A stretch of DNA of 64,000 nucleotides, from positions 1-64,000 of the forward strand of contig NZ_JAEVFE010000005.1 in the NCBI RefSeq assembly GCF_016803135.1, read 5' to 3'. Source of the stretch: Altererythrobacter sp. C41 (lineage in GTDB: Bacteria; Pseudomonadota; Alphaproteobacteria; Sphingomonadales; Sphingomonadaceae). Position numbers and translations under genes: made by a program. This document shows positions 1-64,000 of the stretch, in pieces. The notes below the pieces were generated by a model, which did not search any database, was not told where the DNA came from, and saw only the letters and a program-made list of their open reading frames with translations. Each line of letters starts with the position of its first letter. The stretch's first letter is position 1.

Positions 1-57
1 AAAAGCAATGGCCTGCTCCGCTACGCCCTACGGGCTCCGCTGCGCAGCCCATTGCTT
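1..57. repeat. Imperfect inverted repeat
   Basis: AAGCAATGG at 3-11 is the reverse complement of CCATTGCTT at 49-57, and GCCC-tac-GGGC forms a small hairpin at the centre. The whole stretch folds as one long imperfect hairpin. It lies just beyond the broken end of the recombinase remnant and may be a palindromic repeat element or part of the sequence that replaced the recombinase 3' end. Confidence 0.45.
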
Positions 58-96
58 CAACCGCGCTCATGCGCAAAACAACCGCCCGGCTCTAAT

Positions 97-117
97 CCCA
101 GCTGGAGGAAAGCTGGG
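97..117. terminator. Short hairpin beside recombinase remnant
   Basis: CCCAGCT (97-103) pairs with AGCTGGG (111-117). The words resemble the arms of the repeat at 9423-9503 (CCCAGC...GCTGGG), so this may be a degenerate copy of that repeat rather than a functional terminator. No T-run follows. Confidence 0.3.
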
Positions 118-119
118 GG

Positions 120-1046
120 TCACGTCAGCGGCGATCCATCTCGTACGCTGAGTATGACGAAAGGGGTCTTCTTGGCCGCCTTCGCCATGTTGGGATTTCG
201 CCTGAGTTCTCGAACCCAAAGCTCGTACGTTGACGCCATCGTCCTGCTGATTGGCAACAATCTCGATCTCGTCTTCACGCTCGGCAATTCGACGCGTGGA
301 TCCAACGGATCATTGGGAGTAAAAGTCACATGGAATGTGGACCGAGGTCCAATCGTAACGTGACTTCCTTTAAGCGTCAGTACCTCCGCCTTTCTAATCC
401 CTAATTCGTAGTAGGCGAGAATGATCAGGAAGTTTCGTAGCTGTGTTCGCTTCTAAAATGGATTGAGAGGCGATCCCGGACGAACTATTTCGAATAACCG
501 CTTGCACTGCTCTTCAGTTAGGCTCCCCCGGGGCTTAGATACACTTCTGCCTCTCAATGAATTCAGTTGCTCGACAGTCGCGGCAAGCCTCATGTTGATG
601 TGCTCGGCCCTTGGGTCGTCTAGAGCCGTGGCCGACACAATTTTCCCAATCCGCCAATTGATGTAGTGAATCAGGCTGTCGATCCTGGACGCTTGCGTCG
701 CCCCAACGACCGACAGCGGGAGTTCGCCCTCTTTCCCGCGTCGGCCGCTCAGCCACAGAGCGTCAGCGAGACTGGTAGTCTCATTGCTGTCGAGGAGACG
801 GCCTGTTCCGAACCTTTCATCAAGATCAATGCGCTGCTGGTCCGCCCAAGCGTGAAGCATCGCGATCGCATCAATTGACTTTTTTGTGGTGCCAATGGGC
901 TTCGCGCGATGGTGAGCGAGACTATAGTCGCACGCCATGCCATTGGGCAGTCCGGTCGACAGGCTTATGAGCAGGGGCAACCGCTCCCCGCCCTTGAGGA
1001 TTATTGTCTCAACACGAAAGTTTCTAGGTATCACTCTTCGCTCCAC
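120..1046 (-). pseudogene. Tyrosine recombinase (integrase) remnant
   Basis: Reading leftward from 1046, a 197-residue N-terminal part (DNA-binding domain of a phage-type integrase) ends ...SPLNPF at an amber codon (453-455). The same frame then continues without a shift as KRTQLRNFLIILAYYELGIR..., which is the start of the catalytic domain with the first catalytic Arg (GIRKAE) and the beta-hairpin Lys (SVKTRSR). The frame closes at 120, before the HxxR, H/W and Tyr boxes, so no active recombinase can be made even with read-through. Base composition is visibly less GC-rich than the neighbouring ssb. I read it as a decayed, horizontally acquired integrase. The alternative is a split protein, which is unlikely because the active-site tyrosine is missing. 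Confidence 0.75.
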
Positions 1047-1275
1047 TCGGTCTTGAGTGGTTTTAGGAAGAGAGGATCATTTGTGCCAAATGAGCCAAGG
1101 CCGACCCGATTGGGACGGCCTCAGATGGCTGACGGTTACGCTTCCAGATACCCGGTTTCAGCTGGGCAGCAACCAAACGAATAGTTACAGCCGTGTAGCT
1201 GCATCAGCCAGGCTCAAAGCGAGGAGTTCTGCTCCTTGAAGCAACACAGCAGCAGTTACACCGCGTTACCCCAGG

Positions 1276-1809
1276 TTAGAACGGAATGTCGTCGTCCAGA
1301 TCGTCGAAGTTCGAGCCGCCGCGCGAGCCGCCGCCCGAACCCTGGCCTCCGCCACCCTGATTCCAGCCGCCGTCGTTGTTGCCGCCCGAAGAGCCGCCGC
1401 CGCGGTCCCAGCCGCCACCGCCGCCGCTGCGCTGGCCGCCACCGCCGCCCGCGCCCGGCGCGCCGTCGAGCATGGTCAGCGTGCCGTTGAAGCCGCGCAG
1501 CACGATCTCGGTCGAATAGCGGTCCTGCCCGTTCTGGTCCTGCCACTTGCGCGTCTGGAGCTGGCCCTCGATGTAGACCTTGCTCCCCTTGCGCAGGTAG
1601 TTCTTGGCGACGTTGATCAGCCCTTCGGAGAAGATCGCCACGCTGTGCCACTCGGTCCGCTCCTGCCGCTCGCCGGTGTTGCGGTCCTTCCACTGCTCGC
1701 TGGTCGCGATGCGCAGGTTGCACACCGCGCCGCCGTTCTGGAACTCGCGCACTTCGGGATCGGCGCCGAGATTGCCGATGAGCATGACTTTGTTGAGGCT
1801 GCCGGCCAT
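1276..1809 (-). CDS. ssb: Single-stranded DNA-binding protein
   Basis: 177 residues. The OB-fold occupies about residues 1-110 ([20 protein letters not shown]..., then [14 protein letters not shown] and [23 protein letters not shown]). A Gly/Gln-rich disordered linker follows, and the acidic tip DDLDDDIPF binds replication and repair partners. It coats ssDNA during replication, repair and recombination. The start at 1809 is chosen because MAGSLNKV is the usual N-terminus and GAGGAAAG lies at the right distance upstream; a longer in-frame start at 1887 would add an unconserved 26-residue tail. Confidence 0.97.
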
Positions 1810-1914
1810 GGATTCGCTTTCCTCTTTCGGGTGTGGCGAACGGCTTAACCAATGGGTCGAGGGGGCGCTACCCCGGGACGGGGCCAATCCTGAGGATATT
1901 TTCGCCCGCGGCCA

Positions 1915-3771
1915 CTACAGCCCCAGGGCGACCGCGATCCAGTAGGTCAGCCCCGCGAAGACATAGGCGAGCGCGAACAGGTAGCCGACCATGAACGCCG
2001 GCCATTTCCACCCGTTTGTCTCACGCCGCGCCACCGCGATGGTCGAGAGGCACTGCGGCGCGAACACGAACCAGGCGAGGAACGCGAGCGCCGTCGGCAG
2101 GCTCCAGCGCGCGGCAACCTCGTGCTCGAGCGCAAGCGCGGTCTGCTCTTCGTCCTCCGAGGCGACGGCATACGTCGTCGCGAGCGAGGACACGGCGACC
2201 TCGCGCGCGGCCATAGCCGGCACCAGCGCGAGCGCCATCTCGCGGTTGAACCCGATGGGCTCGACCACCGTGTGCACGCCGTCGGCGACCATGCCGGCGA
2301 ACGAGGCGTCGATCTGGCTTTCGCCCGGGTCGGCCTTGGGGAAGCTCAGCAGCACCCACAGCGCGATCGTAGCGGCGAAGATGATCGTGCCCGCACGGCG
2401 CAGGAAGATCCATGCCCGCTGCCACAAGCCGATCGCCAGATCGCGCAGGCGCGGCATCTGGTAGCGCGGCATTTCCATGATGAAGCCGCTCGCCGCCCCC
2501 TGCGTCACCGTGCGGCGCAGCAGCAGCGCGGCCGCCATCGCACCGATGATCCCGGCGACATAGAGCGCGAACAGCACCAGGCCCTGCAGCCCGATGCCCC
2601 CGCCGACCGTCGTCTGCGGAATGACCGCGGCGATGATCAGCGCATAGACCGGCAGCCGGGCGGAGCAGGTCATCAGCGGCGCGATCAGGATCGTCGTCAG
2701 CCGGTCCTTCGGATCGGCGATGCTGCGCGTCGCCATGATCCCGGGAATCGCGCAGGCGAAGCTGGAGAGCAGCGGAATGAAGCTCTTCCCCGAGAGGCCG
2801 ACGCCGGCCATCATCCGGTCCATGATGAAGGCCGCGCGCGCCATGTAGCCGCTCGCTTCCATCACCAGGATGAAGGCGAACAGGATCACGATCTGCGGCA
2901 GGAAGACGACCACCGAGCCGACGCCCGCGAGGATGCCCTGGGTCACGAGGTCGCGCAGGAAACCGCCGGGGAAGGTCGCCAGGACCCAGTCGGAGATCGC
3001 CGTCACCGCGGCCTCGAGCCCGTCGGCGAACGGCGTCGCCCAGGCGAACACCGCCTGGAACATGACGAACAGGATCGCGAACAGGATCACCGGCCCGATC
3101 CACGGATGGAGCAGGACCCGGTCGACCTGCGCATGGATGCGATGTTCCACCGATTCGGAAACGGTCGCCGCCTTCGCCACCGTCCGCGCGGTCTGCCGCC
3201 GCTCGGACAGGGTCGGCGCGGATCGCGGACTGGCCGGAGACGCATGGGCCGCCGCACGCGCTTCGGCCTGCTCGATCGCCGCGGCGAGTTCGGTCAGCCC
3301 CTTGCGCCGCACCGCGACGGTCGGGATCACCGGGACGCCGAGCGCCTTCTCGAGCGCCGCGGGGTCGAGCGTCAGCCCGTCGCGCTCGGCGAGGTCGAGC
3401 ATGTTGAGCGCGACCACCGTCGGCCGGCCCAGCGCGATCACTTCCTGCGCGAACACGAGGTGCTGTTCGAGATTAGCGGCGTCGAGCACCAGGACCAGCA
3501 CTTCGGGCAGGGCTTCGCCGGGAAACTCGCCGTGGATGACCTTGCGGGTCACTTCCTCGTCCGGGCTCGCCGCGTCGAAGGAATAGCTGCCCGGCAGGTC
3601 GATCAGTTCGACCGGCGCGCCCGAGGGCAGGATCAGGCGGCCCGCCTTGCGCTCCACCGTGACGCCCGGATAGTTGGCGATCTTCTGCCGCGCGCCCGTG
3701 AGCGCGTTGAACAGCGCGCTCTTGCCCGAATTGGGATTGCCGACCAGGGCGGCCCTGCGCTGGCGGCTCAT
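1915..3771 (-). CDS. feoB: Ferrous iron transporter FeoB
   Basis: 618-residue inner-membrane Fe(II) transporter. The N-terminal G domain has the P-loop GNPNSGKSALFN (about residues 11-22) and the switch/G3 region DLPGSYS. An Ala/Ser/Pro-rich linker (about 170-195) leads to the hydrophobic gate domains, with many membrane segments from about residue 215 to the end. It is shorter than E. coli FeoB (about 770), as is common in alphaproteobacteria. It overlaps feoA by 4 nt (ATGA), so the two are translationally coupled. No feoC is seen. Expression is probably iron-controlled through the Fur-like box upstream of feoA. Confidence 0.96.
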   Translation of the reverse strand: MSRQRRAALVGNPNSGKSALFNALTGARQKIANYPGVTVERKAGRLILPSGAPVELIDLPGSYSFDAASPDEEVTRKVIHGEFPGEALPEVLVLVLDAANLEQHLVFAQEVIALGRPTVVALNMLDLAERDGLTLDPAALEKALGVPVIPTVAVRRKGLTELAAAIEQAEARAAAHASPASPRSAPTLSERRQTARTVAKAATVSESVEHRIHAQVDRVLLHPWIGPVILFAILFVMFQAVFAWATPFADGLEAAVTAISDWVLATFPGGFLRDLVTQGILAGVGSVVVFLPQIVILFAFILVMEASGYMARAAFIMDRMMAGVGLSGKSFIPLLSSFACAIPGIMATRSIADPKDRLTTILIAPLMTCSARLPVYALIIAAVIPQTTVGGGIGLQGLVLFALYVAGIIGAMAAALLLRRTVTQGAASGFIMEMPRYQMPRLRDLAIGLWQRAWIFLRRAGTIIFAATIALWVLLSFPKADPGESQIDASFAGMVADGVHTVVEPIGFNREMALALVPAMAAREVAVSSLATTYAVASEDEEQTALALEHEVAARWSLPTALAFLAWFVFAPQCLSTIAVARRETNGWKWPAFMVGYLFALAYVFAGLTYWIAVALGL

Positions 3772-4007
3772 ATCGCTTCGACCTTCATCGCCGCGGCATG
3801 GACGCGGCGCACCGCCACGGTCATGCGCCCGACGGTCACCGCAAGGGGATCGACTCCGCCGAACACGCCGCGATGCTCGACGGCGACGTGCGCGCCTTCG
3901 TCGAGGCCCATGGCGCGCAGGCGCTTGGCATCTTCGGGGGCAAGGAGGGCCCAGTCGACCGCAAGGACGGTCGCCCGTTGGCCGCGAACGAGCTGGTCGA
4001 GTGTCAT
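3768..4007 (-). CDS. feoA: Ferrous iron transport protein FeoA
   Basis: 79 residues starting MTLDQLVRGQ. A small SH3-like cytosolic protein with the family pattern LRAMGLDEGAHVAVEHRGVFGG and a C-terminal beta strand (GRMTVAVRR). It supports FeoB-mediated Fe(II) uptake. The start at 4007 is preferred over a longer in-frame start at 4043, because the extra residues are not FeoA-like and would run into the regulatory site. First gene of feoAB. Confidence 0.92.
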   Translation of the reverse strand: MTLDQLVRGQRATVLAVDWALLAPEDAKRLRAMGLDEGAHVAVEHRGVFGGVDPLAVTVGRMTVAVRRVHAAAMKVEAI

Positions 4008-4037
4008 GCCATGCCCGCTATGGGATGCGCACCTGAT

Positions 4038-4055
4038 TTGCAACTGATTATCAAT
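4038..4055. promoter_or_regulatory. Fur-like box upstream of feoAB
   Basis: TTGCAACTGATTATCAAT lies 31-48 nt upstream of the feoA ATG, in the short gap after the COQ9 gene. It matches TTGCAAATGACTATCATT at 51268-51285, upstream of another iron-uptake operon, at 15 of 18 positions. Both resemble Fur-family operators (TGCAAnTGAnTATCA). Regulation by Fur (or Irr) is inferred from position and resemblance. Confidence 0.65.
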
Positions 4056-4067
4056 AGAGCCTTTGGA

Positions 4068-4727
4068 CTAGCGCGCCGGATAGCGCAGCCGCCCGAGGAA
4101 TCGCGCCACGTTGAACCCCTCGCGCCCGCTGCCGAGAAGCTGCGCCTTGGCCTTCTCGAACCGCATCACGCCGTCGATTCGCCGGTCGAGGAAGGCGCGC
4201 GTCTCCGCCTTGCCCTCGCTCTCGTCGTCGACGAACACGGTCACCGTCGCGCCGTAGATCGAAGCGAGCAGCGCGCGCTTGGTATAGTGGTTGTAATCGG
4301 TCGCCGTGTCGCCCGCGAGCCGCCACATGACGTCGGCGCTGCGCCAGCCGAGCTTGAGACTGCGCGCCGCGTTCTGCGGCATGGCCATGATCGACAGCGC
4401 GCGCCGCAGCGCCTCCTCGCGCCCGAGCATGGCATCGAGCCGCGCCTGCACCAGCCCTGCGATTCGCGCGCGGATCTTCATGCCCGCGAGCCGTTCGGGC
4501 GGCAGCGCCGCGGCCATCGCCGCATCGACCGATTCGAACCATGCGGCGATCATGTCCATTGCCCCGCCCGGATAGGCGAGCGCGGCGACGTCGGGGTCGA
4601 CGCCTTCGATCTCCGCCGCCACGCGCACGGCCTCGTGGGTCCAGCCGTCGAAGATCGCCGAGTCGGCGACCGCGGGGGCGAGCGAGAGCCGCAATTCGTC
4701 GAGCGTCAGGTCGGCGGAAAGGGCCAT
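4068..4727 (-). CDS. COQ9 family protein (ubiquinone biosynthesis)
   Basis: 219 residues. TetR-like N-terminal helices, then the COQ9 core with W...AGDTATDYNHYTKRALLASIYGATVTVFVDDESEG, the diagnostic block of this family. Homologues bind lipids and assist ubiquinone biosynthesis. The start at 4727 (MALSADLTLDELR) is chosen because it abuts the upstream ankyrin gene with a 1-nt gap; a longer in-frame start would run back through that gene. Same operon as the ankyrin protein. Confidence 0.9.
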   Translation of the reverse strand: MALSADLTLDELRLSLAPAVADSAIFDGWTHEAVRVAAEIEGVDPDVAALAYPGGAMDMIAAWFESVDAAMAAALPPERLAGMKIRARIAGLVQARLDAMLGREEALRRALSIMAMPQNAARSLKLGWRSADVMWRLAGDTATDYNHYTKRALLASIYGATVTVFVDDESEGKAETRAFLDRRIDGVMRFEKAKAQLLGSGREGFNVARFLGRLRYPAR

Positions 4728-4728
4728 G

Positions 4729-5343
4729 TCAGAGCTTCGGCCCGTAGCTCGCGCCGCTGGTCGCCTTCTTCTCGTCGGCCGCGGCGATGGCTTCGGCAAT
4801 GCGGGTGTCGGAGCCGAGCAGTTCGGCATAGTCGCGCGCGGAGCGCCCCGAATTGTCGGTCCGGTCCGGATTGGCGCCCTTGTCCAGCAGGAGCCGGATC
4901 ATCGCCATGTCGCGCCGGTGGATCGCCGCGATCAGGGGCGTCTCGCCGGTCGCGCTGGTCACATCGATATGGGCGCCGGCCTCGATCAGTTCCTTCGCCC
5001 CTTCGACGAGGCCCAGCCGCACCGCGATCGACAGCGGAGTGTTGCCGGCCTTGTCGCGCACGTTGGGATTGGCGCCCTTGGCGGTCAGGAAGCGGATCCA
5101 CACCGGGTCGCGCCGCTCGGTCACGATGTGCAGCGCGGTCTGGCCCGTGGAGATGTCGCGGGCGTTGACCACGACCGCACCCGGCTGGCTGAGCGCTTCG
5201 GTCACCTTGGTGCCGTCGCGATCGCGCACGGCTTCCAGGAACTCGTATCCTTCCGACATCATCTGGGCGGCGGCGGGCGCGGCCGCGATCGCGGCTGCCA
5301 GTCCGATCGCCAGGGTCGCCTTGCGCAGAACGGCGCGGGCCAT
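4729..5343 (-). CDS. Exported ankyrin-repeat protein
   Basis: 204 residues. Signal peptide MARAVLRKATLAIGLAAAIAAAPAAAQ, then four or so ankyrin repeats, for example GQTALHIVTERRDPVWIRFLTAKGANPN, GNTPLSIAVRLGLVEGAKELIEAGAHID and GETPLIAAIHRRDMAMIRLLLDKGANPD. Likely a periplasmic protein-protein interaction module with unknown partner. First gene of a two-gene unit with COQ9, one nucleotide apart. Confidence 0.88.
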   Translation of the reverse strand: MARAVLRKATLAIGLAAAIAAAPAAAQMMSEGYEFLEAVRDRDGTKVTEALSQPGAVVVNARDISTGQTALHIVTERRDPVWIRFLTAKGANPNVRDKAGNTPLSIAVRLGLVEGAKELIEAGAHIDVTSATGETPLIAAIHRRDMAMIRLLLDKGANPDRTDNSGRSARDYAELLGSDTRIAEAIAAADEKKATSGASYGPKL

Positions 5344-5431
5344 GTCTTCCCTACCTTTCGTCGTCGTGTCTTGTCGTCGTCGTGTCCGGGGAGCCCTTGC
5401 CGCCCCCTTGCGGAAGCCCGATTAGCAGAGC

Positions 5432-6037
5432 ATGAAGCGCCGCGCCATGCCTCTCCCCCGAACTCTGGTCGCCCTTTCCGCCGCGCTGGCTCTGGCCGCC
5501 TGCGACAGCCAGCCCGCGCTGGACACCGCGCCGCTCTACGGCGCCGCCATCGGCGGTCCCTTCGCGCTGACCGGCGGAGACGGAAAGGTGCACCGCTGGG
5601 CCGACTACGACGGCAAGTGGCGGATCGTCTATTTCGGCTATACCTATTGCCCCGACATCTGCCCCACCGACGTGCAGCGCTTCTCGCAGGGGCTGACGCA
5701 GTTCGAGAAGGCTGAGCCGGAGCTCGGCGCGCAGGTCCAGCCGATCTTCATCACCATCGACCCGGCCCGCGACACGCCCGACGTGGTGGCCGAGTTCGTC
5801 TCCAACTTCCATCCGCGGCTCGTCGGGCTGACCGGCACGCCCGAGCAGATCGAGGCGGTCGCGAAGACTTTCGGCGTCTTCTTCTCGCGCGGTCGGGAGG
5901 GCGAAGGCGGCGCCTACGACATGAACCATTCGAACGTCGTCTATCTTTTCGCGCCCGACGGGTCGCCGGTCGCGATCCTGCCGGCAAGCGAAGGCGCGGA
6001 CGCGATCGCCGCGGAACTGGCGCGATGGGTGCGCTGA
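5432..6037 (+). CDS. SCO1/SenC family copper chaperone lipoprotein
   Basis: 201 residues. The N-terminus MKRRAMPLPRTLVALSAALALAACDSQ is a lipoprotein signal with a lipobox ending at Cys. The thioredoxin-like fold carries the copper-binding motif CPDICPTD (CxxxC) after VYFGYTY, and the conserved C-terminal His in MNHSNVVYLF. SCO proteins metallate the CuA site of cytochrome c oxidase or act as redox proteins in the periplasm. An internal ATG at 5447 is an alternative start. It overlaps the next gene by 13 nt and heads the run toward ribE. Confidence 0.92.
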   Translation: MKRRAMPLPRTLVALSAALALAACDSQPALDTAPLYGAAIGGPFALTGGDGKVHRWADYDGKWRIVYFGYTYCPDICPTDVQRFSQGLTQFEKAEPELGAQVQPIFITIDPARDTPDVVAEFVSNFHPRLVGLTGTPEQIEAVAKTFGVFFSRGREGEGGAYDMNHSNVVYLFAPDGSPVAILPASEGADAIAAELARWVR

Positions 6038-6468
6038 GGGACAGGTTCTGGGAGCGCCCGCTCGCCGAGCTCTCGCGCGAGGAGTGGGAGGCGCTGTGCG
6101 ACGGCTGCGGCCGCTGCTGCCTGCACAAGATCGAGGACGCCGACACCGGCGAGATCGAGGACACCAACGTCGCCTGCAAGCTGCTCGACACGCAGACCGC
6201 GCGCTGCCGCGACTATCGCCACCGCAAGGCCTTCGTGCCCGACTGCCTGCGCCTGACGCTCAAGATCGTCGGCACGGTAAGCTGGCTGCCCGAGACCTGC
6301 GCCTACCGCCGGCGGGCCGCGGACGAGCCTTTGCCCGAATGGCATCCGCTGCTGACCGGCGACCCTGAGAGCGTGATGCGCACCGGCGCCTCGGTCGCGG
6401 GCCGCGTGGTCAGCGAGACCGAGGCGGGGCCGCTCGAGCACCACATCGTCGACTGGAGCCAGGCGTGA
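6025..6468 (+). CDS. YcgN family cysteine cluster protein
   Basis: 147 residues of the UPF0260/YcgN family. The conserved cysteines are in LCDGCGRCCLHKIED (about residues 25-39), NVACKLLDTQTARCRDYRHRK and FVPDCLRLT. They form a zinc- or iron-sulfur-binding cluster of unproven function. It overlaps both neighbours, so it is co-transcribed with the SCO gene and the metallopeptidase. Confidence 0.9.
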   Translation: MGALRDRFWERPLAELSREEWEALCDGCGRCCLHKIEDADTGEIEDTNVACKLLDTQTARCRDYRHRKAFVPDCLRLTLKIVGTVSWLPETCAYRRRAADEPLPEWHPLLTGDPESVMRTGASVAGRVVSETEAGPLEHHIVDWSQA

Positions 6469-7190
6469 TCGACTGGCTGCGGCGCGACGTGCGGGCCGCA
6501 CCGGAGATCGAGCTGGGCGACCGGCGCCTGCCGATCCTCGTCATGCGCCATCCGCGCGCACGCCGCATGGTCCTGCGGCTCGCGCCGGAGGGCGACGCGG
6601 TGCGCGTCACCCTGCCGCGCTGGGGCCGCACGGACGAGGCGATCGCATTCGCGCACGCCCGCCGCGACTGGCTCGCCGCGCAGCTCGACGCCCTGCCCCG
6701 CGCTGCACCGGTCGAGGCCGGCGGAACGCTCGCCTACCGCGGCGAGGAGCTGGCCATCGCTTGGTCGCCCGAGGCTTCGCGCCGCCCCGTCGTGAGCGGG
6801 GGCGCCATCGCGATCGGTGGGCCGGAGCGGCATCTCACCTCCCGCCTCCAGCGCTGGCTGGAGGGCGAGGCGCAGCGGCTGATGGAGTCCGACCTCGCCC
6901 ACTTCTGCGCCGCCGCCGGCGTGCCCGTCCCGGCGCTCCGCCTGTCGCGGGCGAAGCGGCGCTGGGGAAGCTGCGCGAGCGACGGCACGGTGCGGATCAA
7001 CTGGCGGCTGATCATGGCGCCCGATGCGGTGCGCCGCTCGGTGGTCGCGCACGAAGTCGCGCACCTGCTGCACTTCGACCACGGCCCCGCGTTCAAGGCG
7101 GCGCTTGCCCGCATCTACGACGGCGACCTGCCCGCCGCCGACCACTGGCTGAAGGAGCGCGGCCGCACGCTCTACGCCGCATTCGGCTGA
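6465..7190 (+). CDS. YgjP-like metallopeptidase (DUF45, M48-like)
   Basis: 241 residues. The zinc-binding HEVAH motif (VVAHEVAHLLHFDHGPAFKAAL) gives the HExxH pair and a third His in LHFDHGPAF. The typical family block RAKRRWGSCASDGTVRINWRL lies just before. Cytosolic, no signal peptide. A SprT/YgjP-type protease or peptidase is predicted, with unknown substrate. It starts 4 nt inside the previous gene. Confidence 0.9.
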   Translation: MIDWLRRDVRAAPEIELGDRRLPILVMRHPRARRMVLRLAPEGDAVRVTLPRWGRTDEAIAFAHARRDWLAAQLDALPRAAPVEAGGTLAYRGEELAIAWSPEASRRPVVSGGAIAIGGPERHLTSRLQRWLEGEAQRLMESDLAHFCAAAGVPVPALRLSRAKRRWGSCASDGTVRINWRLIMAPDAVRRSVVAHEVAHLLHFDHGPAFKAALARIYDGDLPAADHWLKERGRTLYAAFG

Positions 7191-7230
7191 ACACTGGCGC
7201 TCGGGCGCCGGAACCCTTATCTTGTCCCCC

Positions 7231-7680
7231 ATGCGTTTGATCAGCCGCCTCAACCCGACCGAGGGCATCGGTGACTTCTGGGCCTATATCCGGCGGCCAC
7301 AGCCCTACCGCTGGCCGATCCTCGGGCTGTCGGTCCTGATGACCGGGACCCTGCTCTTCTGGGTCTTCCAGGAGAAGTACTACCTGCCGCCCGAACGGCC
7401 CCAGGTGACCTACATCACCACGTTCGCGCCCGGCCGCACGGACGAGGAGATCATGGCTTCCAACCGTGCGAATCAGGCCCGGCAGGACGCGCTCGCCGCC
7501 GAGCAGGCGGAGCGCGAGGAAATCCGCCGCGAGATCTACCGCACTCTCGGCCGCGCCTCGGGCATGGACGTCGAGAAGATCGAGCGCGAAGCCGCCGAGG
7601 CGCGCGCCCGCGAAGCCGCCGCCGAGGCAGAGAGGCGCGAGGCCCTTATCGGCGATTCCATTGCCGAACGCGCGGAGTGA
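7231..7680 (+). CDS. Single-span membrane protein with coiled coil
   Basis: 149 residues of unknown function. One transmembrane helix (about residues 30-50: WPILGLSVLMTGTLLFWVF) follows a short cytosolic N-terminus. A long charged Ala/Glu/Arg-rich helix (about 85-145) is likely a coiled coil. The ATG at 7231 is preferred to a TTG nine bases upstream. It overlaps the ribD GTG by 4 nt. Confidence 0.75.
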   Translation: MRLISRLNPTEGIGDFWAYIRRPQPYRWPILGLSVLMTGTLLFWVFQEKYYLPPERPQVTYITTFAPGRTDEEIMASNRANQARQDALAAEQAEREEIRREIYRTLGRASGMDVEKIEREAAEARAREAAAEAERREALIGDSIAERAE

Positions 7681-8675
7681 ATCCGCCCGGTGACGCCGCC
7701 TGGCTCGCCGCCGCCGCCCGCCTTGCCGCGCGCGGCCGGCCGCTGAGCCGCCCCAACCCCGCCGTCGGGTGCGTGATCGTCAAGGACGGCAAGGCCGTCG
7801 GCCGCGGCTGGACCCGGCCCGGCGGCCGCCCCCATGCCGAGGCGATCGCGCTCGCCGAAGCGGGCGAGGCGGCGCGCGGCGCCACGCTCTACGTCACGCT
7901 CGAACCCTGCGCGCACCGCTCCGAACGCGGCCCCGCCTGCGCCGATCTGATCGCCGAGGCCGCCCCTGCCCGTGTCGTCATCGGCGTCCGCGATCCGGAC
8001 GAACGCACTCGCGGCCGCGGGATCGAGCGGCTGGCCGCAGCGGGCATCGCGGTCGAGACGCTCGACTGCCCCACGTCGCGCGCCAGCCTCGCCGGATACC
8101 TGACCCGCGCCGAACACGGCCGCCCGCACGTCACGCTCAAGCTCGCGACCTCGCTCGACGGATGCATTGCGACGACGGCGGGCGAGAGCCGCTGGATCAC
8201 CGGCGAGACCGCGCGCGCGCACGTCCATTCGCGCCGCGCCATGGCCGATGCGATCCTCGTCGGCGGCGGCACCTGGCGCGCCGACGCCCCGCATCTCGAC
8301 GTCCGCCTGCCCGGCCTCGAAGGGCGCAGCCCGCGCCGGGTCGTCCTCTCGCGTGAGGTCGAGGACGAAGCGGTCGAGACGATCGCCGCGCCCGAGGAGA
8401 TCGCAGGGCTCGAAGCCGTCCAGTACCTCTACATCGAGGGCGGGGCGCAAGCCGCCGCCGCCTTCCTTGCCGCTGACCTCGTCGACCGGCTCGAGCTCTA
8501 CCGCGCGCCGGTCCTGATCGGCGCCGGCACCCCGGCACTCGGCGACATCGGCCTCGCCTCGCTCGCCGACGCGCATGGTCGCTGGCGCCTTGCCGAGCGG
8601 CGGCAGCTTGGCAGCGACATCTGCGAGGCCTATGAGCGCGCCCGGATAGGGAGCGAACAATGTTCACCGGCATAG
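7677..8675 (+). CDS. ribD: Bifunctional riboflavin deaminase/reductase RibD
   Basis: 332 residues with a GTG start. The N-terminal cytidine-deaminase-like domain has the zinc ligands in PHAEAIAL (HAE) and PCAHRSERGPAC (PCxH...C). The C-terminal reductase domain follows from about residue 140 (KLATSLDGCIATTAGESRWITG, then DAILVGGGTWRADAPHLDVR). It carries out the second and third steps of riboflavin synthesis from GTP. Its end overlaps ribE by 16 nt. Confidence 0.95.
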   Translation: MNPPGDAAWLAAAARLAARGRPLSRPNPAVGCVIVKDGKAVGRGWTRPGGRPHAEAIALAEAGEAARGATLYVTLEPCAHRSERGPACADLIAEAAPARVVIGVRDPDERTRGRGIERLAAAGIAVETLDCPTSRASLAGYLTRAEHGRPHVTLKLATSLDGCIATTAGESRWITGETARAHVHSRRAMADAILVGGGTWRADAPHLDVRLPGLEGRSPRRVVLSREVEDEAVETIAAPEEIAGLEAVQYLYIEGGAQAAAAFLAADLVDRLELYRAPVLIGAGTPALGDIGLASLADAHGRWRLAERRQLGSDICEAYERARIGSEQCSPA

Positions 8676-9277
8676 TCAGCGCGATCGGCACCATCGAGGA
8701 AGCGCAGCAGCGCGGCGACCTGCACTTGCGGATCGCCTGCCCCTACGATCCCGAGAAGATCGCCATCGGCGCCTCGATCGCCTGCTCGGGTGTGTGCCTG
8801 ACGGTGGTGGAGCGCGGCGGCGAGCCGGGAGACGCCTGGTTCGCGGTCGACGTTTCGGCCGAGACGGTCTCGCGCACCGTGCCCGGCATGTGGCGCGCCG
8901 GCCGCCGGCTCAACCTCGAGACCGCGCTCAAACTGGGCGACGAACTCGGCGGCCATATCGTCACCGGCCACGTGGACACCGTGGGCGAAGTCCGCCTGGT
9001 CCGCGCCGAGGGCGGCTCGACCACCGTCGCGATCCGCACCAGCGCCACCTTCGCGCCCTTCGTCGCGCCCAAGGGCTCGATCACGGTCGACGGCGTCTCG
9101 CTCACCGTCAACGACGTGCGCGATCAGGAGGACGGCGCGTGCGACTTCCTCCTCAATCTGATCCCGCACACGGCGGAGGTGACGACGCTCGGCGACCTCA
9201 CCGAAGGCGACCGCGTGAACCTCGAGATCGACGTCCTCGCGCGCTATCTCAAGCGGATGCAGAGCCTCCAGCGCTAG
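8660..9277 (+). CDS. ribE: Riboflavin synthase alpha chain
   Basis: 205 residues. Two tandem lumazine-binding domains, the first starting MFTGIVSAIGTIEEA and the second after GHIVTGHVDTVGEV. It dismutates two 6,7-dimethyl-8-ribityllumazine molecules to riboflavin. Overlapped start with ribD; last gene of the run that begins with the SCO gene. A palindromic repeat block follows. Confidence 0.95.
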   Translation: MFTGIVSAIGTIEEAQQRGDLHLRIACPYDPEKIAIGASIACSGVCLTVVERGGEPGDAWFAVDVSAETVSRTVPGMWRAGRRLNLETALKLGDELGGHIVTGHVDTVGEVRLVRAEGGSTTVAIRTSATFAPFVAPKGSITVDGVSLTVNDVRDQEDGACDFLLNLIPHTAEVTTLGDLTEGDRVNLEIDVLARYLKRMQSLQR

Positions 9278-9320
9278 ACGCTGGGGCAGGCGACCCCGCC
9301 GCCGCCCCCACTCCCCTTTT

Positions 9321-9387
9321 GTCATCCCCGCGAACGCGGGAATCCATGGCCGACGCTGGAACTGATTCCCGCGTTCGCGGGAATGAC
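9321..9387. repeat. Palindromic repeat with GCGAACGC arms
   Basis: GTCATCCCCGCGAACGCGGG at 9321 is matched by its reverse complement near 9368-9387 (CCCGCGTTCGCGGGAATGAC), with about 27 nt between. It is a REP-type intergenic palindrome and could also act as a terminator after ribE. Confidence 0.8.
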
Positions 9388-9422
9388 AAGGAGGGGGCAG
9401 GCGAGATCGCTCTTTCCCCTCT

Positions 9423-9503
9423 CGTCGCCCCAGCGAAAGCTGGGATCGCGTGCAGCAAAGTCCGACCTGGCGGGTAGCGATCCCAGCTTTCGCTGGGATG
9501 ACG
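9423..9503. repeat. Palindromic repeat with CCAGCGAAAGCTGG arms
   Basis: CCCAGCGAAAGCTGGGATCG (from 9429) pairs with CGATCCCAGCTTTCGCTGGG (9478-9497), separated by about 30 nt; CGTC and GACG flank the element. It belongs to a different family from the repeat just upstream. A degenerate copy of the arm may occur near 97-117. Confidence 0.8.
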
Positions 9504-9613
9504 GAAGTAGGGGTGATCTCCTCCGCCGCCCCCCGTCCGCCAGCGACTCGGCGCACCCCAACGCGACCGCTCGTAACCCCACACCCGAACAACCATCCCA
9601 CCCTGTTGACGTA

Positions 9614-9625
9614 ATGGTATAACAT
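9614..9625. promoter_or_regulatory. Zur-like palindrome upstream of TonB receptor
   Basis: ATGGTATAACAT is a near-perfect palindrome (ATGnTATAnCAT) about 45 nt upstream of the receptor ATG, within GTAATGGTATAACATCA. It resembles alphaproteobacterial Zur operators (TGTTATAnTATAACA type). Zinc control fits the His/Cys-rich loop of the downstream receptor. Inference from pattern and context. Confidence 0.55.
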
Positions 9626-9668
9626 CATCTATCGACCCCGCGCCAATCAGGAAGGGGTTCACCACACG

Positions 9669-11906
9669 ATGATTTTTTCAGTACTCGCCCGGCGGAAGCG
9701 GCTTTGGCTTTCCGCCGCCTCGGTCGCACTCGTCTCGCCCGCCGCCGCTTGGGCGCAGGACGCCGCGGACGAGGAGAAGCCGCGCGAGCGGGCCGCCCGG
9801 GCCGACATCGTCGTCACCGGCGCCTCGCTCGAGCGCGAGGAGACGAGCGAGCCGCTGCCGGTCCAGGTCCTCGCGGGCGACGAGCTCGCGCACCGCCGCC
9901 AGGGCGGCCTCGGCGAGACGCTCGCGGGCCTTCCGGGCGTGCATCTCGACAGCTTCGGCGGCGGCGCCTCACGCCCCGTCATCCGCGGCCAGACGGTGCC
10001 GCGCATCGAGATCCTGACCGACGGCGCCAACCTCTTCGACGCCTCGTCCGTCTCACCCGACCACGCCATCGCCGCCGATCCGCTGCTGCTCGATGCGATC
10101 GAGATCCAGCGCGGCCCCGCCGCCGTCCGCTACGGCGGCAACGCGCTTAACGGCGCGATCAACCTGATCGACAGCAAAGTGCCCAAGGCCGTGCCCGAGG
10201 GCGGCTATACCGGCGCGACCGAAGTCCGTTACGGCACCGGCGACGAGGAGAAGACAGTCGTCGGCCGGGTGACCGCCGGCATCGGCTCCTTCGCCGTACA
10301 CGCGGAAGGATCGCGCCACGTCAGCGAGGACTACGACGTTCCTGACGCCTTCGGCAGCGACAAGCTCAAGGACTCCTACGCCGAAGGGACGAGCTACAGC
10401 TTCGGCGCCTCATGGGTGACGGACAAGGGCTATATCGGGGCCGCCTACACCCGGCAGGACAGCGAATACGGCCTGCCCGGCCACAGCCACGCCAACGCCC
10501 CGTGCCACACCCACGACCTCGATCTGCACTGCGGCTCGCACGGCACCCCGCCGCCGCTCGTCTCGGCGCCCGACGATCATACCGCCTACATCGATCTGCG
10601 CAGCGAGCGCTTCGACATCCGCGCGGACTACGACCGCCTGCTGCCGGGGCTCGAGCATACCCGCCTGCGGCTGTCCTACACCGACTATAGGCACGAGGAG
10701 ATGGACGGGACGTTCCTGTTCGCCCGCTATGGCAACAAGGTTTACGACGGGCGGCTGGAGCTGACCCATGCCCCGCTGCTCGGCTTCACCGGCACGTTCG
10801 GCGTCCAGTACACCGACGGGACCTTCAGCGGTCTCAACGTCAACGACGTCTATCGCGGCTACGACAGCATCTACGACATCAAGACCGAGAATGTCGGCCT
10901 GTTCCTGACCGAGCGGCGCGCGTTCGGTCCTGTCGATATCGAGCTGGGCGTACGGCAGGACTGGCGGACCATGCATGCGGTGAAGAAGCACTGGACGTCC
11001 TACTACATTCTTCCCCCCGGGTTCGAGCTGACGCCGGAGATCGAGGAGATGTATTCGGGCTTCTACGACGACTATTTCGCGTCGAACTATCCCGCCTCCG
11101 AACACAACCCCTTCTCGGTCTCCGCAAGCGCGACCTGGAACATCGACGCAGGCTACTCGCTCGGGCTGACGCTCGCCCGCTCGCAGCGCGCGCCGAACGT
11201 GCGCGAGCTCTACGCCCGGGGGAACAACCTCGCGACCAACAGCTACGAGGTCGGCCTGGCGCGCACGGCGACCATCTCCGACGAGCTGCCCGCGCCGGTG
11301 ACCGACCTCGTCGAGACGAACAAGTCCGTCGACCTGACCTTCCGCAAGACCGACGGGCGCACCCGGTTCGAACTCGGCGCCTTCTATCAGGACGTCGACG
11401 ACTACATCTTCGCCCGCCTGATCGAGGAGGAGCGCGAGACCGGCCGCCCCCATCTCCTGCTGGTCTACACGGCGGCGGACGCGCGGTTCTTCGGGATCGA
11501 CGGGCAGATCAGCCATCAACTCGCGCCGGGATCGCTGGTCACCCTGTTCGGCGACTACGTCGACGCCGAGCTCAAGAGCGAGGACGACAATCTGCCGCGC
11601 ATTCCGCCGGGGCGCCTCGGCGCGCGTTACGAGTGGACCTCGGGCCCGGTCTCGGCCGACCTCGAATACTACCACACCTTCAAGCAGGACCGCGCCGCCT
11701 CCTACGAGACGCCGACGGGCGGCTACGACATGCTCAACGCGACGCTAGCCTACCGGTTCGACGTCGGCGGCGGAAAGTCGGTGGAGCTCTACGCGCGCGG
11801 CACGAACCTCACCAACGAACTGGCCTACGTCCACACCTCGTTCGTGAAGGACCAGTCCCCGCTCCGCGGCCGCAGCGTCGCGATCGGCATGCGCCACAGC
11901 TTCTGA
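9669..11906 (+). CDS. TonB-dependent receptor, ZnuD-like (zinc uptake)
   Basis: 745-residue outer-membrane receptor. Signal peptide to about residue 29 (...AAAWAQ), a TonB box region (ADIVVTGASL), the plug with PVIRGQTVPRIEILTDGANLF and SSVSPDHAIAADPLLLDAIE, then a 22-strand barrel ending in Phe. A metal-binding-looking loop at about residues 271-292 holds six His and two Cys (HSHANAPCHTHDLDLHCGSH). The SPDHA plug motif and the His-rich loop are typical of ZnuD zinc receptors. A Zur-like palindrome precedes it. The start is supported by AGGAAGGGG upstream. Confidence 0.85.
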   Translation: MIFSVLARRKRLWLSAASVALVSPAAAWAQDAADEEKPRERAARADIVVTGASLEREETSEPLPVQVLAGDELAHRRQGGLGETLAGLPGVHLDSFGGGASRPVIRGQTVPRIEILTDGANLFDASSVSPDHAIAADPLLLDAIEIQRGPAAVRYGGNALNGAINLIDSKVPKAVPEGGYTGATEVRYGTGDEEKTVVGRVTAGIGSFAVHAEGSRHVSEDYDVPDAFGSDKLKDSYAEGTSYSFGASWVTDKGYIGAAYTRQDSEYGLPGHSHANAPCHTHDLDLHCGSHGTPPPLVSAPDDHTAYIDLRSERFDIRADYDRLLPGLEHTRLRLSYTDYRHEEMDGTFLFARYGNKVYDGRLELTHAPLLGFTGTFGVQYTDGTFSGLNVNDVYRGYDSIYDIKTENVGLFLTERRAFGPVDIELGVRQDWRTMHAVKKHWTSYYILPPGFELTPEIEEMYSGFYDDYFASNYPASEHNPFSVSASATWNIDAGYSLGLTLARSQRAPNVRELYARGNNLATNSYEVGLARTATISDELPAPVTDLVETNKSVDLTFRKTDGRTRFELGAFYQDVDDYIFARLIEEERETGRPHLLLVYTAADARFFGIDGQISHQLAPGSLVTLFGDYVDAELKSEDDNLPRIPPGRLGARYEWTSGPVSADLEYYHTFKQDRAASYETPTGGYDMLNATLAYRFDVGGGKSVELYARGTNLTNELAYVHTSFVKDQSPLRGRSVAIGMRHSF

Positions 11907-12026
11907 CCGAACACGCCGAGCAGGTTCGTCACCGCAGCGGCGACGGGGGGCACGGGGGGAGGTGCGGAGGGAGATGCTCCCCGCCTCCCTCCGTCATCCC
12001 AGCGGCGCGTCCCGCCGGGTCTGGCC

Positions 12027-12404
12027 TCAGCGGCCGGGCGCCTCCGCGGCATCCTGCGCGGCTTTGACGTACGCCTCGGCCGCGGTCTGGATGCGCTGCT
12101 TCAGTTCGGGGTCGCTCTGGCTGCCCACGGCAATGGCCTGGAATTCCTGCGGTCCCATGCCCGATTCCTGCATCACCGCCATCATCTTCGCCTGCTTCTG
12201 CTGCTCGTCGGCAGCCGTATCGCGCGCGATCTGCTGAACCTTCAGGACGGCGAGAGCGAAGCGGTCGACCTGATCGTCCGAGACGTCCGCCGATTTGGGC
12301 GCGGCTTGCGCCGGCGCGGTCTGCTGCGGGGGCGCGGCGTCCTGGGCCCATGCGGTTCCGCCCATCGCAAGCGACGCGGCGGCCAGTGTCAAAACGGTCT
12401 TCAT
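12027..12404 (-). CDS. DUF4168 exported protein
   Basis: 125 residues. Signal peptide MKTVLTLAAASLAMGGTAWAQ, then a Gln/Pro/Ala-rich stretch and a helical DUF4168 domain (VSDDQVDRFALAVLKVQQIAR...). Periplasmic, function unknown. The start at 12404 gives the signal peptide and has GGAGGAT just upstream; a longer in-frame start adds 62 unconserved residues. Transcribed divergently from the HTH gene at 12628. Confidence 0.85.
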   Translation of the reverse strand: MKTVLTLAAASLAMGGTAWAQDAAPPQQTAPAQAAPKSADVSDDQVDRFALAVLKVQQIARDTAADEQQKQAKMMAVMQESGMGPQEFQAIAVGSQSDPELKQRIQTAAEAYVKAAQDAAEAPGR

Positions 12405-12627
12405 GCGATCCTCCATGATGAAGGCCGCCAAGTACGCGGGGCAGCACGGGTTTATAACCGTCAGCGAGACGGGTCGTGTGACGTGCGGGGTGGCGCGTAC
12501 CTCCGATGCGGAAGCGCCCCGCCGCCGGGACCGGAACTGAACCCAATGCCCGTCATCCCAGCGCCTCCGGAACAAAACGCGCACAAACAACTTTCCTACA
12601 TCGCGAAAATCTGCCTTATCCTTCCGG

Positions 12628-13131
12628 ATGAAGCACTATCCGCCCCTTCTCCCGCGCGAGCGGAAGCCTTCGCCGCCCCGGATCCCGCTGTTCTACGCCG
12701 TCCCCGGCCGCACCCGCGCCGACGGATGGACGCCGCGGCGGCAGGCACTGTTCATCGGGCATCTCGCCGAAACCCGATCCGTCACCGAAGCCGCGCGGCG
12801 CGTGTCGATGGCGCGCGAGACCGTCTACCGGCTGCGCGGCCGGGCCGGCGCGGAAAGCTTCAACGCGGCGTGGGATGCGGCGCTCGGGATCGCCCCTGCG
12901 CAAGGTGACGGCGAAAGGTCACAGGTCGGCGTGACCCCGTCACGGAAGGTCACGAACAGCGAGCTCATGTGGCGGGTCGAGACTGGTCTGTGGCAGGTGC
13001 GCATGCACCGCGGCCGCTTCGCCGGGGTCTGGCGGAGAGCCGACAATGCTTCGCTTTTCCAGCTACTTGCCCGGCTCGACCGCGCGCGGCTCACCGGCGA
13101 GCGCACCCGGCGGGAGAGGGAGGCGGCATGA
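12628..13131 (+). CDS. Helix-turn-helix protein of unknown role
   Basis: 167 residues. A predicted DNA-binding helix-turn-helix lies at about residues 37-70 (WTPRRQALFIGHLAETRSVTEAARRVSMARETVYRLRGR), similar to resolvase/transposase-type HTH domains used in sphingomonad regulators. The rest is basic and lacks a recognised domain. No enzymatic motif. Role as a regulator is inferred from the HTH alone. Confidence 0.7.
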   Translation: MKHYPPLLPRERKPSPPRIPLFYAVPGRTRADGWTPRRQALFIGHLAETRSVTEAARRVSMARETVYRLRGRAGAESFNAAWDAALGIAPAQGDGERSQVGVTPSRKVTNSELMWRVETGLWQVRMHRGRFAGVWRRADNASLFQLLARLDRARLTGERTRREREAA

Positions 13132-13190
13132 AAGGTCACGCCGCGCAAATATGCCGTCGAGTGTCAACCGAGAGGTCGACAAATTCCCAT

Positions 13191-13275
13191 GTCGGCACCG
13201 GCCCGCGCCCCCACCCGGCTACCCGGCAAGGGCCTATCCTATGGGTGGCCGGGTGGGGGTACGGGCCGGTGTCGC
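13191..13275. repeat. Long GC-rich inverted repeat
   Basis: The left arm GTCGGCACCGGCCCG...CCCCCACCCGGC is answered by GCCGGGTGGGGG...CGGGCCGGTGTCGC. The stem is about 30 bp with a few mismatches and a loop of roughly 20 nt. It lies between the HTH gene and the convergent aminotransferase, so it may stop transcription from both sides. It could also be a mobile palindromic element. Confidence 0.75.
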
Positions 13276-13292
13276 ATCTTTCAAAAACATAC

Positions 13293-14468
13293 TCAGCCGG
13301 TGACGGCGGCGATCGCCTGGACGAACTTCTCGATGTTGCCGCCGTGCAGTCCGGCGACGTTGATCCGGCCCGAGCCCGCCATGTAGATGGCATGCTCGGT
13401 CCGCAGCCGGCCGACCTGCTCCTTGCTCAGCGGCAGGACGGAGAACAGGCCGTTCTGGTGCGCCAGCGGCGTCAGGTCGACCGCGCCGGCCGTTCCCGCG
13501 TCCGCGAGCGACCGGCGCACGTGGCGCATCCGCTCGCGCATCGTCTCGAGTTCGTCGAGCCACAGCGCGGTCAGGTCCGCGTCGCGCAGCACGATCCGCA
13601 CCGCCGCGCCGCCGTGATCGGGCGGCATCGACCAGGCCGCACGGGCCAGCGCATTGAGGTTCGACTGGATCGCGTCGATCTGCCCGGCGTCGCGGGCCAG
13701 CGCGTAGAGCGCGCCCACGCGGTCGCGGTACATGCCGAAGTTCTTGTCGCAGCTATAGGCAACCAGCGCTTCCGGCACCGCAGCCATCACGCGGCGCAGG
13801 CCGTAGGCGTCCTCCTTCATCCCGTGGCCGAGGCCCTGGTAGGCGAGGTCGAGGATCGGCAGCGCCGCGCCGCCCGCGAAGGCATCGGCGATGGCGTCCC
13901 ACTCCTCGGCGGAGTAGTCGATGCCGGTCGGGTTGTGGCAGCAGCCGTGGAGCAGCACCGCCTCGCCTTCCTTCGCGCCGCGGATCGCGGCCAGCGCGGC
14001 CTCGGCATTGGCGGTGCCGTCGGGATTGGCATGGTCGAACATGACCGCCTCCACGCCCACGTCGGCGAGGATCTGCGCGTGGTTCGGCCAGCTCGGCGCG
14101 CCGAGGTGGATGCGGCTCACGCCCGCGCGCTGGGCCACCGCGACCGCGAGGCGCACCGCGCCGGTGCCGCCCGGCGTCTGCATGCCCTGCAGCCGCCCGC
14201 CCATCGTCCCGTCGCGCCCGAAGGCATGCGGTATCAGCGCATTGACGAAGCCCATGTCGCCCTCGGGGCCGAGGTAGGACTTGGAATCCTGCTCCTCGAC
14301 CAGCCGCTGCTCGGCCTGCTTGATCGCGGCGAAGACGGGGGTGCCGCCCTGCCCGGTGCGATAGACGCCGACGCCGAGGTCGATCTTGTCCGGCCGGTCG
14401 TCGTCGGCATAGAGCTTGATCAGCGCCAGCAGGGCGTCGGGCGATTGGGGTTCGAGTCTGTCGAGCAT
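13293..14468 (-). CDS. Aromatic/aspartate aminotransferase
   Basis: 391 residues, PLP-dependent class I aminotransferase. The start MLDRLEPQSPDALLALIKLY fits the family. Visible features are DLGVGVYRTGQGGTPVFAAIKQAE, GGTGAVRLA, the C(C)HNPTGIDYS block, DLAYQGLG, and the PLP-lysine region YSCDKNFGMYRDRVGAL with Lys in CDKNFG. Cytosolic; makes or uses phenylalanine/tyrosine/aspartate and the corresponding keto acids. An in-frame ATG at 14480 is an alternative start. Confidence 0.93.
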   Translation of the reverse strand: MLDRLEPQSPDALLALIKLYADDDRPDKIDLGVGVYRTGQGGTPVFAAIKQAEQRLVEEQDSKSYLGPEGDMGFVNALIPHAFGRDGTMGGRLQGMQTPGGTGAVRLAVAVAQRAGVSRIHLGAPSWPNHAQILADVGVEAVMFDHANPDGTANAEAALAAIRGAKEGEAVLLHGCCHNPTGIDYSAEEWDAIADAFAGGAALPILDLAYQGLGHGMKEDAYGLRRVMAAVPEALVAYSCDKNFGMYRDRVGALYALARDAGQIDAIQSNLNALARAAWSMPPDHGGAAVRIVLRDADLTALWLDELETMRERMRHVRRSLADAGTAGAVDLTPLAHQNGLFSVLPLSKEQVGRLRTEHAIYMAGSGRINVAGLHGGNIEKFVQAIAAVTG

Positions 14469-14555
14469 GCGCCGCCCCATGCCCAGACGCGCGAGGGGCC
14501 GCAACAGGAAATCCTGTCGCGGCCCCTGCCCCTCCAAGCAATTTTGCTTGTGCGG

Positions 14556-15401
14556 CTAGAAGGGCATCCAGCGCTGCTCCTTCGAGAACTTCATGTAGCC
14601 CGCGTTGATGCCCAGGCGCAGGCCCGCACCCATGCGGATCGGGATCAGCACCACGTTGTCCTTGCGCAGGTAGCTGGCAGTGAGCCCGCCCACCACGTAG
14701 GCCTGCCCCTCGCCGGCCGGATAGCGTTCGTAGAGCTGCTCGGTATCGTAGAGGTTGTAGACCAGGACGAAGGTGTTCGCCGCGTTCGCGCCGACGTCGA
14801 ACCCGATCGACGGGCCGGTCCAGTAGACCGGGCGCTGGCCCTCCACCTTGTGGTAGAGCGTGCCCGAACCGTAACGCGCACCGACGATGAACGCGCCGCC
14901 CGCCTCGCGGCCGACGATGTAGGCGTTGGGCTCGCCCTGCTCTTTCAGAAGATCCTGGATCATCCGCGCGAGACCCTCGGCGCCCTTGCCGAACAGGCCC
15001 TCGGCCGCGCCGATCAGGTCGTCTTCCTTGAACGTCTCGCTCTGCGCGCCGGCGACCTGGGTGGTGCCGGCGGTCTCTCCGGTGGCGACGGCGGTCTCGC
15101 CGCTCGCCGCGGGGTCGGCCCAGGCCGGTGCGACGGGCGCGCCGTCCGGCGGCGTCTCGCTGTAGGTGATGCTGTTGTCCTGCGCCGGCGCGGTCTGCTG
15201 CGGCGCCGGGGCGGAGGTCTCCTGCGCCGGGATCTCCTGGCTGTAGTCCGGCTGCGCGCCGGGTCTTTCCTCGAGATCGGCGTCGATCGCGGTGTCGGGA
15301 TCGAACGTCTCGATCGATTGCGCGGCGAGCGGCGCCGCGGCGAGCGCGGCAACCGCGGCTGCGCCTGCGATCGCGCGGCGGATGATGGGAATGAGTTGCA
15401 T
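14556..15401 (-). CDS. DUF1134 / EipA envelope integrity protein
   Basis: 281 residues. Signal peptide MQLIPIIRRAIAGAAAVAALAAAPLAAQ, a low-complexity Gln/Thr/Pro/Ala segment (about 40-105), then the DUF1134 domain FKEDDLIGAAEGLFGKGAEGLARMIQDLLKEQG...NAYIVGREAGGAFIVGARYGSG...PSIGFDVGANAANTFVLVYNLYD...GYMKFSKEQRWMPF. The family, known as EipA in Brucella and Caulobacter, is periplasmic and needed for envelope integrity. The start at 15401 is chosen for the signal peptide; the longer frame reads antisense through tRNA-Ser. Confidence 0.92.
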   Translation of the reverse strand: MQLIPIIRRAIAGAAAVAALAAAPLAAQSIETFDPDTAIDADLEERPGAQPDYSQEIPAQETSAPAPQQTAPAQDNSITYSETPPDGAPVAPAWADPAASGETAVATGETAGTTQVAGAQSETFKEDDLIGAAEGLFGKGAEGLARMIQDLLKEQGEPNAYIVGREAGGAFIVGARYGSGTLYHKVEGQRPVYWTGPSIGFDVGANAANTFVLVYNLYDTEQLYERYPAGEGQAYVVGGLTASYLRKDNVVLIPIRMGAGLRLGINAGYMKFSKEQRWMPF

Positions 15402-15629
15402 GCGGCCCCTCCTGGTCCGAAATCGGGCCCGAAACCCGGACCTGTCCAGGGCCGAACAGAATCCTTTGCGGCTGAAGCGGCAATGAACCGGCGACGAATC
15501 GAATCGGAAACACGGCGAAACGAGTCGGAACGCCCCTGTTTTCATGGCTTTTGCCGAAGCGGAGAGAGGCGGCTTGCAGCACTCACCCGTGCCCGTTATA
15601 GCGCGCCCCTCGCACGCCGCCAGGCATGC

Positions 15630-15719
15630 GGAGACGTGGGTGAGTGGCTGAAACCAGTTCCCTGCTAAGGAACCATACCCTATCGGGTATCGAGGGTTCG
15701 AATCCCTCCGTCTCCGCCA
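15630..15719 (+). tRNA. tRNA-Ser(GCT)
   Basis: The acceptor stem GGAGACG pairs with CGTCTCC, with discriminator G and encoded CCA at 15717-15719. The anticodon arm GTTCC-ctGCTaa-GGAAC carries anticodon GCT (serine AGC/AGU). A long variable arm (ACCCTATCGGGT) and T-arm GAGGGTTCGAATCCCTC are typical of type II tRNA-Ser. It lies exactly at the left edge of the lower-GC catabolic cluster. Confidence 0.97.
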
Positions 15720-15875
15720 GCGGCCTGACAATCAGCGAACCATAGCGATCGTGAGCGCGCGCGAAGGCGGCACCGGGATACCGGTATTGCTGAACGCTAT
15801 GTTCAGCCGACCACGACCGGCCGCGGCGCGGTCGCTCTGGATCGAGATCTCTTGGCTTCTTGTCGGCGCCGGCAG

Positions 15876-17024
15876 CTAGGCCGCTCTCGCTCCGGCGATC
15901 AGCCCACGGGCCGCCAGATTCGCCATGAGGCTCGACACGCCGAAGGTCCATGGCGCGGCAGCCGCCGAGTGTGTCACGCGATTGACGAGCGTCCCCAGCT
16001 TGGGCGTCGATATGGAAACGATATCGCCAATCTTGTGCGTGAAACCACGGCCCGGATGATCGCGATCCTGGGTGGGAGCGAACAAGGTGCCGAGCAGCAG
16101 AACGAATCCGTCGGGATAGTGGTGTTCGCTCATGGTCTGTCGGAGAAGTTCATCCGGATCGCGGCTGATCTCCAGCATGGAGCTATGACCGTCCAGTTCG
16201 TACCCATCCTCGCCCCGGATGTGCAGAGTGACTTCGGCGGAGCGAACGTCGTTCATGCCGAAGCTCTCGTCGAACAGACGCACGAGCGGTCCGAGCGAGC
16301 ACGAAGCGTTGTTGTCTTTCGCCTTCCCGAGCAGGAGTGCCGAACGCCCTTCGAAGTCCCGCAAGTTCACGTCGTTCGCGAGACATGCTCCGACCGGCTC
16401 ACCCGTCTTGTCGGCCAGGAGCGCGATCTCCGGCTCGGGATTGCTCCAGGCCGAGTCACGCCGGATCCCGATGTCGGCGCCCCACCCAACGGTCGAGAGT
16501 ATCTGCGATTTCGTGAAGATTTCCGCGTCCGGTCCGATCGCCACTTCCAGATATTGCGACCACATGCCTTCGTCGATCAGCGCCTGTTTGAGCACCATCG
16601 ATTCACGCGAGCCCGGAACGATGCCGCGGATGCTGCCGCCGACGGCGTGTTCGAGCATTGCGCGCATTTCCCCTGCCTTGGCAGCGTCTCCGCGTGCGCG
16701 CTCTTCGATGACACGCTCGATCACCGAGACGGCAAAGGTAACGCCGGCCGCTTTGACGCACTGAAGATCGATGGGGCTTATGACGCGTGTCGCGGGCGAC
16801 CAGTCGAAGCCGTCGATCTCGCCCAGAGCGATCCCAGCGGACGTATCGAAGGCGCGATCGGCGACGATTTGCGACGCGGTCGGAGCGACCCGGCTCATCT
16901 CATAAACCGTACCGCCCTCGACCAGAACCGGACTAGGCCCCTCCGCGGTAGCTATTCGGCCGAGAAAAAGCGCATCGCGCCAGTCGTCGGCCAACATATG
17001 CGTTCCGAAAGTCTGATCTATCAT
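15876..17024 (-). CDS. FAH-family 2-keto-3-deoxy-acid dehydratase-like
   Basis: 382 residues of the fumarylacetoacetate hydrolase superfamily, resembling Caulobacter XylX (2-keto-3-deoxy-xylonate dehydratase). Visible blocks: DWRDALFLGRIATAEGPSPVLV, LQCVKAAGVTFAVSVIERVIEERARGD, the metal-binding NPEPEIALL and NDVNLRDFEGRSALLLGKAKDNNASC, and GFTHKIGDIVSISTPKLGTL. It probably dehydrates or cleaves a 2-keto-3-deoxy acid in the cytosol using Mg2+. It lies 155 nt after the MFS gene and reads the same way, so it may be the last gene of that unit. Confidence 0.82.
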   Translation of the reverse strand: MIDQTFGTHMLADDWRDALFLGRIATAEGPSPVLVEGGTVYEMSRVAPTASQIVADRAFDTSAGIALGEIDGFDWSPATRVISPIDLQCVKAAGVTFAVSVIERVIEERARGDAAKAGEMRAMLEHAVGGSIRGIVPGSRESMVLKQALIDEGMWSQYLEVAIGPDAEIFTKSQILSTVGWGADIGIRRDSAWSNPEPEIALLADKTGEPVGACLANDVNLRDFEGRSALLLGKAKDNNASCSLGPLVRLFDESFGMNDVRSAEVTLHIRGEDGYELDGHSSMLEISRDPDELLRQTMSEHHYPDGFVLLLGTLFAPTQDRDHPGRGFTHKIGDIVSISTPKLGTLVNRVTHSAAAAPWTFGVSSLMANLAARGLIAGARAA

Positions 17025-17179
17025 CGCGTGACCTGTTCCAATGGGTTCCTGATCCGGTTTCGAAGCCTGCTACCTATGCGGCCGGGACGAGCCCTCAATC
17101 GCGCGCGCGGCAGGCCTTCTGCTGCCGCGTTCGGATTGTTCGCTAGCCTGGGATAAGCGATGGGCCCGAACGACGGCAG

Positions 17180-18511
17180 CTAGGAGGCCGCACGAGCGTC
17201 ACCGTCCGTCGGTTCGCGAAAAAGAGGCCTGGAGGCATCGAGCCACAGGAAGATGATCGCCGCGATCAGGCACAGTATCGACAGCACGTAGAACGCGGGC
17301 TCCCATCCTGCACTTGCGACGATATAGCCTGTAAGGACGCCGGCCAATGCCGCCCCGATGTTGCCGAAAGTATTCATCAGCGCCGAGACCGAACCTGCGT
17401 ACTGGCCGCCCACATCGAGCGAGACCGCCCACGATACGCCCACCGTCAGCTCGAGTCCGAACACCGCAACACAGAAGCAAATGATGCTCACAGCCGTGTC
17501 ATCCGCGGTGACGGCAACCGGAATGAGCACTGCGGCCATTCCGAAGCCGACGACCGCTACCAGCCGCCGCGCCAGCTTGAGCCCCCATTCGCGCTTGACG
17601 AGATGATCGGAGACGTATCCCCCAGCAAGGTCGCCAAGCACACCGGCGACCAGAGGAGCGCTGGCAAACAGGCCCATGGCTGCCAGTTCGAAGCCGCGCG
17701 CATCATTCAGGTAGTTGGGGAACCACGTGAGGAATATGTTGATGCAATACGCGTAGCAGAAATACATCGATGCGAGCAGCCACATCTGAGGATTGAGCAG
17801 GATCTGCTTCCAGGGCACGGAGCCGCTGCGCTTCGCCGAGTGATCGCCGAGCGCTTCCACGATCATCTCGCGCTCCGCGTCGTTTACGCCGGAGTGTTCG
17901 CTCGGATTGTCGCGATAATACCAGAACCAGATCGCGGCCCATATGACGCCGATCAATGCGAACAGGAAGAACGGCATCCTCCAGTCGTAAAGCCCAATCA
18001 GGGCAACGACGAGGACCGGGGTCAGGGCCCCACCGAGCCGGGAACCGGCGTGCGTCAGGCCTTGGGCCCAGCCCCGTTCCGAAGGCAACATCCAACGTGA
18101 GAGGGAGCGTGTCGCGATGGGAAACGCTCCCGCTTCGCCCATTCCGAACAGGAAGCGGCAAACGATCATGGACGCCGCCGACCACGTGAGCGCTGTGGCG
18201 GCGGTGAAGAACGACCACCAGGTAACAACCCAGGTAAGGGCCCGTCTCGGGCCGAAGCGGTCCCCAAGCCATCCGCCTGGAACCTGGAACAGCGCGTACG
18301 AGATCTGGAAGGCGAAGAATATCCAGCCCATCGTGACGACGGAAAAGCCGAACTCTTCCTGGATGGACGGCGCTGCAACCCCGATCACAACACGGTCCAT
18401 GTAGGTGACCATGTAGGCGGCGACTGTGAGCCACAACACCGTGTGCCGGGTGCGCGTAGGACGTGCACTACGCGCCAGCGGCGCCGAAGTCGTTTCTTCC
18501 ATGCTCGTCAT
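17180..18511 (-). CDS. MFS transporter, ACS (anion:cation symporter) family
   Basis: 443 residues with 12 predicted membrane helices. The N-terminal signature YMDRVVIGVAAPSIQEEFGFSVVTMGWIFFAFQISYALFQVPGGWLGDRFGPRRAL is typical of the hexuronate/galactonate/phthalate branch. It likely imports an organic anion by proton symport. Its start overlaps the stop of the upstream amidohydrolase gene by 4 nt (ATGA), so the two are coupled. Confidence 0.9.
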   Translation of the reverse strand: MTSMEETTSAPLARSARPTRTRHTVLWLTVAAYMVTYMDRVVIGVAAPSIQEEFGFSVVTMGWIFFAFQISYALFQVPGGWLGDRFGPRRALTWVVTWWSFFTAATALTWSAASMIVCRFLFGMGEAGAFPIATRSLSRWMLPSERGWAQGLTHAGSRLGGALTPVLVVALIGLYDWRMPFFLFALIGVIWAAIWFWYYRDNPSEHSGVNDAEREMIVEALGDHSAKRSGSVPWKQILLNPQMWLLASMYFCYAYCINIFLTWFPNYLNDARGFELAAMGLFASAPLVAGVLGDLAGGYVSDHLVKREWGLKLARRLVAVVGFGMAAVLIPVAVTADDTAVSIICFCVAVFGLELTVGVSWAVSLDVGGQYAGSVSALMNTFGNIGAALAGVLTGYIVASAGWEPAFYVLSILCLIAAIIFLWLDASRPLFREPTDGDARAAS

Positions 18512-19848
18512 TGCTGTACCTTCCGTCCGGCGATGTAGACCGCGTTGATCGTCCGGCTGTTGAGGATGTCAGCAAGCGGATCTGCATCGAGGACCACGAA
18601 GTCGGCCCAATGCGAGGTCTCGAGTGTTCCCAGGTCTTCGGCCTGAAGGAACTCCGCGGCCCGCCCCGTGGCGGCATGCAGCGCTTCGGCGGGGGTAAAG
18701 CCGGCGTCCACCATCAACTTCAGCTCCCAATGAGCGAAATAGCCGGGGAAACGTCCGGGAGGGCCGCTGTCGGTACCGAAAGCGAAGCTCACGCCGCCAT
18801 CGGCGAGGCGCTTGTAATTGGCCTGGGCCGTTTCCAGGAACTGCGGATAGTCATGGAAATGCGCGCCCCCGGAGACGCTCTTCTGACGTTCGGGGCTGGC
18901 AAGCTGGGCGAGCGCCGTCTCGGAAACGGAGCGGCGAAAGAACGGATCATCGAGGAACGGTGCGGGCTCGCCATAGGCGAACATCGAGGCCTCGCGCGAA
19001 AGCGTCTCGGCAACCTGCCAGACGTCGTTCTCCTTCATGGCGCCGACGAGTTCCTGGTCCACCGGGCGGTCACGAACTGCGTGAGCGAGCGCGTCGACGC
19101 CTTGTTCGACCAGTTCCTTGGCGTCGGCGAGGTAGAAAATGTGGGCCGCCACCCGCAGGTCCCGTTCGTGGGCGGTGTCGATGATGGCCTGACTCATTTC
19201 GTAGGGCATCTTGGGCATTGTGCCCAATTCATCGTCCATCCAGAACTTGACGATGTCGACGCCCTTGTCGGCCTGGGCGTTCACTTCCGCGATGGCTTCT
19301 TCGACGGTGGCAACCTGGTTGTTGACGCCGGCAAGGCCGCCGTACCCGCCTTTGAAGACGAGGCCCTGTCCTGCTGTGTAGACCCGGGTCGTTTCCGGCC
19401 GGCCTTCGCGCTGCGCATTGCGGATGTCGAAGATGAGATCCTGGTCGGTGCCCATGCTGAGAACGGTGGTCACCCCGTAGGACGCATAAGTGCGAAGGTC
19501 CTTCTCGACGCTCTCTCGCGTGTAATTTGCCTTATCCTGGTTGAGATCGACGACATTCCCGAGATGGACGTGGAGGTCCATCAAACCGGGGATCACGTAC
19601 TTCCCTGCAAGGTCCGTCGGCTCGACATCGTCGGGTATTCCCAGCTCTCCGACCGGGCCAATCCGGACAATGCGCCCGTCTTCGACCAGCATGCCGGCGT
19701 TCTCGACGGCTGGCGCACCGGTTCCATCGATGAGCGTGAAATTCGTATAGGCTTGGACGTCCTGGCCCGCCGAGCCGGAGCTTGCAGCATCGCAGCCTCC
19801 AACCGTAAGCGCCGCAACTACACCCAACCACCAGCGATTTCGCATCAT
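18508..19848 (-). CDS. Exported metal-dependent amidohydrolase (lipoprotein)
   Basis: 446 residues. The N-terminus MMRNRWWLGVVAALTVGGCDAASSG has a lipobox Cys, suggesting a membrane-anchored periplasmic enzyme. The amidohydrolase fold shows HVH (PGLMDLHVHLGN), a candidate carbamylated Lys (GVDIVKFWMDDE), metal His in RVAAHIFY and DALAHAV, and the catalytic Asp in FGTDSG. It hydrolyses an amide, lactam or cyclic ester of unknown identity. SD GGGAGGGCGA precedes the start. Export is unusual for this family. Confidence 0.86.
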   Translation of the reverse strand: MMRNRWWLGVVAALTVGGCDAASSGSAGQDVQAYTNFTLIDGTGAPAVENAGMLVEDGRIVRIGPVGELGIPDDVEPTDLAGKYVIPGLMDLHVHLGNVVDLNQDKANYTRESVEKDLRTYASYGVTTVLSMGTDQDLIFDIRNAQREGRPETTRVYTAGQGLVFKGGYGGLAGVNNQVATVEEAIAEVNAQADKGVDIVKFWMDDELGTMPKMPYEMSQAIIDTAHERDLRVAAHIFYLADAKELVEQGVDALAHAVRDRPVDQELVGAMKENDVWQVAETLSREASMFAYGEPAPFLDDPFFRRSVSETALAQLASPERQKSVSGGAHFHDYPQFLETAQANYKRLADGGVSFAFGTDSGPPGRFPGYFAHWELKLMVDAGFTPAEALHAATGRAAEFLQAEDLGTLETSHWADFVVLDADPLADILNSRTINAVYIAGRKVQQ

Positions 19849-20697
19849 TCGCCCTCCCTTTGGCTTGTTCGCCCTTTCACTTCGTCACGCCGAGCGCCTG
19901 CATTCGTGAGGCCGGGCGCGCCTTGCAAAAGGTCAGATCATTTTCGTCTCAGATTGGCAGCTCCACGAAGTTCGACGATCCGATGGCGTTCGTCCGCGCA
20001 CGGCCTATGGGCGGGACAAGCCGCCAAAACCCGGAGATCTCATTCGGAAGCAGCCGCTGCCAGGCGGCAGAAAATGTGCAGGCGGACGGGCGCTCATCGA
20101 CGGAGGAGCGGCACGCGGAATTCGGAGCGGCAATGATCCCCGCTGCGCCTAAGCTGCGCTGCATCTTCCTCTCCTCTCCGGCGGATGAACTCCGCGCTTA
20201 TGAGCGGCAGGCAGCCTTTGGCCTGCAAAGGTGCTGGTTACCGCCGCCTCGCTACGGCTATGACCGTTTGGCGTCCATAGCTCCGCTGCGAATCATATCA
20301 TATCTTATCTGGCAGCATAACGCCTTGATCCCGAGGCGCCATCCCTTTTTGCATGAAAGTCCATCTTCGGCCCCGGCTGGAGACCAGCTCCGGCAAGAGC
20401 ACCGGCAGAACGGCGCGCTGCTTGCCGCGGACGGTGCGAGCACCGTCAGCCACCTAAATCGCTCGCCCTGCAACCACCTCTGCCACCCGCGCTAAGGCCG
20501 GTCGGCCTCGGTCGCGTCTCATTGCGAAACAGCAACGGCACGGTGGTAGAACTATCCCGGCTCCCGCACATAGAGAGAGAATGTATGCGTGCCACAAGCC
20601 GCTGCATGAGTGGAGACAATAGGTTGCTGAAATGATATCAGATGTGAAATGGGCCCTCTGATTTCAGGCGCCTCCCACACCTTTTTGAGACAGCAAG
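19849..20697. other. 849-bp gap with one operator-like site
   Basis: No coding sequence on either strand shows family-like composition. The stretch lies between the divergently transcribed amidohydrolase unit and the GntR gene. It contains the operator-like word AATCATATCATATCTTATC (20291-20309) and a TGATATCA palindrome (20633-20640) close to the GntR start. A decayed gene cannot be excluded. Confidence 0.6.
20291..20309 (-). promoter_or_regulatory. Candidate (weaker) copy of the cluster operator
   Basis: On the minus strand this reads GATAAGATATGATATGATTC, sharing the ATATGATTC half and the overall spacing of the site at 40181-40200. It lies 440 nt upstream of the amidohydrolase start and 390 nt upstream of the GntR start. 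Distance and looser match make it less certain than the other four. Confidence 0.4.
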
Positions 20698-21447
20698 ATG
20701 CCAAAAACGAAGACCAGCAAAAATTCTGACGCCGCCTCGGCGCTCGAGGACGGCTTTGCTCCGCGCGCGCGCGCGGCACGACCATCGGCGAGCCCGACCA
20801 TGGTCAAGCAGGCTTACGACCACCTGTTGACGGCGCTCATGACCCTGCAGATCGCACCGGGCGACCGCATTGCGATTGATCAGGTGGCGCGAAGGCTGGA
20901 CATTTCGCAAACGCCCGTCCGGGAAGCGCTTAGCCAGCTCGAGGCCAAGAAGCTGGTCGTCAAGACGCCCAATGTGGGATACCGGGCCAGCCCTCAGATG
21001 ACGCGCGAAGAAGTGCGCGATCTATATGCGCTGCGCCAATTGATCGAGCCATATACCGCGGCTCGCGCTGCCGCCGCGATGTCGCCTCGCTCGATAGCAA
21101 CGCTCAAGTCGATCGATCGGGCGATGTCCAGTATCGTGGACGGCGACCCCGACGCGTTCTCCAACTTCGCCGCGGCGGACGACCAGCTTCACCAACTGAT
21201 TGCGGCCCTGAGCGGCAACCGTCTCGTGGCTGATATGCTGGAAGGGCTGCACGCCCACATGCATATCTTCCGCGCGCTCTACAGAACCAATGCGCCGAGC
21301 GAAGCGGCGGCCGAGCACAGAGTGGTCATCGATGCTCTGGTGGCCGGCGATCCAGACGGTGCGGAGAATGCCATGCGGATCCACCTGGAGCGCTCTCTTC
21401 AAAGAATGGATGAGGCGCTCGCAGGCGAGGAAGCCCCAACCACATAG
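20698..21447 (+). CDS. GntR family regulator, FCD (FadR) type
   Basis: 249 residues. Winged helix-turn-helix at about 35-100 (GDRIAIDQVARRLDISQTPVREALSQLEAKKLV), then an all-helical FCD ligand domain (about 105-235) with the metal/ligand residues D161, H165, H207 and H229 in family spacing. Such regulators are usually repressors released by an organic acid. Central position in the cluster and the repeated operator make it the likely master regulator. A Ser/Ala-rich 30-residue N-terminal extension precedes the wHTH. Confidence 0.92.
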   Translation: MPKTKTSKNSDAASALEDGFAPRARAARPSASPTMVKQAYDHLLTALMTLQIAPGDRIAIDQVARRLDISQTPVREALSQLEAKKLVVKTPNVGYRASPQMTREEVRDLYALRQLIEPYTAARAAAAMSPRSIATLKSIDRAMSSIVDGDPDAFSNFAAADDQLHQLIAALSGNRLVADMLEGLHAHMHIFRALYRTNAPSEAAAEHRVVIDALVAGDPDGAENAMRIHLERSLQRMDEALAGEEAPTT

Positions 21448-21465
21448 AATTCCACAAAGAGTCCC

Positions 21466-21508
21466 TTGACAGCCGCACGGCCCGCTCCTAGCCAAATCAT
21501 ATAGGATA
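21466..21508 (+). promoter_or_regulatory. Promoter and operator of the Fe-ADH operon
   Basis: TTGACA (21466-21471) and TAGCCA (21489-21494) are spaced by 17 nt and form a plausible sigma-70 promoter. AATCATATAGGATA follows at once (21495-21508), about where transcription would begin, which suits repression. The same word occurs at 34254 and, inverted, at 40186; its palindromic form is at 29210. Confidence 0.65.
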
Positions 21509-21799
21509 GGAAACAGGGGCCATGGATGAGCCTGGTGCGGTTGCATTTTGCGGCCTGGATTCATGCGGGCACCGAAAGGTGCACCCTCCAGGTGTTTGCG
21601 GCCCGCGTCTCCGGGCGGTCCGTGGCGACAGGCATTTCACTTGCGCCTTCTACCGGCCCTCCGCGCATGCGTCCTGACGACAGCGTGCCGGAGGGCTGGC
21701 TCCCATTCCGACGTCTCAAAGGGCGGCGAAGCGAACGCATCGCCGGTGTCAAACGTCGACCGAGCGCTTTCGATCGGTCGGGCAGAAAGCGAGCAATAC

Positions 21800-23035
21800 G
21801 TGGAAGATACTAGCGCACTTTTCGGCGCCGCAAGGTTGCCCCGCGGGGTGTTGTTTGGACGTGAGCAGCGTAAGGCCATCGGGGCAGTCAGTGCTCGCCT
21901 GGGCACGCGCACCCTGCTGGTCACGGATCCCAGGCAGGCGGCGCAACCGGAGTTCGCGGCCATACAGGACGATCTTGCTGCCTGCGCTGTCGAGACGCAG
22001 GTGTTCGACGGCGTGGTACCGGATCTGCCAATTTCTGCGATTGAGGACTGTGTCGAACTCGCCCGGGTCTTCCAGCCCGAAGTGCTCATCGCAGTTGGTG
22101 GCGGCAGCTCGATGGACTTGGCCAAGGTGACCGCTGTCCTGTTGGCGCACGGCGGTCATGTTAGCGACTACTACGGCGAATTCGCGGTTCCCGGCCCGGT
22201 ATTGCCGCTGATTGCGGTGCCGACCACCGCAGGAACGGGCTCCGAAGTGACGCCGGTAGCGGTCGTTTCCGATGAAGCGCGGGGCGCCAAGATCGGCATC
22301 GCCAGCCCGTACCTGATTCCCCAGGTCGCAATCTGCGATCCGGAACTGACGGTAAGTTGCCCGCCGGAATTGACTGCCGTGTCCGGTGCCGATGCACTTA
22401 CCCACGCGATCGAATCGTTCACCGTAGCGAAGCGGCACTATGATCCGTTGCTGACGGAAGAGCATGTCTTCGTGGGAAAGAACGTGCTTTCCGATCACTT
22501 CGCGCGCCTCGCGGTCGTGAATCTGTTCCGTTACCTAGAGCGCGCGTTCAAGGATGGCAGTGACCTCGAGGCACGCGAAGGCGTGATGCTTGCGGCGCTC
22601 GCTGCGGGCTGCGCGTTCGGCACCGCCGGAACGGCGGCTGCCCATGCGCTGCAGTACCCTCTGGGCAATCTCACGCACACTGCGCACGGCGCAGGCGTTG
22701 CGGCGTTGTTGCCCTTTGTGATGCAGTTCAATCGGCCTGCTTGCGAGGAATCCTTTGCGGAATTGGCCGACCTGATCGGCCTGCCCGGCGGGAGCACGGA
22801 GGAGCGCTCACAAGCCTTCGTCGAGGCGGTCGCGGACTTGCTGGCCGTTATCGGCATTCCTCGCTCCCTCGCCGAACTGGGGCTGGCCGAAGATGAGCAG
22901 GAATACGTGGCCGCACACTCGCTGGATGCCGCGCGCCTCATCAAGAACAATCCGCGTCCGCTCGATCTCGCGGCAATGCGGGCGATAACGCAGGCGGCCT
23001 TCAGCGGAGACAGGCAGCGTCTGATCAAGATCTAA
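21800..23035 (+). CDS. Iron-containing alcohol dehydrogenase
   Basis: 411 residues from a GTG start. Group III ADH fold: N-terminal Rossmann-like domain with GGGSSMDLAKV (NAD(P) binding) and a helical metal domain with Asp/His ligands in SGADALTHAIESF and HTAHGAGVA. It oxidises an alcohol or reduces an aldehyde or keto group in the cytosol. The start is uncertain: GTG 21800 gives the usual short N-terminus (FGAARLPRGVLFG), while an upstream TTG at 21548 would add 84 unconserved residues. First gene of the operon ADH-ALDH-PQQ dehydrogenase-cytochrome c. Confidence 0.85.
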   Translation: MEDTSALFGAARLPRGVLFGREQRKAIGAVSARLGTRTLLVTDPRQAAQPEFAAIQDDLAACAVETQVFDGVVPDLPISAIEDCVELARVFQPEVLIAVGGGSSMDLAKVTAVLLAHGGHVSDYYGEFAVPGPVLPLIAVPTTAGTGSEVTPVAVVSDEARGAKIGIASPYLIPQVAICDPELTVSCPPELTAVSGADALTHAIESFTVAKRHYDPLLTEEHVFVGKNVLSDHFARLAVVNLFRYLERAFKDGSDLEAREGVMLAALAAGCAFGTAGTAAAHALQYPLGNLTHTAHGAGVAALLPFVMQFNRPACEESFAELADLIGLPGGSTEERSQAFVEAVADLLAVIGIPRSLAELGLAEDEQEYVAAHSLDAARLIKNNPRPLDLAAMRAITQAAFSGDRQRLIKI

Positions 23036-23046
23036 TTCGAGGAACA

Positions 23047-24522
23047 ATGATGACCGTCCACAGCTTCACGCTGCCCGATCGCCCCGGGCCGTTCGCCATC
23101 CCGACCGACAATCTGATCGGCGACGCCTGGCAGTCCAATGGCATGGGACGCATCGACGTCATCGATCCTTCCAGCGGGAGCGTGCTCACTTCCGTCGCCG
23201 ACGCAGGTGTCGAAGAAGCTCTTGCTGCGGTTGACGCCGCCGAGGCGGCCGCGAAATCCTGGGCGGCCACCGCACCGCGAAAGCGCGCCGAGATTCTCGT
23301 CGCTTGTTTTCACGCGATTATGGCCGAACAGGAATGGCTGGCGCACCTGATCTCGCGCGAGAGCGGCAAGGCGCTATCCGATGCGCGCGGGGAAGTCGCT
23401 TATGCCGCTGAGTTCTTCCGCTGGTACGCGGAAGAGGCCGTCCGCATCAACGGCGAACTGAACATGTCGCCCAGCGGCGCCAACCGCATCATGGTGCAAT
23501 ATCAGCCGATCGGCATCGCGCTTTTGATAACGCCCTGGAATTTCCCGGCTGCCATGGCGACTCGCAAGATCGCGCCGGCGCTCGCCGCGGGATGCACCTG
23601 CATTCTGAAACCCGCCGAGGAAACTCCGCTTACCGCCCAAGCGGTATTGGAGATCATCCGCCAGGCCGGGGTGCCGGCAGGCGTGGTCAACCTCATCAAT
23701 ACCAGCGATCCAGGGCCGGTATGCCGCGCAATTTTGCACGATCCGCGCGTACGAAAACTATCGTTCACTGGATCTACCGAGGTCGGCAGAATACTGCTGC
23801 GGGAAGCAGCGGATCAGGTCATCAAAACCTCAATGGAACTGGGGGGCAACGCGCCCTTCCTGGTCTTCGATGATGCGGATCTCGATGAGGCCATAGAAGG
23901 CGCCTTGCTCGCCAAGATGCGTAACGGGGGCGAAGCATGCACCGCGGCAAATCGCTTCTACGTCCACCGCCGGCTCCACAATGCCTTCGTCGCCAAGCTA
24001 TGCGAGCGAATGGGTGCCATTGCGGTGGGCCCGGGCGCGGACCCGGCAACCCAATGCGGCGCCATGATAAATCAGGCCTCGATCGACAAGATCGAGCGGC
24101 TGGTAGCCGACGCGGTGAAGCGGGGGGCCGAGGTGAAGCTGGGCGGCAAGACGCTGGCCCAGCCGGGCTATTTCTATCCTCCGTCGGTCATCGCGAACGT
24201 CCAGCCAGGTTCGGAAATCCTTTCGACCGAGGTCTTCGGCCCGGTTGCGGCGGTGATCCCCTTCGAGGATGAGGATCAGGCAATCGAACTTGCCAACGCC
24301 ACCGAGCATGGCCTCGCCGCTTACGTCTATTCGCGGAGCCTGGAGCGAGCGCTGCCGATCGCGGAACGCATCGATTGCGGCATGGTCGCGATCAACCGCG
24401 GGCTGGTTTCGGATGCCGCAGCGCCCTTCGGTGGCGTCAAGCAGAGTGGGCTCGGCCGCGAAGGATCACACCACGGCCTGCTCGAATATTGCGAGGCGAA
24501 GTACATCGCCGTGAGCTGGTGA
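23047..24522 (+). CDS. NAD(P)-dependent aldehyde dehydrogenase (SSADH-like)
   Basis: 491 residues. Succinate-semialdehyde-dehydrogenase-type ALDH: ITPWNFPAAMATRKIAPALAAGCTCILKPAEETP, the nucleotide loop SFTGSTEVG, catalytic Glu in MELGGNAPFLVFDDADLD, and catalytic Cys in GGEACTAANRFYVH. Oxidises an aldehyde to an acid in the cytosol. It begins 12 nt after the ADH gene with GAGGAACA upstream; ATG 23050 is an equally possible start. With the ADH it can convert an alcohol to a carboxylate. Confidence 0.94.
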   Translation: MMTVHSFTLPDRPGPFAIPTDNLIGDAWQSNGMGRIDVIDPSSGSVLTSVADAGVEEALAAVDAAEAAAKSWAATAPRKRAEILVACFHAIMAEQEWLAHLISRESGKALSDARGEVAYAAEFFRWYAEEAVRINGELNMSPSGANRIMVQYQPIGIALLITPWNFPAAMATRKIAPALAAGCTCILKPAEETPLTAQAVLEIIRQAGVPAGVVNLINTSDPGPVCRAILHDPRVRKLSFTGSTEVGRILLREAADQVIKTSMELGGNAPFLVFDDADLDEAIEGALLAKMRNGGEACTAANRFYVHRRLHNAFVAKLCERMGAIAVGPGADPATQCGAMINQASIDKIERLVADAVKRGAEVKLGGKTLAQPGYFYPPSVIANVQPGSEILSTEVFGPVAAVIPFEDEDQAIELANATEHGLAAYVYSRSLERALPIAERIDCGMVAINRGLVSDAAAPFGGVKQSGLGREGSHHGLLEYCEAKYIAVSW

Positions 24523-24583
24523 TGCATATGCGAGGGGTACGGATCGTCAATGATCCGGCCCGGCGGAGAGAGGATGAACACCT

Positions 24584-26668
24584 ATGGCAGAACTGACCAG
24601 GCGCAGACTTCTTGAAGGTTCGGCGCTCGCTGTCGCGACAGTGGGGCTAGGAGGATTCCGGCGAGCGCTGGCCCAGCCTATGCAGTCCGGAGACGGGGAT
24701 ACCGAATGGCACCACTATGCAGGTGACCAGGCGAACACCCGTTATGCCCCGCTTGATCAGATCAACGGGGAGAATTTCGGTGATCTCGAGTTGGCGTGGT
24801 CTTTCAAGACCGACGTGCTGGGCGCGCGCAAGGAATACCAGTTCGAAGCTACGCCGCTGCTGATCAAGGGACGCCTGTTCCTCACCGCGGGCTCACGCCG
24901 CGACTGCATATCGGTCGATGCGGCAACGGGCGAGTTGCTATGGATGTACCGCCTGGACGAAGGTGCGCGCGCGAGCAACTCGCCTCGTCAGCTGTCCGGG
25001 CACGGATGTTCCTACTGGACCGACGGCACCGAAGAACGCATCCTCTTCGTCACGATCGGTTATCAGCTCGTATCTCTCGATGCCAAAACAGGCCGGCCGG
25101 ACCCCGCCTTCGGTGACGGTGGGATCGTGGATCTCAAGCGCAACTTCGATCAGGATATCGATCCCGAAACCGCGGATGTCGGCCTCCACTCCACGCCGCT
25201 GGTGGCGCGCGACACTGTCGTCGTGGGTGCGGCGCACACGGCCGGCGATGCCCCCCCGATCAAAGACAATGTGAAGGGCTATATTCGCGGATTCGACGTC
25301 CGGACCGGCAAACGCAAATGGATTTTCCACACGATCCCGAGAAAGGGTGAATTCGGTTACGATACCTGGCTCGAGGACGATGCAGAGAACGCCGGCAATG
25401 CAGGTGCCTGGGCGCAGATGTCGGCCGACGAAGAGCTAGGCCTCGTGTACGTCCCCGTCGAGCTGGCAACCGGCGACGAAGTGGGAATATTCCGCCGAGG
25501 CAATGCGCTGTTCGGCGAATCCCTCGTCGCGCTCGATATCGAGACGGGTGAACGCCGGTGGCACTACCAGTTCATCCATCACGGTCTGTGGGACCACGAC
25601 ATCCCGTGCGCACCGATCCTTTGCGACATCCCGGTAGAGGGACGTATCGTGAAGGCCCTGGCACAGCCGTCCAAACAGTCGTTCCTCTATGTGCTCGATC
25701 GCACGAACGGTGAGCCTGTCTGGCCGATCGAGGAGCGTGAGGTAGAGGCGGGCGACGTGCCGGGCGAGTGGTATTCGCCAACGCAGCCCTTCCCCACCAA
25801 GCCGCCGGCCTACGATATACAGGGCGTAACCGAGGACGACCTGATCGATTTCACCCCCGAGTTGCGGGCGGAAGCGCTCGAGCTCGTCGAGCAATACAAG
25901 ATCGGTCCCCTGTTCACGCCCCCCGTTCTGAGCAAACCCGGACGGTGGGGCACGATCATGTCTCCCGGCATTCAGGGCGGGACCAACTGGCCCGGCGGAT
26001 GCTACGACCCTGAAACCCACACCGTGTTCGTCTATTCCAAGAACCAGCCTGGGGTGGTGGGCATTATTCCCAACACGGATGAGAGCGTTTCGGAGTTTCC
26101 CTACATCCGCGGCATTCACGGTAACGAGCCGCGCGCTATGTCGCCCATGGGTGCCGCGCCTTCTAACCCGTTGCCACCTCGTCGCCCCCCTTCGAACCAG
26201 CAGGAAGGAGATGGCCCCCCGCCCGGCATCTTGTCGGTTCAGGGTCTGCCGCTGCTAAAGCCGCCTTACGGCCGCATCACCGCAATCGATCTGACACGGG
26301 GCGAACATCGCTGGCAGATCGCCCATGGCGAGACGCCCGACAACATTCGCAATCATCCCGCTCTGAAGGGCATCGATATCCCGCGAACCGGCCGCGCCGG
26401 CAATCTCGGCCCTCTCGTCACGAAGACGCTGGTGATCTGCGGCGAAGCGGGATTCTACACCAACGAGTACGGCATTCGCGGGGCCATGCTCCGGGCCTAC
26501 GACAAGGCGACGGGCGACGAGAAGGGGGCCGTCTACATGCCCGCGCCACAGAGCGGCTCGCCGATGACCTACATGCTCGGCGGACGCCAGTATATCGTCG
26601 TCGCAATCGGAGGCGGCAATTACAGCGCGGAGCTGCTCGCTTTCCGCCTACCACCAGGAGTAGTATGA
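24584..26668 (+). CDS. PQQ-dependent dehydrogenase, glucose dehydrogenase-like
   Basis: 694 residues. A twin-arginine signal (TRRRLLEGSALAVATVGLGGFRRALAQ) exports it to the periplasm. The quinoprotein beta-propeller starts WHHYAGDQANTRYAPLDQIN and carries repeated W-motifs (GELLWMYRLD, GKRKWIFHTI, GERRWHYQFIHHGLWDHDIP). It lacks the membrane helices of Gcd and has no heme motif, so electrons probably go to the cytochrome c gene that overlaps its end. Substrate unknown; alcohols or sugars are typical. No pqq biosynthesis genes are in the window. Confidence 0.88.
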   Translation: MAELTRRRLLEGSALAVATVGLGGFRRALAQPMQSGDGDTEWHHYAGDQANTRYAPLDQINGENFGDLELAWSFKTDVLGARKEYQFEATPLLIKGRLFLTAGSRRDCISVDAATGELLWMYRLDEGARASNSPRQLSGHGCSYWTDGTEERILFVTIGYQLVSLDAKTGRPDPAFGDGGIVDLKRNFDQDIDPETADVGLHSTPLVARDTVVVGAAHTAGDAPPIKDNVKGYIRGFDVRTGKRKWIFHTIPRKGEFGYDTWLEDDAENAGNAGAWAQMSADEELGLVYVPVELATGDEVGIFRRGNALFGESLVALDIETGERRWHYQFIHHGLWDHDIPCAPILCDIPVEGRIVKALAQPSKQSFLYVLDRTNGEPVWPIEEREVEAGDVPGEWYSPTQPFPTKPPAYDIQGVTEDDLIDFTPELRAEALELVEQYKIGPLFTPPVLSKPGRWGTIMSPGIQGGTNWPGGCYDPETHTVFVYSKNQPGVVGIIPNTDESVSEFPYIRGIHGNEPRAMSPMGAAPSNPLPPRRPPSNQQEGDGPPPGILSVQGLPLLKPPYGRITAIDLTRGEHRWQIAHGETPDNIRNHPALKGIDIPRTGRAGNLGPLVTKTLVICGEAGFYTNEYGIRGAMLRAYDKATGDEKGAVYMPAPQSGSPMTYMLGGRQYIVVAIGGGNYSAELLAFRLPPGVV

Positions 26669-27141
26669 TGCCGATCAACCTGAAGAAGACCGTCGCGGCC
26701 ACATCTACGCTTGCCGCCTTGACCGGCTTGGGCCTGTTCGCGGCGCAGGCGCAGGCACCGCAACGCAATGTCTGGTCCGGCGTCTACACTGCCGCACAGG
26801 CCGCGCGCGGCGCCGATGCCTATGCCATGCATTGCGCAGCATGCCACGGCTCCTCGCTGGAAGGCATCGATGTGGCTCCCGCGCTTACGGGCGCCACTTT
26901 TTCCAGCAACTGGAACAATACGTCAGCGGCGGATCTACACGAGCGCATCAAGCTCACGATGCCGATTCAGGCGCCCAACAGCCTCGGCGGACGCATGGTC
27001 GCCGATATCGAGGCCTATATTTTCCAGGCCAATGGCATGCCCGCGGGCGATCTCGATCTGCCACCTAACCCCGCGCTGATGCGCAATGTCGTGATAACCT
27101 CGCAGAAGCCGGCCGATGACGAAGGCGACTGTACCTGTTGA
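26665..27141 (+). CDS. Small periplasmic cytochrome c
   Basis: 158 residues. Signal peptide to about residue 30, one heme site CAACH at 57-61 and a likely axial Met in the KLTMP region. It overlaps the PQQ dehydrogenase stop (ATGA), so it is the obvious electron acceptor of that enzyme. The C-terminus ends in an unusual Cys pair (GDCTC). Confidence 0.88.
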   Translation: MMPINLKKTVAATSTLAALTGLGLFAAQAQAPQRNVWSGVYTAAQAARGADAYAMHCAACHGSSLEGIDVAPALTGATFSSNWNNTSAADLHERIKLTMPIQAPNSLGGRMVADIEAYIFQANGMPAGDLDLPPNPALMRNVVITSQKPADDEGDCTC

Positions 27142-27149
27142 ACCGCAAG

Positions 27150-27180
27150 AGGCTGCGTCGCACGGTTTGCGGCGCAGCCT
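27150..27180. terminator. Bidirectional hairpin between convergent genes
   Basis: AGGCTGCG (27150-27157) pairs with CGCAGCCT (27173-27180). It sits in the 62-nt gap between the cytochrome c gene and the convergent crotonase gene, where it can end both transcripts. T-runs are short. Confidence 0.6.
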
Positions 27181-27203
27181 GTTCCTTCAGCCGAAGCGTC
27201 CGA

Positions 27204-27986
27204 TCACTGCCCTGTCCAGTCAGGGATGCGCCTCGTCTTGGCCAGGAAGTCCGCCACACCGCGACGGAAATCCGCGCTGCCGTAGACGCCGGCGATCAGT
27301 TCCTCGATATCGGGCAGGCCCTCGAATACCATCCGGCGGATCGTTTCCTTGGTGGCGTGCGTGGTCAAAGGAGCGTTAGCGGATGCCTGCTCGCATAATG
27401 CAGCAACTTCCGCATCCATGTTCTCCCGTTCGACCAGTTTGAGCAGGAAGCCGCTCGCGTAGAGCTGATCTGCGGTCAGCATCTCGCCAAGCAGGACCAT
27501 TCGCTTGGCGAATTGCACTCCCACCGCAGCGCCTATCCGCGCCACGCTTGCAGCGGATAGGCAATTGCCGATGGTGCGCCCGATCGGCGAGCCGAACTTC
27601 GAATCCGGCGTGGCGATGCGGAAATCGCAGGCGGATGCGATATTGATTCCGCCGCCGACCGCCCAGCCTTCGACAACCGCGATCGTCGTGCAAGGAATGG
27701 CGTCGAGCGCCCCCATGCACTCGTCTATCTCACGCTCGTAAGCAACACCTTGCCGGCCGTCTTCGTACTCGGCAAACTTGGAGATATCCGTGCCGGAGAC
27801 AAACGCCTTGCCGCCGGCGCCCCGGAAGGTAACGACGCGAACGGAGCGATCCTGCGCAAACTCGCGCGCAGCATCGCGCAGATCGAACCACATCTGGCTC
27901 GTCAAGGCGTTGTGCGCGGATGGGTTGTCCATACGGACATGCGCCGCCGCGCCATCGCGCGTGACTGTGATACGCCCCTCGCTCAT
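27204..27986 (-). CDS. Crotonase/enoyl-CoA hydratase family protein
   Basis: 260 residues with the crotonase fold: oxyanion-hole segments GGKAFVSGTDISKF (about 58-71) and VEGWAVGGGINIASACDFRIA (105-125). The two glutamates of classical hydratases are not present: N115 stands at the first (GGGINIA instead of GGCELA) and I135 at the second (KFGSPIGRT instead of FGxPE). Another crotonase reaction (isomerase, hydrolase, decarboxylase or lyase) is therefore more likely than simple hydration. It overlaps the CoA-transferase gene by 4 nt and probably acts on its product. Confidence 0.88.
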   Translation of the reverse strand: MSEGRITVTRDGAAAHVRMDNPSAHNALTSQMWFDLRDAAREFAQDRSVRVVTFRGAGGKAFVSGTDISKFAEYEDGRQGVAYEREIDECMGALDAIPCTTIAVVEGWAVGGGINIASACDFRIATPDSKFGSPIGRTIGNCLSAASVARIGAAVGVQFAKRMVLLGEMLTADQLYASGFLLKLVERENMDAEVAALCEQASANAPLTTHATKETIRRMVFEGLPDIEELIAGVYGSADFRRGVADFLAKTRRIPDWTGQ

Positions 27987-29170
27987 TCCGCCGCCTCCGC
28001 GCCTTTGGACAGCAAGCCTCGCTCCATCAGTTCCTCGCGGATGGCATCGCCGTGTTCGTCGAGCAGTGGCGGTGGCAACCTCACTTCCTGCGGCGTACCG
28101 CGCATCTTGACCGGAAAGCCGAGCGAGCGGAACTCTCCCTCCACCGGATGTTCCACCATCATCATCATCTCGCGCGCTTCGGCCTGCTCGCTTGCAATGG
28201 CTTCACCATAGTCGAGGATAGGCGCCGCGGGGACGCCTGCGCCCAGAAGAGTGTCGATCCACTCCTGCTTGGTGCGCGTCTTGAAGGTAGGCGCCATCGC
28301 GTCGATCAGCTCCTGGCGGTTCTGGACACGCGATGCGTTGTCGGACCAGCGGGGATCGTCCTGCAATTCCGCCCTCCCCATCACATCGATCATCTTGAGC
28401 CACAGGCCCTGGTTTGCGGCACCGATCACGAACCAGCCGTCCGATGCTTCTACCGCTTGGTAGGGGGCCGACATGCGGTTGGCAGAGCCGATAGGTTGAG
28501 GCGGTTTTCCCGTGCCCCACAGTTCGGCCGTTTCCCAGATCGACAGGCCCAGGGCAGCTTCCAGCAGCGATGCGTCGATGTACTGACCCTTGCCCGTTTT
28601 TTCTCGTCCGATGATCGCGCTGAGTATTCCGTAAACGCTGAACAGGCCTGCACCGAGATCGGCAACGGCGATCGAATTCTTGGCCGGCTCCATGCCCGGG
28701 AATCCGTTCGAACTCAGGACCCCGGACATAGCCTGCGCAATCAGGTCGAAACCGGGACGCATTGCCCAGGGCCCGGTCTGGCCGAAGCCCGAAATACTGG
28801 CATAGACGAGCCTGGGATTGAGCTCGCTTAGCGTCGCGTAATCGATGCCAAGCCGCTGCGCGACGCCCGGCCGCGCGTTTTCGACCAGAACGTCGGCAGT
28901 CTTGACCAAGGCGTAGAGGACCTCGCGTTCGGCTTGATCTTTCAGATTCAGGCAGATGCTGCGCTTGTTGCGATTGAGCGCGAGAAAACCCGGACTGTCC
29001 TCCCCCTTCAGACGAAATCCCATGGAATGGCGCGTCGAATCGCCGGTTCGCGGCGGCTCGATCTTGATGACGTCGGCTCCCATGTCGCCCAGCAACATGC
29101 AGCAGAATGGCCCCGCCATGACCTGCGAGATGTCGAGGACGCGCAGCCCCGCGAGCGGCAAGTGTGCCAT
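27983..29170 (-). CDS. CaiB/BaiF family CoA-transferase
   Basis: 395 residues from MAHLPLAGLRVLDISQVMAGPFCCMLLGDMGADVIKIEPPRTGDSTR, the class III CoA-transferase N-terminus. The likely catalytic Asp is in SIAVADLGAGLFSVYGILSAIIGREKTGKGQYIDASL. It moves CoA from a donor such as succinyl-CoA to a carboxylic acid, activating it for the adjacent crotonase. GAGGAGA precedes ATG 29170; a TTG at 29188 would overlap that SD. Divergent from the second PQQ dehydrogenase, with the perfect operator palindrome between. Confidence 0.92.
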   Translation of the reverse strand: MAHLPLAGLRVLDISQVMAGPFCCMLLGDMGADVIKIEPPRTGDSTRHSMGFRLKGEDSPGFLALNRNKRSICLNLKDQAEREVLYALVKTADVLVENARPGVAQRLGIDYATLSELNPRLVYASISGFGQTGPWAMRPGFDLIAQAMSGVLSSNGFPGMEPAKNSIAVADLGAGLFSVYGILSAIIGREKTGKGQYIDASLLEAALGLSIWETAELWGTGKPPQPIGSANRMSAPYQAVEASDGWFVIGAANQGLWLKMIDVMGRAELQDDPRWSDNASRVQNRQELIDAMAPTFKTRTKQEWIDTLLGAGVPAAPILDYGEAIASEQAEAREMMMMVEHPVEGEFRSLGFPVKMRGTPQEVRLPPPLLDEHGDAIREELMERGLLSKGAEAAE

Positions 29171-29209
29171 CAGAATGTCTCTCCTCAATAACCTTCTAAT
29201 TCTGGCCTA

Positions 29210-29228
29210 AATCATATTGTATATGATT
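29210..29228. promoter_or_regulatory. Perfect palindromic operator in divergent promoter
   Basis: AATCATATTGTATATGATT: AATCATA and TATGATT are exact reverse complements around a 5-nt centre. It lies 40 nt upstream of the CoA-transferase ATG and 85 nt upstream of the second PQQ dehydrogenase, so one bound dimer could control both. This is the complete symmetrical form of the AATCATATAGGATA word found at three other promoters. Confidence 0.75.
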
Positions 29229-29313
29229 CCAAGGCGGTTTAACGTAGCGCTTTAGATGGACCTGCCGGGGGCCGATGCCCCCAGGCAAGCCTTTATAGGG
29301 AGAGGGCTTACCG

Positions 29314-31212
29314 ATGCGATTGAAGCACTGGCCCGGATTCTTGATCGGAAGCCTGTTGGCGACAACCGCTTGCCCGGCACTTCTGGCGGAGGGTCCCGGC
29401 GATTGGAGCAGCTACGGGCACGACGAGAGCCACGCGCGGCATTCGCAGCTGACCGTAATCACCCCCGAAAATGTCCACCAATTGCGCAAGCTGTGGACCT
29501 TCAACATGCGCCCCGAGGGCCAAGCTGCAGAGGCGGTCGCAATGCCCGACACCTCGGCGCCGCCACAGCCGTCTCGTTATTCCGCGTCGCAAGCCACTCC
29601 TCTCGTCGTGGACGGCACGATGTATCTGCCGACTCCCTATAACCGCATCGTGGCTCTCAACGCCTCCACGGGCGAAGAGCGATGGGTTTTCGTGCTGCCC
29701 GACAAGGACCAGGCGTCGACTCGCGGCGTGGCATACTGGCCAGGGGACGGCGAGGTCGGCCCCCGGATCGTGTTTGGCTCGCGGAACGGAAAACTCTACG
29801 CGCTCGACGCAGCCACGGGCCGTCTTGCGGAGGGGTTCGGAGAATCGGGCGCGGTGAACATGAAGACGCCCGAAGTCATGAACGGCACGCGCGCGCCGCT
29901 GGGCATGACCAGTCCGCCGGCGATTTACCGCAATCTCATCATTACCGGCTCGCGCGTGCAGGAGATGCCGGTCAAGGGCGCGCGGGGCGACGTACGCGCC
30001 TGGAACGCGGTTACCGGCGAACTCGTGTGGACGTTCCGCACCATCCCGCGCCCGGGCGAACCCGGCTTCGAAACCTGGGAGGGCGACAGCTGGAAGGATC
30101 GCTCCGGCGCCAACGTCTGGACATTCATTCCCGTCGATAATGAGCGCGGCATCGCCTATCTCCCCGTCGGCGCTCCCACCTATGACCGATGGGGCGGCGA
30201 CCGCCCGGGCGAGAATCTCTACGGCAATTCCGTGGTCGCGGTGAACGCAGCCACCGGCGAATACCTGTGGCACTTTCAGACGGTGCATCACGACATTTGG
30301 GACGTCGATCTCCCGGTCGTGACCCTCGTCGACGTGAAGCGCGACGGCGAGACGATCCCCGCGATCGTGGCGATGAACAAGATGGCAATCATGTTCATCC
30401 TCGATCGCGTGACCGGCGAGCCACTCTACGACGTGACGGAAGTCCCGGTCCCTACCGAAACCGATATTCCGGACGAACGGCCCTGGCCCACGCAGCCCAT
30501 GCCGGCCAAGCCCGCGCCGCTCGCCCGCCTGAGCTTCGACATGAGTGAGATCGTCGAGGGACCGCCAACTCTGCGCGCAGCGTGCGAGAAGGTTGCCGCA
30601 GAGCTGAACGTGGTCGGCAGCAAGATGTTTCAGCCGTTGCGGGCGGATTCAGCTGTTGCATTTTTTCCCGGCAGCCTCGGCGGAGTGGACTGGGGCGGCG
30701 GATCGTTCGACCCTGCGACCTCGCTTTACGTCGTCAACATCAACAGTCTCGGAAGCCCCCAGCAGATGGAGCAGCAGCCCGACGGCAGTTGGGGCATGAA
30801 GACCGGCTACACGTACTTCCGTGACCCCGAGACTGGCCACCCCTGCGGCAAGCCGCCGTGGGGCGAGCTGGTGGCGGTAAACGTGAATACCGGGGACGTC
30901 GCCTGGCGAACTGTCTTGGGCGACAACGAAGAGCCCCTGCTCAAGGATGCGGGGCGGATCAGCGCCGGAGGCCCGATCACCACGGCTAGCGGCCTGACCT
31001 TTATCGGCGCGACGACGGATTCAATGATCCGAGCGTTCGACACCCGCACAGGCGAGTTGCTCTGGAAGGACCAGCTGCCTGCCTCAAACTACGGAACCCC
31101 CATGACATACGCGATGGAGGACGGGCGCCAGGCGCTCGCCGTCGTGGCTACGGGCGGGTTCGCATCCCAACCTCCGACTGCCGACGAGGTGGTCGTCTAT
31201 ACCCTGCCATGA
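29314..31212 (+). CDS. PQQ-dependent dehydrogenase, second copy
   Basis: 632 residues. A signal peptide (MRLKHWPGFLIGSLLATTACPALLA) is followed by a quinoprotein propeller starting DWSSYGHDESHARHSQLTVI, with repeats such as GEERWVFVLPDKD, GELVWTFRTIPRPGEPGFETWEGD and TGEYLWHFQTVHHDIWDVDLP. No heme motif. Related to but clearly distinct from the enzyme at 24584 (shorter, Sec-type signal). Electrons presumably go to the small cytochrome encoded 9 nt downstream. The two enzymes may act on successive alcohols or on stereoisomers. Confidence 0.88.
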   Translation: MRLKHWPGFLIGSLLATTACPALLAEGPGDWSSYGHDESHARHSQLTVITPENVHQLRKLWTFNMRPEGQAAEAVAMPDTSAPPQPSRYSASQATPLVVDGTMYLPTPYNRIVALNASTGEERWVFVLPDKDQASTRGVAYWPGDGEVGPRIVFGSRNGKLYALDAATGRLAEGFGESGAVNMKTPEVMNGTRAPLGMTSPPAIYRNLIITGSRVQEMPVKGARGDVRAWNAVTGELVWTFRTIPRPGEPGFETWEGDSWKDRSGANVWTFIPVDNERGIAYLPVGAPTYDRWGGDRPGENLYGNSVVAVNAATGEYLWHFQTVHHDIWDVDLPVVTLVDVKRDGETIPAIVAMNKMAIMFILDRVTGEPLYDVTEVPVPTETDIPDERPWPTQPMPAKPAPLARLSFDMSEIVEGPPTLRAACEKVAAELNVVGSKMFQPLRADSAVAFFPGSLGGVDWGGGSFDPATSLYVVNINSLGSPQQMEQQPDGSWGMKTGYTYFRDPETGHPCGKPPWGELVAVNVNTGDVAWRTVLGDNEEPLLKDAGRISAGGPITTASGLTFIGATTDSMIRAFDTRTGELLWKDQLPASNYGTPMTYAMEDGRQALAVVATGGFASQPPTADEVVVYTLP

Positions 31213-31221
31213 GGTCTTTCT

Positions 31222-31524
31222 ATGCTGACTAAGAATCTATCTCGCCTCGTTCTTCTGCTCGCTGCGGCCGGGACTTGCACAATGGCCGCCGGTCAGCAGA
31301 GAACCGCTCCGCCCCCCGGCCCCGGACTAAAACTCATCAACGAGCGCTGCGCCTTCTGCCACACCACCGCACAGGTGCTACGCGTGCGTAAGACTCCTGA
31401 GGCCTGGAGAACCACCGTCAGGCTGATGGTCGACCGGGGAGCGGAACTCAGCCCCAGCGAAGAGAAGGTAATGATCAATTACCTGAACACCCATTTCGGA
31501 GTGCGGAAAGGCAAGCAACGCTGA
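31222..31524 (+). CDS. Very small c-type cytochrome
   Basis: 100 residues. Signal peptide to about residue 25 and one heme motif CAFCH at 43-47 (LINERCAFCHTTAQVLRVRKTPEAW). The remainder is short, of the kind found in quinohemoprotein small subunits. Partner of the PQQ dehydrogenase just upstream. Confidence 0.82.
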   Translation: MLTKNLSRLVLLLAAAGTCTMAAGQQRTAPPPGPGLKLINERCAFCHTTAQVLRVRKTPEAWRTTVRLMVDRGAELSPSEEKVMINYLNTHFGVRKGKQR

Positions 31525-31741
31525 CGGCGCTCCGCGCGCCGATGGTGACAATGCGCCTCACATGCCCGGGGCGCTCCACAGCCCGTGATCGGCGAGATGC
31601 CTGTTCGAGGGCGGCATTTGGTTTAGCAGGTCGATCCGGGCTAAAGTCTTGCACGAACTGCTGCCTGAAACCATTTGCCGCCCCGACGATGTCCGGGACC
31701 CGATACGCTAGCCGGGCAGCACACCTGAGGCGTGTCGGTTG

Positions 31742-31812
31742 GTACGCGGCCCTCCCGACCGAACGCTTTGCCGGAGTCTCTTCGCAGCTGAGGTAAATGG
31801 CCGGCCGCGTAC
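31742..31812. repeat. Inverted repeat between convergent genes
   Basis: GTACGCGGCC (31742-31751) and GGCCGCGTAC (31803-31812) are exact reverse complements separated by about 51 nt. It lies in the 294-nt space between the cytochrome and lactonase gene ends, which otherwise shows no convincing gene. Confidence 0.45.
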
Positions 31813-31818
31813 AGCGGA

Positions 31819-32820
31819 TTATCGCGCGTAACGAGGCAGAGCTCCAACGCTCTTGATCGGAACGCGATAGATGCTGGTGGAAGCAGTGATCCATAAGGCG
31901 TCGCCGCCTTCACCGAACGCCACGTTCGCGGCCACTTCCGGCATATGAATGCGCCCCAGCAACTTGCCTCGAGGGGAGACGATCCAGATGCCGCCCGGGC
32001 CGGTGGCCCAGAGATTACCGATCTTATCGACCTTGAGCCCGTCGGCGCCGCCCGGTTCATCGCCCTCGAGGGTGATGACCTTGCGCTTGTCCGACAGCGT
32101 ACCGCCCGCACCGATCGTCCAGGCATAGATGGTCGCGTCGCCGTAATCCGAAACGTAGAGCGTGGCGCCATCGGGCGACAGGCCGATCCCGTTCGGCAGC
32201 TTCAGGTCGGTGATCGCCGGCGTCAGGTCTCCGTCGGCATAGCGAAATACCGCATTATAGGGCAGCTCCTTGGCCGGATCATCGTTCATGCCATTGAAGA
32301 GGCCGAACGGCGGATCCGTGAACCACAATGCGCCATCGGGGCCGTAAACGAGATCGTTCGGGCTGTTGAGACGCTTCCCGCGGTAGTTGCTGATGAAGGG
32401 TGTCACGGCTCCTTCCGCATCGACATGGACGATGCGTCGGGCGCCCATCTGCGCCATCAGCACGCGCCCGTCCTGACCGGGGGCGAGGCCGTTGGAGCCG
32501 ATGTTGGCACCCTCCGGCGGGTTGGGAAGCCCCCCGGAATTGGCGAGAAGCTCGGTAACCTCCCCTTCCCTGCTGACGACCCGCAACTTGTCGCCGCTTA
32601 CGTCGGAGAACCAGAGCTGGCCATCATGCCACAACGGACCTTCGGTGAAGCCGAACCCGGTAGCGACCCGCTCGATGGATGCGTCCGGGGAGATCAAGGC
32701 GTCCAGCGCAGGGTCGACGCGCTCGATCCGAGCCGCTTGACCGGCTTCGCCTTCCTGGGCGGCCGTGTTGGGGGACACAGCCACGAGCGTCGCTGCGGCG
32801 AGGATAGCGAATGCGCGCAT
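31819..32820 (-). CDS. SMP-30/gluconolactonase family protein, exported
   Basis: 333 residues. Signal peptide MRAFAILAAATLVAVSPNTAAQ, then a six-bladed propeller with the metal-site signatures EGPLWHDGQLWFSD, NSPNDLVYGPDGALWFTDPPFGL and PNGIGLSPDGATLYVSD. Such enzymes open sugar or aldonic lactones using Ca2+ or Zn2+. A periplasmic lactonase fits after PQQ oxidation, which yields lactones from cyclic substrates. Last gene of the bicupin-ABM-lactonase operon, 11 nt after the preceding gene. Confidence 0.9.
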   Translation of the reverse strand: MRAFAILAAATLVAVSPNTAAQEGEAGQAARIERVDPALDALISPDASIERVATGFGFTEGPLWHDGQLWFSDVSGDKLRVVSREGEVTELLANSGGLPNPPEGANIGSNGLAPGQDGRVLMAQMGARRIVHVDAEGAVTPFISNYRGKRLNSPNDLVYGPDGALWFTDPPFGLFNGMNDDPAKELPYNAVFRYADGDLTPAITDLKLPNGIGLSPDGATLYVSDYGDATIYAWTIGAGGTLSDKRKVITLEGDEPGGADGLKVDKIGNLWATGPGGIWIVSPRGKLLGRIHMPEVAANVAFGEGGDALWITASTSIYRVPIKSVGALPRYAR

Positions 32821-32831
32821 GGCCGTGCTCC

Positions 32832-33272
32832 TCAAACGCTGTCGGTCAGCAGGACCAGGTAGTCCTTGTTGAGCACCGTATCCTCGATCAGAGGCCAGAC
32901 CTCTTGATGAATGTCCGACTTGATCCATACTTGCCGCTGCGCCTCGCTTTCGTAAGTGAGCTGAAAGCGATAGTTGATACCGGGCGCGGGCGCTGGACGG
33001 CCCTGGATGATGGCCCGGAGCCTGAGCATTTTGACATCGATGTAGCCCCGGCCGCGGAAACTCTCCGCCGCAGGTTTGAAACGCGTGCGGAAAGCATTGA
33101 GCATTTCTTCCTCGCGCTCGGGATCGACCGCAAGATCGCAATATAGCACGATCGGCTTGGGCCCGGAGCCGCTGCCGGCACTGCGGTCCTGCGCCATGGC
33201 GGCCGCCCGTGCCACGCCACTGACACCAACGCCGGCTACCGCCAGCAATTTCAGCATGTTGCGTCTTTCCAT
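32832..33272 (-). CDS. Exported dimeric alpha/beta-barrel protein
   Basis: 146 residues. The N-terminus MERRNMLKLLAVAGVGVSGVARAAAMAQ looks like an export (possibly Tat) signal. The mature part (PIVLYCDLAVDPEREEEMLNAFRTRFKPAAESF...) resembles ABM/NIPSNAP-type ferredoxin-like barrels. Members are often small monooxygenases or isomerases, but no catalytic residue can be named. Middle gene of a three-gene unit, 11 nt from each neighbour. Confidence 0.72.
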   Translation of the reverse strand: MERRNMLKLLAVAGVGVSGVARAAAMAQDRSAGSGSGPKPIVLYCDLAVDPEREEEMLNAFRTRFKPAAESFRGRGYIDVKMLRLRAIIQGRPAPAPGINYRFQLTYESEAQRQVWIKSDIHQEVWPLIEDTVLNKDYLVLLTDSV

Positions 33273-33283
33273 GTTCCTCTCCT

Positions 33284-34186
33284 TCAACGCGCGCGCTGCT
33301 GGCTCGCAGCATAGGCCGCCTTGGCAGCCAGGCTTTCGGCTACACCGAATACGATCAGTTCCAGGGGCTCTTCGCCGGTCGTTCGTATCTCGCGCGCCTG
33401 CCCGACATCGACGGGCACCGCGTCGCCTGCTTGAATGCGTGCGGTTTCTCCGCCGACGACGACGTCGCCCGCGCCTGACATCACGTAGAGCACCTCGCTC
33501 ATGCCCGGGTTCTGGCCGCTGCCCACACTGGTACCGGACGGAACCAGTAAATGGTCGACATAGGTCCAAGGCGTGGAGAACACGCTGGGACCCAGCACGC
33601 GCCGATACAGCACCTCACCGGCCCCGCCATCCATCGCCTGCACGGGCCGGAGCAACGCGCGATCGAAGCGCGCGTTGATGAATTGCGGGATGCTATCGAG
33701 TTCGACTCCCTCGCGAGAGTCGTTAAGGTCGAAATTATCGTAGCTCTTGGTCATCCCCACATTGATATTCAGCCACTGGAGCGGCTTGTCCGTGTGGTTG
33801 TAGATGGCGTGCGCGTCTCCCATCCGATCCGGCACGGCCGCCGGGCCAGGGATCGTGGCGGTACGGCCGTTGATAGTGAACTGAGCCTCTCCGTCCAGGA
33901 TGAGGAACATCTCTTCGCACTGATTGTGAAAGTGCTGGCCGATGCTGCTTCCGGGCATGATGACGCCGCGGTGGACGAATATGACGTTGGTGCTCAGCGC
34001 ATCCGCGCCAAGCAATGAGCCCAGACGCATAGAGCCTGCGCCCCCGTGGACACCGGCTGCCTCGCGCATGTTTGCCGGATCGGTGCGACCGATCCGCTGC
34101 TCCAGAGTCTGCGCGACTGCTGGCGCGGCCATCAATACCGCCGCCAGCGCCGCCATAACGCCTGTTGCTCGTGCGGTGCGAAGCAT
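33284..34186 (-). CDS. Exported bicupin protein
   Basis: 300 residues. Signal peptide to about residue 25 (...AAPAVAQ). Two cupin domains: the first has HxHxxxxE in [23 protein letters not shown] with a later His in GDAHAIYNH; the second (about 195-290, [28 protein letters not shown]) lacks the full His set. Metal binding, and perhaps a periplasmic oxygenase, isomerase or lyase, is likely from the first domain. First gene of the bicupin-ABM-lactonase unit, divergent from the MFS gene with the operator at 34254 between. Confidence 0.83.
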
Positions 34187-34253
34187 GGTGCGCCCTCCCT
34201 CCTTGCGCCGGATGACCGGCCTTTACGTATCTCTATAACCGCATTACAGTGAT

Positions 34254-34268
34254 AATCATATAGGATAT
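34254..34268. promoter_or_regulatory. Operator copy in bicupin/MFS divergent promoter
   Basis: AATCATATAGGATAT lies 19 nt upstream of the MFS start and 68 nt from the bicupin start. A possible promoter for the MFS side is TTTACG-17 nt-TACAGT just before it, so the operator again sits right after the -10. Identical over 14 nt to the site at 21495. Confidence 0.7.
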
Positions 34269-34286
34269 TTAAGTTGGGAGGGATCG

Positions 34287-35624
34287 ATGGCGGCGAGCGG
34301 ACGCTCACGGATACGTGTACAACTGGTGTTCCTGCTGTTCGTGATCAGCGCGATCGCCTTCCTCGACAGAACCAACATCTCCGTCGCCGGCGTGCAGATG
34401 CGCGAAGAGTACGGCATCGACCAAATCCAGCTGGGCTGGATATTCAGCGCCTTCCTGATCGGGTACGCAGCGTTCCAGGTGCCCGCGGGCTGGATGGCAG
34501 CACGTTTTGGTCCGCGAAAGCTTCTGACGTGGGCACTGATCTGGTGGGGTGTATTCAGCGTCGCGACGGCGCTTGTACCCGCGGAAGGTCGCTATGCGGT
34601 GACGATGCTGATCCTGGTCCGCTTTGCTCTCGGGATAGGAGAGGCTGCCGTCTATCCCGCCGGGAATCAGTTCATCTCGCGCTGGGTGCCAGTTGGCGAA
34701 CGGGGCAAGGCAAACGGCTTGATCTTTGCCGGCGTCGGCGCGGGCTCCGGCCTTACGCCGCCGCTGATAACGGCGGTCATCGCGTTCGCCGGTTGGCGAG
34801 CATCATTCTACGCCTGCGCTGCCATCGGTCTGGTGGTGGCGGCGATCTGGTACGTGGTTTCGCGCGACCGACCGCAGGATCACGCCGGCGTCAATGAAGC
34901 CGAGCTCGCGCATATCGAAAGCGGGCTTCCGCCGGCCCCGCCCGCAGAACGCGTTGCGCCCCCGTGGCGAGCCATCCTCTCGAGCCGCAACGTCTGGGGC
35001 CTGTTCGTAAGCTACTTTGCATTCGGCTACGTGGTCTGGATCTTCTTCAGCTGGTTCTTCATCTACCTTACGGAGGTGCGCGGGCTCGATCTCGCTTCCA
35101 GCGCAGTGTTCGGCATGGCACCGTTCATCGCCATGACGGTCGGTTGTCTCGGCGGCGGCTTCCTAAACGACGCGATCTCGAAGCGCTTCGGCCTCTTTGC
35201 CGGTCGCTCGGGCCTCGCAATGATTTCCTTCCTGCTGACCGCCCTCTTCCTGCTGGTCGGCTCGAACGTCGACAACGTACCGCTCGCGGTTCTGGTCCTC
35301 GCCTTGGGTGGCGGCGCGATCTATCTGTCGCAAAGCAGCTTCTGGTCCGTCACCGCGGATATCGCCGGCCGGCACACGGGGGTGGTGTCGGGACTGATGA
35401 ATGCCGGATGCCAGATCGGCGGCGCTATCACGGCCTCTCTCACGCCCTGGATTGCAGCCCAGTACGGTTGGGTTGCGGCGTTCGGGACCGGTGCTGCAAT
35501 AGTCGTGGTGGGAACCGCAGCCTGGGCCGTGGTTGACCCCCGCCGGCTTATCGAACCAGTCGAGACGGACGAATCCGTCCCTCAGTCAGCGTTCGCCAAT
35601 CCCGTCGCCGAGAGCGGGCGGTGA
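34287..35624 (+). CDS. MFS transporter, ACS family (second)
   Basis: 445 residues, 12 predicted helices. N-terminal signature AFLDRTNISVAGVQMREEYGIDQIQLGWIFSAFLIGYAAFQVPAGWMAARFGPRKLL. Same transporter branch as the protein at 17180 but not a close duplicate. It probably imports the acid produced by the periplasmic enzymes. SD GGGAGG precedes the start, and the operator lies just upstream. Confidence 0.91.
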   Translation: MAASGRSRIRVQLVFLLFVISAIAFLDRTNISVAGVQMREEYGIDQIQLGWIFSAFLIGYAAFQVPAGWMAARFGPRKLLTWALIWWGVFSVATALVPAEGRYAVTMLILVRFALGIGEAAVYPAGNQFISRWVPVGERGKANGLIFAGVGAGSGLTPPLITAVIAFAGWRASFYACAAIGLVVAAIWYVVSRDRPQDHAGVNEAELAHIESGLPPAPPAERVAPPWRAILSSRNVWGLFVSYFAFGYVVWIFFSWFFIYLTEVRGLDLASSAVFGMAPFIAMTVGCLGGGFLNDAISKRFGLFAGRSGLAMISFLLTALFLLVGSNVDNVPLAVLVLALGGGAIYLSQSSFWSVTADIAGRHTGVVSGLMNAGCQIGGAITASLTPWIAAQYGWVAAFGTGAAIVVVGTAAWAVVDPRRLIEPVETDESVPQSAFANPVAESGR

Positions 35625-35724
35625 ACAGCGATGTTCCGCCGCCATGTCGGCGAGCAATGCGGCACCGAGTGTTCACTGGTCGCTTGTCGTTCGGCCGAAT
35701 AAACAGCCGGCAACGGCCCAACCC

Positions 35725-35740
35725 CGCCATAAAAATGGCG
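35725..35740 (+). other. Hairpin ahead of second bicupin gene
   Basis: CGCCAT-aaaa-ATGGCG forms a perfect short hairpin about 20 nt upstream of the bicupin ATG, in the 136-nt gap after the MFS gene. It could tune expression between the two genes. The ribosome binding site AGGAGG (35753-35758) follows it. Confidence 0.4.
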
Positions 35741-35760
35741 CAATGACCTCAGGAGGATGC

Positions 35761-36726
35761 ATGAAAATTTCCCGTCCCTCGGCGGTGCCGTGCGCGGCCG
35801 TTCTGGCCGCGTTATTCGTCTCGCAAGCGGCGGCTGCGCAGAGCCCGCCGGAACAACGGCCCGCCCCGCTCGTCGCCTGGACGCCCAAGAAAGCACCTTC
35901 CAAGCCGTGGGCGGAGCCTAACAGGCCTTGGTGGAAATTGGCCGACGTGCGCGCATTGCACGAAGGCGAGGAGAACTGGACGCAGCCCGTCATCCGCAAC
36001 AAGGATCTCGTGGCCGATTGGCACCAGCTGTCTCCCCAAGGAAAGACCCCCACGATCGCCTATTCCGATAATCGCACGGCGATAATCGTATGGGAGGGTG
36101 AATTACGCGTCAGCATGGAAGGCCACGAGCCCTTTACGGCTCGCAAGGGCTTCGAGATAAATGTGCCGCTAAGGGTGCCGTTCACGCTGGAGTCGGTGGG
36201 CTCGGAGCCGGCGCTCTACTTCCAGCTCAACGCGGCCAGCGACATGCGGCTCTATCCCGTCGAGACGACACCGGCGAAGCCCGAGGACATTGCCGGCTGG
36301 GAATACGAACAGCGGTTGATTCCCGGCAGACCGGGCGGCTTCGATGAAAAGCACCGTCCATATCTCGATTATTACGGCGACGTGGTGAACGGGAACGACC
36401 GCGCGGGTGCCTTTATCGCCGATCAGCACATGTTCGTGAACAACATCCGCGGCCGGGCCACGCCTACGCCGCCGGCGTCCAATCTCGGCCACTTCCATAT
36501 CGGCTACGACGAGTTCTGGTTCGTGATGGAAGGCAATGTGACCCTCCAGGTGGAAGGACAGCCGGTCTTTACCGCCGCAGCCGGCGATATCATTTCCGCC
36601 CCGCAAGGCCACTGGCACCGGGCCAGCTTCGGAGGGCCGGTGGGTCAGATGGGCACGCGGGTAGCAATCAATCCTTACCCGCAGGGCGCGCACGTCTACA
36701 CTCAGGAATCCGGCGGGCGACAATAG
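35761..36726 (+). CDS. Exported bicupin protein (second)
   Basis: 321 residues. Signal peptide MKISRPSAVPCAAVLAALFVSQAAAAQ. An N-terminal degenerate cupin (TAIIVWEGELRVSMEGHEPFTARKGFEINVPLRVPF) is followed by a C-terminal cupin with full HxHxxxxE (LGHFHIGYDEFWFVMEGNVTLQV) and a further His pair (APQGHWHRA). Predicted periplasmic metalloenzyme of unknown reaction. The start is firm: AGGAGG lies 4-9 nt upstream and the signal peptide is clean. Same direction as the MFS gene. Confidence 0.83.
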   Translation: MKISRPSAVPCAAVLAALFVSQAAAAQSPPEQRPAPLVAWTPKKAPSKPWAEPNRPWWKLADVRALHEGEENWTQPVIRNKDLVADWHQLSPQGKTPTIAYSDNRTAIIVWEGELRVSMEGHEPFTARKGFEINVPLRVPFTLESVGSEPALYFQLNAASDMRLYPVETTPAKPEDIAGWEYEQRLIPGRPGGFDEKHRPYLDYYGDVVNGNDRAGAFIADQHMFVNNIRGRATPTPPASNLGHFHIGYDEFWFVMEGNVTLQVEGQPVFTAAAGDIISAPQGHWHRASFGGPVGQMGTRVAINPYPQGAHVYTQESGGRQ

Positions 36727-36732
36727 TAGACC

Positions 36733-36765
36733 GGCGGGTGCGCCGTACTTACCGGCGCACCCGCC
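36733..36765 (+). terminator. Strong GC hairpin after second bicupin
   Basis: GGCGGGTGCGCC (36733-36744) and GGCGCACCCGCC (36754-36765) are exact complements with a 9-nt loop, 6 nt past the bicupin stop. No T-run follows directly, but a second hairpin with T-run occurs at 36789. Confidence 0.65.
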
Positions 36766-36788
36766 CCCAACTACCACGCAATCCAATG

Positions 36789-36819
36789 GCGCACTGTGCG
36801 GCACGCGCAGTGCGCTTTT
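36789..36819 (+). terminator. Intrinsic terminator
   Basis: GCGCACTG (36789-36796) pairs with CAGTGCGC (36808-36815), followed by TTTT. It backs up the hairpin at 36733. From 36820 to about 37066 no gene or clear signal is visible. Confidence 0.6.
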
Positions 36820-37066
36820 CCGTGTTCTTCGACGCCCATCCTTTCGTCCGGGCGCCGGGTGATAGGCACCACGTTGCCTGGATTACGACATCGTTCCGCC
36901 GCGATCGATCTCGCGGATTACGGCAGCCTCTCCCCGGTCCATCACAAGTTGCACCGGAAGGCACCAATCACCTTAAAGCGCGTGACCTCATAACTTGATC
37001 CGCGCGATCCACGCGGCCGGATCCGCCCTCTACCCGCACGGGTTTGGCAGGAACTCGCCGCGTCCG

Positions 37067-37108
37067 GGAAAACAAAAAACGATCCCCCGGCGCGAGCGCC
37101 GGGGGATC
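37067..37108 (-). terminator. Intrinsic terminator of the 1005-residue TonB receptor
   Basis: On the minus strand GATCCCCCGGCG and CGCCGGGGGATC form a 12-bp stem (37081-37108), followed at once by a T-rich run (GTTTTTTGTTTT) to about 37067. It lies 35 nt after the receptor stop codon. Confidence 0.9.
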
Positions 37109-37143
37109 AGGGGGGGGTGGCCCTGACGGGTCGGGCCGGGAGA

Positions 37144-40100
37144 TTAGAACCGCGCGCGCAGCCCGACCGTGGTCAGACGCCCGATCGGGCTGGAAACAAA
37201 GCCGTTATATCCCCATGCGCCGCCCATGAAACCGCCAGTGTTCCCATTGTAAAATGGCGGTTCTGTGTCGAAGAGATTCTGCACATCCAGAAACACCTGC
37301 CAATCATTGAGGAAGTTGGCAGTTTCGAACGTGTATTGCAGATGCAGGTCGAACGTGTTGTTGGCGTCCACGCGGTCGCCACCACCTACCGGATCGCCGT
37401 TCTCGTCAACCTCGATCGGATTGACCGAAGTGCTCGACCAGTTCCGATAGCTTCCGGTGTGGTTCCAGTACAAATCGATAGCAGCCGGTCCGGATTCCCA
37501 ACCCAGATGCGCGCGATTCTTGAACTGAATGGACGGGAACGTGGTGTTATAGCCCGACGTGTTCAGAATGCTGAAGTAAGGCGCGCCCGCGAAGTTTTGC
37601 TCGAACCGGGTGAAGTAGGTGAACGCCGTCCCGATCGTGAACGTGCCGATCCCCGTTTCCGGGGTCTGGTACGCGAACTGGCCGTCGATCCCTTCCACCT
37701 TCAGGTTGAGCGCGTTGCGCGAACTCTGATCAATGAGGAAGTAGACGTTATCAGGAATTGCCCCGGAGATGGTCGCGCCGTTGGCAAGATTGGCGAACTC
37801 GGCAATTTGCGCATCGGTGCAGCCCGTCGTGCAGACGGTCAGCAGGTCGTGCAATCCGGCCGAGTTGACGATCGCCGTCGGGCTGGGGGAGCTGGTGCCG
37901 CCATCAAACGTATTGTGGAAGAAGGTCGCGGCCGCAACGAATCCCGGGAGGAAGACAGGTGCGAAATCGACACCGACCGACCAGCTGGTGCCGTATTGCG
38001 GCGTCATTCCGGAGAAACCGCCCCCAAGCTGCCGGCGCATGCCCTGGATGTTTGTGGCAGAGCCGATCTCGCAGGTCTCGGGACCGCAGGTGATACCCGG
38101 AATGTTGACGATTTCGGGATAGTTCGCGATCGGCACGTTGATCAGACCGCCGCTGACGCCAATGCTGCCCGAGGAATAGAGGTAACCCTGTGTCGGGTCG
38201 CCAATAACCGCCATCGGCGGCGCGACGAAGGATTCCGAATAGTTGCCGCGGAGCTTCAGGCCCGGGACGACTTCCCAGTTCGCCGCGAACTTCGGGTTGG
38301 TGGTGTCGCCAACGTCGCTGTAGCTGTCGTAGCGACCTGAGATGCTGACATCGATCGAATAGACCAGCGGCACGTTCATTTCCGGGGAGATGACCGGAAT
38401 ATACAGCTCCGCGTAAACCGACTTCACGTCGCGATCGTAATTATAGACGCGGAAGCCCGAGCCGGTCGTGGTCGGACCGGTGTTGTTCGGTGAAGTGATC
38501 TTCTGGGTCTGGGTCTGCCACAGGTATTCGCCGCCCACGGCAATCCGCAGCGGCCCCGCCGGCAGGTCGAAAAGAGACCCCTGCAGGTCGAGCTTCATCT
38601 GGTTGAAGGTGTTGAAGTTCTCATTCTGGCTGTTGTTGCGATAGAGACTGTTCGCAACCAGCTCCGAGGTGCGCGCCTGGCCGGGCACACTCCAGACATC
38701 CAGGGCGTTCTCCTCCGTCAACGGCATATTGTGAACTATGACATCCTGGCCGGGAATATTCGTCTGGTTCGGATTGCCGGTAAGCTGAGCGGTCCCATTC
38801 AGCGCCAGCAGCGCACAAGGGCTGCAGAAGGTATTGACGTTGGAACGATCCGACCGATTCCAGCCGAAAGCGTCGCTAAACGTTAGCGTCCAGTCATCAC
38901 TTACGTCGTATTCGGCCACCAGGGTGGCATAGATGGTATCGGACTGCGTCGCGCTATGGCCGTAATTGCCGTCCTCCCGAGGAACGATGAAACTGACTTG
39001 CTGCTCGATGGCGTCGGGCGCGCCGGCGGGATTGGTATAAAACGGGTTTTCCTGGCCGGGATTCACACCACCGAAGCCGCCGGAACCAGGTGCAAACACG
39101 GTGGCCTGGTTGATGCCGCCGGGCCCGTCCAGGCTCTTGGTCTGGTTGCGATTGTAATTCATCATCGCCGTCACGCGGAACCGGTCGCTGAAATCATTCG
39201 TGACCTTGATCAGCGCATTGGCGCGCATCTGGCTCGGCAGGTTCGTTCCGTAAATTGAGTTGTTGCAAGGGGCATTGAACGAATTGCGCTCCACCGTCTC
39301 TGTCGAGTCGAGCGACAGGAACACGCCATCTATGCCGTCCGCGACAATCGTGGCGGGAGCACACTGATAGCTCTGGTTCACGGAGCCCCCGACAGCGCGA
39401 TAGTCGCCGCGACTCAAGAATTCCCGGTCGGCCTGCATCAAGTCCGATTTTTCGCCATAGGAGCCCGCGACATAGACGCCGCCGGTGTCCCAGGTGTCGC
39501 CCCAGATGAAATTGGCCTGGAACGTGCCGTAATCGTCCGCAAAGCCCTTCTGCACGTTAGCCTCGAGGCCGTCGAACGTTCGGCGAGTGATGAAGTTCAC
39601 CACGCCGGCGACCGCATCGGAGCCGTAAACGGAGGAAGCGCCGTCCGCCAGAACCTCGACGCGCTGAATCGCGCTGACGGGAATGATGTTGGGGTCGGTC
39701 TGTGAGAACTGAATCCCGGCACCAGGCAGGCGAAGGCCGTCTGCAATCGTCAACGTGGTGTTCGACGACGACCCGGCAAGACTGTGGATCTGGGGCGAAT
39801 AGTACGACCAGACGTTTTCGCCCTGCGCGACCGATCCTGCGGTCGAAATCGCGGGCACGGTGTTGACCAGCTGGGATACGTCCACCGGCGCCGTCTTCTC
39901 GATGGCTTCCAGCCCGACCGAGACGAGGTTGGAGCCGACCGGCGCGACACCCCGGATGGCCGACCCGGTGACGACAATTACGCTTTCTTCGCTGTCAAAC
40001 GTGGAGGGAGGTGTTGTTACTGCCTCCTCCCCCGACGCTTGTGGATTGCTGGCCGAATCCGCCGCGTCTTGCGAGCTTTGAGCTTGCGCGCTCCCCGCAA

Positions 40101-40161
40101 TCAGGCATCCAGCGACCGCCGCGGCGGACACACCTCTTCTGTAACGAAGCCTTAGGGTCAT
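37144..40161 (-). CDS. TonB-dependent receptor of the catabolic cluster
   Basis: 1005-residue outer-membrane receptor. Signal peptide to about residue 28, a Ser/Ala-rich linker, the TonB-box-like ESVIVVTGSAI, then a plug with QLVNTVPAISTAG, NTTLTIADGLRLPG and IQRVEVLADGASSVYGSDAVAGVVNFITRR, and a large barrel ending RFxF-like (TVGLRARF). The size and plug resemble receptors for oligosaccharides and bulky organics rather than siderophores. The cluster operator lies 25-38 nt upstream of its start. It probably imports the substrate of the cluster. Confidence 0.92.
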   Translation of the reverse strand: MTLRLRYRRGVSAAAVAGCLIAGSAQAQSSQDAADSASNPQASGEEAVTTPPSTFDSEESVIVVTGSAIRGVAPVGSNLVSVGLEAIEKTAPVDVSQLVNTVPAISTAGSVAQGENVWSYYSPQIHSLAGSSSNTTLTIADGLRLPGAGIQFSQTDPNIIPVSAIQRVEVLADGASSVYGSDAVAGVVNFITRRTFDGLEANVQKGFADDYGTFQANFIWGDTWDTGGVYVAGSYGEKSDLMQADREFLSRGDYRAVGGSVNQSYQCAPATIVADGIDGVFLSLDSTETVERNSFNAPCNNSIYGTNLPSQMRANALIKVTNDFSDRFRVTAMMNYNRNQTKSLDGPGGINQATVFAPGSGGFGGVNPGQENPFYTNPAGAPDAIEQQVSFIVPREDGNYGHSATQSDTIYATLVAEYDVSDDWTLTFSDAFGWNRSDRSNVNTFCSPCALLALNGTAQLTGNPNQTNIPGQDVIVHNMPLTEENALDVWSVPGQARTSELVANSLYRNNSQNENFNTFNQMKLDLQGSLFDLPAGPLRIAVGGEYLWQTQTQKITSPNNTGPTTTGSGFRVYNYDRDVKSVYAELYIPVISPEMNVPLVYSIDVSISGRYDSYSDVGDTTNPKFAANWEVVPGLKLRGNYSESFVAPPMAVIGDPTQGYLYSSGSIGVSGGLINVPIANYPEIVNIPGITCGPETCEIGSATNIQGMRRQLGGGFSGMTPQYGTSWSVGVDFAPVFLPGFVAAATFFHNTFDGGTSSPSPTAIVNSAGLHDLLTVCTTGCTDAQIAEFANLANGATISGAIPDNVYFLIDQSSRNALNLKVEGIDGQFAYQTPETGIGTFTIGTAFTYFTRFEQNFAGAPYFSILNTSGYNTTFPSIQFKNRAHLGWESGPAAIDLYWNHTGSYRNWSSTSVNPIEVDENGDPVGGGDRVDANNTFDLHLQYTFETANFLNDWQVFLDVQNLFDTEPPFYNGNTGGFMGGAWGYNGFVSSPIGRLTTVGLRARF

Positions 40162-40185
40162 AAATCCCTCCCTCTCTCACGATTC

Positions 40186-40199
40186 TATCCTATATGATT
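40186..40199 (-). promoter_or_regulatory. Operator copy upstream of the TonB receptor
   Basis: On the minus strand AATCATATAGGATA is identical to the word at 21495-21508, within GAATCATATAGGATAGAATC. TTGACC (40227-40232, minus strand) lies at a suitable distance for a -35 element. The site sits just upstream of the receptor ribosome binding site GGGAGGG. Confidence 0.72.
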
Positions 40200-40202
40200 C
40201 AC

Positions 40203-40577
40203 AGGACTGACATAGAGTCGCATGATGGTCAACGGGGGATTTGGGCGCCGCCATTTTTTTGAAAGTGCTCTTCGCCAACGCTTATTCGTCGGCGGAGTTG
40301 GGGCGCCAGGCATGACGCGAAGCGCATGCGAACGCGACTTAGGAGCTTGATTTTTCAAGTATCTATTAGTGCCCGGTCCTGATGGAGAGGCTGGCGAGGC
40401 AAAACGTTTCGTCGAGTAGACGAGAATTATGGCCGCCAGGCGCGAGCCGGGCAGAAGAAGAACTCTTCATCATCGGCTTGGGCACTATAAGCTGCGATCC
40501 AGCCCGTGGTTTGCGCGTTCTTTCGCTGTGCAGCGCGCGAGTCGATCAGGTACGTCCGGCGCCGTTCGGCGCCCCCC
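40203..40577. other. Gap between TonB receptor and TetR gene
   Basis: About 375 nt without a recognisable gene. G+C rises here toward the level of the rest of the chromosome, so this is the right edge of the lower-GC cluster. A short hairpin GGCGCC-gttc-GGCGCC (40558-40573) directly follows the TetR stop. No attachment-site copy of the tRNA-Ser 3' end was found. Confidence 0.5.
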
Positions 40578-41201
40578 TCAACGATCGACAGCAATGCCTT
40601 TCGCGAGGAGGTCGCCGGCGATGGCAGCCACGCGTTCGGCGGGCAAGTCGCCCTCGCCCCAGACGGCGTAGCGCAGGCCGAGAAAGACGTTCATGCCCAT
40701 GATCGCCCAGGCGTGCGCCTCTTCGAGGTCGGCGCGCAGTTCGCCCTTGCGCGCGCCTTCGCGCAGGCGATCGAGGATGCGCGCGCCGGTCGTCTCGTAG
40801 TGTTGGCGGTAGCTTTCGGGGTCGACGAACTCGGCTTCGTCGATGATCCGGTAGACTTCCTTGTGCTCCGCGGCAAAGCGCAGGAAGGCGGTGAGCGCGG
40901 CGCGCTCGCGCTCCAGCGCCGAGGCCGGTTCGGCCAGGGCCTCGCGCGCGGCGACCTTCACCGCCTCGCTCATGTCGCGCACGAGCGCCTGGAAAATCGC
41001 CTCCTTCGAATCGAAGTAAGTGTAAAAACTGCCGAGCGCCGTCCCGGCCCGGGCGGTGATCCCGCTGATCGAAGCGTCGTGGAAACCCCGTTCCCCGAAT
41101 TCGACCGCCGCTGCGTCGAGCAGCTTGCGCAGCGTGCGCCGGCCACGCTCGGTGCGCGGTTGCTTGTTGGTGTCGGCGGCGGCTGGTGTCCCCGTATCCA
41201 T
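40578..41201 (-). CDS. TetR family regulator
   Basis: 207 residues. N-terminal HTH (about 20-65): RRTLRKLLDAAAVEFGERGFHDASISGITARAGTALGSFYTYFDSKEAIFQALV, a textbook TetR signature. The C-terminal helical ligand domain is unassigned. Divergent from the TonB receptor gene at 41304; the inverted repeat TTGAAAC-N9-GTTTCAA between them is its likely operator. Confidence 0.92.
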   Translation of the reverse strand: MDTGTPAAADTNKQPRTERGRRTLRKLLDAAAVEFGERGFHDASISGITARAGTALGSFYTYFDSKEAIFQALVRDMSEAVKVAAREALAEPASALERERAALTAFLRFAAEHKEVYRIIDEAEFVDPESYRQHYETTGARILDRLREGARKGELRADLEEAHAWAIMGMNVFLGLRYAVWGEGDLPAERVAAIAGDLLAKGIAVDR

Positions 41202-41245
41202 CGATGTCCGGGCTAGATGGCGAGAGGCCGATCCGCAAGAGGAAA

Positions 41246-41268
41246 CTTGAAACCTGGTTCATGTTTCA
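41246..41268. promoter_or_regulatory. Candidate TetR operator
   Basis: TTGAAAC (41246-41252) and GTTTCAA (41262-41268) are exact inverted repeats, 9 nt apart, in the 102-nt space between the divergent TetR and TonB receptor genes. Position and symmetry suggest control of both. Confidence 0.6.
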
Positions 41269-41303
41269 ATATTGAAGCTCCAACGAATAGCAGGAGAGGA
41301 TCG

Positions 41304-43700
41304 ATGAGGGTCATCAATTCACGCATGGCGGCTGTGCTGCTCGGCGGCGTGGCGGCTGCGGCGTTCATGATGGAGCCTGCGGCCGCGCAGGACGCTTCGC
41401 CGACCCCCAGCCCACCGATCGAAACGGATCGGGCCGCGTCAGCCGACGGTGTAATCGTGGTGACCGCGCGCCGGCGCGAGGAGCAGTTGAACGACGTGCC
41501 GGTTGCCGTGACGGCCTTTACCGGTGAGACGCTGGAGGCGCGCGGCGCACTCGACATCACCGACATTTCGAATGTCACGCCCAACACCACGCTGGAAACT
41601 TCCCGCGGGACCAATTCCACGCTCAGCGCCTTCATCCGCGGTGTGGGTCAGCAGGACCCGGTGCCCGGCTTCGAAGCCGGGGTCGGCATCTATCTCGACG
41701 ACGTCTATCTCAACCGCCCGCAGGCCGCGGTGCTCGACATCTACGACGTCGAACGGATCGAGGTGCTGCGCGGACCGCAAGGTACGCTCTACGGCCGCAA
41801 CACGATCGGCGGCGCGGTCAAGTACGTGACCAAGCTTCTGCCGCAGGAATTCAGCGCCAAGCTGCGCGCTACCTACGGCACCTACGATCAGGCGGAAGGC
41901 GTCCTGACCGCCAGCGCCCCGATCGGCGATCTCGTGCGCATCGGCGGATCGGTGGCGCGGCTCTCGCGCGGCGGGTTCGGCGACAATCTCAACATTCCCG
42001 GCGTCGAGAATTACAACAAGGACGTCTGGGCTGCGCGCGGCACGTTCGAGCTGGGCGGGCACGGCGAGCCGGTGCTGATCCGTATTTCAGGCGACTACAC
42101 GCGCGACAAGTCCGATCCGCGCAACGGCCATCGCCTGATTCCGGGTCTGCTTTCCGGCGCCCCCGTGCTCGAGGACGAGTTCGACACCCGCGCCGGGCTC
42201 AATGCGCCGGAGCAGGACGTCGAGGCTTACGGCGTCGCGATGAACGTCACCGCCGAGCTTACAGACAACCTCACGTTCCGTTCGATCAGTGCGTGGCGCA
42301 AGGACGAAAGCTATACGCCGATCGACTTCGACGCCCTGCCCGCGGTCGACGTCGACGTGCCGGCGGTCTACCGCAACGAGCAGATCAGCCAGGAATTCCA
42401 GCTCCTCTACGAGAGCGACCGGCTGCACGGCCTCGTCGGGTTCTACTACCTCGACGCGCGTGCCTATTCGAAGTTCGACGTTCTGCTGGCGACCACGGGC
42501 GAACTCCTCGACCTGCCCGGGTTCGGCCAGCAGACGATCGGCGACGTGCGCACCGACACCTGGTCGGTGTTCGGCGACTTCACCTTCGACGTGACCGACC
42601 GGCTGCACCTCTCGCTCGGCGGCCGCTACACCGTCGACGATCGCGACAGCTTCATCTTCAAGCAGAACCAGATCCTCGGCGCCGATCCCGAGTTCGGCGG
42701 CACGGCGCTGCCCATCGGCGCGCCCATCACCGATTTCGAAGGCGAGGCGCGGTTCAAGAAGTTCACGCCGCGCGCATCGATCTCCTACGACGTGACCGAC
42801 GACGTCATGGTCTATGCCTCGTATTCGCAGGGCTTCAAGGGCGGCGGCTTCGACCCGCGCGGCAGCGCCAATGCCGCGGCGATCGACGTCAACGGCGACG
42901 GCGACTTCTCCTACCAGGAAATCTACGACTTCTTCCTGTTCGAGCCGGAAGAAGTCGACAGCTACGAAGTGGGGATCAAGGGCGCGGCGCTGGGCGGCGA
43001 TCTGAATTTCGCGCTGACCGGCTTCTATGCCGACTACACCAACGTCCAGATTCCCGGTTCGATCGGCATCGACGCGGACGGCGACGGCGTGTTCGAGGGT
43101 TTCTCGGGCGTCACCACCAATGCCGCGTCGGCGACCTTCAAGGGCCTGGAGCTAGAGACATCGGCCAGCTTCGCGCGCGGCTTCGCGGGCGCGGGGTCGC
43201 GGATGATCTTCGCCGGCACGCTCGGCTATATCGATGCGCAGTACGACGAATTTATCGGCAACCTGGGCACCGACGTCGCCGACATCACCGATATCCAGAA
43301 CACGCCCACTTGGACCGCTTCGGGCACCTTGGGCGCGCTCGTGCCGATGGGCGCGGACGGGGAGCTCAACCTCTCGACCACGCTTTCCTACCGCAGTGAG
43401 ACGCAGCAGTTCGAATATCCCAGCCCCTATCTCGATCAGGAAGGCTACGCACTGTGGGATGCGAGCCTAGTCTACAGCTTTGGCGGGGACCGCTACTCGA
43501 TCGGCCTCCACGGCAAGAACATCCTAGACAAGCGGTACAAGACCTCAGGTTACCAGTTTCTCGTGACCGATCCGGCGACGGGCTTGCCGGTGGTAGGCGG
43601 CAACGGCTTGCCCACCCCGTCGCTTGGCCGTGAGGGCATTGCGACCGTGTTCTACGGCAATCCGCGGCAGGTCTTCGTCACGGCAACGCTGAAGTACTAG
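41304..43700 (+). CDS. TonB-dependent receptor
   Basis: 798 residues. Signal peptide (...MMEPAAAQ), TonB box region GVIVVTARRREEQLNDVPVAVTAFTGE, plug with FIRGVGQQDPVPGFEAGVGIYLDDVY and VERIEVLRGPQGTLYGRNTIGGAVKYVTK, then the barrel ending in ATLKY. It is of the sphingomonad type used for hydrophobic or aromatic substrates. The start 41304 is preceded by AGGAGAGGA; an in-frame start at 41217 would cover the operator. Flanked by TetR and sulfotransferase genes. Confidence 0.93.
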   Translation: MRVINSRMAAVLLGGVAAAAFMMEPAAAQDASPTPSPPIETDRAASADGVIVVTARRREEQLNDVPVAVTAFTGETLEARGALDITDISNVTPNTTLETSRGTNSTLSAFIRGVGQQDPVPGFEAGVGIYLDDVYLNRPQAAVLDIYDVERIEVLRGPQGTLYGRNTIGGAVKYVTKLLPQEFSAKLRATYGTYDQAEGVLTASAPIGDLVRIGGSVARLSRGGFGDNLNIPGVENYNKDVWAARGTFELGGHGEPVLIRISGDYTRDKSDPRNGHRLIPGLLSGAPVLEDEFDTRAGLNAPEQDVEAYGVAMNVTAELTDNLTFRSISAWRKDESYTPIDFDALPAVDVDVPAVYRNEQISQEFQLLYESDRLHGLVGFYYLDARAYSKFDVLLATTGELLDLPGFGQQTIGDVRTDTWSVFGDFTFDVTDRLHLSLGGRYTVDDRDSFIFKQNQILGADPEFGGTALPIGAPITDFEGEARFKKFTPRASISYDVTDDVMVYASYSQGFKGGGFDPRGSANAAAIDVNGDGDFSYQEIYDFFLFEPEEVDSYEVGIKGAALGGDLNFALTGFYADYTNVQIPGSIGIDADGDGVFEGFSGVTTNAASATFKGLELETSASFARGFAGAGSRMIFAGTLGYIDAQYDEFIGNLGTDVADITDIQNTPTWTASGTLGALVPMGADGELNLSTTLSYRSETQQFEYPSPYLDQEGYALWDASLVYSFGGDRYSIGLHGKNILDKRYKTSGYQFLVTDPATGLPVVGGNGLPTPSLGREGIATVFYGNPRQVFVTATLKY

Positions 43701-43707
43701 GAGAGCC

Positions 43708-45015
43708 TCAGCCCCGCGCCGAACGCAGCGCTGCGGAGCCCGCGGTTTCGCCTTCGATCGGCACGTCGAACGCGCGCACGTAATCGTCGAGCCGGTCGCG
43801 CACGTCCGCTTCCGACAGCCCGAATTCGGCGAGGCTGTAGGTATGCGGACGGCGCTTGAGCGCGCAGGCGCGGCGCATGTAGTCCTCCATCGCGGGGAGC
43901 GCGGGGTCGATGTCGAGCTCCAGAAAGCGGTAGACCCGCTGCATGGTGCCGCGCCAGTCACGCTCCATGTCGTCGTACTGCACGTCGATCATCCGTTCAG
44001 GCGGGATCGTCTCGCGCGCGGCGCGCATGCGGTCGATCTGGAGCGCGGTCTTGCGCAACCACTCGCGGCCCATGCGGGCGGGATCGACGTGGTCCGAATA
44101 GATGATCGTCTGGTTCCAGGCGAGCGACGTGGCGCTGCCGACGACCTTGTGCGGATCGCGGTGCGTGAAGATCAGCCGCGCATCGGGAAAGACCTTCAGC
44201 AGTGCATCGAGATCGAGCATGTGCTGGGGCGTCTTGAGAATCCACGGCCGGATGGAGGAGACCTGCTGAGACCAGCCGACCAAGCGCAGCAGGTTCGCCA
44301 TGTGGCGGTAGGCGGGCTCCGCGCACTCGGCCTCGCACCAGCGCCCGTAAGTCGGAACCTGCCACTGCGCTTCGTGCTTCATGCCCCACATGCTCGCGAC
44401 GAGCAGGCCGAGTTCCTCCTCGGGCTCGTAGGGACCGGTGGGATGGATCGAGAGCGTGCGAGGGTTGGCCAGGCGGGCGACTTTCATGATCCGCGCAGCC
44501 AGGATCGGGCGAAAATCCTCGCGCCGCCCCTCCAGAACTTCCTCGAAATCGGGCCGCGGCACGGGACTGATCGTCTCGAAGCTGCGCATGTGGCTGAAGC
44601 GTCGATCTCCCGCGAGGAGGCGGTGCAGCCGCGTCGTGCCCGAGCGCATTGGCCCGACGATCACGACCGGGCGCGGTATGGGCCGGGCAAGGATTTCCGG
44701 GTGCCGCTTGAACCACATTTGCGCCAGCAGCCGGTCGCGCAAAACATGATGGAACTGCTTCATCGCGGAGAAGGTGCCGGCCGCATTGAGCCGTGCCTCG
44801 CGCTTCACCGCGTCGAGCAGCACCTCCATCGGGCGTTCGAACCAGCGGCTGCCGAAATCGTCCAGCTCCGCGCTCTCCGCCGCCTGCGCGATCAGATAAT
44901 CCTTGTCGAGCCGCGCCGGCTCGACCGCACCCAGCTTGCGCCCGCCGCGGATCGCCGCGTCCAAGATGTCGATGAAGGGGGTTCGCCGCGGGGGCTGGAT
45001 CTTCTGGTGCTGCAA
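43708..45015 (-). CDS. Sulfotransferase family protein
   Basis: About 435 residues. The PAPS-binding P-loop is RPVVIVGPMRSGTTRLHRLLAGD, and the 3'-phosphate region is TPQHMLDLDALLKVFPDARLIFTHRDPHKVVGS. An N-terminal helical region (DKDYLIAQAAESAELDDFGSRWFERPMEVLLDAVKREARLN) is usual for this bacterial family. It may sulfonate a small molecule, or serve another role proposed for this family. The start is uncertain: TTG at 45015 gives the expected N-terminus, with other weak codons downstream (for example TTG 44964). Convergent with the TonB receptor and divergent from serS. Confidence 0.8.
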   Translation of the reverse strand: MQHQKIQPPRRTPFIDILDAAIRGGRKLGAVEPARLDKDYLIAQAAESAELDDFGSRWFERPMEVLLDAVKREARLNAAGTFSAMKQFHHVLRDRLLAQMWFKRHPEILARPIPRPVVIVGPMRSGTTRLHRLLAGDRRFSHMRSFETISPVPRPDFEEVLEGRREDFRPILAARIMKVARLANPRTLSIHPTGPYEPEEELGLLVASMWGMKHEAQWQVPTYGRWCEAECAEPAYRHMANLLRLVGWSQQVSSIRPWILKTPQHMLDLDALLKVFPDARLIFTHRDPHKVVGSATSLAWNQTIIYSDHVDPARMGREWLRKTALQIDRMRAARETIPPERMIDVQYDDMERDWRGTMQRVYRFLELDIDPALPAMEDYMRRACALKRRPHTYSLAEFGLSEADVRDRLDDYVRAFDVPIEGETAGSAALRSARG

Positions 45016-45150
45016 TACTTTCGCCCGCGCTGCGGATTTGACGGCCGGGCTGGCTGCCAATCGATCCGTGGGTTGTCTACCCTTCAGCCCCGAAATCCGT
45101 TCCCGAAGCCTACTGGAAAAGGACGCGCGCGTGCGGCATAGGCCGCGCCC

Positions 45151-46554
45151 ATGCACGACATCCGCCTGATCCGCGAAAACCCGCAAGCCTTCGATGCCGC
45201 ACTTGCGCGCAGGGGAGTCGAGCCGGTCGCCGAAAGCCTCCTCGCGCTGGACGCCAGGCGCCGCGCAGTCACGACCCAGATGCAGGAGGCCCAGAGCCGT
45301 CGCAACGACGCGTCGAAGGCGGTCGGCCAGGCGATGGCGCAGGGCGACAAGGACAAGGCCGAGGCGCTCAAGGCCGAGGTCGCCGAGCTCAAGCAAACCC
45401 TTCCCGCGCTCGAGGACGAGGACCGCACGCTCGCCGCCGAGTTGCACGACGCCCTCGCCGGCCTCCCCAACCTGCCCGCCGACGATGTCCCGCCGGGCGA
45501 GGACGAGAGCGCCAACGTCGAGCTGTCGCAATGGGGCGACCGGCGCGAATTCGCCTTCGAGCCGAAGGAACATGCCGACCTCGGCCCCGCGCTGGGGATG
45601 GATTTCGAGACCGGCGCGAACATCTCCGGCGCCCGCTTCACTTTCCTCCGCGGCCAGATGGCACGCCTGCACCGCGCGCTCGGCCAGTTCATGCTTGACC
45701 GGCAGACGACCGGGAACGGCTATACCGAATGCGCCCCGCCGCTGCTCGTGCGTGACGAGGCGGCGTTCGGAACCGGCCAACTGCCGAAGTTCACGGAAGA
45801 CTTGTTTCCCACCTCTCGGGATATGACTTTTTACCACTACGCCATCGATCGACTGGGTCCTGTATCTGCGGGAGCGAGCATTCGGGACACGATTCTGGAA
45901 ACTGTTAAAGCCTATGACGAATGGGTAAAACCACCTGAAAAGCATGAACGTCTTTGGCTCATCCCCACCGCCGAAGTCAGCCTGACCAATGCGGTGCGCG
46001 AGCAGATCATCGACGAGGCGCAGTTCCCGATCCGCATGACGGCGCTCACCCCCTGCTTCCGCTCCGAAGCGGGCGCGGCGGGCAAGGACACGCGCGGCTT
46101 CATCCGCCAGCACCAGTTCGAGAAGGTCGAACTGGTCAGCGTCGTCCGGCCAGAGGAGAGCGAGGCCGAGCACGAGCGGATGACCGAATGCGCCGAAGGT
46201 GTGCTCCAGGCGCTCGGCCTGCCCTATCGCAAGATGCTGCTCTGCGCCGGCGACATGGGCGCGACCGCGCGCAAGACCTACGATCTGGAAGTCTGGCTGC
46301 CCGGCCAGGGCGCCTGGCGCGAGATCAGCTCGTGCTCAAACTGCGGCGACTATCAGGCGCGGCGGATGAACGCGCGCTACAAGCCGGAAGGATCGAAGAA
46401 GACCGAGTTCGTCCACACGCTCAACGGCTCGGGCCTCGCGGTCGGGCGCACGTTGGTGGCGGTGATGGAGAACTACCAGCAGGAAGACGGCTCGGTCGAA
46501 GTGCCCGAAGCATTGCGGCCGTACATGGGCGGGATCGAGAACCTGACACCTTAG
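45151..46554 (+). CDS. serS: Seryl-tRNA synthetase with extra internal segment
   Basis: 467 residues. The N-terminal coiled-coil arm ([22 protein letters not shown]...) and class II core with [40 protein letters not shown] (motif 2) and [20 protein letters not shown] (motif 3) are complete. Sphingomonad SerRS is normally about 425-430 residues; here some 40-45 extra residues (about 222-266) lie between EDLFPT and [10 protein letters not shown]. This stretch has clearly lower G+C and different codon use. The enzyme must still work if it is the only copy. It charges tRNA-Ser. Confidence 0.93.
45814..45948 (+). other. Low-GC in-frame insertion inside serS
   Basis: A hand count of about 140 nt here gives close to 49% G+C against well above 60% in the rest of the gene. 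The encoded segment ([20 protein letters not shown] to KPPEKHE) interrupts the block that in relatives reads LFx[10 protein letters not shown]. The reading frame is kept. The origin is unknown; no direct repeats or clear palindrome were found at its ends. Confidence 0.65.
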
Positions 46555-46555
46555 T

Positions 46556-46670
46556 CCGTCATGCTGAACTTGTTTCAGCACCCATCCTGCCTCACAGACC
46601 ATCGGGTCATATGGCGAAATGGGCCCTGGAAGCGAAGCTGTGCAACGCACAACCGAGTTCAGGGTGACGG
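46556..46670. repeat. Palindromic repeat with TGCTGAACT arms
   Basis: CCGTCATGCTGAACT (46556-46570) is answered by AGTTCAGGGTGACGG (46656-46670). An internal hairpin-rich segment lies between. It fills most of the serS-surE gap and is a typical sphingomonad intergenic repeat. Confidence 0.75.
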
Positions 46671-46688
46671 ATCAGAGAAACGGCACCG

Positions 46689-47453
46689 ATGAAAATCCTC
46701 CTCACCAACGACGACGGCATTCACGCACCGGGTCTCAAGATTCTCGAGGAGATCGCGCGCGAGTTCTCGGACGACATCTGGATCTGCTCGCCGAACGACG
46801 AGCAGTCGGGCACCGGCCATTCGCTGACTCTGACCCAGCCCGTCCGCCTGCGCCGCTTCGGAGAGCGGCGGTTCTCCGTCACCGGCACGCCGACCGACGC
46901 AGTGACGATCGGACTGCGCAAGGTGATGGACGGCCCGCCCGACGTGATCCTCTCCGGCGTCAATCGCGGCGCCAACCTGGGCGACGACATTACCTATTCA
47001 GGCACCGTCTCGGCCGCGATCGAAGGCGCGCTGGCGGGTATCCGCTCGATCGCGCTGAGCCAGGTCTATGCGCGCGAGGGCATGGGCGACGAGGTGCCCT
47101 TCGGCGCCGCGCGCGAATGGGGCGCACGCGTGCTCGCCCCCCTGCTCGACGCACCGCTGCCCAAGCGCACGCTGGTCAACGTCAACTTCCCGGCGCGGGC
47201 ACCCGAGGAGGTAAAGGGCATCCGCGTCGTGCGGCAGGGTTTCCACGACTATTCGCGCGGCACCGTGGTCGAGGGGCGTGACCCGCGCGGCTACAAGTAT
47301 TACTGGTTCGGCCTCCAGGCGATCGAGCATACGCTCGACCACGGGACCGATCTGGAGGCGATCGACGAGGGATATGTCGCGGTGACCCCGTTGCAACTCG
47401 ACTTCACGCATCACGCTTCGCTCGGCGATCTCGGCGAGCGCTACGCGGGATGA
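46689..47453 (+). CDS. surE: 5'/3'-nucleotidase SurE
   Basis: 254 residues. Starts MKILLTNDDGIHAPGLKIL, with the metal-binding Asp pair (NDD), then SPNDEQSGTGHSLTL, SVTGTPTDAVTIG and SGVNRGANLGDDITYSGTVSAAIEG, all family hallmarks. A cytosolic nucleoside-monophosphate phosphatase active in stationary-phase survival. Overlaps the M23 peptidase gene by 4 nt. Confidence 0.97.
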   Translation: MKILLTNDDGIHAPGLKILEEIAREFSDDIWICSPNDEQSGTGHSLTLTQPVRLRRFGERRFSVTGTPTDAVTIGLRKVMDGPPDVILSGVNRGANLGDDITYSGTVSAAIEGALAGIRSIALSQVYAREGMGDEVPFGAAREWGARVLAPLLDAPLPKRTLVNVNFPARAPEEVKGIRVVRQGFHDYSRGTVVEGRDPRGYKYYWFGLQAIEHTLDHGTDLEAIDEGYVAVTPLQLDFTHHASLGDLGERYAG

Positions 47454-48229
47454 AACGCCTCGCCCTGCTTGCGCTCGCGCCGCTGCTGATCGCCGCCGGC
47501 GATCCAGCGACCGAGACCGAGCACGTGGTGAAGGAAGGCGAGACCCTGAACGGCATCGCCAATCGCGCGCGGGTCCCCGCCGCGGTGATCGCGGCGGCCA
47601 ACGGGCTGGCCGAACCCTATGCCGTGAAAGCCGGCCAGCGGCTGGCGATCCCGCGGCAGCGCATCCATCTGGTCGAACCGGGCGAGACGGGGTTCGCGAT
47701 CGCGATACGCTACGGCGTGACGTTCGAGAACGTCGCCCTCGCCAACGGGCTCGAGCCGCCTTACCGCATCAGCCCAGGCCAGCGCCTGATCATCCCGGCC
47801 GTTCTCAAGGTCCCGCCGCCCGCGCCGCCCATGCGCAGCGAACCTTATTTCCGGCCCCCGCACGATGGAGCGGTTCTGCTCGGCTATGCCGTCCGCCCCG
47901 ATGGGGGCGGTCATGACGGGATCGACTATGCCGCCCGGCGCGGCGACATGGTGCGCGCCTCCGCCAGCGGCACGGTGGTCGAGGCCTCAACCGAGGCGCC
48001 GCGTTTCGGCAGGCTGGTGGTGATCGACCACGGCAACGGCTGGCACAGCGCCTATGGCCACCTCGGACGGGTCACGGTGGAGGCGGGCGACGTGGTCAAG
48101 ACCGGCGAACGGATCGGGATCGCCGGCGCATCGGGCGATGCGGAGAGCCCGGAGCTACACTTCGAAATCCGCCATAACGGCCGGAAGGTCGATCCGGCCA
48201 AGAAGCTGCAGGGCGCAAGCGGCGGGTGA
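47450..48229 (+). CDS. LysM / M23 peptidase (NlpD-like)
   Basis: 259 residues. A short signal (MKRLALLALAPLLIAAGD), two LysM motifs (HVVKEGETLNGIANRARVPAAVIAAANG and HLVEPGETGFAIAIRYGVTFENVALANG) and a C-terminal LytM domain. The zinc residues appear intact: HDGID (HxxxD), HSAYGHL and LHFEIR. It may cleave peptidoglycan or, like NlpD, activate amidases at division. Third member of the usual surE-M23 pairing; overlaps the K+ channel gene by 4 nt. Confidence 0.93.
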   Translation: MKRLALLALAPLLIAAGDPATETEHVVKEGETLNGIANRARVPAAVIAAANGLAEPYAVKAGQRLAIPRQRIHLVEPGETGFAIAIRYGVTFENVALANGLEPPYRISPGQRLIIPAVLKVPPPAPPMRSEPYFRPPHDGAVLLGYAVRPDGGGHDGIDYAARRGDMVRASASGTVVEASTEAPRFGRLVVIDHGNGWHSAYGHLGRVTVEAGDVVKTGERIGIAGASGDAESPELHFEIRHNGRKVDPAKKLQGASGG

Positions 48230-49305
48230 AGCGGTTCCAGCTCTCCGAAAGGCTTGCCCGGCGCCGCACGCATCGCGGCACGCGCTTTCAGCCGCTGCGA
48301 CGAGCGCTCAAGGTGCCGATCTGGGCCGACCTCGGCCTCCGCGTGGGCGCCGCTCTGACACTGGTATTCATCGTCGTTCTGATCCACTGGTGGGACCGCG
48401 CGGGCCTGGTCGACAATCTCGACGGAGAGGTGTCCTTCCTCGACGTCGTCTATTTCACCATGATCTCGATCACGACCACCGGTTTCGGCGATATCGCGCC
48501 GATCAGCGACCGCGCGCGATTGGTCGAGGCGGCGATCGTGACGCCGATCCGCTTCATCGTGATCTTCATATTCATCGGCGCGGCGTACGACTTCATCATC
48601 AGGCGCAGTTGGGAGAGATGGCGCATGGCCCGCATTCAGGAAACGCTTTCCGGCCATGTGGTGGTCATTGGCTTCGGCATATCCGGCTCGGAAGCCGTCG
48701 CCGAACTGATCGAACGCGGCACCGATCCGCGCCACATCGTTGTGATGGACACGCGTGAGGAACGCCTGGCCGAGGCCGAGCTGCTCGGCTGCAACGTCAT
48801 GGCGGCGGATGCCACGCGTGACGACAGCCTCATGGCCGTTCGGATCGACAAGGCCGAGACGGTGCTGGTCTCCGCCGGGCGCGACGATGCCTCGATCCTT
48901 ATCGTCCTTACCGTGCGCCATCTCGCGCCCGACGTGCCGATCACCGTGGTCGTGCGCGCGGCGGACAACGAGCTGCTCGCCCACCAGGCCGGCGCGAACA
49001 ACGTCATCAACCCCGTGCGCTTCACCGGGCTGCTCCTCGCCGGCAGCGTCCAGGGCATGCACATTGCAGACTACATGGCCGATCTCGCCTCGGTGACCGG
49101 TCGGGTCCACCTCGTGGAGCGGCCGGTATCGCCCGAGGAGATCGGCAAGTCGATCGACCAGTTGGCGACGGGCGGGCGCGGCCTCAGGGTCTATCGCAAC
49201 GGCGCGGCGCTCGGCTTCTGGGAACCGGAAGCCCAGCGGCTGCAACTCGGAGACGTGGTGGTCGAGATCCGCCCGACCGCGGAAACAGAGAGCTCTCTAG
49301 CCTAG
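48226..49305 (+). CDS. Two-helix potassium channel with RCK/TrkA-N domain
   Basis: 359 residues with a GTG start. A membrane helix (LRVGAALTLVFIVVLIHWW), a pore loop with the filter TTTGFGD, a second helix (FIVIFIFIGAAYDFII), then a RCK Rossmann domain (HVVVIGFGISGSEAVAELIERGTDP) and a TrkA-C-like end. Conducts K+ across the inner membrane under ligand control. The basic N-terminus (MKRFQLSERLARRRTHRGT) is cytosolic. Overlaps the previous gene by 4 nt. Confidence 0.92.
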   Translation: MKRFQLSERLARRRTHRGTRFQPLRRALKVPIWADLGLRVGAALTLVFIVVLIHWWDRAGLVDNLDGEVSFLDVVYFTMISITTTGFGDIAPISDRARLVEAAIVTPIRFIVIFIFIGAAYDFIIRRSWERWRMARIQETLSGHVVVIGFGISGSEAVAELIERGTDPRHIVVMDTREERLAEAELLGCNVMAADATRDDSLMAVRIDKAETVLVSAGRDDASILIVLTVRHLAPDVPITVVVRAADNELLAHQAGANNVINPVRFTGLLLAGSVQGMHIADYMADLASVTGRVHLVERPVSPEEIGKSIDQLATGGRGLRVYRNGAALGFWEPEAQRLQLGDVVVEIRPTAETESSLA

Positions 49306-49707
49306 CAGCCAAAACACCGCGCCCATCGTCAGATAGCCGGCGAGCCAGTAGCCCGCATCGATCATCGCGACGCGAATCGGCACCCGGATGTGCGTGAAGC
49401 TGATCCACAAGGCCGGGATCACGAACGCCAGCGCCAGCCCGCCCGACATCATGAAGTAGAGCCAGGGCTTGGCCGCCAGCGTCTCAGCCCCGATGCGCGC
49501 GAACATGTGCCCCATCATCGCCGAGGTCAGCAGCAACAGCCCGCCGGTAATGGCCGCGACTCGCTCAGGACGGGAGCGCGCAAGGATCTTTCCCGGCGCG
49601 ACCTTGCGTGCCTTGGCGCGCCCGAACAACGGGCCGAACCACGCAAAAGCGAGCAGTCCTGCGGCCAGCGCCGCGACGACGACTGCAACCCAATTCACCG
49701 GACCCAA
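49297..49707 (-). CDS. DUF1761 membrane protein
   Basis: 136 residues, about four predicted membrane helices (NWVAVVVAALAAGLLAFAWFGPLF, ERVAAITGGLLLLTSAMMGHMF, LYFMMSGGLALAFVIPALWI and IDAGYWLAGYLTMGAVFWLL), as in DUF1761. Function unknown. The start is TTG at 49707, chosen because AAGGAGA lies at good spacing; the longer in-frame start gives an unconserved hydrophilic N-terminus. Convergent overlap of 9 nt with the K+ channel gene. Confidence 0.8.
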   Translation of the reverse strand: MGPVNWVAVVVAALAAGLLAFAWFGPLFGRAKARKVAPGKILARSRPERVAAITGGLLLLTSAMMGHMFARIGAETLAAKPWLYFMMSGGLALAFVIPALWISFTHIRVPIRVAMIDAGYWLAGYLTMGAVFWLLG

Positions 49708-49778
49708 GACGCATCTCCTTCGCCTTTTCCCGTACCTGCTAGCGCAAAGCGAGCCGGAGGTGTAGGGCGCGCCGCGCA

Positions 49779-51155
49779 ATGGCTTCCAACCCCAACACAA
49801 CGATTCCCGGCCAGAAAAGGGTCGGCATGGTCAGCCTCGGCTGCCCGAAGGCTCTCGTCGATAGCGAGCGTATCCTCACGCGTCTGCGCGCCGACGGCTA
49901 TGCGATGAGCCCCGATTATGCCGGCGCGGACGTGGTGCTGGTCAACACCTGCGGCTTCCTCGACAGCGCGAAGGAGGAGAGCCTGGCCGCGATCGGCGAG
50001 GCGATCGCCGAAAACGGCCGCGTGATCGTGACCGGCTGCATGGGCGAGGAAGCCGACGCGATCCGCGCCGCGCATCCGGCTGTGCTCGCGGTCACCGGCG
50101 CGCACCAGTACGAACAGGTGGTCGAGGAAGTGCACCGCGCCGCTCCGCCGAGCCAGGGGCCGTTCGTCGACCTGATCCCGCAGCCCGACGTGAAACTCAC
50201 GCCGCGCCACTACAGCTATCTGAAGATCTCCGAGGGCTGCAATCACTCCTGCGCCTTCTGCATCATCCCGCAGCTTCGCGGGAAGCTCGCCAGCCGCCGG
50301 ATCGACGCGGTGTTGCGCGAGGCGGAGAAGCTCGTCGCGGCGGGCACGAAGGAGTTGCTGGTCATTAGCCAGGACACCAGCGCCTACGGCGTCGATATCC
50401 GGCACGAGAGCCGCGAATGGCACGGCCATGAGGTGCGGGCGCACATGACCGACCTCGCCCGGGAACTCGGCACCCTGCGTACGCCGGAGGGCCAGGTGCC
50501 GTGGGTGCGATTGCACTACGTCTATCCCTATCCCCACGTCGACGCGGTGATTCCGCTGATGGCGGAGGGGCTGCTGACGCCCTACCTCGATATCCCGTTC
50601 CAGCACGCCAGCCCGAAGGTGCTAAAGGCGATGAAGCGCCCGGCGAACGAGGCCAAGGTGCTCGAGCGCCTGAAGTCCTGGCGCGCGATCGCACCCGACA
50701 TGACCATCCGCTCCAGCTTCGTGGTCGGCTTCCCCGGCGAGACCGAGGATGATTTCCGCTACCTGCTCGACTGGCTCGAGGAAGCGCAGCTCGACCGCGT
50801 CGGCGCCTTCCGCTTCGAACCGGTCGAGGGCGCCGCGGCCAATGCCCTGCCCGACCCGGTGCCCGAGGCGGTGAAGGAAGAGCGCTACGCCCGGCTGATG
50901 GAAGTGACCGAGCGGATCAGCGCGGCCAAGCTCGCCGCCAAGGTCGGCCGCACGCTGCCGGTCATCGTCGACGAAGTCGGCGAGCCCGACGAGGACGGCG
51001 ATCTCGGAGCCACCGGCCGCAGCCAGGCCGACGCGCCGGAGATCGACGGCCAGGTCTTCCTGCGCAACGTGCCCGAGACGGTGCGGCCCGGCGATTTCGT
51101 CGATGCCTTGATAGAGGATGCCGACGCGCACGATCTCTACGGCGTGCCGGCTTGA
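49779..51155 (+). CDS. rimO: Ribosomal protein uS12 methylthiotransferase RimO
   Basis: 458 residues. N-terminal UPF0004 domain ([44 protein letters not shown]) with three cluster Cys; radical-SAM motif [12 protein letters not shown]-terminal TRAM domain. Adds a methylthio group to an aspartate of ribosomal protein S12. A downstream ATG (49827) is possible but would shorten the N-terminus. Confidence 0.97.
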
Positions 51156-51173
51156 CCTGTTGACACCTGTGAC

Positions 51174-51202
51174 ACGGCAGAACCGCTGAATTCTGCCGTT
51201 TT
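51174..51202 (+). terminator. Intrinsic terminator after rimO
   Basis: ACGGCAGA (51174-51181) pairs with TCTGCCGT (51192-51199) and is followed by TTTT. It lies 19 nt past the rimO stop codon and separates it from the iron-uptake operon. Confidence 0.88.
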
Positions 51203-51267
51203 CGGATGCGGCGAGCTCGGAAGGTCGCCGGGAGATGTGACCATCGACCGTCACGCGATCGCGCTTA

Positions 51268-51285
51268 TTGCAAATGACTATCATT
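51268..51285. promoter_or_regulatory. Fur-like box upstream of PepSY-TonB operon
   Basis: TTGCAAATGACTATCATT lies 35 nt upstream of the PepSY gene ATG. It matches the site before feoA (4038-4055) at 15 of 18 positions. Both genes concern iron uptake, which supports a Fur-type operator. Confidence 0.72.
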
Positions 51286-51319
51286 GACCTTCGCCGCCGC
51301 TCCGCATAGGCGGCGGCGC

Positions 51320-52474
51320 ATGCGTCGTAGCACTATCCGCGCCTGGTACCTGGCTCACAAGTGGAGCAGCATCGTGCCCACGGTGTTCCTGCTCATGCTC
51401 TGCCTGACCGGGCTGCCGCTGATCTTCCATGACGAGATCGAGGCGCTGGAGGGGGTCGACTACGAAACCGCTCTGCCCGGCGCGCCCTCGGCGGAAGGCG
51501 GGGTGCCGCTCGATACGATGCTCGAAACCGCGCTGGCCGAGCGGCCGGGTGAAGTGCCGCTGTTCATGGCTTTCAGCCAGGAGAGCCCGCTGCTGACCGT
51601 CACCACCGGCCCGTCGCCCGACGCGCCGGGCGAAGACATGACGCTGCTGTTCTTCGACCGTGCAACCGGCGAATCGCTCGGCCCCGCGCCGGGAGGCGGA
51701 GTGATGGACTTCCTCCTCCAGCTCCACACCGACATGTTTCTCGGCCAGCCGGGCATGTGGTTCCTGGGCGTAATGGGCGCACTGTTCGTGGTCGCGCTGA
51801 TCTCGGGCACGGTACTCTACGCGCCGTTCATGCGGCGGCTGCGGTTCGGCGCGCTGCGGATGGACAAGAGCCGCCGCGTCGGGCGGCTCGACCAGCACAA
51901 CCTCGGCGGGATCGTGATCCTCGCCTGGGCGCTGGTCGTCGGCGGCACCGGCGTGATCAACGCTTTCGCCGATCCGCTGACCGACGCCTGGCGCGAGGGC
52001 GAGCTGGCGGCAATGACCGCCGAGCACGGCGGCGAGGAAGCGGTAGCCCCGGCCGACTACGGATCGCTCGACGCCGCAATGGCCGAAGCGCATGCGGTAT
52101 TGCCCGGCCGCAACCCGCAGTTCATCGCTTTCCCCGGCGGAGGGTGGAGCACCGCGCGCCACTACGCCGTGTTCTTCCAGGGCGACCGGCCGCTGACCGA
52201 GCATCTGCTCACCCCGGCGCTGATCGATGCCGCAAGCGGCGAACTGGTCGATGCACGCGCCATGCCCGCGCTCAACCAGGCGCTGATGATGTCCAAGCCG
52301 CTCCACTTCGGCGACTATGGCGGGCTGCCGCTCAAGACGCTGTGGGCGCTGCTGACGCTGGCGACGATCTGGGTGCTGTGGACCGGCGTGCTGCTGTGGT
52401 GGCGGCGCTCCCCCGGCGAAGTCGAGCGGCGGGTGGCCGAGATCCACGGCGGCGCGGAAGGGCAACTCGCGTGA
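51320..52474 (+). CDS. PepSY-associated transmembrane protein
   Basis: 384 residues. Several membrane helices, including WYLAHKWSSIVPTVFLLMLCLTGLPLIFHDEI near the N-terminus, a pair around 140-170 and a final one (LWALLTLATIWVLWTGVLLWW); a periplasmic PepSY-type region follows the first helix. Such proteins sit next to siderophore receptors and are thought to reduce ferric siderophores at the inner membrane. ATG 51320 is preferred to a TTG 36 nt upstream, which lies inside the Fur-like box. Coupled to the next gene by a 4-nt overlap. Confidence 0.88.
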   Translation: MRRSTIRAWYLAHKWSSIVPTVFLLMLCLTGLPLIFHDEIEALEGVDYETALPGAPSAEGGVPLDTMLETALAERPGEVPLFMAFSQESPLLTVTTGPSPDAPGEDMTLLFFDRATGESLGPAPGGGVMDFLLQLHTDMFLGQPGMWFLGVMGALFVVALISGTVLYAPFMRRLRFGALRMDKSRRVGRLDQHNLGGIVILAWALVVGGTGVINAFADPLTDAWREGELAAMTAEHGGEEAVAPADYGSLDAAMAEAHAVLPGRNPQFIAFPGGGWSTARHYAVFFQGDRPLTEHLLTPALIDAASGELVDARAMPALNQALMMSKPLHFGDYGGLPLKTLWALLTLATIWVLWTGVLLWWRRSPGEVERRVAEIHGGAEGQLA

Positions 52475-52704
52475 AGCCGTTCGCCCCGTCGCAGGGCCGC
52501 CGCGCGCGGCAGGGCCTCGCCCGCGTGTTCGCGCTGCCGCTGGTGTTGTTCGCGGCGAGCCTGGCCGGGCTCGTCCTCGGCCTGACCGGCGAGGGCGCGC
52601 CCGACGTGCTCGCCTGGGCCCTGCTCTCGCTTCCCGTTTTCGCGGTCTGCGTCGCCTGGCGGCGGCGCGGCCGATCCCCCTCACCAAAGAAAGACCCGAC
52701 ATGA
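52471..52704 (+). CDS. Small two-helix membrane protein
   Basis: 77 residues with a GTG start. Two hydrophobic segments (FALPLVLFAASLAGLVLGLTG and VLAWALLSLPVFAVCVAWRR) with basic ends. Overlaps both the PepSY gene (GTGA) and the receptor gene (ATGA), so translation is coupled. Homologues are found in siderophore operons; a helper role for the PepSY protein is inferred from context only. Confidence 0.75.
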   Translation: MKPFAPSQGRRARQGLARVFALPLVLFAASLAGLVLGLTGEGAPDVLAWALLSLPVFAVCVAWRRRGRSPSPKKDPT

Positions 52705-54851
52705 TCGTTCGTTACGCCTTCACGGCCTCCGCCCTCGCGCTTGCAGCCGCCGCCGCGCCCGCCTTCGCGCAGGAGAGCACCTCCGAGAGCACCGGCCAGA
52801 GCACGAACGACATCGTCGTCACCGCGCAGCGCGTGAACGCGACCGAGGTGACCAATGGCGGCGATGCCGGCGTGCTGGGCAACAAGCACGCGGTCGACCT
52901 CGCCTTCTCGATCCGCAGCTTCGACGAATCGCTGATCCTCAACCAGCAGCCGCTGACGCTGGGCGAAGTGCTCGACAACGATCCGACGGTGCGCTCCACC
53001 TACGGCTTCGGCAACGCGGCGGAGCTGTTCGTGATCCGCGGCTTCGCATTGTTCGGCGACGACGTCGGGCTGAACGGCCTCTACGGCATCGCCCCGCGCC
53101 AGATCGTCGCACCCGAGCTCTACGACAGCGTGCAGGTGCTGAACGGCGCGAGCGCGTTCCTCAACGGCGCGGCGCCCGGCGGGTCATCGCTCGGCGGGTC
53201 GGTGAACCTCAAGCTCAAGCGCGCCGGGTTCGACCCGCTGACGCGCGCGACGCTCGGCTACACCTCGGGCGCGCACTTCGGCGGCAGCTTCGACGTCTCG
53301 CGACGATTCGGCGCCAACGGCGAGTGGGGCCTGCGCGTCAACGGCGCCTACCGCGACGGCGAAACCTCGGTCGACCGCGAGGAGCGCCGGACGCAGGTGA
53401 TCGGCGGCGCGCTCGACTACGACGGCGGCAACTTCCGCGCGGCACTGGACCTTGCGTACCAGAACGTGCGGATCGACGCGTTGCGGCCGAAGGTGACGCT
53501 TGGCGACAGCGTCACCGCGATTCCGGCGGTGCCGGAAGCCGATGCCAACCAGGCGCAGGCCTACACCTATACCGAGATGCGCGACGTGTTCGGCACGCTC
53601 AGCCTCGAGTGGGACATCGCCGACAACGCGCTGCTCTATGCCAGGGCCGGCGCGCGCGATGGGCGCGAGGACGGGAACTACGGCGGCATCACCCTGACCG
53701 ACGCGGCGACCGGCGACGGTTTCGACGATTCGCTGATCGTGCCGCGCACCGACAACAACGAGGCGGTCGAGGCCGGCCTGCGCGTGAATCTGGGCGAGAC
53801 GGTCACGCACGAGTTCAACTTCGGCGGCAGCATAAACTGGCAGACCAACCGCAACGCCTTCGACTTCCGTGACGAATTTGCGGCCAATATCTATCACTTC
53901 GAGCCAATGCCGCTGCCGCCGTCGACCGTCGCCTCGTGGAACCCGGGCGGCGATCTCGACGATCCTTTCCCGCGGGTGAAGAGCCGACTCTGGAGCGCCT
54001 TCGCCTCCGACACGATCGGGCTGTGGGACGATAGCCTGCTGATCACCGGCGGCCTGCGGCTGCAGACGATCCGCATCGATAGCTACAGCGCGGCCGATGG
54101 CCAGCTCGAAGCAAGCTACGACGAAGACGCGATCACGCCGGTGGTCGGCGTGGTGTTCAAGCCGCTGCCCTACGTCTCGCTCTACGCCAACCGGATCGAG
54201 GCGTTGCAGCAGGGGCCGAACGTGCCGCTCGACGAAAGTCTCCAGAACAGCGGCGGCGTCCTCGCCCCGCGCAAGTCCACCCAATACGAGGCCGGCGCCA
54301 AGCTCGCGCTCGGCCGCTTCCTCTATGCCGGCCTCGCCTTCTACCAGATCGAGCGCCCCGGCGAGGGCGTGATCGAGAACCCCGACGGCACCGAGCGCTA
54401 CGGCTATATCGGCGACCAGCGGCATCGGGGTATCGAGTTCACGCTGAACGGCGAACCGGTCGAGGGGCTGCGACTGATCGCGGGCCTCTCCACCATCGAT
54501 GCCGAGCTCGACACCGGCTCCGAAGTCGCCGGCGTGCCGGGCTTCACCGCCAATGCGAACGTCGAGTGGGACCTGCCCTTCGTCCAGGGCCTGACGCTGA
54601 CCGGGCGCATGACCCATACCGGCGAACAGTGGGTCAATACGGCGAATACGCTGCGGCTCGACGACTGGACCGTGTTCGACCTCGGCGCGCGCTATGTCTT
54701 CGCGGCGGGCGGCAAGCCGGTGACGCTGCGCCTGACGGTCGATAACGTCGCCAACAAGCGCTACTGGGCTTCCGCCTTCGACGCGTTCGAATCCGCCCTG
54801 CTGCAAGGCCGCCCGCGCACGGTGAACGCCTCGGTCTCCGTCGATTTCTAG
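52701..54851 (+). CDS. TonB-dependent siderophore receptor
   Basis: 716 residues. Signal peptide MIVRYAFTASALALAAAAAPAFAQ, TonB-box region NDIVVTAQRV, a plug with LDNDPTVRSTYGFGNAAELFVIRGFALFGDDVGLNGLYGI and VLNGASAFLNGAAPGGSSLGGSVNL (a typical siderophore receptor plug), and a barrel ending VNASVSVDF. Last gene of a Fur-boxed operon with the PepSY protein and a small membrane protein. Ferric siderophore uptake is inferred. Confidence 0.92.
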   Translation: MIVRYAFTASALALAAAAAPAFAQESTSESTGQSTNDIVVTAQRVNATEVTNGGDAGVLGNKHAVDLAFSIRSFDESLILNQQPLTLGEVLDNDPTVRSTYGFGNAAELFVIRGFALFGDDVGLNGLYGIAPRQIVAPELYDSVQVLNGASAFLNGAAPGGSSLGGSVNLKLKRAGFDPLTRATLGYTSGAHFGGSFDVSRRFGANGEWGLRVNGAYRDGETSVDREERRTQVIGGALDYDGGNFRAALDLAYQNVRIDALRPKVTLGDSVTAIPAVPEADANQAQAYTYTEMRDVFGTLSLEWDIADNALLYARAGARDGREDGNYGGITLTDAATGDGFDDSLIVPRTDNNEAVEAGLRVNLGETVTHEFNFGGSINWQTNRNAFDFRDEFAANIYHFEPMPLPPSTVASWNPGGDLDDPFPRVKSRLWSAFASDTIGLWDDSLLITGGLRLQTIRIDSYSAADGQLEASYDEDAITPVVGVVFKPLPYVSLYANRIEALQQGPNVPLDESLQNSGGVLAPRKSTQYEAGAKLALGRFLYAGLAFYQIERPGEGVIENPDGTERYGYIGDQRHRGIEFTLNGEPVEGLRLIAGLSTIDAELDTGSEVAGVPGFTANANVEWDLPFVQGLTLTGRMTHTGEQWVNTANTLRLDDWTVFDLGARYVFAAGGKPVTLRLTVDNVANKRYWASAFDAFESALLQGRPRTVNASVSVDF

Positions 54852-55426
54852 CGCAAGCTCCGCAGCGTCAGCGAGCGGCGGGTGACGGCCATGGGGGCAA
54901 TCGAATGCTCCCATGCCTCGCGCGCTTCGCCGCTCAGCAGGTAGAGCGAGCGCGGCGGCAGCTCGACGCTGCGGCGTTCGAACCCCTGCGCAGTGCGGCG
55001 GCGTAGCCGCAGGACGGCGGGCGCGGCGAGCGAGAGGCCGAGGACCTCGCCGTATTGCGGCCGGTCGCGGTGCCAGCCGATGCCCGCGCCGGGATCATAG
55101 CGGATCAGCAGCGCCTGCCCGAAATCGCGCGGGTCGCGCAGGACAAGCGGTGCAAGGCGCGCCCGCAAGGCCTCGATCCACTCGGGCAGCGGCGGCGCTT
55201 CGGCCACTCTGCCGCGCTGGTAGTCGTAAGCCGAGCCGTAGTTCGCCGTCAGCCGCTTGCCGCGCCACTGGCCGAACTGGAACGGTTCCAGCGGCGCGGC
55301 GTCGATCCGCGCCTCCAGCGCGCGTTCCTCTTCGGCGCCAATCGCTTCCTCGATCAGCAGCATGCCCGGCACCGGCGGTGCCACGGCCTGCCCCTCGGGG
55401 GCGAAGAGGTCGCGCTGGAAACCCAT
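54848..55426 (-). CDS. AlkB family DNA/RNA demethylase
   Basis: 192 residues, 2-oxoglutarate/Fe(II)-dependent dioxygenase. Fe ligands: His-x-Asp in GIGWHRDRPQYG and the distal His in WEHSI; the 2OG-binding RxxxxxR is RRSLTLR at the C-terminus. Repairs alkylated bases by oxidative demethylation. The start at 55426 (MGFQRDLFAPEGQ) fits the family. No operator for adaptive control was identified. Ends convergent with the siderophore receptor gene (4-nt overlap). Confidence 0.92.
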   Translation of the reverse strand: MGFQRDLFAPEGQAVAPPVPGMLLIEEAIGAEEERALEARIDAAPLEPFQFGQWRGKRLTANYGSAYDYQRGRVAEAPPLPEWIEALRARLAPLVLRDPRDFGQALLIRYDPGAGIGWHRDRPQYGEVLGLSLAAPAVLRLRRRTAQGFERRSVELPPRSLYLLSGEAREAWEHSIAPMAVTRRSLTLRSLR

Positions 55427-55444
55427 GGCAACTATATGGGTGCG

Positions 55445-55861
55445 ATGCCGCACCACACCACCACGCTAGCATTCGACACCCACGGACCGGGGCTGACCGA
55501 GATCACCGATGAGGTCACCGCCTGGCTCGCCTCCACCGGGATCGAGACCGGTCTGCTCACCGCCATGTGCCGCCACACCTCCGCCTCGCTGCTGATCAAC
55601 GAGAACGCCGCTCGCGCGGTGCAGCACGATCTGGTCGCCTGGCTCGATCGCATCGCTCCCGAAGGGTCGCACTACCTGCACGACGACGAGGGGCCGGACG
55701 ACATGCCGGCCCACCTCAAGGCCGCGCTCACCGGTGTCAGCCATTCGATCCCGATTTCCGGCGGGCGGATGATGCTCGGCACCTGGCAGGGCCTGTTCCT
55801 CGCCGAGCATCGCGCCCGCCCGCACCGGCGCGAAGTCGCGCTGCACGTGGCGGGCGAATAA
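55445..55861 (+). CDS. yjbQ: YjbQ/UPF0047 family protein
   Basis: 138 residues. Family motifs: HTSASLLINENAARAVQHDLVAWLDRIAP, HYLHDDEGPDDMPAHLKAALTGVSHSIPISGGRMMLGTWQGLFLAEHR. E. coli YjbQ has weak thiamin-phosphate synthase activity; the physiological role is open. An ATG at 55436 is an alternative start. The intergenic space with divergent alkB is only 18 nt. Confidence 0.93.
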   Translation: MPHHTTTLAFDTHGPGLTEITDEVTAWLASTGIETGLLTAMCRHTSASLLINENAARAVQHDLVAWLDRIAPEGSHYLHDDEGPDDMPAHLKAALTGVSHSIPISGGRMMLGTWQGLFLAEHRARPHRREVALHVAGE

Positions 55862-55898
55862 GGGCGAAACAACCGCGCCGCCGCCGCGTTGGCGGAGT

Positions 55899-56699
55899 AT
55901 GCCCATATCGATCGATCTCGCCTTCGCCTTCCGCATGGAGAAGGTGACCGACGTGCTGCTGCAGTTCGAAGCGGCGATCATCCCCGAGCAGACGCTGCTC
56001 GAAACCGATACCTGGGTGACGAAAGGCGAGCACTTCGCGCGCATTTCGGCGCAGGACGACATCGGCGAGCGGGTGTGGATCCGCGCGGAGGGGCGCTACG
56101 ACGTTTCGTACAAGGCCAAGGTGGCCGTGAATCGCCTGCCGGCCGAGATCGGAAACCTCGAATACCTGCTGCCACACGACCTGCCGGGCGAGGCGGTGCA
56201 GTATCTGTTCGATTCGCGCTATTGCCCCGCCGACCGGTTCCAGCCGTTTGTCGAGGCGGAGTTTGGCGGCAGCGAGGGCGGCGCACGGGTCGTGGCGATC
56301 CGCGACTGGATCGCCCGCAATCTCACTTACGAGCCAGGCAGCAGCACCGCCAACACGACCGCGCTCGACAGTTTCATCGAACGGCGCGGCATCTGCCGCG
56401 ATTTCGCGCATGTCATGGTCATGCTCGCCCGCGCCTCCGGCATCCCCGCGCGTTTCGTGAGCTGCTTCGCGCCCGGGGTCGATCCGCCGGACTTCCACGC
56501 CGTCGCCGAGGTGTTCCTGACCGATCCGACCACCCCCGGCGGCGGCGCCTGGTTCCTGGTCGACGCCACCGGCATGACGCGCCCGGACGAGGTCGTGAAG
56601 ATCGGAGTCGGCCGCGATGCCGCGGACGTGAGCTTCATCACCAGCTTCGGACCGACCGAGTTCCTGGAGAAGGACGTCACGGTTACACGCGCCGCGTGA
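55899..56699 (+). CDS. Transglutaminase-like cysteine protease
   Basis: 266 residues. A beta-rich N-terminal domain (MPISIDLAFAFRMEKVTDVLLQFEAA) and a transglutaminase core with the triad Cys in RRGICRDFAH, His in DFHAVAEVFL and Asp in WFLVDATGMT. Cytosolic; probably a protease or peptide-modifying enzyme. The final codons overlap a regulatory-looking word shared with the zwf promoter. Confidence 0.9.
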   Translation: MPISIDLAFAFRMEKVTDVLLQFEAAIIPEQTLLETDTWVTKGEHFARISAQDDIGERVWIRAEGRYDVSYKAKVAVNRLPAEIGNLEYLLPHDLPGEAVQYLFDSRYCPADRFQPFVEAEFGGSEGGARVVAIRDWIARNLTYEPGSSTANTTALDSFIERRGICRDFAHVMVMLARASGIPARFVSCFAPGVDPPDFHAVAEVFLTDPTTPGGGAWFLVDATGMTRPDEVVKIGVGRDAADVSFITSFGPTEFLEKDVTVTRAA

Positions 56700-56712
56700 A
56701 TATGTATGCGGC
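56698..56712 (+). promoter_or_regulatory. LacI-type motif upstream of glk
   Basis: GAATATGTATGCGGC, identical over 15 nt to 61751-61765 in the lacI-zwf intergenic region. It lies 64 nt upstream of the glk ATG and overlaps the end of the transglutaminase gene. Likely operator of the LacI protein encoded at 60695. Confidence 0.65.
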
Positions 56713-56775
56713 GCGTGGGCATGGCGCGGTGCGGCTGCTACCAGCCGGGCAGGAGATGAAAGCGGGAGGAGACCG

Positions 56776-57753
56776 ATGGATCTGGTCGTGGTGGATATCG
56801 GCGGCACGCATGCCCGCTTCGCGATTGCGTCGATCGGCGAGGACGGCGCCATTTCGCTGAGCGAGCCGGAAACGCTTCACACCGAGGATCACGCCAGCTT
56901 TCAGACGGCCTGGGAAGAGTTCCGCCGGCGCCAGGGCGGTGCCCTGCCCGACGCGCTGAGCATGGCGATCGCCGGGCCGGTCGGCGGCGAGGTGATCCGC
57001 TTCACCAACAATCCCTGGATCATCCGCCCGGCGCTGGTGAAGCCCAAGCTGGGCGTCGAGCGCTATTGCATCGTCAACGATTTCGAAGCCGTCGCCCATG
57101 CGGTCGCGCGCGCGCCGGAGGACCAGTTCCTCCACCTGACCGGCCCGGACGAGCCGCTCGGATCGGAAGGGACGATCAGCGTGCTCGGCCCCGGCACCGG
57201 GCTCGGCGTCGCGCACCTGTGGCGCTCGGGCGGCCAGTATCGCGTGCAGGCGACCGAAGGCGGCCATGCCGACTTCGCCCCGCTCGACTTGATCGAGGAT
57301 GCGATCCTGGCGCGGCTGCGCAAGCGGCACACGCGGGTCTCGGTGGAGCGCGTGGTCGCCGGCCCGGCGATCGTCGACATCTACCAGACGCTCGCCGCGA
57401 TGGAGCGCCGCTCGGTGCCCGAGTGCGACGACGTCGAGATCTGGACCAAGGGCATGAGCGGGGAGGACAGCCTCGCCGCAGCGGCGGTCGACCGATTCTG
57501 CCTCTCGCTCGGCTCGGTGGCCGGCGATATCGCGCTGGTCCAGGGCGGCTTCGCAGGCGTCGTGATCGCCGGCGGGCTCGGCTACCGCATCCGCGAGACG
57601 CTGCTGACGTCGGGCTTCGCCGACCGGTTCCGCGCCAAGGGCCGCTTCGCCGGGCTGATGGGCTCGATCCCGGTCAAGCTGATCGTCCACCCGCAGCCGG
57701 GCCTGTTCGGCGCGGCCGCCGCCTTCGTCGCAGAGCACGGAATGAATCAATGA
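56776..57753 (+). CDS. glk: Glucokinase
   Basis: 325 residues of the ROK-unrelated bacterial glucokinase family. N-terminal phosphate loop MDLVVVDIGGTHARFAIASI, substrate region SMAIAGPVGGEVIRFTNNPWIIRP, IVNDFEAVAHAV, LGPGTGLGVAHLW and ATEGGHADFAP. It phosphorylates glucose for the Entner-Doudoroff route. ATG 56776 follows GGGAGGAGA. Its stop overlaps the next start (ATGA). Confidence 0.95.
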   Translation: MDLVVVDIGGTHARFAIASIGEDGAISLSEPETLHTEDHASFQTAWEEFRRRQGGALPDALSMAIAGPVGGEVIRFTNNPWIIRPALVKPKLGVERYCIVNDFEAVAHAVARAPEDQFLHLTGPDEPLGSEGTISVLGPGTGLGVAHLWRSGGQYRVQATEGGHADFAPLDLIEDAILARLRKRHTRVSVERVVAGPAIVDIYQTLAAMERRSVPECDDVEIWTKGMSGEDSLAAAAVDRFCLSLGSVAGDIALVQGGFAGVVIAGGLGYRIRETLLTSGFADRFRAKGRFAGLMGSIPVKLIVHPQPGLFGAAAAFVAEHGMNQ

Positions 57754-60527
57754 CGAGTGTCGCACAGCTTGCCGATCGCCTGGCCGTTCTGCACCGGCAG
57801 ACGCAGGAAGCGCCGCTGTTCAACCCTGTGTTCCAGCTCTCGCTCGAACTGTCGCGCATGCTGGAGAGCGGCGAACTCGACCTCGCCGGCGCGGAGAGGC
57901 TGATCGCCGAGCTGGAATGCGATGCGCTGATGACCCGCGCCGGGCGGCTGCGGCGGCTGGTCGCGCCGGTCGAGCCGCAGGCTAACGATGACGCGCTTGC
58001 AGCGTGCCTGGGCACGGCCAACTTCGCGGAGTTCCGCGCGGCCTGGGAGCGGCCCCAGCTCCATGCGGTGTTCACCGCACACCCGACGTTCCTGCTCACG
58101 CCTGCGCAGTCGGAGGCGGTCGCTTCCGCCGCGGCGAGCGAGGAGGGGGTTGGGAAGAACGCCTGCGCGGCTTCGCCGGAGCGCCCCAGGATCACGCTCG
58201 CATTCGAGCACGCGCAGGCGATGGCGGCGCTGACCCAGGCGCAGGACGCGCGCGACCGGATCGTGGCGCACCTGCTGAACGCGGCGTGCGAGCGGTGGCC
58301 GGACGAGTGGCACGATTTCGCCCCGCTCCCCTACCGCTTCGCCACCTGGGTCGGTTATGACATGGACGGGCGGACTGACATCGGCTGGCATACCTCGATC
58401 GGGTTCCGGCTGGCCGAGAAGGCGGAACGGCTCGGGCGTTACGCCGATGCGCTGGAGGCCATCGACCGCAGCCATCCGCTGCTCGGCACGCTGCGCGCGG
58501 CCGAGGCGCACACTGCCGACTGCGCCGCCGCCTTCGCCGAACCGCTGGACGAGGCCGGCGCGCTGTCGGCGGCGGCCAACGGGCTGACCGCCGATCATCC
58601 GGCCAAGCTGCTGACGCTCGCGCCGCTGATCGACGAGCTGGAGCGCGAGGCGCGCGGGGCCGGCAGCGAACGCGCCGTCGCGCTCAAGACGCTCGCTGCC
58701 GCGATGCGGGCCGATGGGCTCGGCATGGGCGGGATCCATTTCCGCGTGAACGCCAAGCAGCTCCACAATGCCATCCGCGGGCGGCTCGAAGGCGGCGAGA
58801 GCCTCGACCTGTCGAGCCAGGGGGCGCTCGCCACGCTGCGCACGCTGATCGCGGAGGCGACGCCGCTCCGGAGCAATTTCGCCGCGCTCGCGATCGAGAG
58901 TTCGACCGCGATCCGCCAGTTCCTCGCCATGGCGCAGATCCTGCGCCACATCGACGCCGACGCGCCGATCCGCATGCTTGTCGCCGAATGCGAACAGCCC
59001 GCGACCGTGCTCGCGGCGCTCTATTTCGCGCGGCTGTTCGGGGTCGAGGATAAAGTCGACGTCTCGCCCCTGTTCGAAACCGAGACCGCGCTCGAGCACG
59101 GCGGCCGCTTCCTCGACGCACTGCTGGCGGAGGACATCTACCGCGACTACGCCCGGCAGCGCGGGCGGGTCTGCGTGCAGACCGGCTTTTCCGATGCCGG
59201 GCGCTTCGTCGGGCAGATTCCGGCGAGCCTCGCAATCGAGCGGCTGCAAGGGCGGCTGGCCGATGCGATGGCCGCGAACGGCCTGACCGACGTCGCGGCG
59301 CTGATCTTCGACACGCACGGCGAGAGCATGGGTCGCGGCGCGCATCCCGGCGGGTTCGCCGACCGGCTCGAATGGCCGCTGTCCCCCTGGGCGCGGCGGC
59401 GCTTCGCCCGCGCGGGCATCCGCATCGAACCCGAGGTCACCTTCCAGGGCGGCGACGGCTACCTGTTCTTCGCCAACCCCGAACTGGCGCTGGCGACGCT
59501 GACCCGCATCGCCGAGCTGCGCCCGGCCGAAACCGACGCGGAGGCGCCGACCGATCCGTTCTACCGCCGGACCGACCTGAGCCTCGATTTCTACCGCGCG
59601 ATCCGCGATCACCAGCACGAGCATCTGGAAAGCCGGACCTACAGCCGCGCGGTGACCGCCTTCGGGCTCGGCCTGCTCAACGCGACCGGCAGCCGCGTGT
59701 CGCGCCGGCAGTCCGATCTGTCGTCGGACCGCGAGATGAGCCTGCGCCAGATCCGCGCGATCCCGCACAATGCGGTGCTCCAGCAGCTCGGCTATCCGGT
59801 GAACGTGATCGCCGGCATGGGCAGCGCGGCCGAGGGCAACCGCGAGGAGATCGCCGGGCTGCTCAGCGAAAGCGCGCGCGGGCGGCAGCTCGTGCGGCTG
59901 GTGCGGGCCTCCAACGCGCTCGGCAGCATCAAGACGGTCGCCGCCTATGGCGAGCTGTTCAATTCAGCTTATTGGGCGAGCCGCACCTATCGCGGGACCG
60001 AGAGCCACATCGCGAACGCCTGCGCGGCGCTGGCCGAATATCTGGTGAAGGACGACCGTGCGGGCGTGTTCCGCCGCCTTGCCTCGCGCCTGCGGATCGA
60101 CGCGCTGAAGCTCCACCGCCTGCTCGACCTGCTGCCCGACGAAGCACCGATGGAGGACCGCGAGCAGGTCCGCCGCCGGATCGGCGTGCTCCAGGCGCTG
60201 CGGCTGGCGCTGCTGCAGTTCATGTTCCTGCGCGCGGTTTCGGTCCCGGCCTTCAGCCGCGCGAACGACATCAGCCGCAGCGACGTGATCGAGATGGTGC
60301 TGACGCTGCGGATCGAGGAAGCGCTGGCCCAGCTCCGCCGCGCCTTTCCGACGCGCTTCCCCGCGCCTGCGGATTATGTGCTGGACGAGCCATCGGACTA
60401 TCCGGATGGCGGTGCGGAGGGCTATGCCGCGATCGAGCATGACTTCATCGCCCCGATCGAACGGGCGCACGCGCTGAGCCTGCGGATCACCACCGCCATC
60501 GCCAATGAGTTTGGCGCGCATGGGTGA
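57750..60527 (+). CDS. Divergent phosphoenolpyruvate carboxylase-like protein
   Basis: 925 residues. The order and spacing of PEP carboxylase landmarks are kept: VFTAHPT (TAHPT at 109-113), GYDMDGRTDIGW, HGESMGRGAHPGGF (at 523, where classical enzymes have HGRGGxVGRGGGP) and GSRVSRRQ (at 647, where they have GSRPAKR), followed by QIRAIPHNAVLQQLGYPVNVIAG. Several key residues differ, including the HGRGG arginine. Carboxylation of PEP to oxaloacetate is the likely role, but another reaction is possible. Coupled to glk by a 4-nt overlap. Confidence 0.8.
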   Translation: MTSVAQLADRLAVLHRQTQEAPLFNPVFQLSLELSRMLESGELDLAGAERLIAELECDALMTRAGRLRRLVAPVEPQANDDALAACLGTANFAEFRAAWERPQLHAVFTAHPTFLLTPAQSEAVASAAASEEGVGKNACAASPERPRITLAFEHAQAMAALTQAQDARDRIVAHLLNAACERWPDEWHDFAPLPYRFATWVGYDMDGRTDIGWHTSIGFRLAEKAERLGRYADALEAIDRSHPLLGTLRAAEAHTADCAAAFAEPLDEAGALSAAANGLTADHPAKLLTLAPLIDELEREARGAGSERAVALKTLAAAMRADGLGMGGIHFRVNAKQLHNAIRGRLEGGESLDLSSQGALATLRTLIAEATPLRSNFAALAIESSTAIRQFLAMAQILRHIDADAPIRMLVAECEQPATVLAALYFARLFGVEDKVDVSPLFETETALEHGGRFLDALLAEDIYRDYARQRGRVCVQTGFSDAGRFVGQIPASLAIERLQGRLADAMAANGLTDVAALIFDTHGESMGRGAHPGGFADRLEWPLSPWARRRFARAGIRIEPEVTFQGGDGYLFFANPELALATLTRIAELRPAETDAEAPTDPFYRRTDLSLDFYRAIRDHQHEHLESRTYSRAVTAFGLGLLNATGSRVSRRQSDLSSDREMSLRQIRAIPHNAVLQQLGYPVNVIAGMGSAAEGNREEIAGLLSESARGRQLVRLVRASNALGSIKTVAAYGELFNSAYWASRTYRGTESHIANACAALAEYLVKDDRAGVFRRLASRLRIDALKLHRLLDLLPDEAPMEDREQVRRRIGVLQALRLALLQFMFLRAVSVPAFSRANDISRSDVIEMVLTLRIEEALAQLRRAFPTRFPAPADYVLDEPSDYPDGGAEGYAAIEHDFIAPIERAHALSLRITTAIANEFGAHG

Positions 60528-60534
60528 AGCCTAG

Positions 60535-60688
60535 GATCCTCCCCATTTTGCGCAGCCAAATGGGGAGGGGGACCGCGAGACGCGAAGCGGCTCGTGGTGG
60601 AGGGGTTTCGCGCGCCAATGCCCCTCCGTCAGACGCTTGCAGCGTCTGCCACCTCCCCATTTGTGCTGACGCAAAACTGGGGAGGATC
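60535..60688. repeat. MITE-like repeat element with terminal inverted repeats
   Basis: GATCCTCCCCATTTTGCG at the left (from 60535) is matched by CGCAAAACTGGGGAGGATC at the right end (to 60688), with one odd base. Inside are further hairpins (AAATGGGGAGG with CCTCCCCATTT; AGACGCTTGCAGCGTCT). About 154 nt with no coding capacity. It lies between the PEPC-like gene and the convergent lacI gene. Confidence 0.75.
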
Positions 60689-60694
60689 AGCTCA

Positions 60695-61705
60695 TCATCG
60701 CGCCGTGCTGCCTCGCGCGATCAGCGAAACCGGCACTCTTCGCGGCGGCGCGTCGTCGCCGGCATTGAACAGGGCGTCGACCAGCAGCGAGCCGGCAGCG
60801 GCCGGGTCGGGAGCGATCGTGGTCAGGGTCGGCTGGACGAAGCGCGCGGCGGGCAGATCGTCGAACCCGGCGAGGCCGATCTCGCCCGGCACGGCCACGC
60901 CGCGGTGCTTGAGCGCGTCGAGCGCGCCCAGCGCCATTGCGTCGCAGGCTGCGAAGATCGCATCCGAGCCGCCGCCCCCATCGAGCCACGCTTCAACGGC
61001 GGCGGCTCCTTCTTCCTCGCGCGTGACGCCATCGCGCGTCGGCACCAGGCACGGCTCCAGCCCGGCCGCGCGCATGCCCTCGCAATAGCCCTCATAGCGC
61101 TCGGCAAACTGGTGCTGCGGGGAATCGATCGCGCCGAGGAAGCACGGCGCGCGGTAGCCCTGCGCAAGCAGGTGTTCGACCGCCAGCCGCCCGGCTGCGC
61201 GGTTGTCGGAGCGGACCCATTCGAGATCGTCGAACGGCGAGCCCCAGTAGACCACGCGCCGATCCGCTTTCTCGAGCCCGCGGAAATAATCCCACGCGGC
61301 GCGGTTGGTCGTCGTGCCGATCACCACCAGCCCGTCGGCCCAGCCGCGTTCCTCGTAATGGCCGAAGAACTGCGCCTCGCGCGCCTGGAACGAAACCAGC
61401 GTCTCGAACCCGCGCTCCGATGCGGCGAGGCAGACGCTGCCGAGCAGCATGTACGAGAACGGGTTGATGTCCGCCGCGCTTTCGCCCGGGCGGCAGATCA
61501 CCACCACGGCGAGCGTGCCGGTGGAGCCGCGCCGCAGCCGGGCGGCGCGCTCGTCGACGAAATAGCCGATTTCCTCGGCCGCGCGCAGCACGCGGGCGCG
61601 GGTCGCTTCGGTGATCACTTCGGACCCGGCGAGCGCGCGCGACACGGTGGACTGGCTTACGCCCGCCCGTTCCGCCACATCGATCGAAGTCGGCCGCCTT
61701 TTCAT
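60695..61705 (-). CDS. LacI family regulator of sugar catabolism
   Basis: 336 residues. HTH with hinge: RRPTSIDVAERAGVSQSTVSRALAGSEVITEATRARVLRAAEEIGY; periplasmic-binding-like sugar domain with DGLVVIG, VRSDNRAAGRLAVEHLLAQGY and ACDAMALGALDALKHRGVAVPGEIGLAGFDD. Divergent from zwf. The word GAATATGTATGCGGC in between and before glk is its likely operator. The inducer is probably a sugar or sugar phosphate. Confidence 0.93.
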   Translation of the reverse strand: MKRRPTSIDVAERAGVSQSTVSRALAGSEVITEATRARVLRAAEEIGYFVDERAARLRRGSTGTLAVVVICRPGESAADINPFSYMLLGSVCLAASERGFETLVSFQAREAQFFGHYEERGWADGLVVIGTTTNRAAWDYFRGLEKADRRVVYWGSPFDDLEWVRSDNRAAGRLAVEHLLAQGYRAPCFLGAIDSPQHQFAERYEGYCEGMRAAGLEPCLVPTRDGVTREEEGAAAVEAWLDGGGGSDAIFAACDAMALGALDALKHRGVAVPGEIGLAGFDDLPAARFVQPTLTTIAPDPAAAGSLLVDALFNAGDDAPPRRVPVSLIARGSTAR

Positions 61706-61750
61706 CGCCGCTCCCTATCGGGAAGAGCGCGCAAAAGCGCAAGCGAGCCT

Positions 61751-61765
61751 GAATATGTATGCGGC
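61751..61765 (+). promoter_or_regulatory. LacI-type motif between lacI and zwf
   Basis: GAATATGTATGCGGC followed by ACACTGG. Same 15-nt word as upstream of glk. Located 63 nt before the zwf start and 46 nt before the lacI start, so it can control both directions. Confidence 0.68.
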
Positions 61766-61827
61766 ACACTGGAATGCGCTCGCCCGGTTTCCTAGACAGG
61801 GCGGCGACAAGCGAAAGGCATATGCGC

Positions 61828-63267
61828 ATGAGCTTCACTGCGGACCGTCTGGTTCTGTTCGGCGCGACGGGCGACCTGGCGCAGCGCATGCTGCTCCCCT
61901 CTCTCTGCGCACTGGATCACGACGACCTGCTCGCGCCCGACCTCAAGATCGTCGGCACGGCCCGTTCGGACATGAGCGACGCCGAATTCCGCGACTTCGC
62001 GCGCGCGGCGCTCGAGAAGTTCCTTCCCGCCAACCGCCGCGGCGGCATGGCCGAATTCCTCAACCGCCTGAGCTACCAGCCGCTCGATGCGACGACGCTG
62101 GAAGGCTACAAGGAGCTGGCCGCCAAGGTAGGCGAGCCCGAGCGCGGGATCGCGATCTTCCTCTCCACCGCACCCAGCCTGTTCGAGCCGACGATCCGCG
62201 GCCTGCAGCACGCCGGGCTGGACGGGCCGCGCGTGCGCATGTGCCTGGAAAAGCCGCTCGGTGTCGATCTCGAGACCAGCCGCGAGATCAACGACGCGGT
62301 CGCCGCCGCCTTTCCGGAAGAGCGGATCTTCCGCATCGACCACTATCTCGGCAAGGAGACGGTGCAGAACCTGCTCGCCTTGCGCTTCGCGAACATTCTG
62401 TTCGAACCGCTGTGGAACGCAGGCCACATCGACCACGTTCAGATCACCGTGGCGGAAACGGTCGGCCTCGAAGGACGCGTCGCCTTCTACGACGACGCCG
62501 GCGCCCTGCGCGACATGGTGCAGAACCACATGCTCCAGCTCCTCGCGCTGGTCGCGATGGAGCCGCCGAGCAGCTTCGATTCGACCTCGGTGCGCGACGA
62601 GAAGGTCAAGGTCCTGCGCGCGCTGCGCCGCGTCGGAGAAGGCGAGACGGTGACCGGCCAGTACCGCGTCGGCGCGATCCAGCGCGAGTCCGTCCCCGGC
62701 TACGACGAGGAACTGGGCAAGGATTCGGACACCGAGACTTACGTCGCGATCAAGGCGCACGTCGACAACTGGCGCTGGAAGGGCGTGCCGTTCTACCTGC
62801 GCACCGGCAAGCGCCTGCCCGAGCGAGTGACCGAGATCGTCGTGCAGTTCCGCTGCGTTCCGCACTCGATCTTCGAGGACAAGGGTGCGCGGATGCAGCC
62901 CAACCGCCTCGTCATCGGCATCCAACCCGAAGAGAACGTGCACCTTTCGCTGATGGCCAAGGTGCCGGGGCTAGACCGCGAGGGCATCCGCCTGCGCTCG
63001 GTACCGCTCGACATTTCGATGCCCGACGCTTTCTCGGGCGCAGTGCGGCGGATCGCTTACGAGCGGCTGCTGCTCGATCTGATGGAGGGCGACCAGACGC
63101 TGTTCGTCCGCCGCGACGAGGTCGAAGCGCAATGGGAATGGATCGACGCGATCCGTGCCGGCTGGACCGAACAGGGCCTCACCCCCCGCCCCTACAGCGC
63201 CGGCACCTGGGGCCCGAGCGCGGCGATTGCCCTGGCGGAGCGCGACGGAGTTACCTGGCATGAGTGA
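61828..63267 (+). CDS. zwf: Glucose-6-phosphate 1-dehydrogenase
   Basis: 479 residues. NADP-binding LVLFGATGDLAQRMLLPSLCAL, substrate-binding RIDHYLGKETVQNLL with catalytic His, and CLEKPLGVD. First oxidative step of the Entner-Doudoroff and pentose-phosphate pathways, giving 6-phosphogluconolactone and NADPH. The start at 61828 has AAAGG at 9-nt spacing; ATG 61822 is less well placed. Followed by a repeat element and edd. Confidence 0.96.
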   Translation: MSFTADRLVLFGATGDLAQRMLLPSLCALDHDDLLAPDLKIVGTARSDMSDAEFRDFARAALEKFLPANRRGGMAEFLNRLSYQPLDATTLEGYKELAAKVGEPERGIAIFLSTAPSLFEPTIRGLQHAGLDGPRVRMCLEKPLGVDLETSREINDAVAAAFPEERIFRIDHYLGKETVQNLLALRFANILFEPLWNAGHIDHVQITVAETVGLEGRVAFYDDAGALRDMVQNHMLQLLALVAMEPPSSFDSTSVRDEKVKVLRALRRVGEGETVTGQYRVGAIQRESVPGYDEELGKDSDTETYVAIKAHVDNWRWKGVPFYLRTGKRLPERVTEIVVQFRCVPHSIFEDKGARMQPNRLVIGIQPEENVHLSLMAKVPGLDREGIRLRSVPLDISMPDAFSGAVRRIAYERLLLDLMEGDQTLFVRRDEVEAQWEWIDAIRAGWTEQGLTPRPYSAGTWGPSAAIALAERDGVTWHE

Positions 63268-63298
63268 TTTTGCGATGTGTGGAGCAGGCGAAACCTTT

Positions 63299-63434
63299 CC
63301 CCTCGTCTTCAGAGGAGGGGAGCGAGACTTGCTCCTGCGTCAGCAGGGGCTAGTCGCAGCGGGGTGGTGCGCTACCGGGCGCGACGCTTACGCGCCGCCA
63401 CCACCCCCAACCCCCTCCTCTGAAGAGGAGGGGG
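63299..63434. repeat. Palindromic repeat between zwf and edd
   Basis: CCCCTCgtcttcaGAGGAGGGG (63299-63320) and the palindrome CCCCCTCCTC-tgaa-GAGGAGGGGG (63411-63434) bracket a segment with a GGTGGTGCG/CGCCACCACC pair. The right palindrome supplies the GAGGAGG ribosome binding site of edd. It occupies the position where many relatives have pgl. Confidence 0.72.
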
Positions 63435-63435
63435 C

Positions 63436-64000
<565 letters not shown>

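Follow-up and report, generated by a model that had tools for sequence, protein, structure and literature searches.

A predicted compound operator of a GntR/FCD regulator between divergent CoA-transferase and PQQ-dehydrogenase units

The 19-bp palindrome AATCATATTGTATATGATT, located exactly at positions 29210-29228 of the window (the whole 64,000-nucleotide stretch of Altererythrobacter sp. C41 DNA analysed here), is probably a compound operator of the GntR/FCD regulator encoded in the same cluster, composed of a 12-bp dyad and a third half-site, from which both flanking transcription units would be repressed. Specifically, the regulator dimer is predicted to read the 12-bp dyad ATTGTA/TATGAT (29216-29227), whereas the additional half-site ATCATA probably helps a second dimer to bind or strengthens binding. 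Within the site lies the putative PQQ-dehydrogenase -35 box, whose -10 box would be at 29240, and transcription of the CoA-transferase unit is expected to start at about the same place. Once bound, the repressor would therefore silence the two divergent units together, until released by an effector, which by analogy with other FadR-type proteins is probably a small organic acid. Operator, regulator and regulon are thereby predicted for a catabolic cluster with a scattered occurrence among sphingomonads, which is present on a Sphingobium indicum plasmid as well. Coordinates are collected in Table 1.

Table 1. Positions in the window of the palindrome, its predicted elements, the related sites and the genes concerned
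Feature	Position	Strand	Remarks
19-bp palindrome AATCATAT-TGT-ATATGATT	29210..29228	.	the subject of this analysis; sequence matches
ATTGTATATGAT, proposed GntR dimer dyad, centre TA/TA	29216..29227	.	one mismatch to consensus ATCNTATANGAT
ATCATA, extra (third) half-site, offset from the dyad phase by 5 bp	29211..29216	.	invariant in 18/18
TTGTAT, proposed PQQ-dehydrogenase -35 box, inside the operator	29217..29222	+	invariant in 18/18, always 17 bp to TA
TAACGT, proposed PQQ-dehydrogenase -10 box	29240..29245	+	TA at this spacing in 18/18
ATCATATAGGAT after the regulator gene	21496..21507	+	1 nt past TTGACA-N17-TAGCCA; third half-site TAGGA at 21507-21511
ATCATATAGGAT between cupin and MFS genes	34255..34266	+	4 nt past TTTACG-N17-TACAGT; without a third TA.GA
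ATCATATAGGAT upstream of TonB receptor gene	40187..40198	-	third box TAGAA one mismatch off
GntR/FCD regulator, proposed binder	20698..21447	+	Pfam PF00392 and PF07729; Asp61 and Gln71 replace FadR Arg35 and Arg45
Enoyl-CoA hydratase/isomerase	27204..27986	-	Pfam PF00378; NCBIfam NF004796 above cut-off
CoA-transferase family III (CaiB-like), first leftward gene	27983..29170	-	Pfam PF02515
PQQ-dependent dehydrogenase, first rightward gene	29314..31212	+	Pfam PF01011
Small haem-binding protein	31222..31524	+	Pfam PF09098; positional counterpart on the Sphingobium plasmid annotated as cytochrome c

A preliminary description of this DNA had reported a perfect palindrome at this position, lying between a CoA-transferase/crotonase unit and a PQQ-dehydrogenase/cytochrome unit. 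Both statements agree with the exact sequence, with the complementarity of the arms and with the Pfam matches of the flanking genes. The proposed layout of 7+5+7 needs correction, because the arms AATCATAT and ATATGATT are fully complementary across 8 bp and the central TGT alone is unpaired, which makes the architecture 8+3+8. The palindrome is 39 bp away from the likely ATG of the CoA-transferase III gene (29170, leftward; picked by eye inside the ORF 27983-29188 on the minus strand) and 85 bp away from the PQQ-dehydrogenase gene (29314, rightward). Palindromic symmetry by itself is weak evidence and near chance: the base composition of the window predicts approximately two perfect 8+3+8 repeats in 64 kb, and the window contains five inverted repeats with arms of at least 8 bp. 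The sequence and its conservation, unlike the symmetry, are not near chance. AATCATATNNNATATGATT has its sole exact copy in the 3.2-Mb genome at 29210-29228, and it is absent, at up to one mismatch, from the six other genomes of the genus. AATCATANNNNNTATGATT, allowing up to three mismatches, occurs at four places in the window versus 0.25 expected. Additionally, a search of the whole 3.2-Mb genome for AATCATATAGGATA with up to two mismatches returned only 21495, 34254 and 40186, where the match is exact, plus 29210, which matches on either strand; one match was obtained with the reversed control.

These three other copies, which had been described as asymmetric, are in fact near-palindromes about a different centre. 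They share ATCATATAGGAT, which is nearly symmetric about TA|TA (ATCNTA|TANGAT; here ATCATA|TAGGAT), and fully symmetric versions of this 12-mer, ATCATATATGAT and ATCCTATAGGAT, are present in other genomes. The consensus ATCNTATANGAT has just three matches in the 3.2-Mb genome, every one of them inside this cluster, versus none for its reversed control; with up to one mismatch it occurs at four places in the window versus 0.40 expected, the fourth being 29216-29227. At this fourth place the dyad is imperfect, since its left half reads ATTGTA rather than ATCNTA, and the outer pair ATCATA/TATGAT matches better. The combination of two perfect outer halves, ATCATA and TATGAT, with a weak middle half, ATTGTA, gives rise to the apparent 19-bp palindrome. 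Upstream of the regulator gene, 20291-20309 (AATCATATCATATCTTATC) is a weak match to the 19-mer pattern with three mismatches, possibly a decayed site. On the other side of the regulator gene, relatives carry an amidohydrolase gene, whose product is about 50% identical to that of window 18508-19848, and an MFS gene; both are absent from 21448-21568 of the window, in which an Fe-alcohol dehydrogenase gene directly follows the site.

The third half-site recurs at a fixed step from the dyad. Among 46 unique 12-mer sites, taken from the window and from fetched loci (some of them on contigs other than that of the regulator; L100, L104, L105, L107, L110 and L125 were excluded beforehand), a third TA.GA at the 5-bp step is present in 26, versus 0-2 at each of 14 further offsets. 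The fair control offsets are 12-25, offsets 9 and 10 being excluded by the 12-mer itself. Because the first T (offset 11) is preset by the 12-mer and many of the sites are orthologous, 26/46 is not to be read as a probability. A perfect TA.GA accompanies all 19 sites of the TTGACA type, none of the 12 of the TTTACG (MFS) type and 7 of the 15 others, so the third half-site is not general across 12-mer sites. At the regulator-proximal site, letter 3 of the third box varies (TAGGA, TACGA, TATGA) like the free N of the half-site.

Comparison of the intergenic region between the CoA-transferase and PQQ-dehydrogenase genes separates what is conserved from what is merely symmetric. Of 22 loci tried, 18 carried both genes, window included, and 16 of these are distinct in sequence; L068, L071, L074 and L075 were dropped before counting because one or both genes were missing in the fetched stretch. 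The 17-mer ATCATATTGTATA[T/G]GAT is present in all 18 regions, and the dyad 29216-29227 is kept in each of them except for its free N. Specifically, 16 of the 17 columns are invariant, and the sole variable one, position 14 (T in 10 regions, G in 8), coincides with the free N of the half-site. Exact symmetry is consequently not preserved, the right half being TAGGAT in 8 of the 18, whereas the non-symmetric centre TTGTA is kept in 18/18. Most of these relatives belong to one genus, so the counts are not independent. The 17-mer also stands at the same place in the cluster on the Sphingobium indicum B90A plasmid pSRL1 (L057, NZ_CP013071.1), which carries the catabolic cluster and its operators.

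The distribution of the site across genomes largely parallels that of the regulator. With a threshold of E<=1e-40, the regulator is patchily distributed over sphingomonads, being found in 20 of 201 genomes of the genus of G091 and in 5 of 298 family genomes, and the exact pattern ATCATATTGTATAKGAT is found in 20/201 and 3/298, respectively. In the genus set, 19 genomes have both, one has the regulator alone (G305, whose regulator is 40% identical), one has ATCATATTGTATAKGAT alone (G449, a genome that is 81% complete) and 180 have neither. In the family set, the three genomes with the 17-mer are all among the five with the regulator, and G076 and G144, with regulators 42-43% identical, have no exact 17-mer. 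The genus matches of the 17-mer lie between the CoA-transferase and PQQ-dehydrogenase genes in 18 of 20 cases and in another context in G381 and G339. Because the motif is inside the cluster, its co-occurrence with the regulator is partly co-occurrence of the cluster.

Additionally, ATCMTATAGGATA is present in 20/20 genus genomes with the regulator and in 5/181 without it. One of the five is G449, which also has the 17-mer and the CoA-transferase/PQQ-dehydrogenase gene pair; in the other four (G299, G324, G368 and G374) it takes the fully symmetric form TATCCTATAGGATA. At position 1502 of the respective fetched loci, TATCCTATAGGATA lies between rtcR-like and Ro60-like genes in G374 (L100) and G299 (L104), one of the two Ro60 matches being below the Pfam cut-off, and just after phage-integrase genes in G368 (L105) and G324 (L107). 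It may be a site of an RtcR-related or other regulator in the former and is perhaps part of an attachment site in the latter; with such neighbours, the fully symmetric form is not cluster-specific. Five regulators are 40-43% identical to that of the window. A perfect 12-mer adjoins only the regulator gene of G305; G076 has a one-mismatch form, and the other three have no 12-mer within one mismatch nearby. The perfect ATCATATAGGAT of G305 (L076, 4992-5003) separates the regulator gene from a gene for an AraC-type regulator; an aldehyde dehydrogenase is encoded beyond, and a distant relative of Fe-alcohol dehydrogenase on the opposite side.

The operator appears to be interwoven with promoter elements. 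TTGTAT-N17-TA is present in 18/18 regions; of the 53 columns compared on the downstream side of the 17-mer, none but the two of this TA are invariant. In 11/18, TAGCAT or TAGCAC, preceded by TTGC or CTGC, makes up the second hexamer. We propose that TTGTAT and the TA hexamer are the -35 and -10 boxes of the PQQ-dehydrogenase promoter, the -35 box lying within the operator, and this double use of TTGTAT suggests repression. A mechanical sigma-70 scan of 29100-29400 called no promoter. Towards the CoA-transferase gene, 12/18 regions have TTGTYC-N17-TAGCAR with its end 8 nt ahead of the 17-mer, and five others have TTG[CT]NC-N16-TATA[AG]A on that side; neither form is present there in the window. 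The TATGAT inside the site was considered as a CoA-transferase -10 box and rejected, as no conserved -35 box was seen by eye 17 bp ahead of it. In L062 and other relatives, the intergenic region contains TGCTAGCA, itself palindromic, which seems to serve as the -10 region on both strands for two divergent promoters.

In line with a repressor function, 31 of the 46 unique 12-mer sites start 0-4 nt past TTGACA-N17-TA or TTTACG-N17-TA, that is, close behind a putative -10 box, where a bound protein would block polymerase. In particular, 19 start 0-2 nt after TTGACA-N17-TANNNN, 12 start 2-4 nt after TTTACG-N17-TANNNN, and 15 have neither. In the window, this arrangement holds for 21496 and 34255 but not for 40187, beside which neither of the two searched promoter forms was found. 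A regulatory role between two diverging units, as originally suggested, is well supported by a conserved site that belongs to one family with the other three sites; that this role is repression is our reading of the promoter overlap.

The likeliest binder of the site is the GntR protein of the cluster, to which the preliminary description had also pointed. It combines an N-terminal GntR winged helix with a C-terminal FCD domain, both above curated cut-offs, and contains the segments DDQLH, LHAHMHIF and EHRVVI, which by eye are similar in the relatives compared and would be candidates for the FCD metal-ligand pattern (D/N-x3-H plus two further His). NCBIfam and PDB searches returned no close characterised homologue. 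Gln71 aligns with Arg45 of Atu1419 (6z74), which reads the essential G of the operator ATGTATACAT (PMC7797058); Asp61 was placed at FadR Arg35 by an ungapped alignment extending that with Atu1419. All 29 regulators compared, window included, have Asp at the FadR Arg35 position and Gln at the Arg45 position. Four FCD genes of the same genome (L007, L009, L010 and L011) served as controls outside the 29; the three FCD/GntR paralogues among them that gave alignments have Arg at the second position (Arg45).

PMC4494728, in whose numbering FadR Arg35 is position 28 (its Table 1 begins with Ser-7 as 0), infers contacts at site positions 6/14, Arg with G and Asp with C. From that numbering we deduce that positions 6/14 are the K and M of TKGT/ACMA. 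Counted from the dyad, the 12-mer half reads A, T, N, C, T, A; the base is thus free at the position where Arg45 would select G, and a C stands at the K position of TKGT, where Asp would be expected to meet C. In the 19-mer register, the C is at a distance of 6 from the central base, where it would not fit. Of the arguments for the 12-mer register, and for the GntR protein as the likely binder, this inferred fit of the residues weighs most. The recognition residues and the half-site spacing of the GntR family fit the 12-mer better than the 19-mer.

The preliminary description had taken the exact symmetry to display the full dimer site. In such an arrangement, one dimer would bind ATCATA and TATGAT with 5 bp between them, and the protein would tolerate two spacings. 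Both outer half-sites are indeed perfect at 29210, and symmetric 17-mers with other centres exist (ATCATATCCTATATGAT in L057, ATCATATCGTATATGAT in L071 and ATCATATCAGATATGAT in L034), yet the extra 5 bp would put one half-site on the other face of the helix, the symmetry is broken at one pair in 8/18 regions while the supposed spacer TTGTA is invariant, a perfect third TA.GA is missing from 20 of the 46 unique 12-mer sites, and the known GntR half-site spacing fits the 12-mer. We therefore regard this arrangement as unlikely and the original claim as probably wrong; a perfect palindrome is not necessarily the dimer site. A pure chance palindrome in an AT-rich promoter, which the expected number per 64 kb might suggest, is barely conceivable, being refuted by the conservation of the site in 18/18 regions; genome-wide, moreover, the site is confined to the cluster. 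That another regulator binds, the GntR gene co-occurring merely through the shared cluster, would accommodate the lack in the 12-mer of the usual TKGT/ACMA boxes of the subfamily and the four other FCD matches of the genome. We consider it improbable, since the Asp/Gln substitutions would explain the absent boxes, the 40%-identical regulator still adjoins a perfect 12-mer although CoA-transferase/PQQ genes are absent from the 20-kb stretch examined there, and the site is retained in G396 although its regulator is on a different contig (contig 3, with the site on contig 5).

On the other hand, two regulator dimers might occupy opposite faces of the DNA in overlapping registers, as in IdeR/DtxR boxes, which would extend the compound operator proposed above rather than oppose it. 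Where present (26/46 sites), the third half-site is exactly 5 bp, or half a turn, out of phase, and there are precedents in IdeR, in NanR with three dimers on a repeated operator and in extra half-sites near GntR-family sites. However, good half-sites number only three here versus the four of the IdeR box, the half-site with which the third box would pair has two mismatches, and a perfect third box is missing at all 12 MFS-type sites, which leaves the two-dimer arrangement possible but doubtful. A slightly more tentative form of it is a two-register switch, in which one dimer would read the TATA-centred dyad, another would use the 5-bp-shifted half-site from the opposite face, and the -35 box would be part of the half-site shared by both. 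If true, site strength at each promoter of the cluster would be a trade-off between the middle and the third half-site, the third box being strong at the site near the regulator gene and at the divergent one, and absent at the transporter site.

For the site strings searched in one paper library, which matched only two unrelated papers, this operator was not found in the literature, and no literature on such a cluster, on plasmid pSRL1 or on overlapping FCD operators was found. The prediction can nonetheless be set beside known systems. Like the operators of FadR-subfamily (FCD) divergons in PMC4494728, in which single sites serve both divergent operons, the site is a short AT-rich palindrome, single between divergent operons. 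For a share of sites, that source also describes a further, weaker half-site at a distance of 7-12 nt from the centre, and the third half-site here, centred 8 nt from the dyad, falls within this range, as it does in 26/46 sites. Unlike those operators, the half-site is ATCNTA and not a TKGT box, and the regulator has Asp and Gln for the contacting Arg residues of FadR. The TKGT/ACMA pair, in which GT and AC are separated by 3 or 2 nt, was not found in the 12-mer sites, which read ATCN-TATA-NGAT; in 29216-29227 a TKGT-type box is present in the left half only (TTGTA). NanR and BioR are among the exceptions to TKGT/ACMA boxes named in the same source. Asp/Gln in place of contacting Arg, with an operator that differs just where expected, would make the system a clean test of the recognition code of the family.

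Among individual repressors, Atu1419 of A. fabrum, a VanR-group FCD protein, has a similar TATA-centred short palindrome that overlaps promoter boxes of catabolic genes, but its operator requires a G at the third position of the half-site, which Arg45 reads; the present regulator has Gln instead of this Arg, and the third position is free. Another GntR-type repressor with more than two half-sites is E. coli NanR, which binds (GGTATA)3 and likewise has its operator downstream of the polymerase-binding site; its half-sites are direct repeats, unlike the dyad plus one extra half-site seen here. Finally, the IdeR/DtxR box is also a 19-bp palindrome built of repeated short elements, possibly for two dimers on opposite faces, yet it belongs to another protein family and has four repeats where the present site has three, a full set of four repeats in two overlapping dyads being absent because the partner of the third half-site carries the two mismatches noted above.
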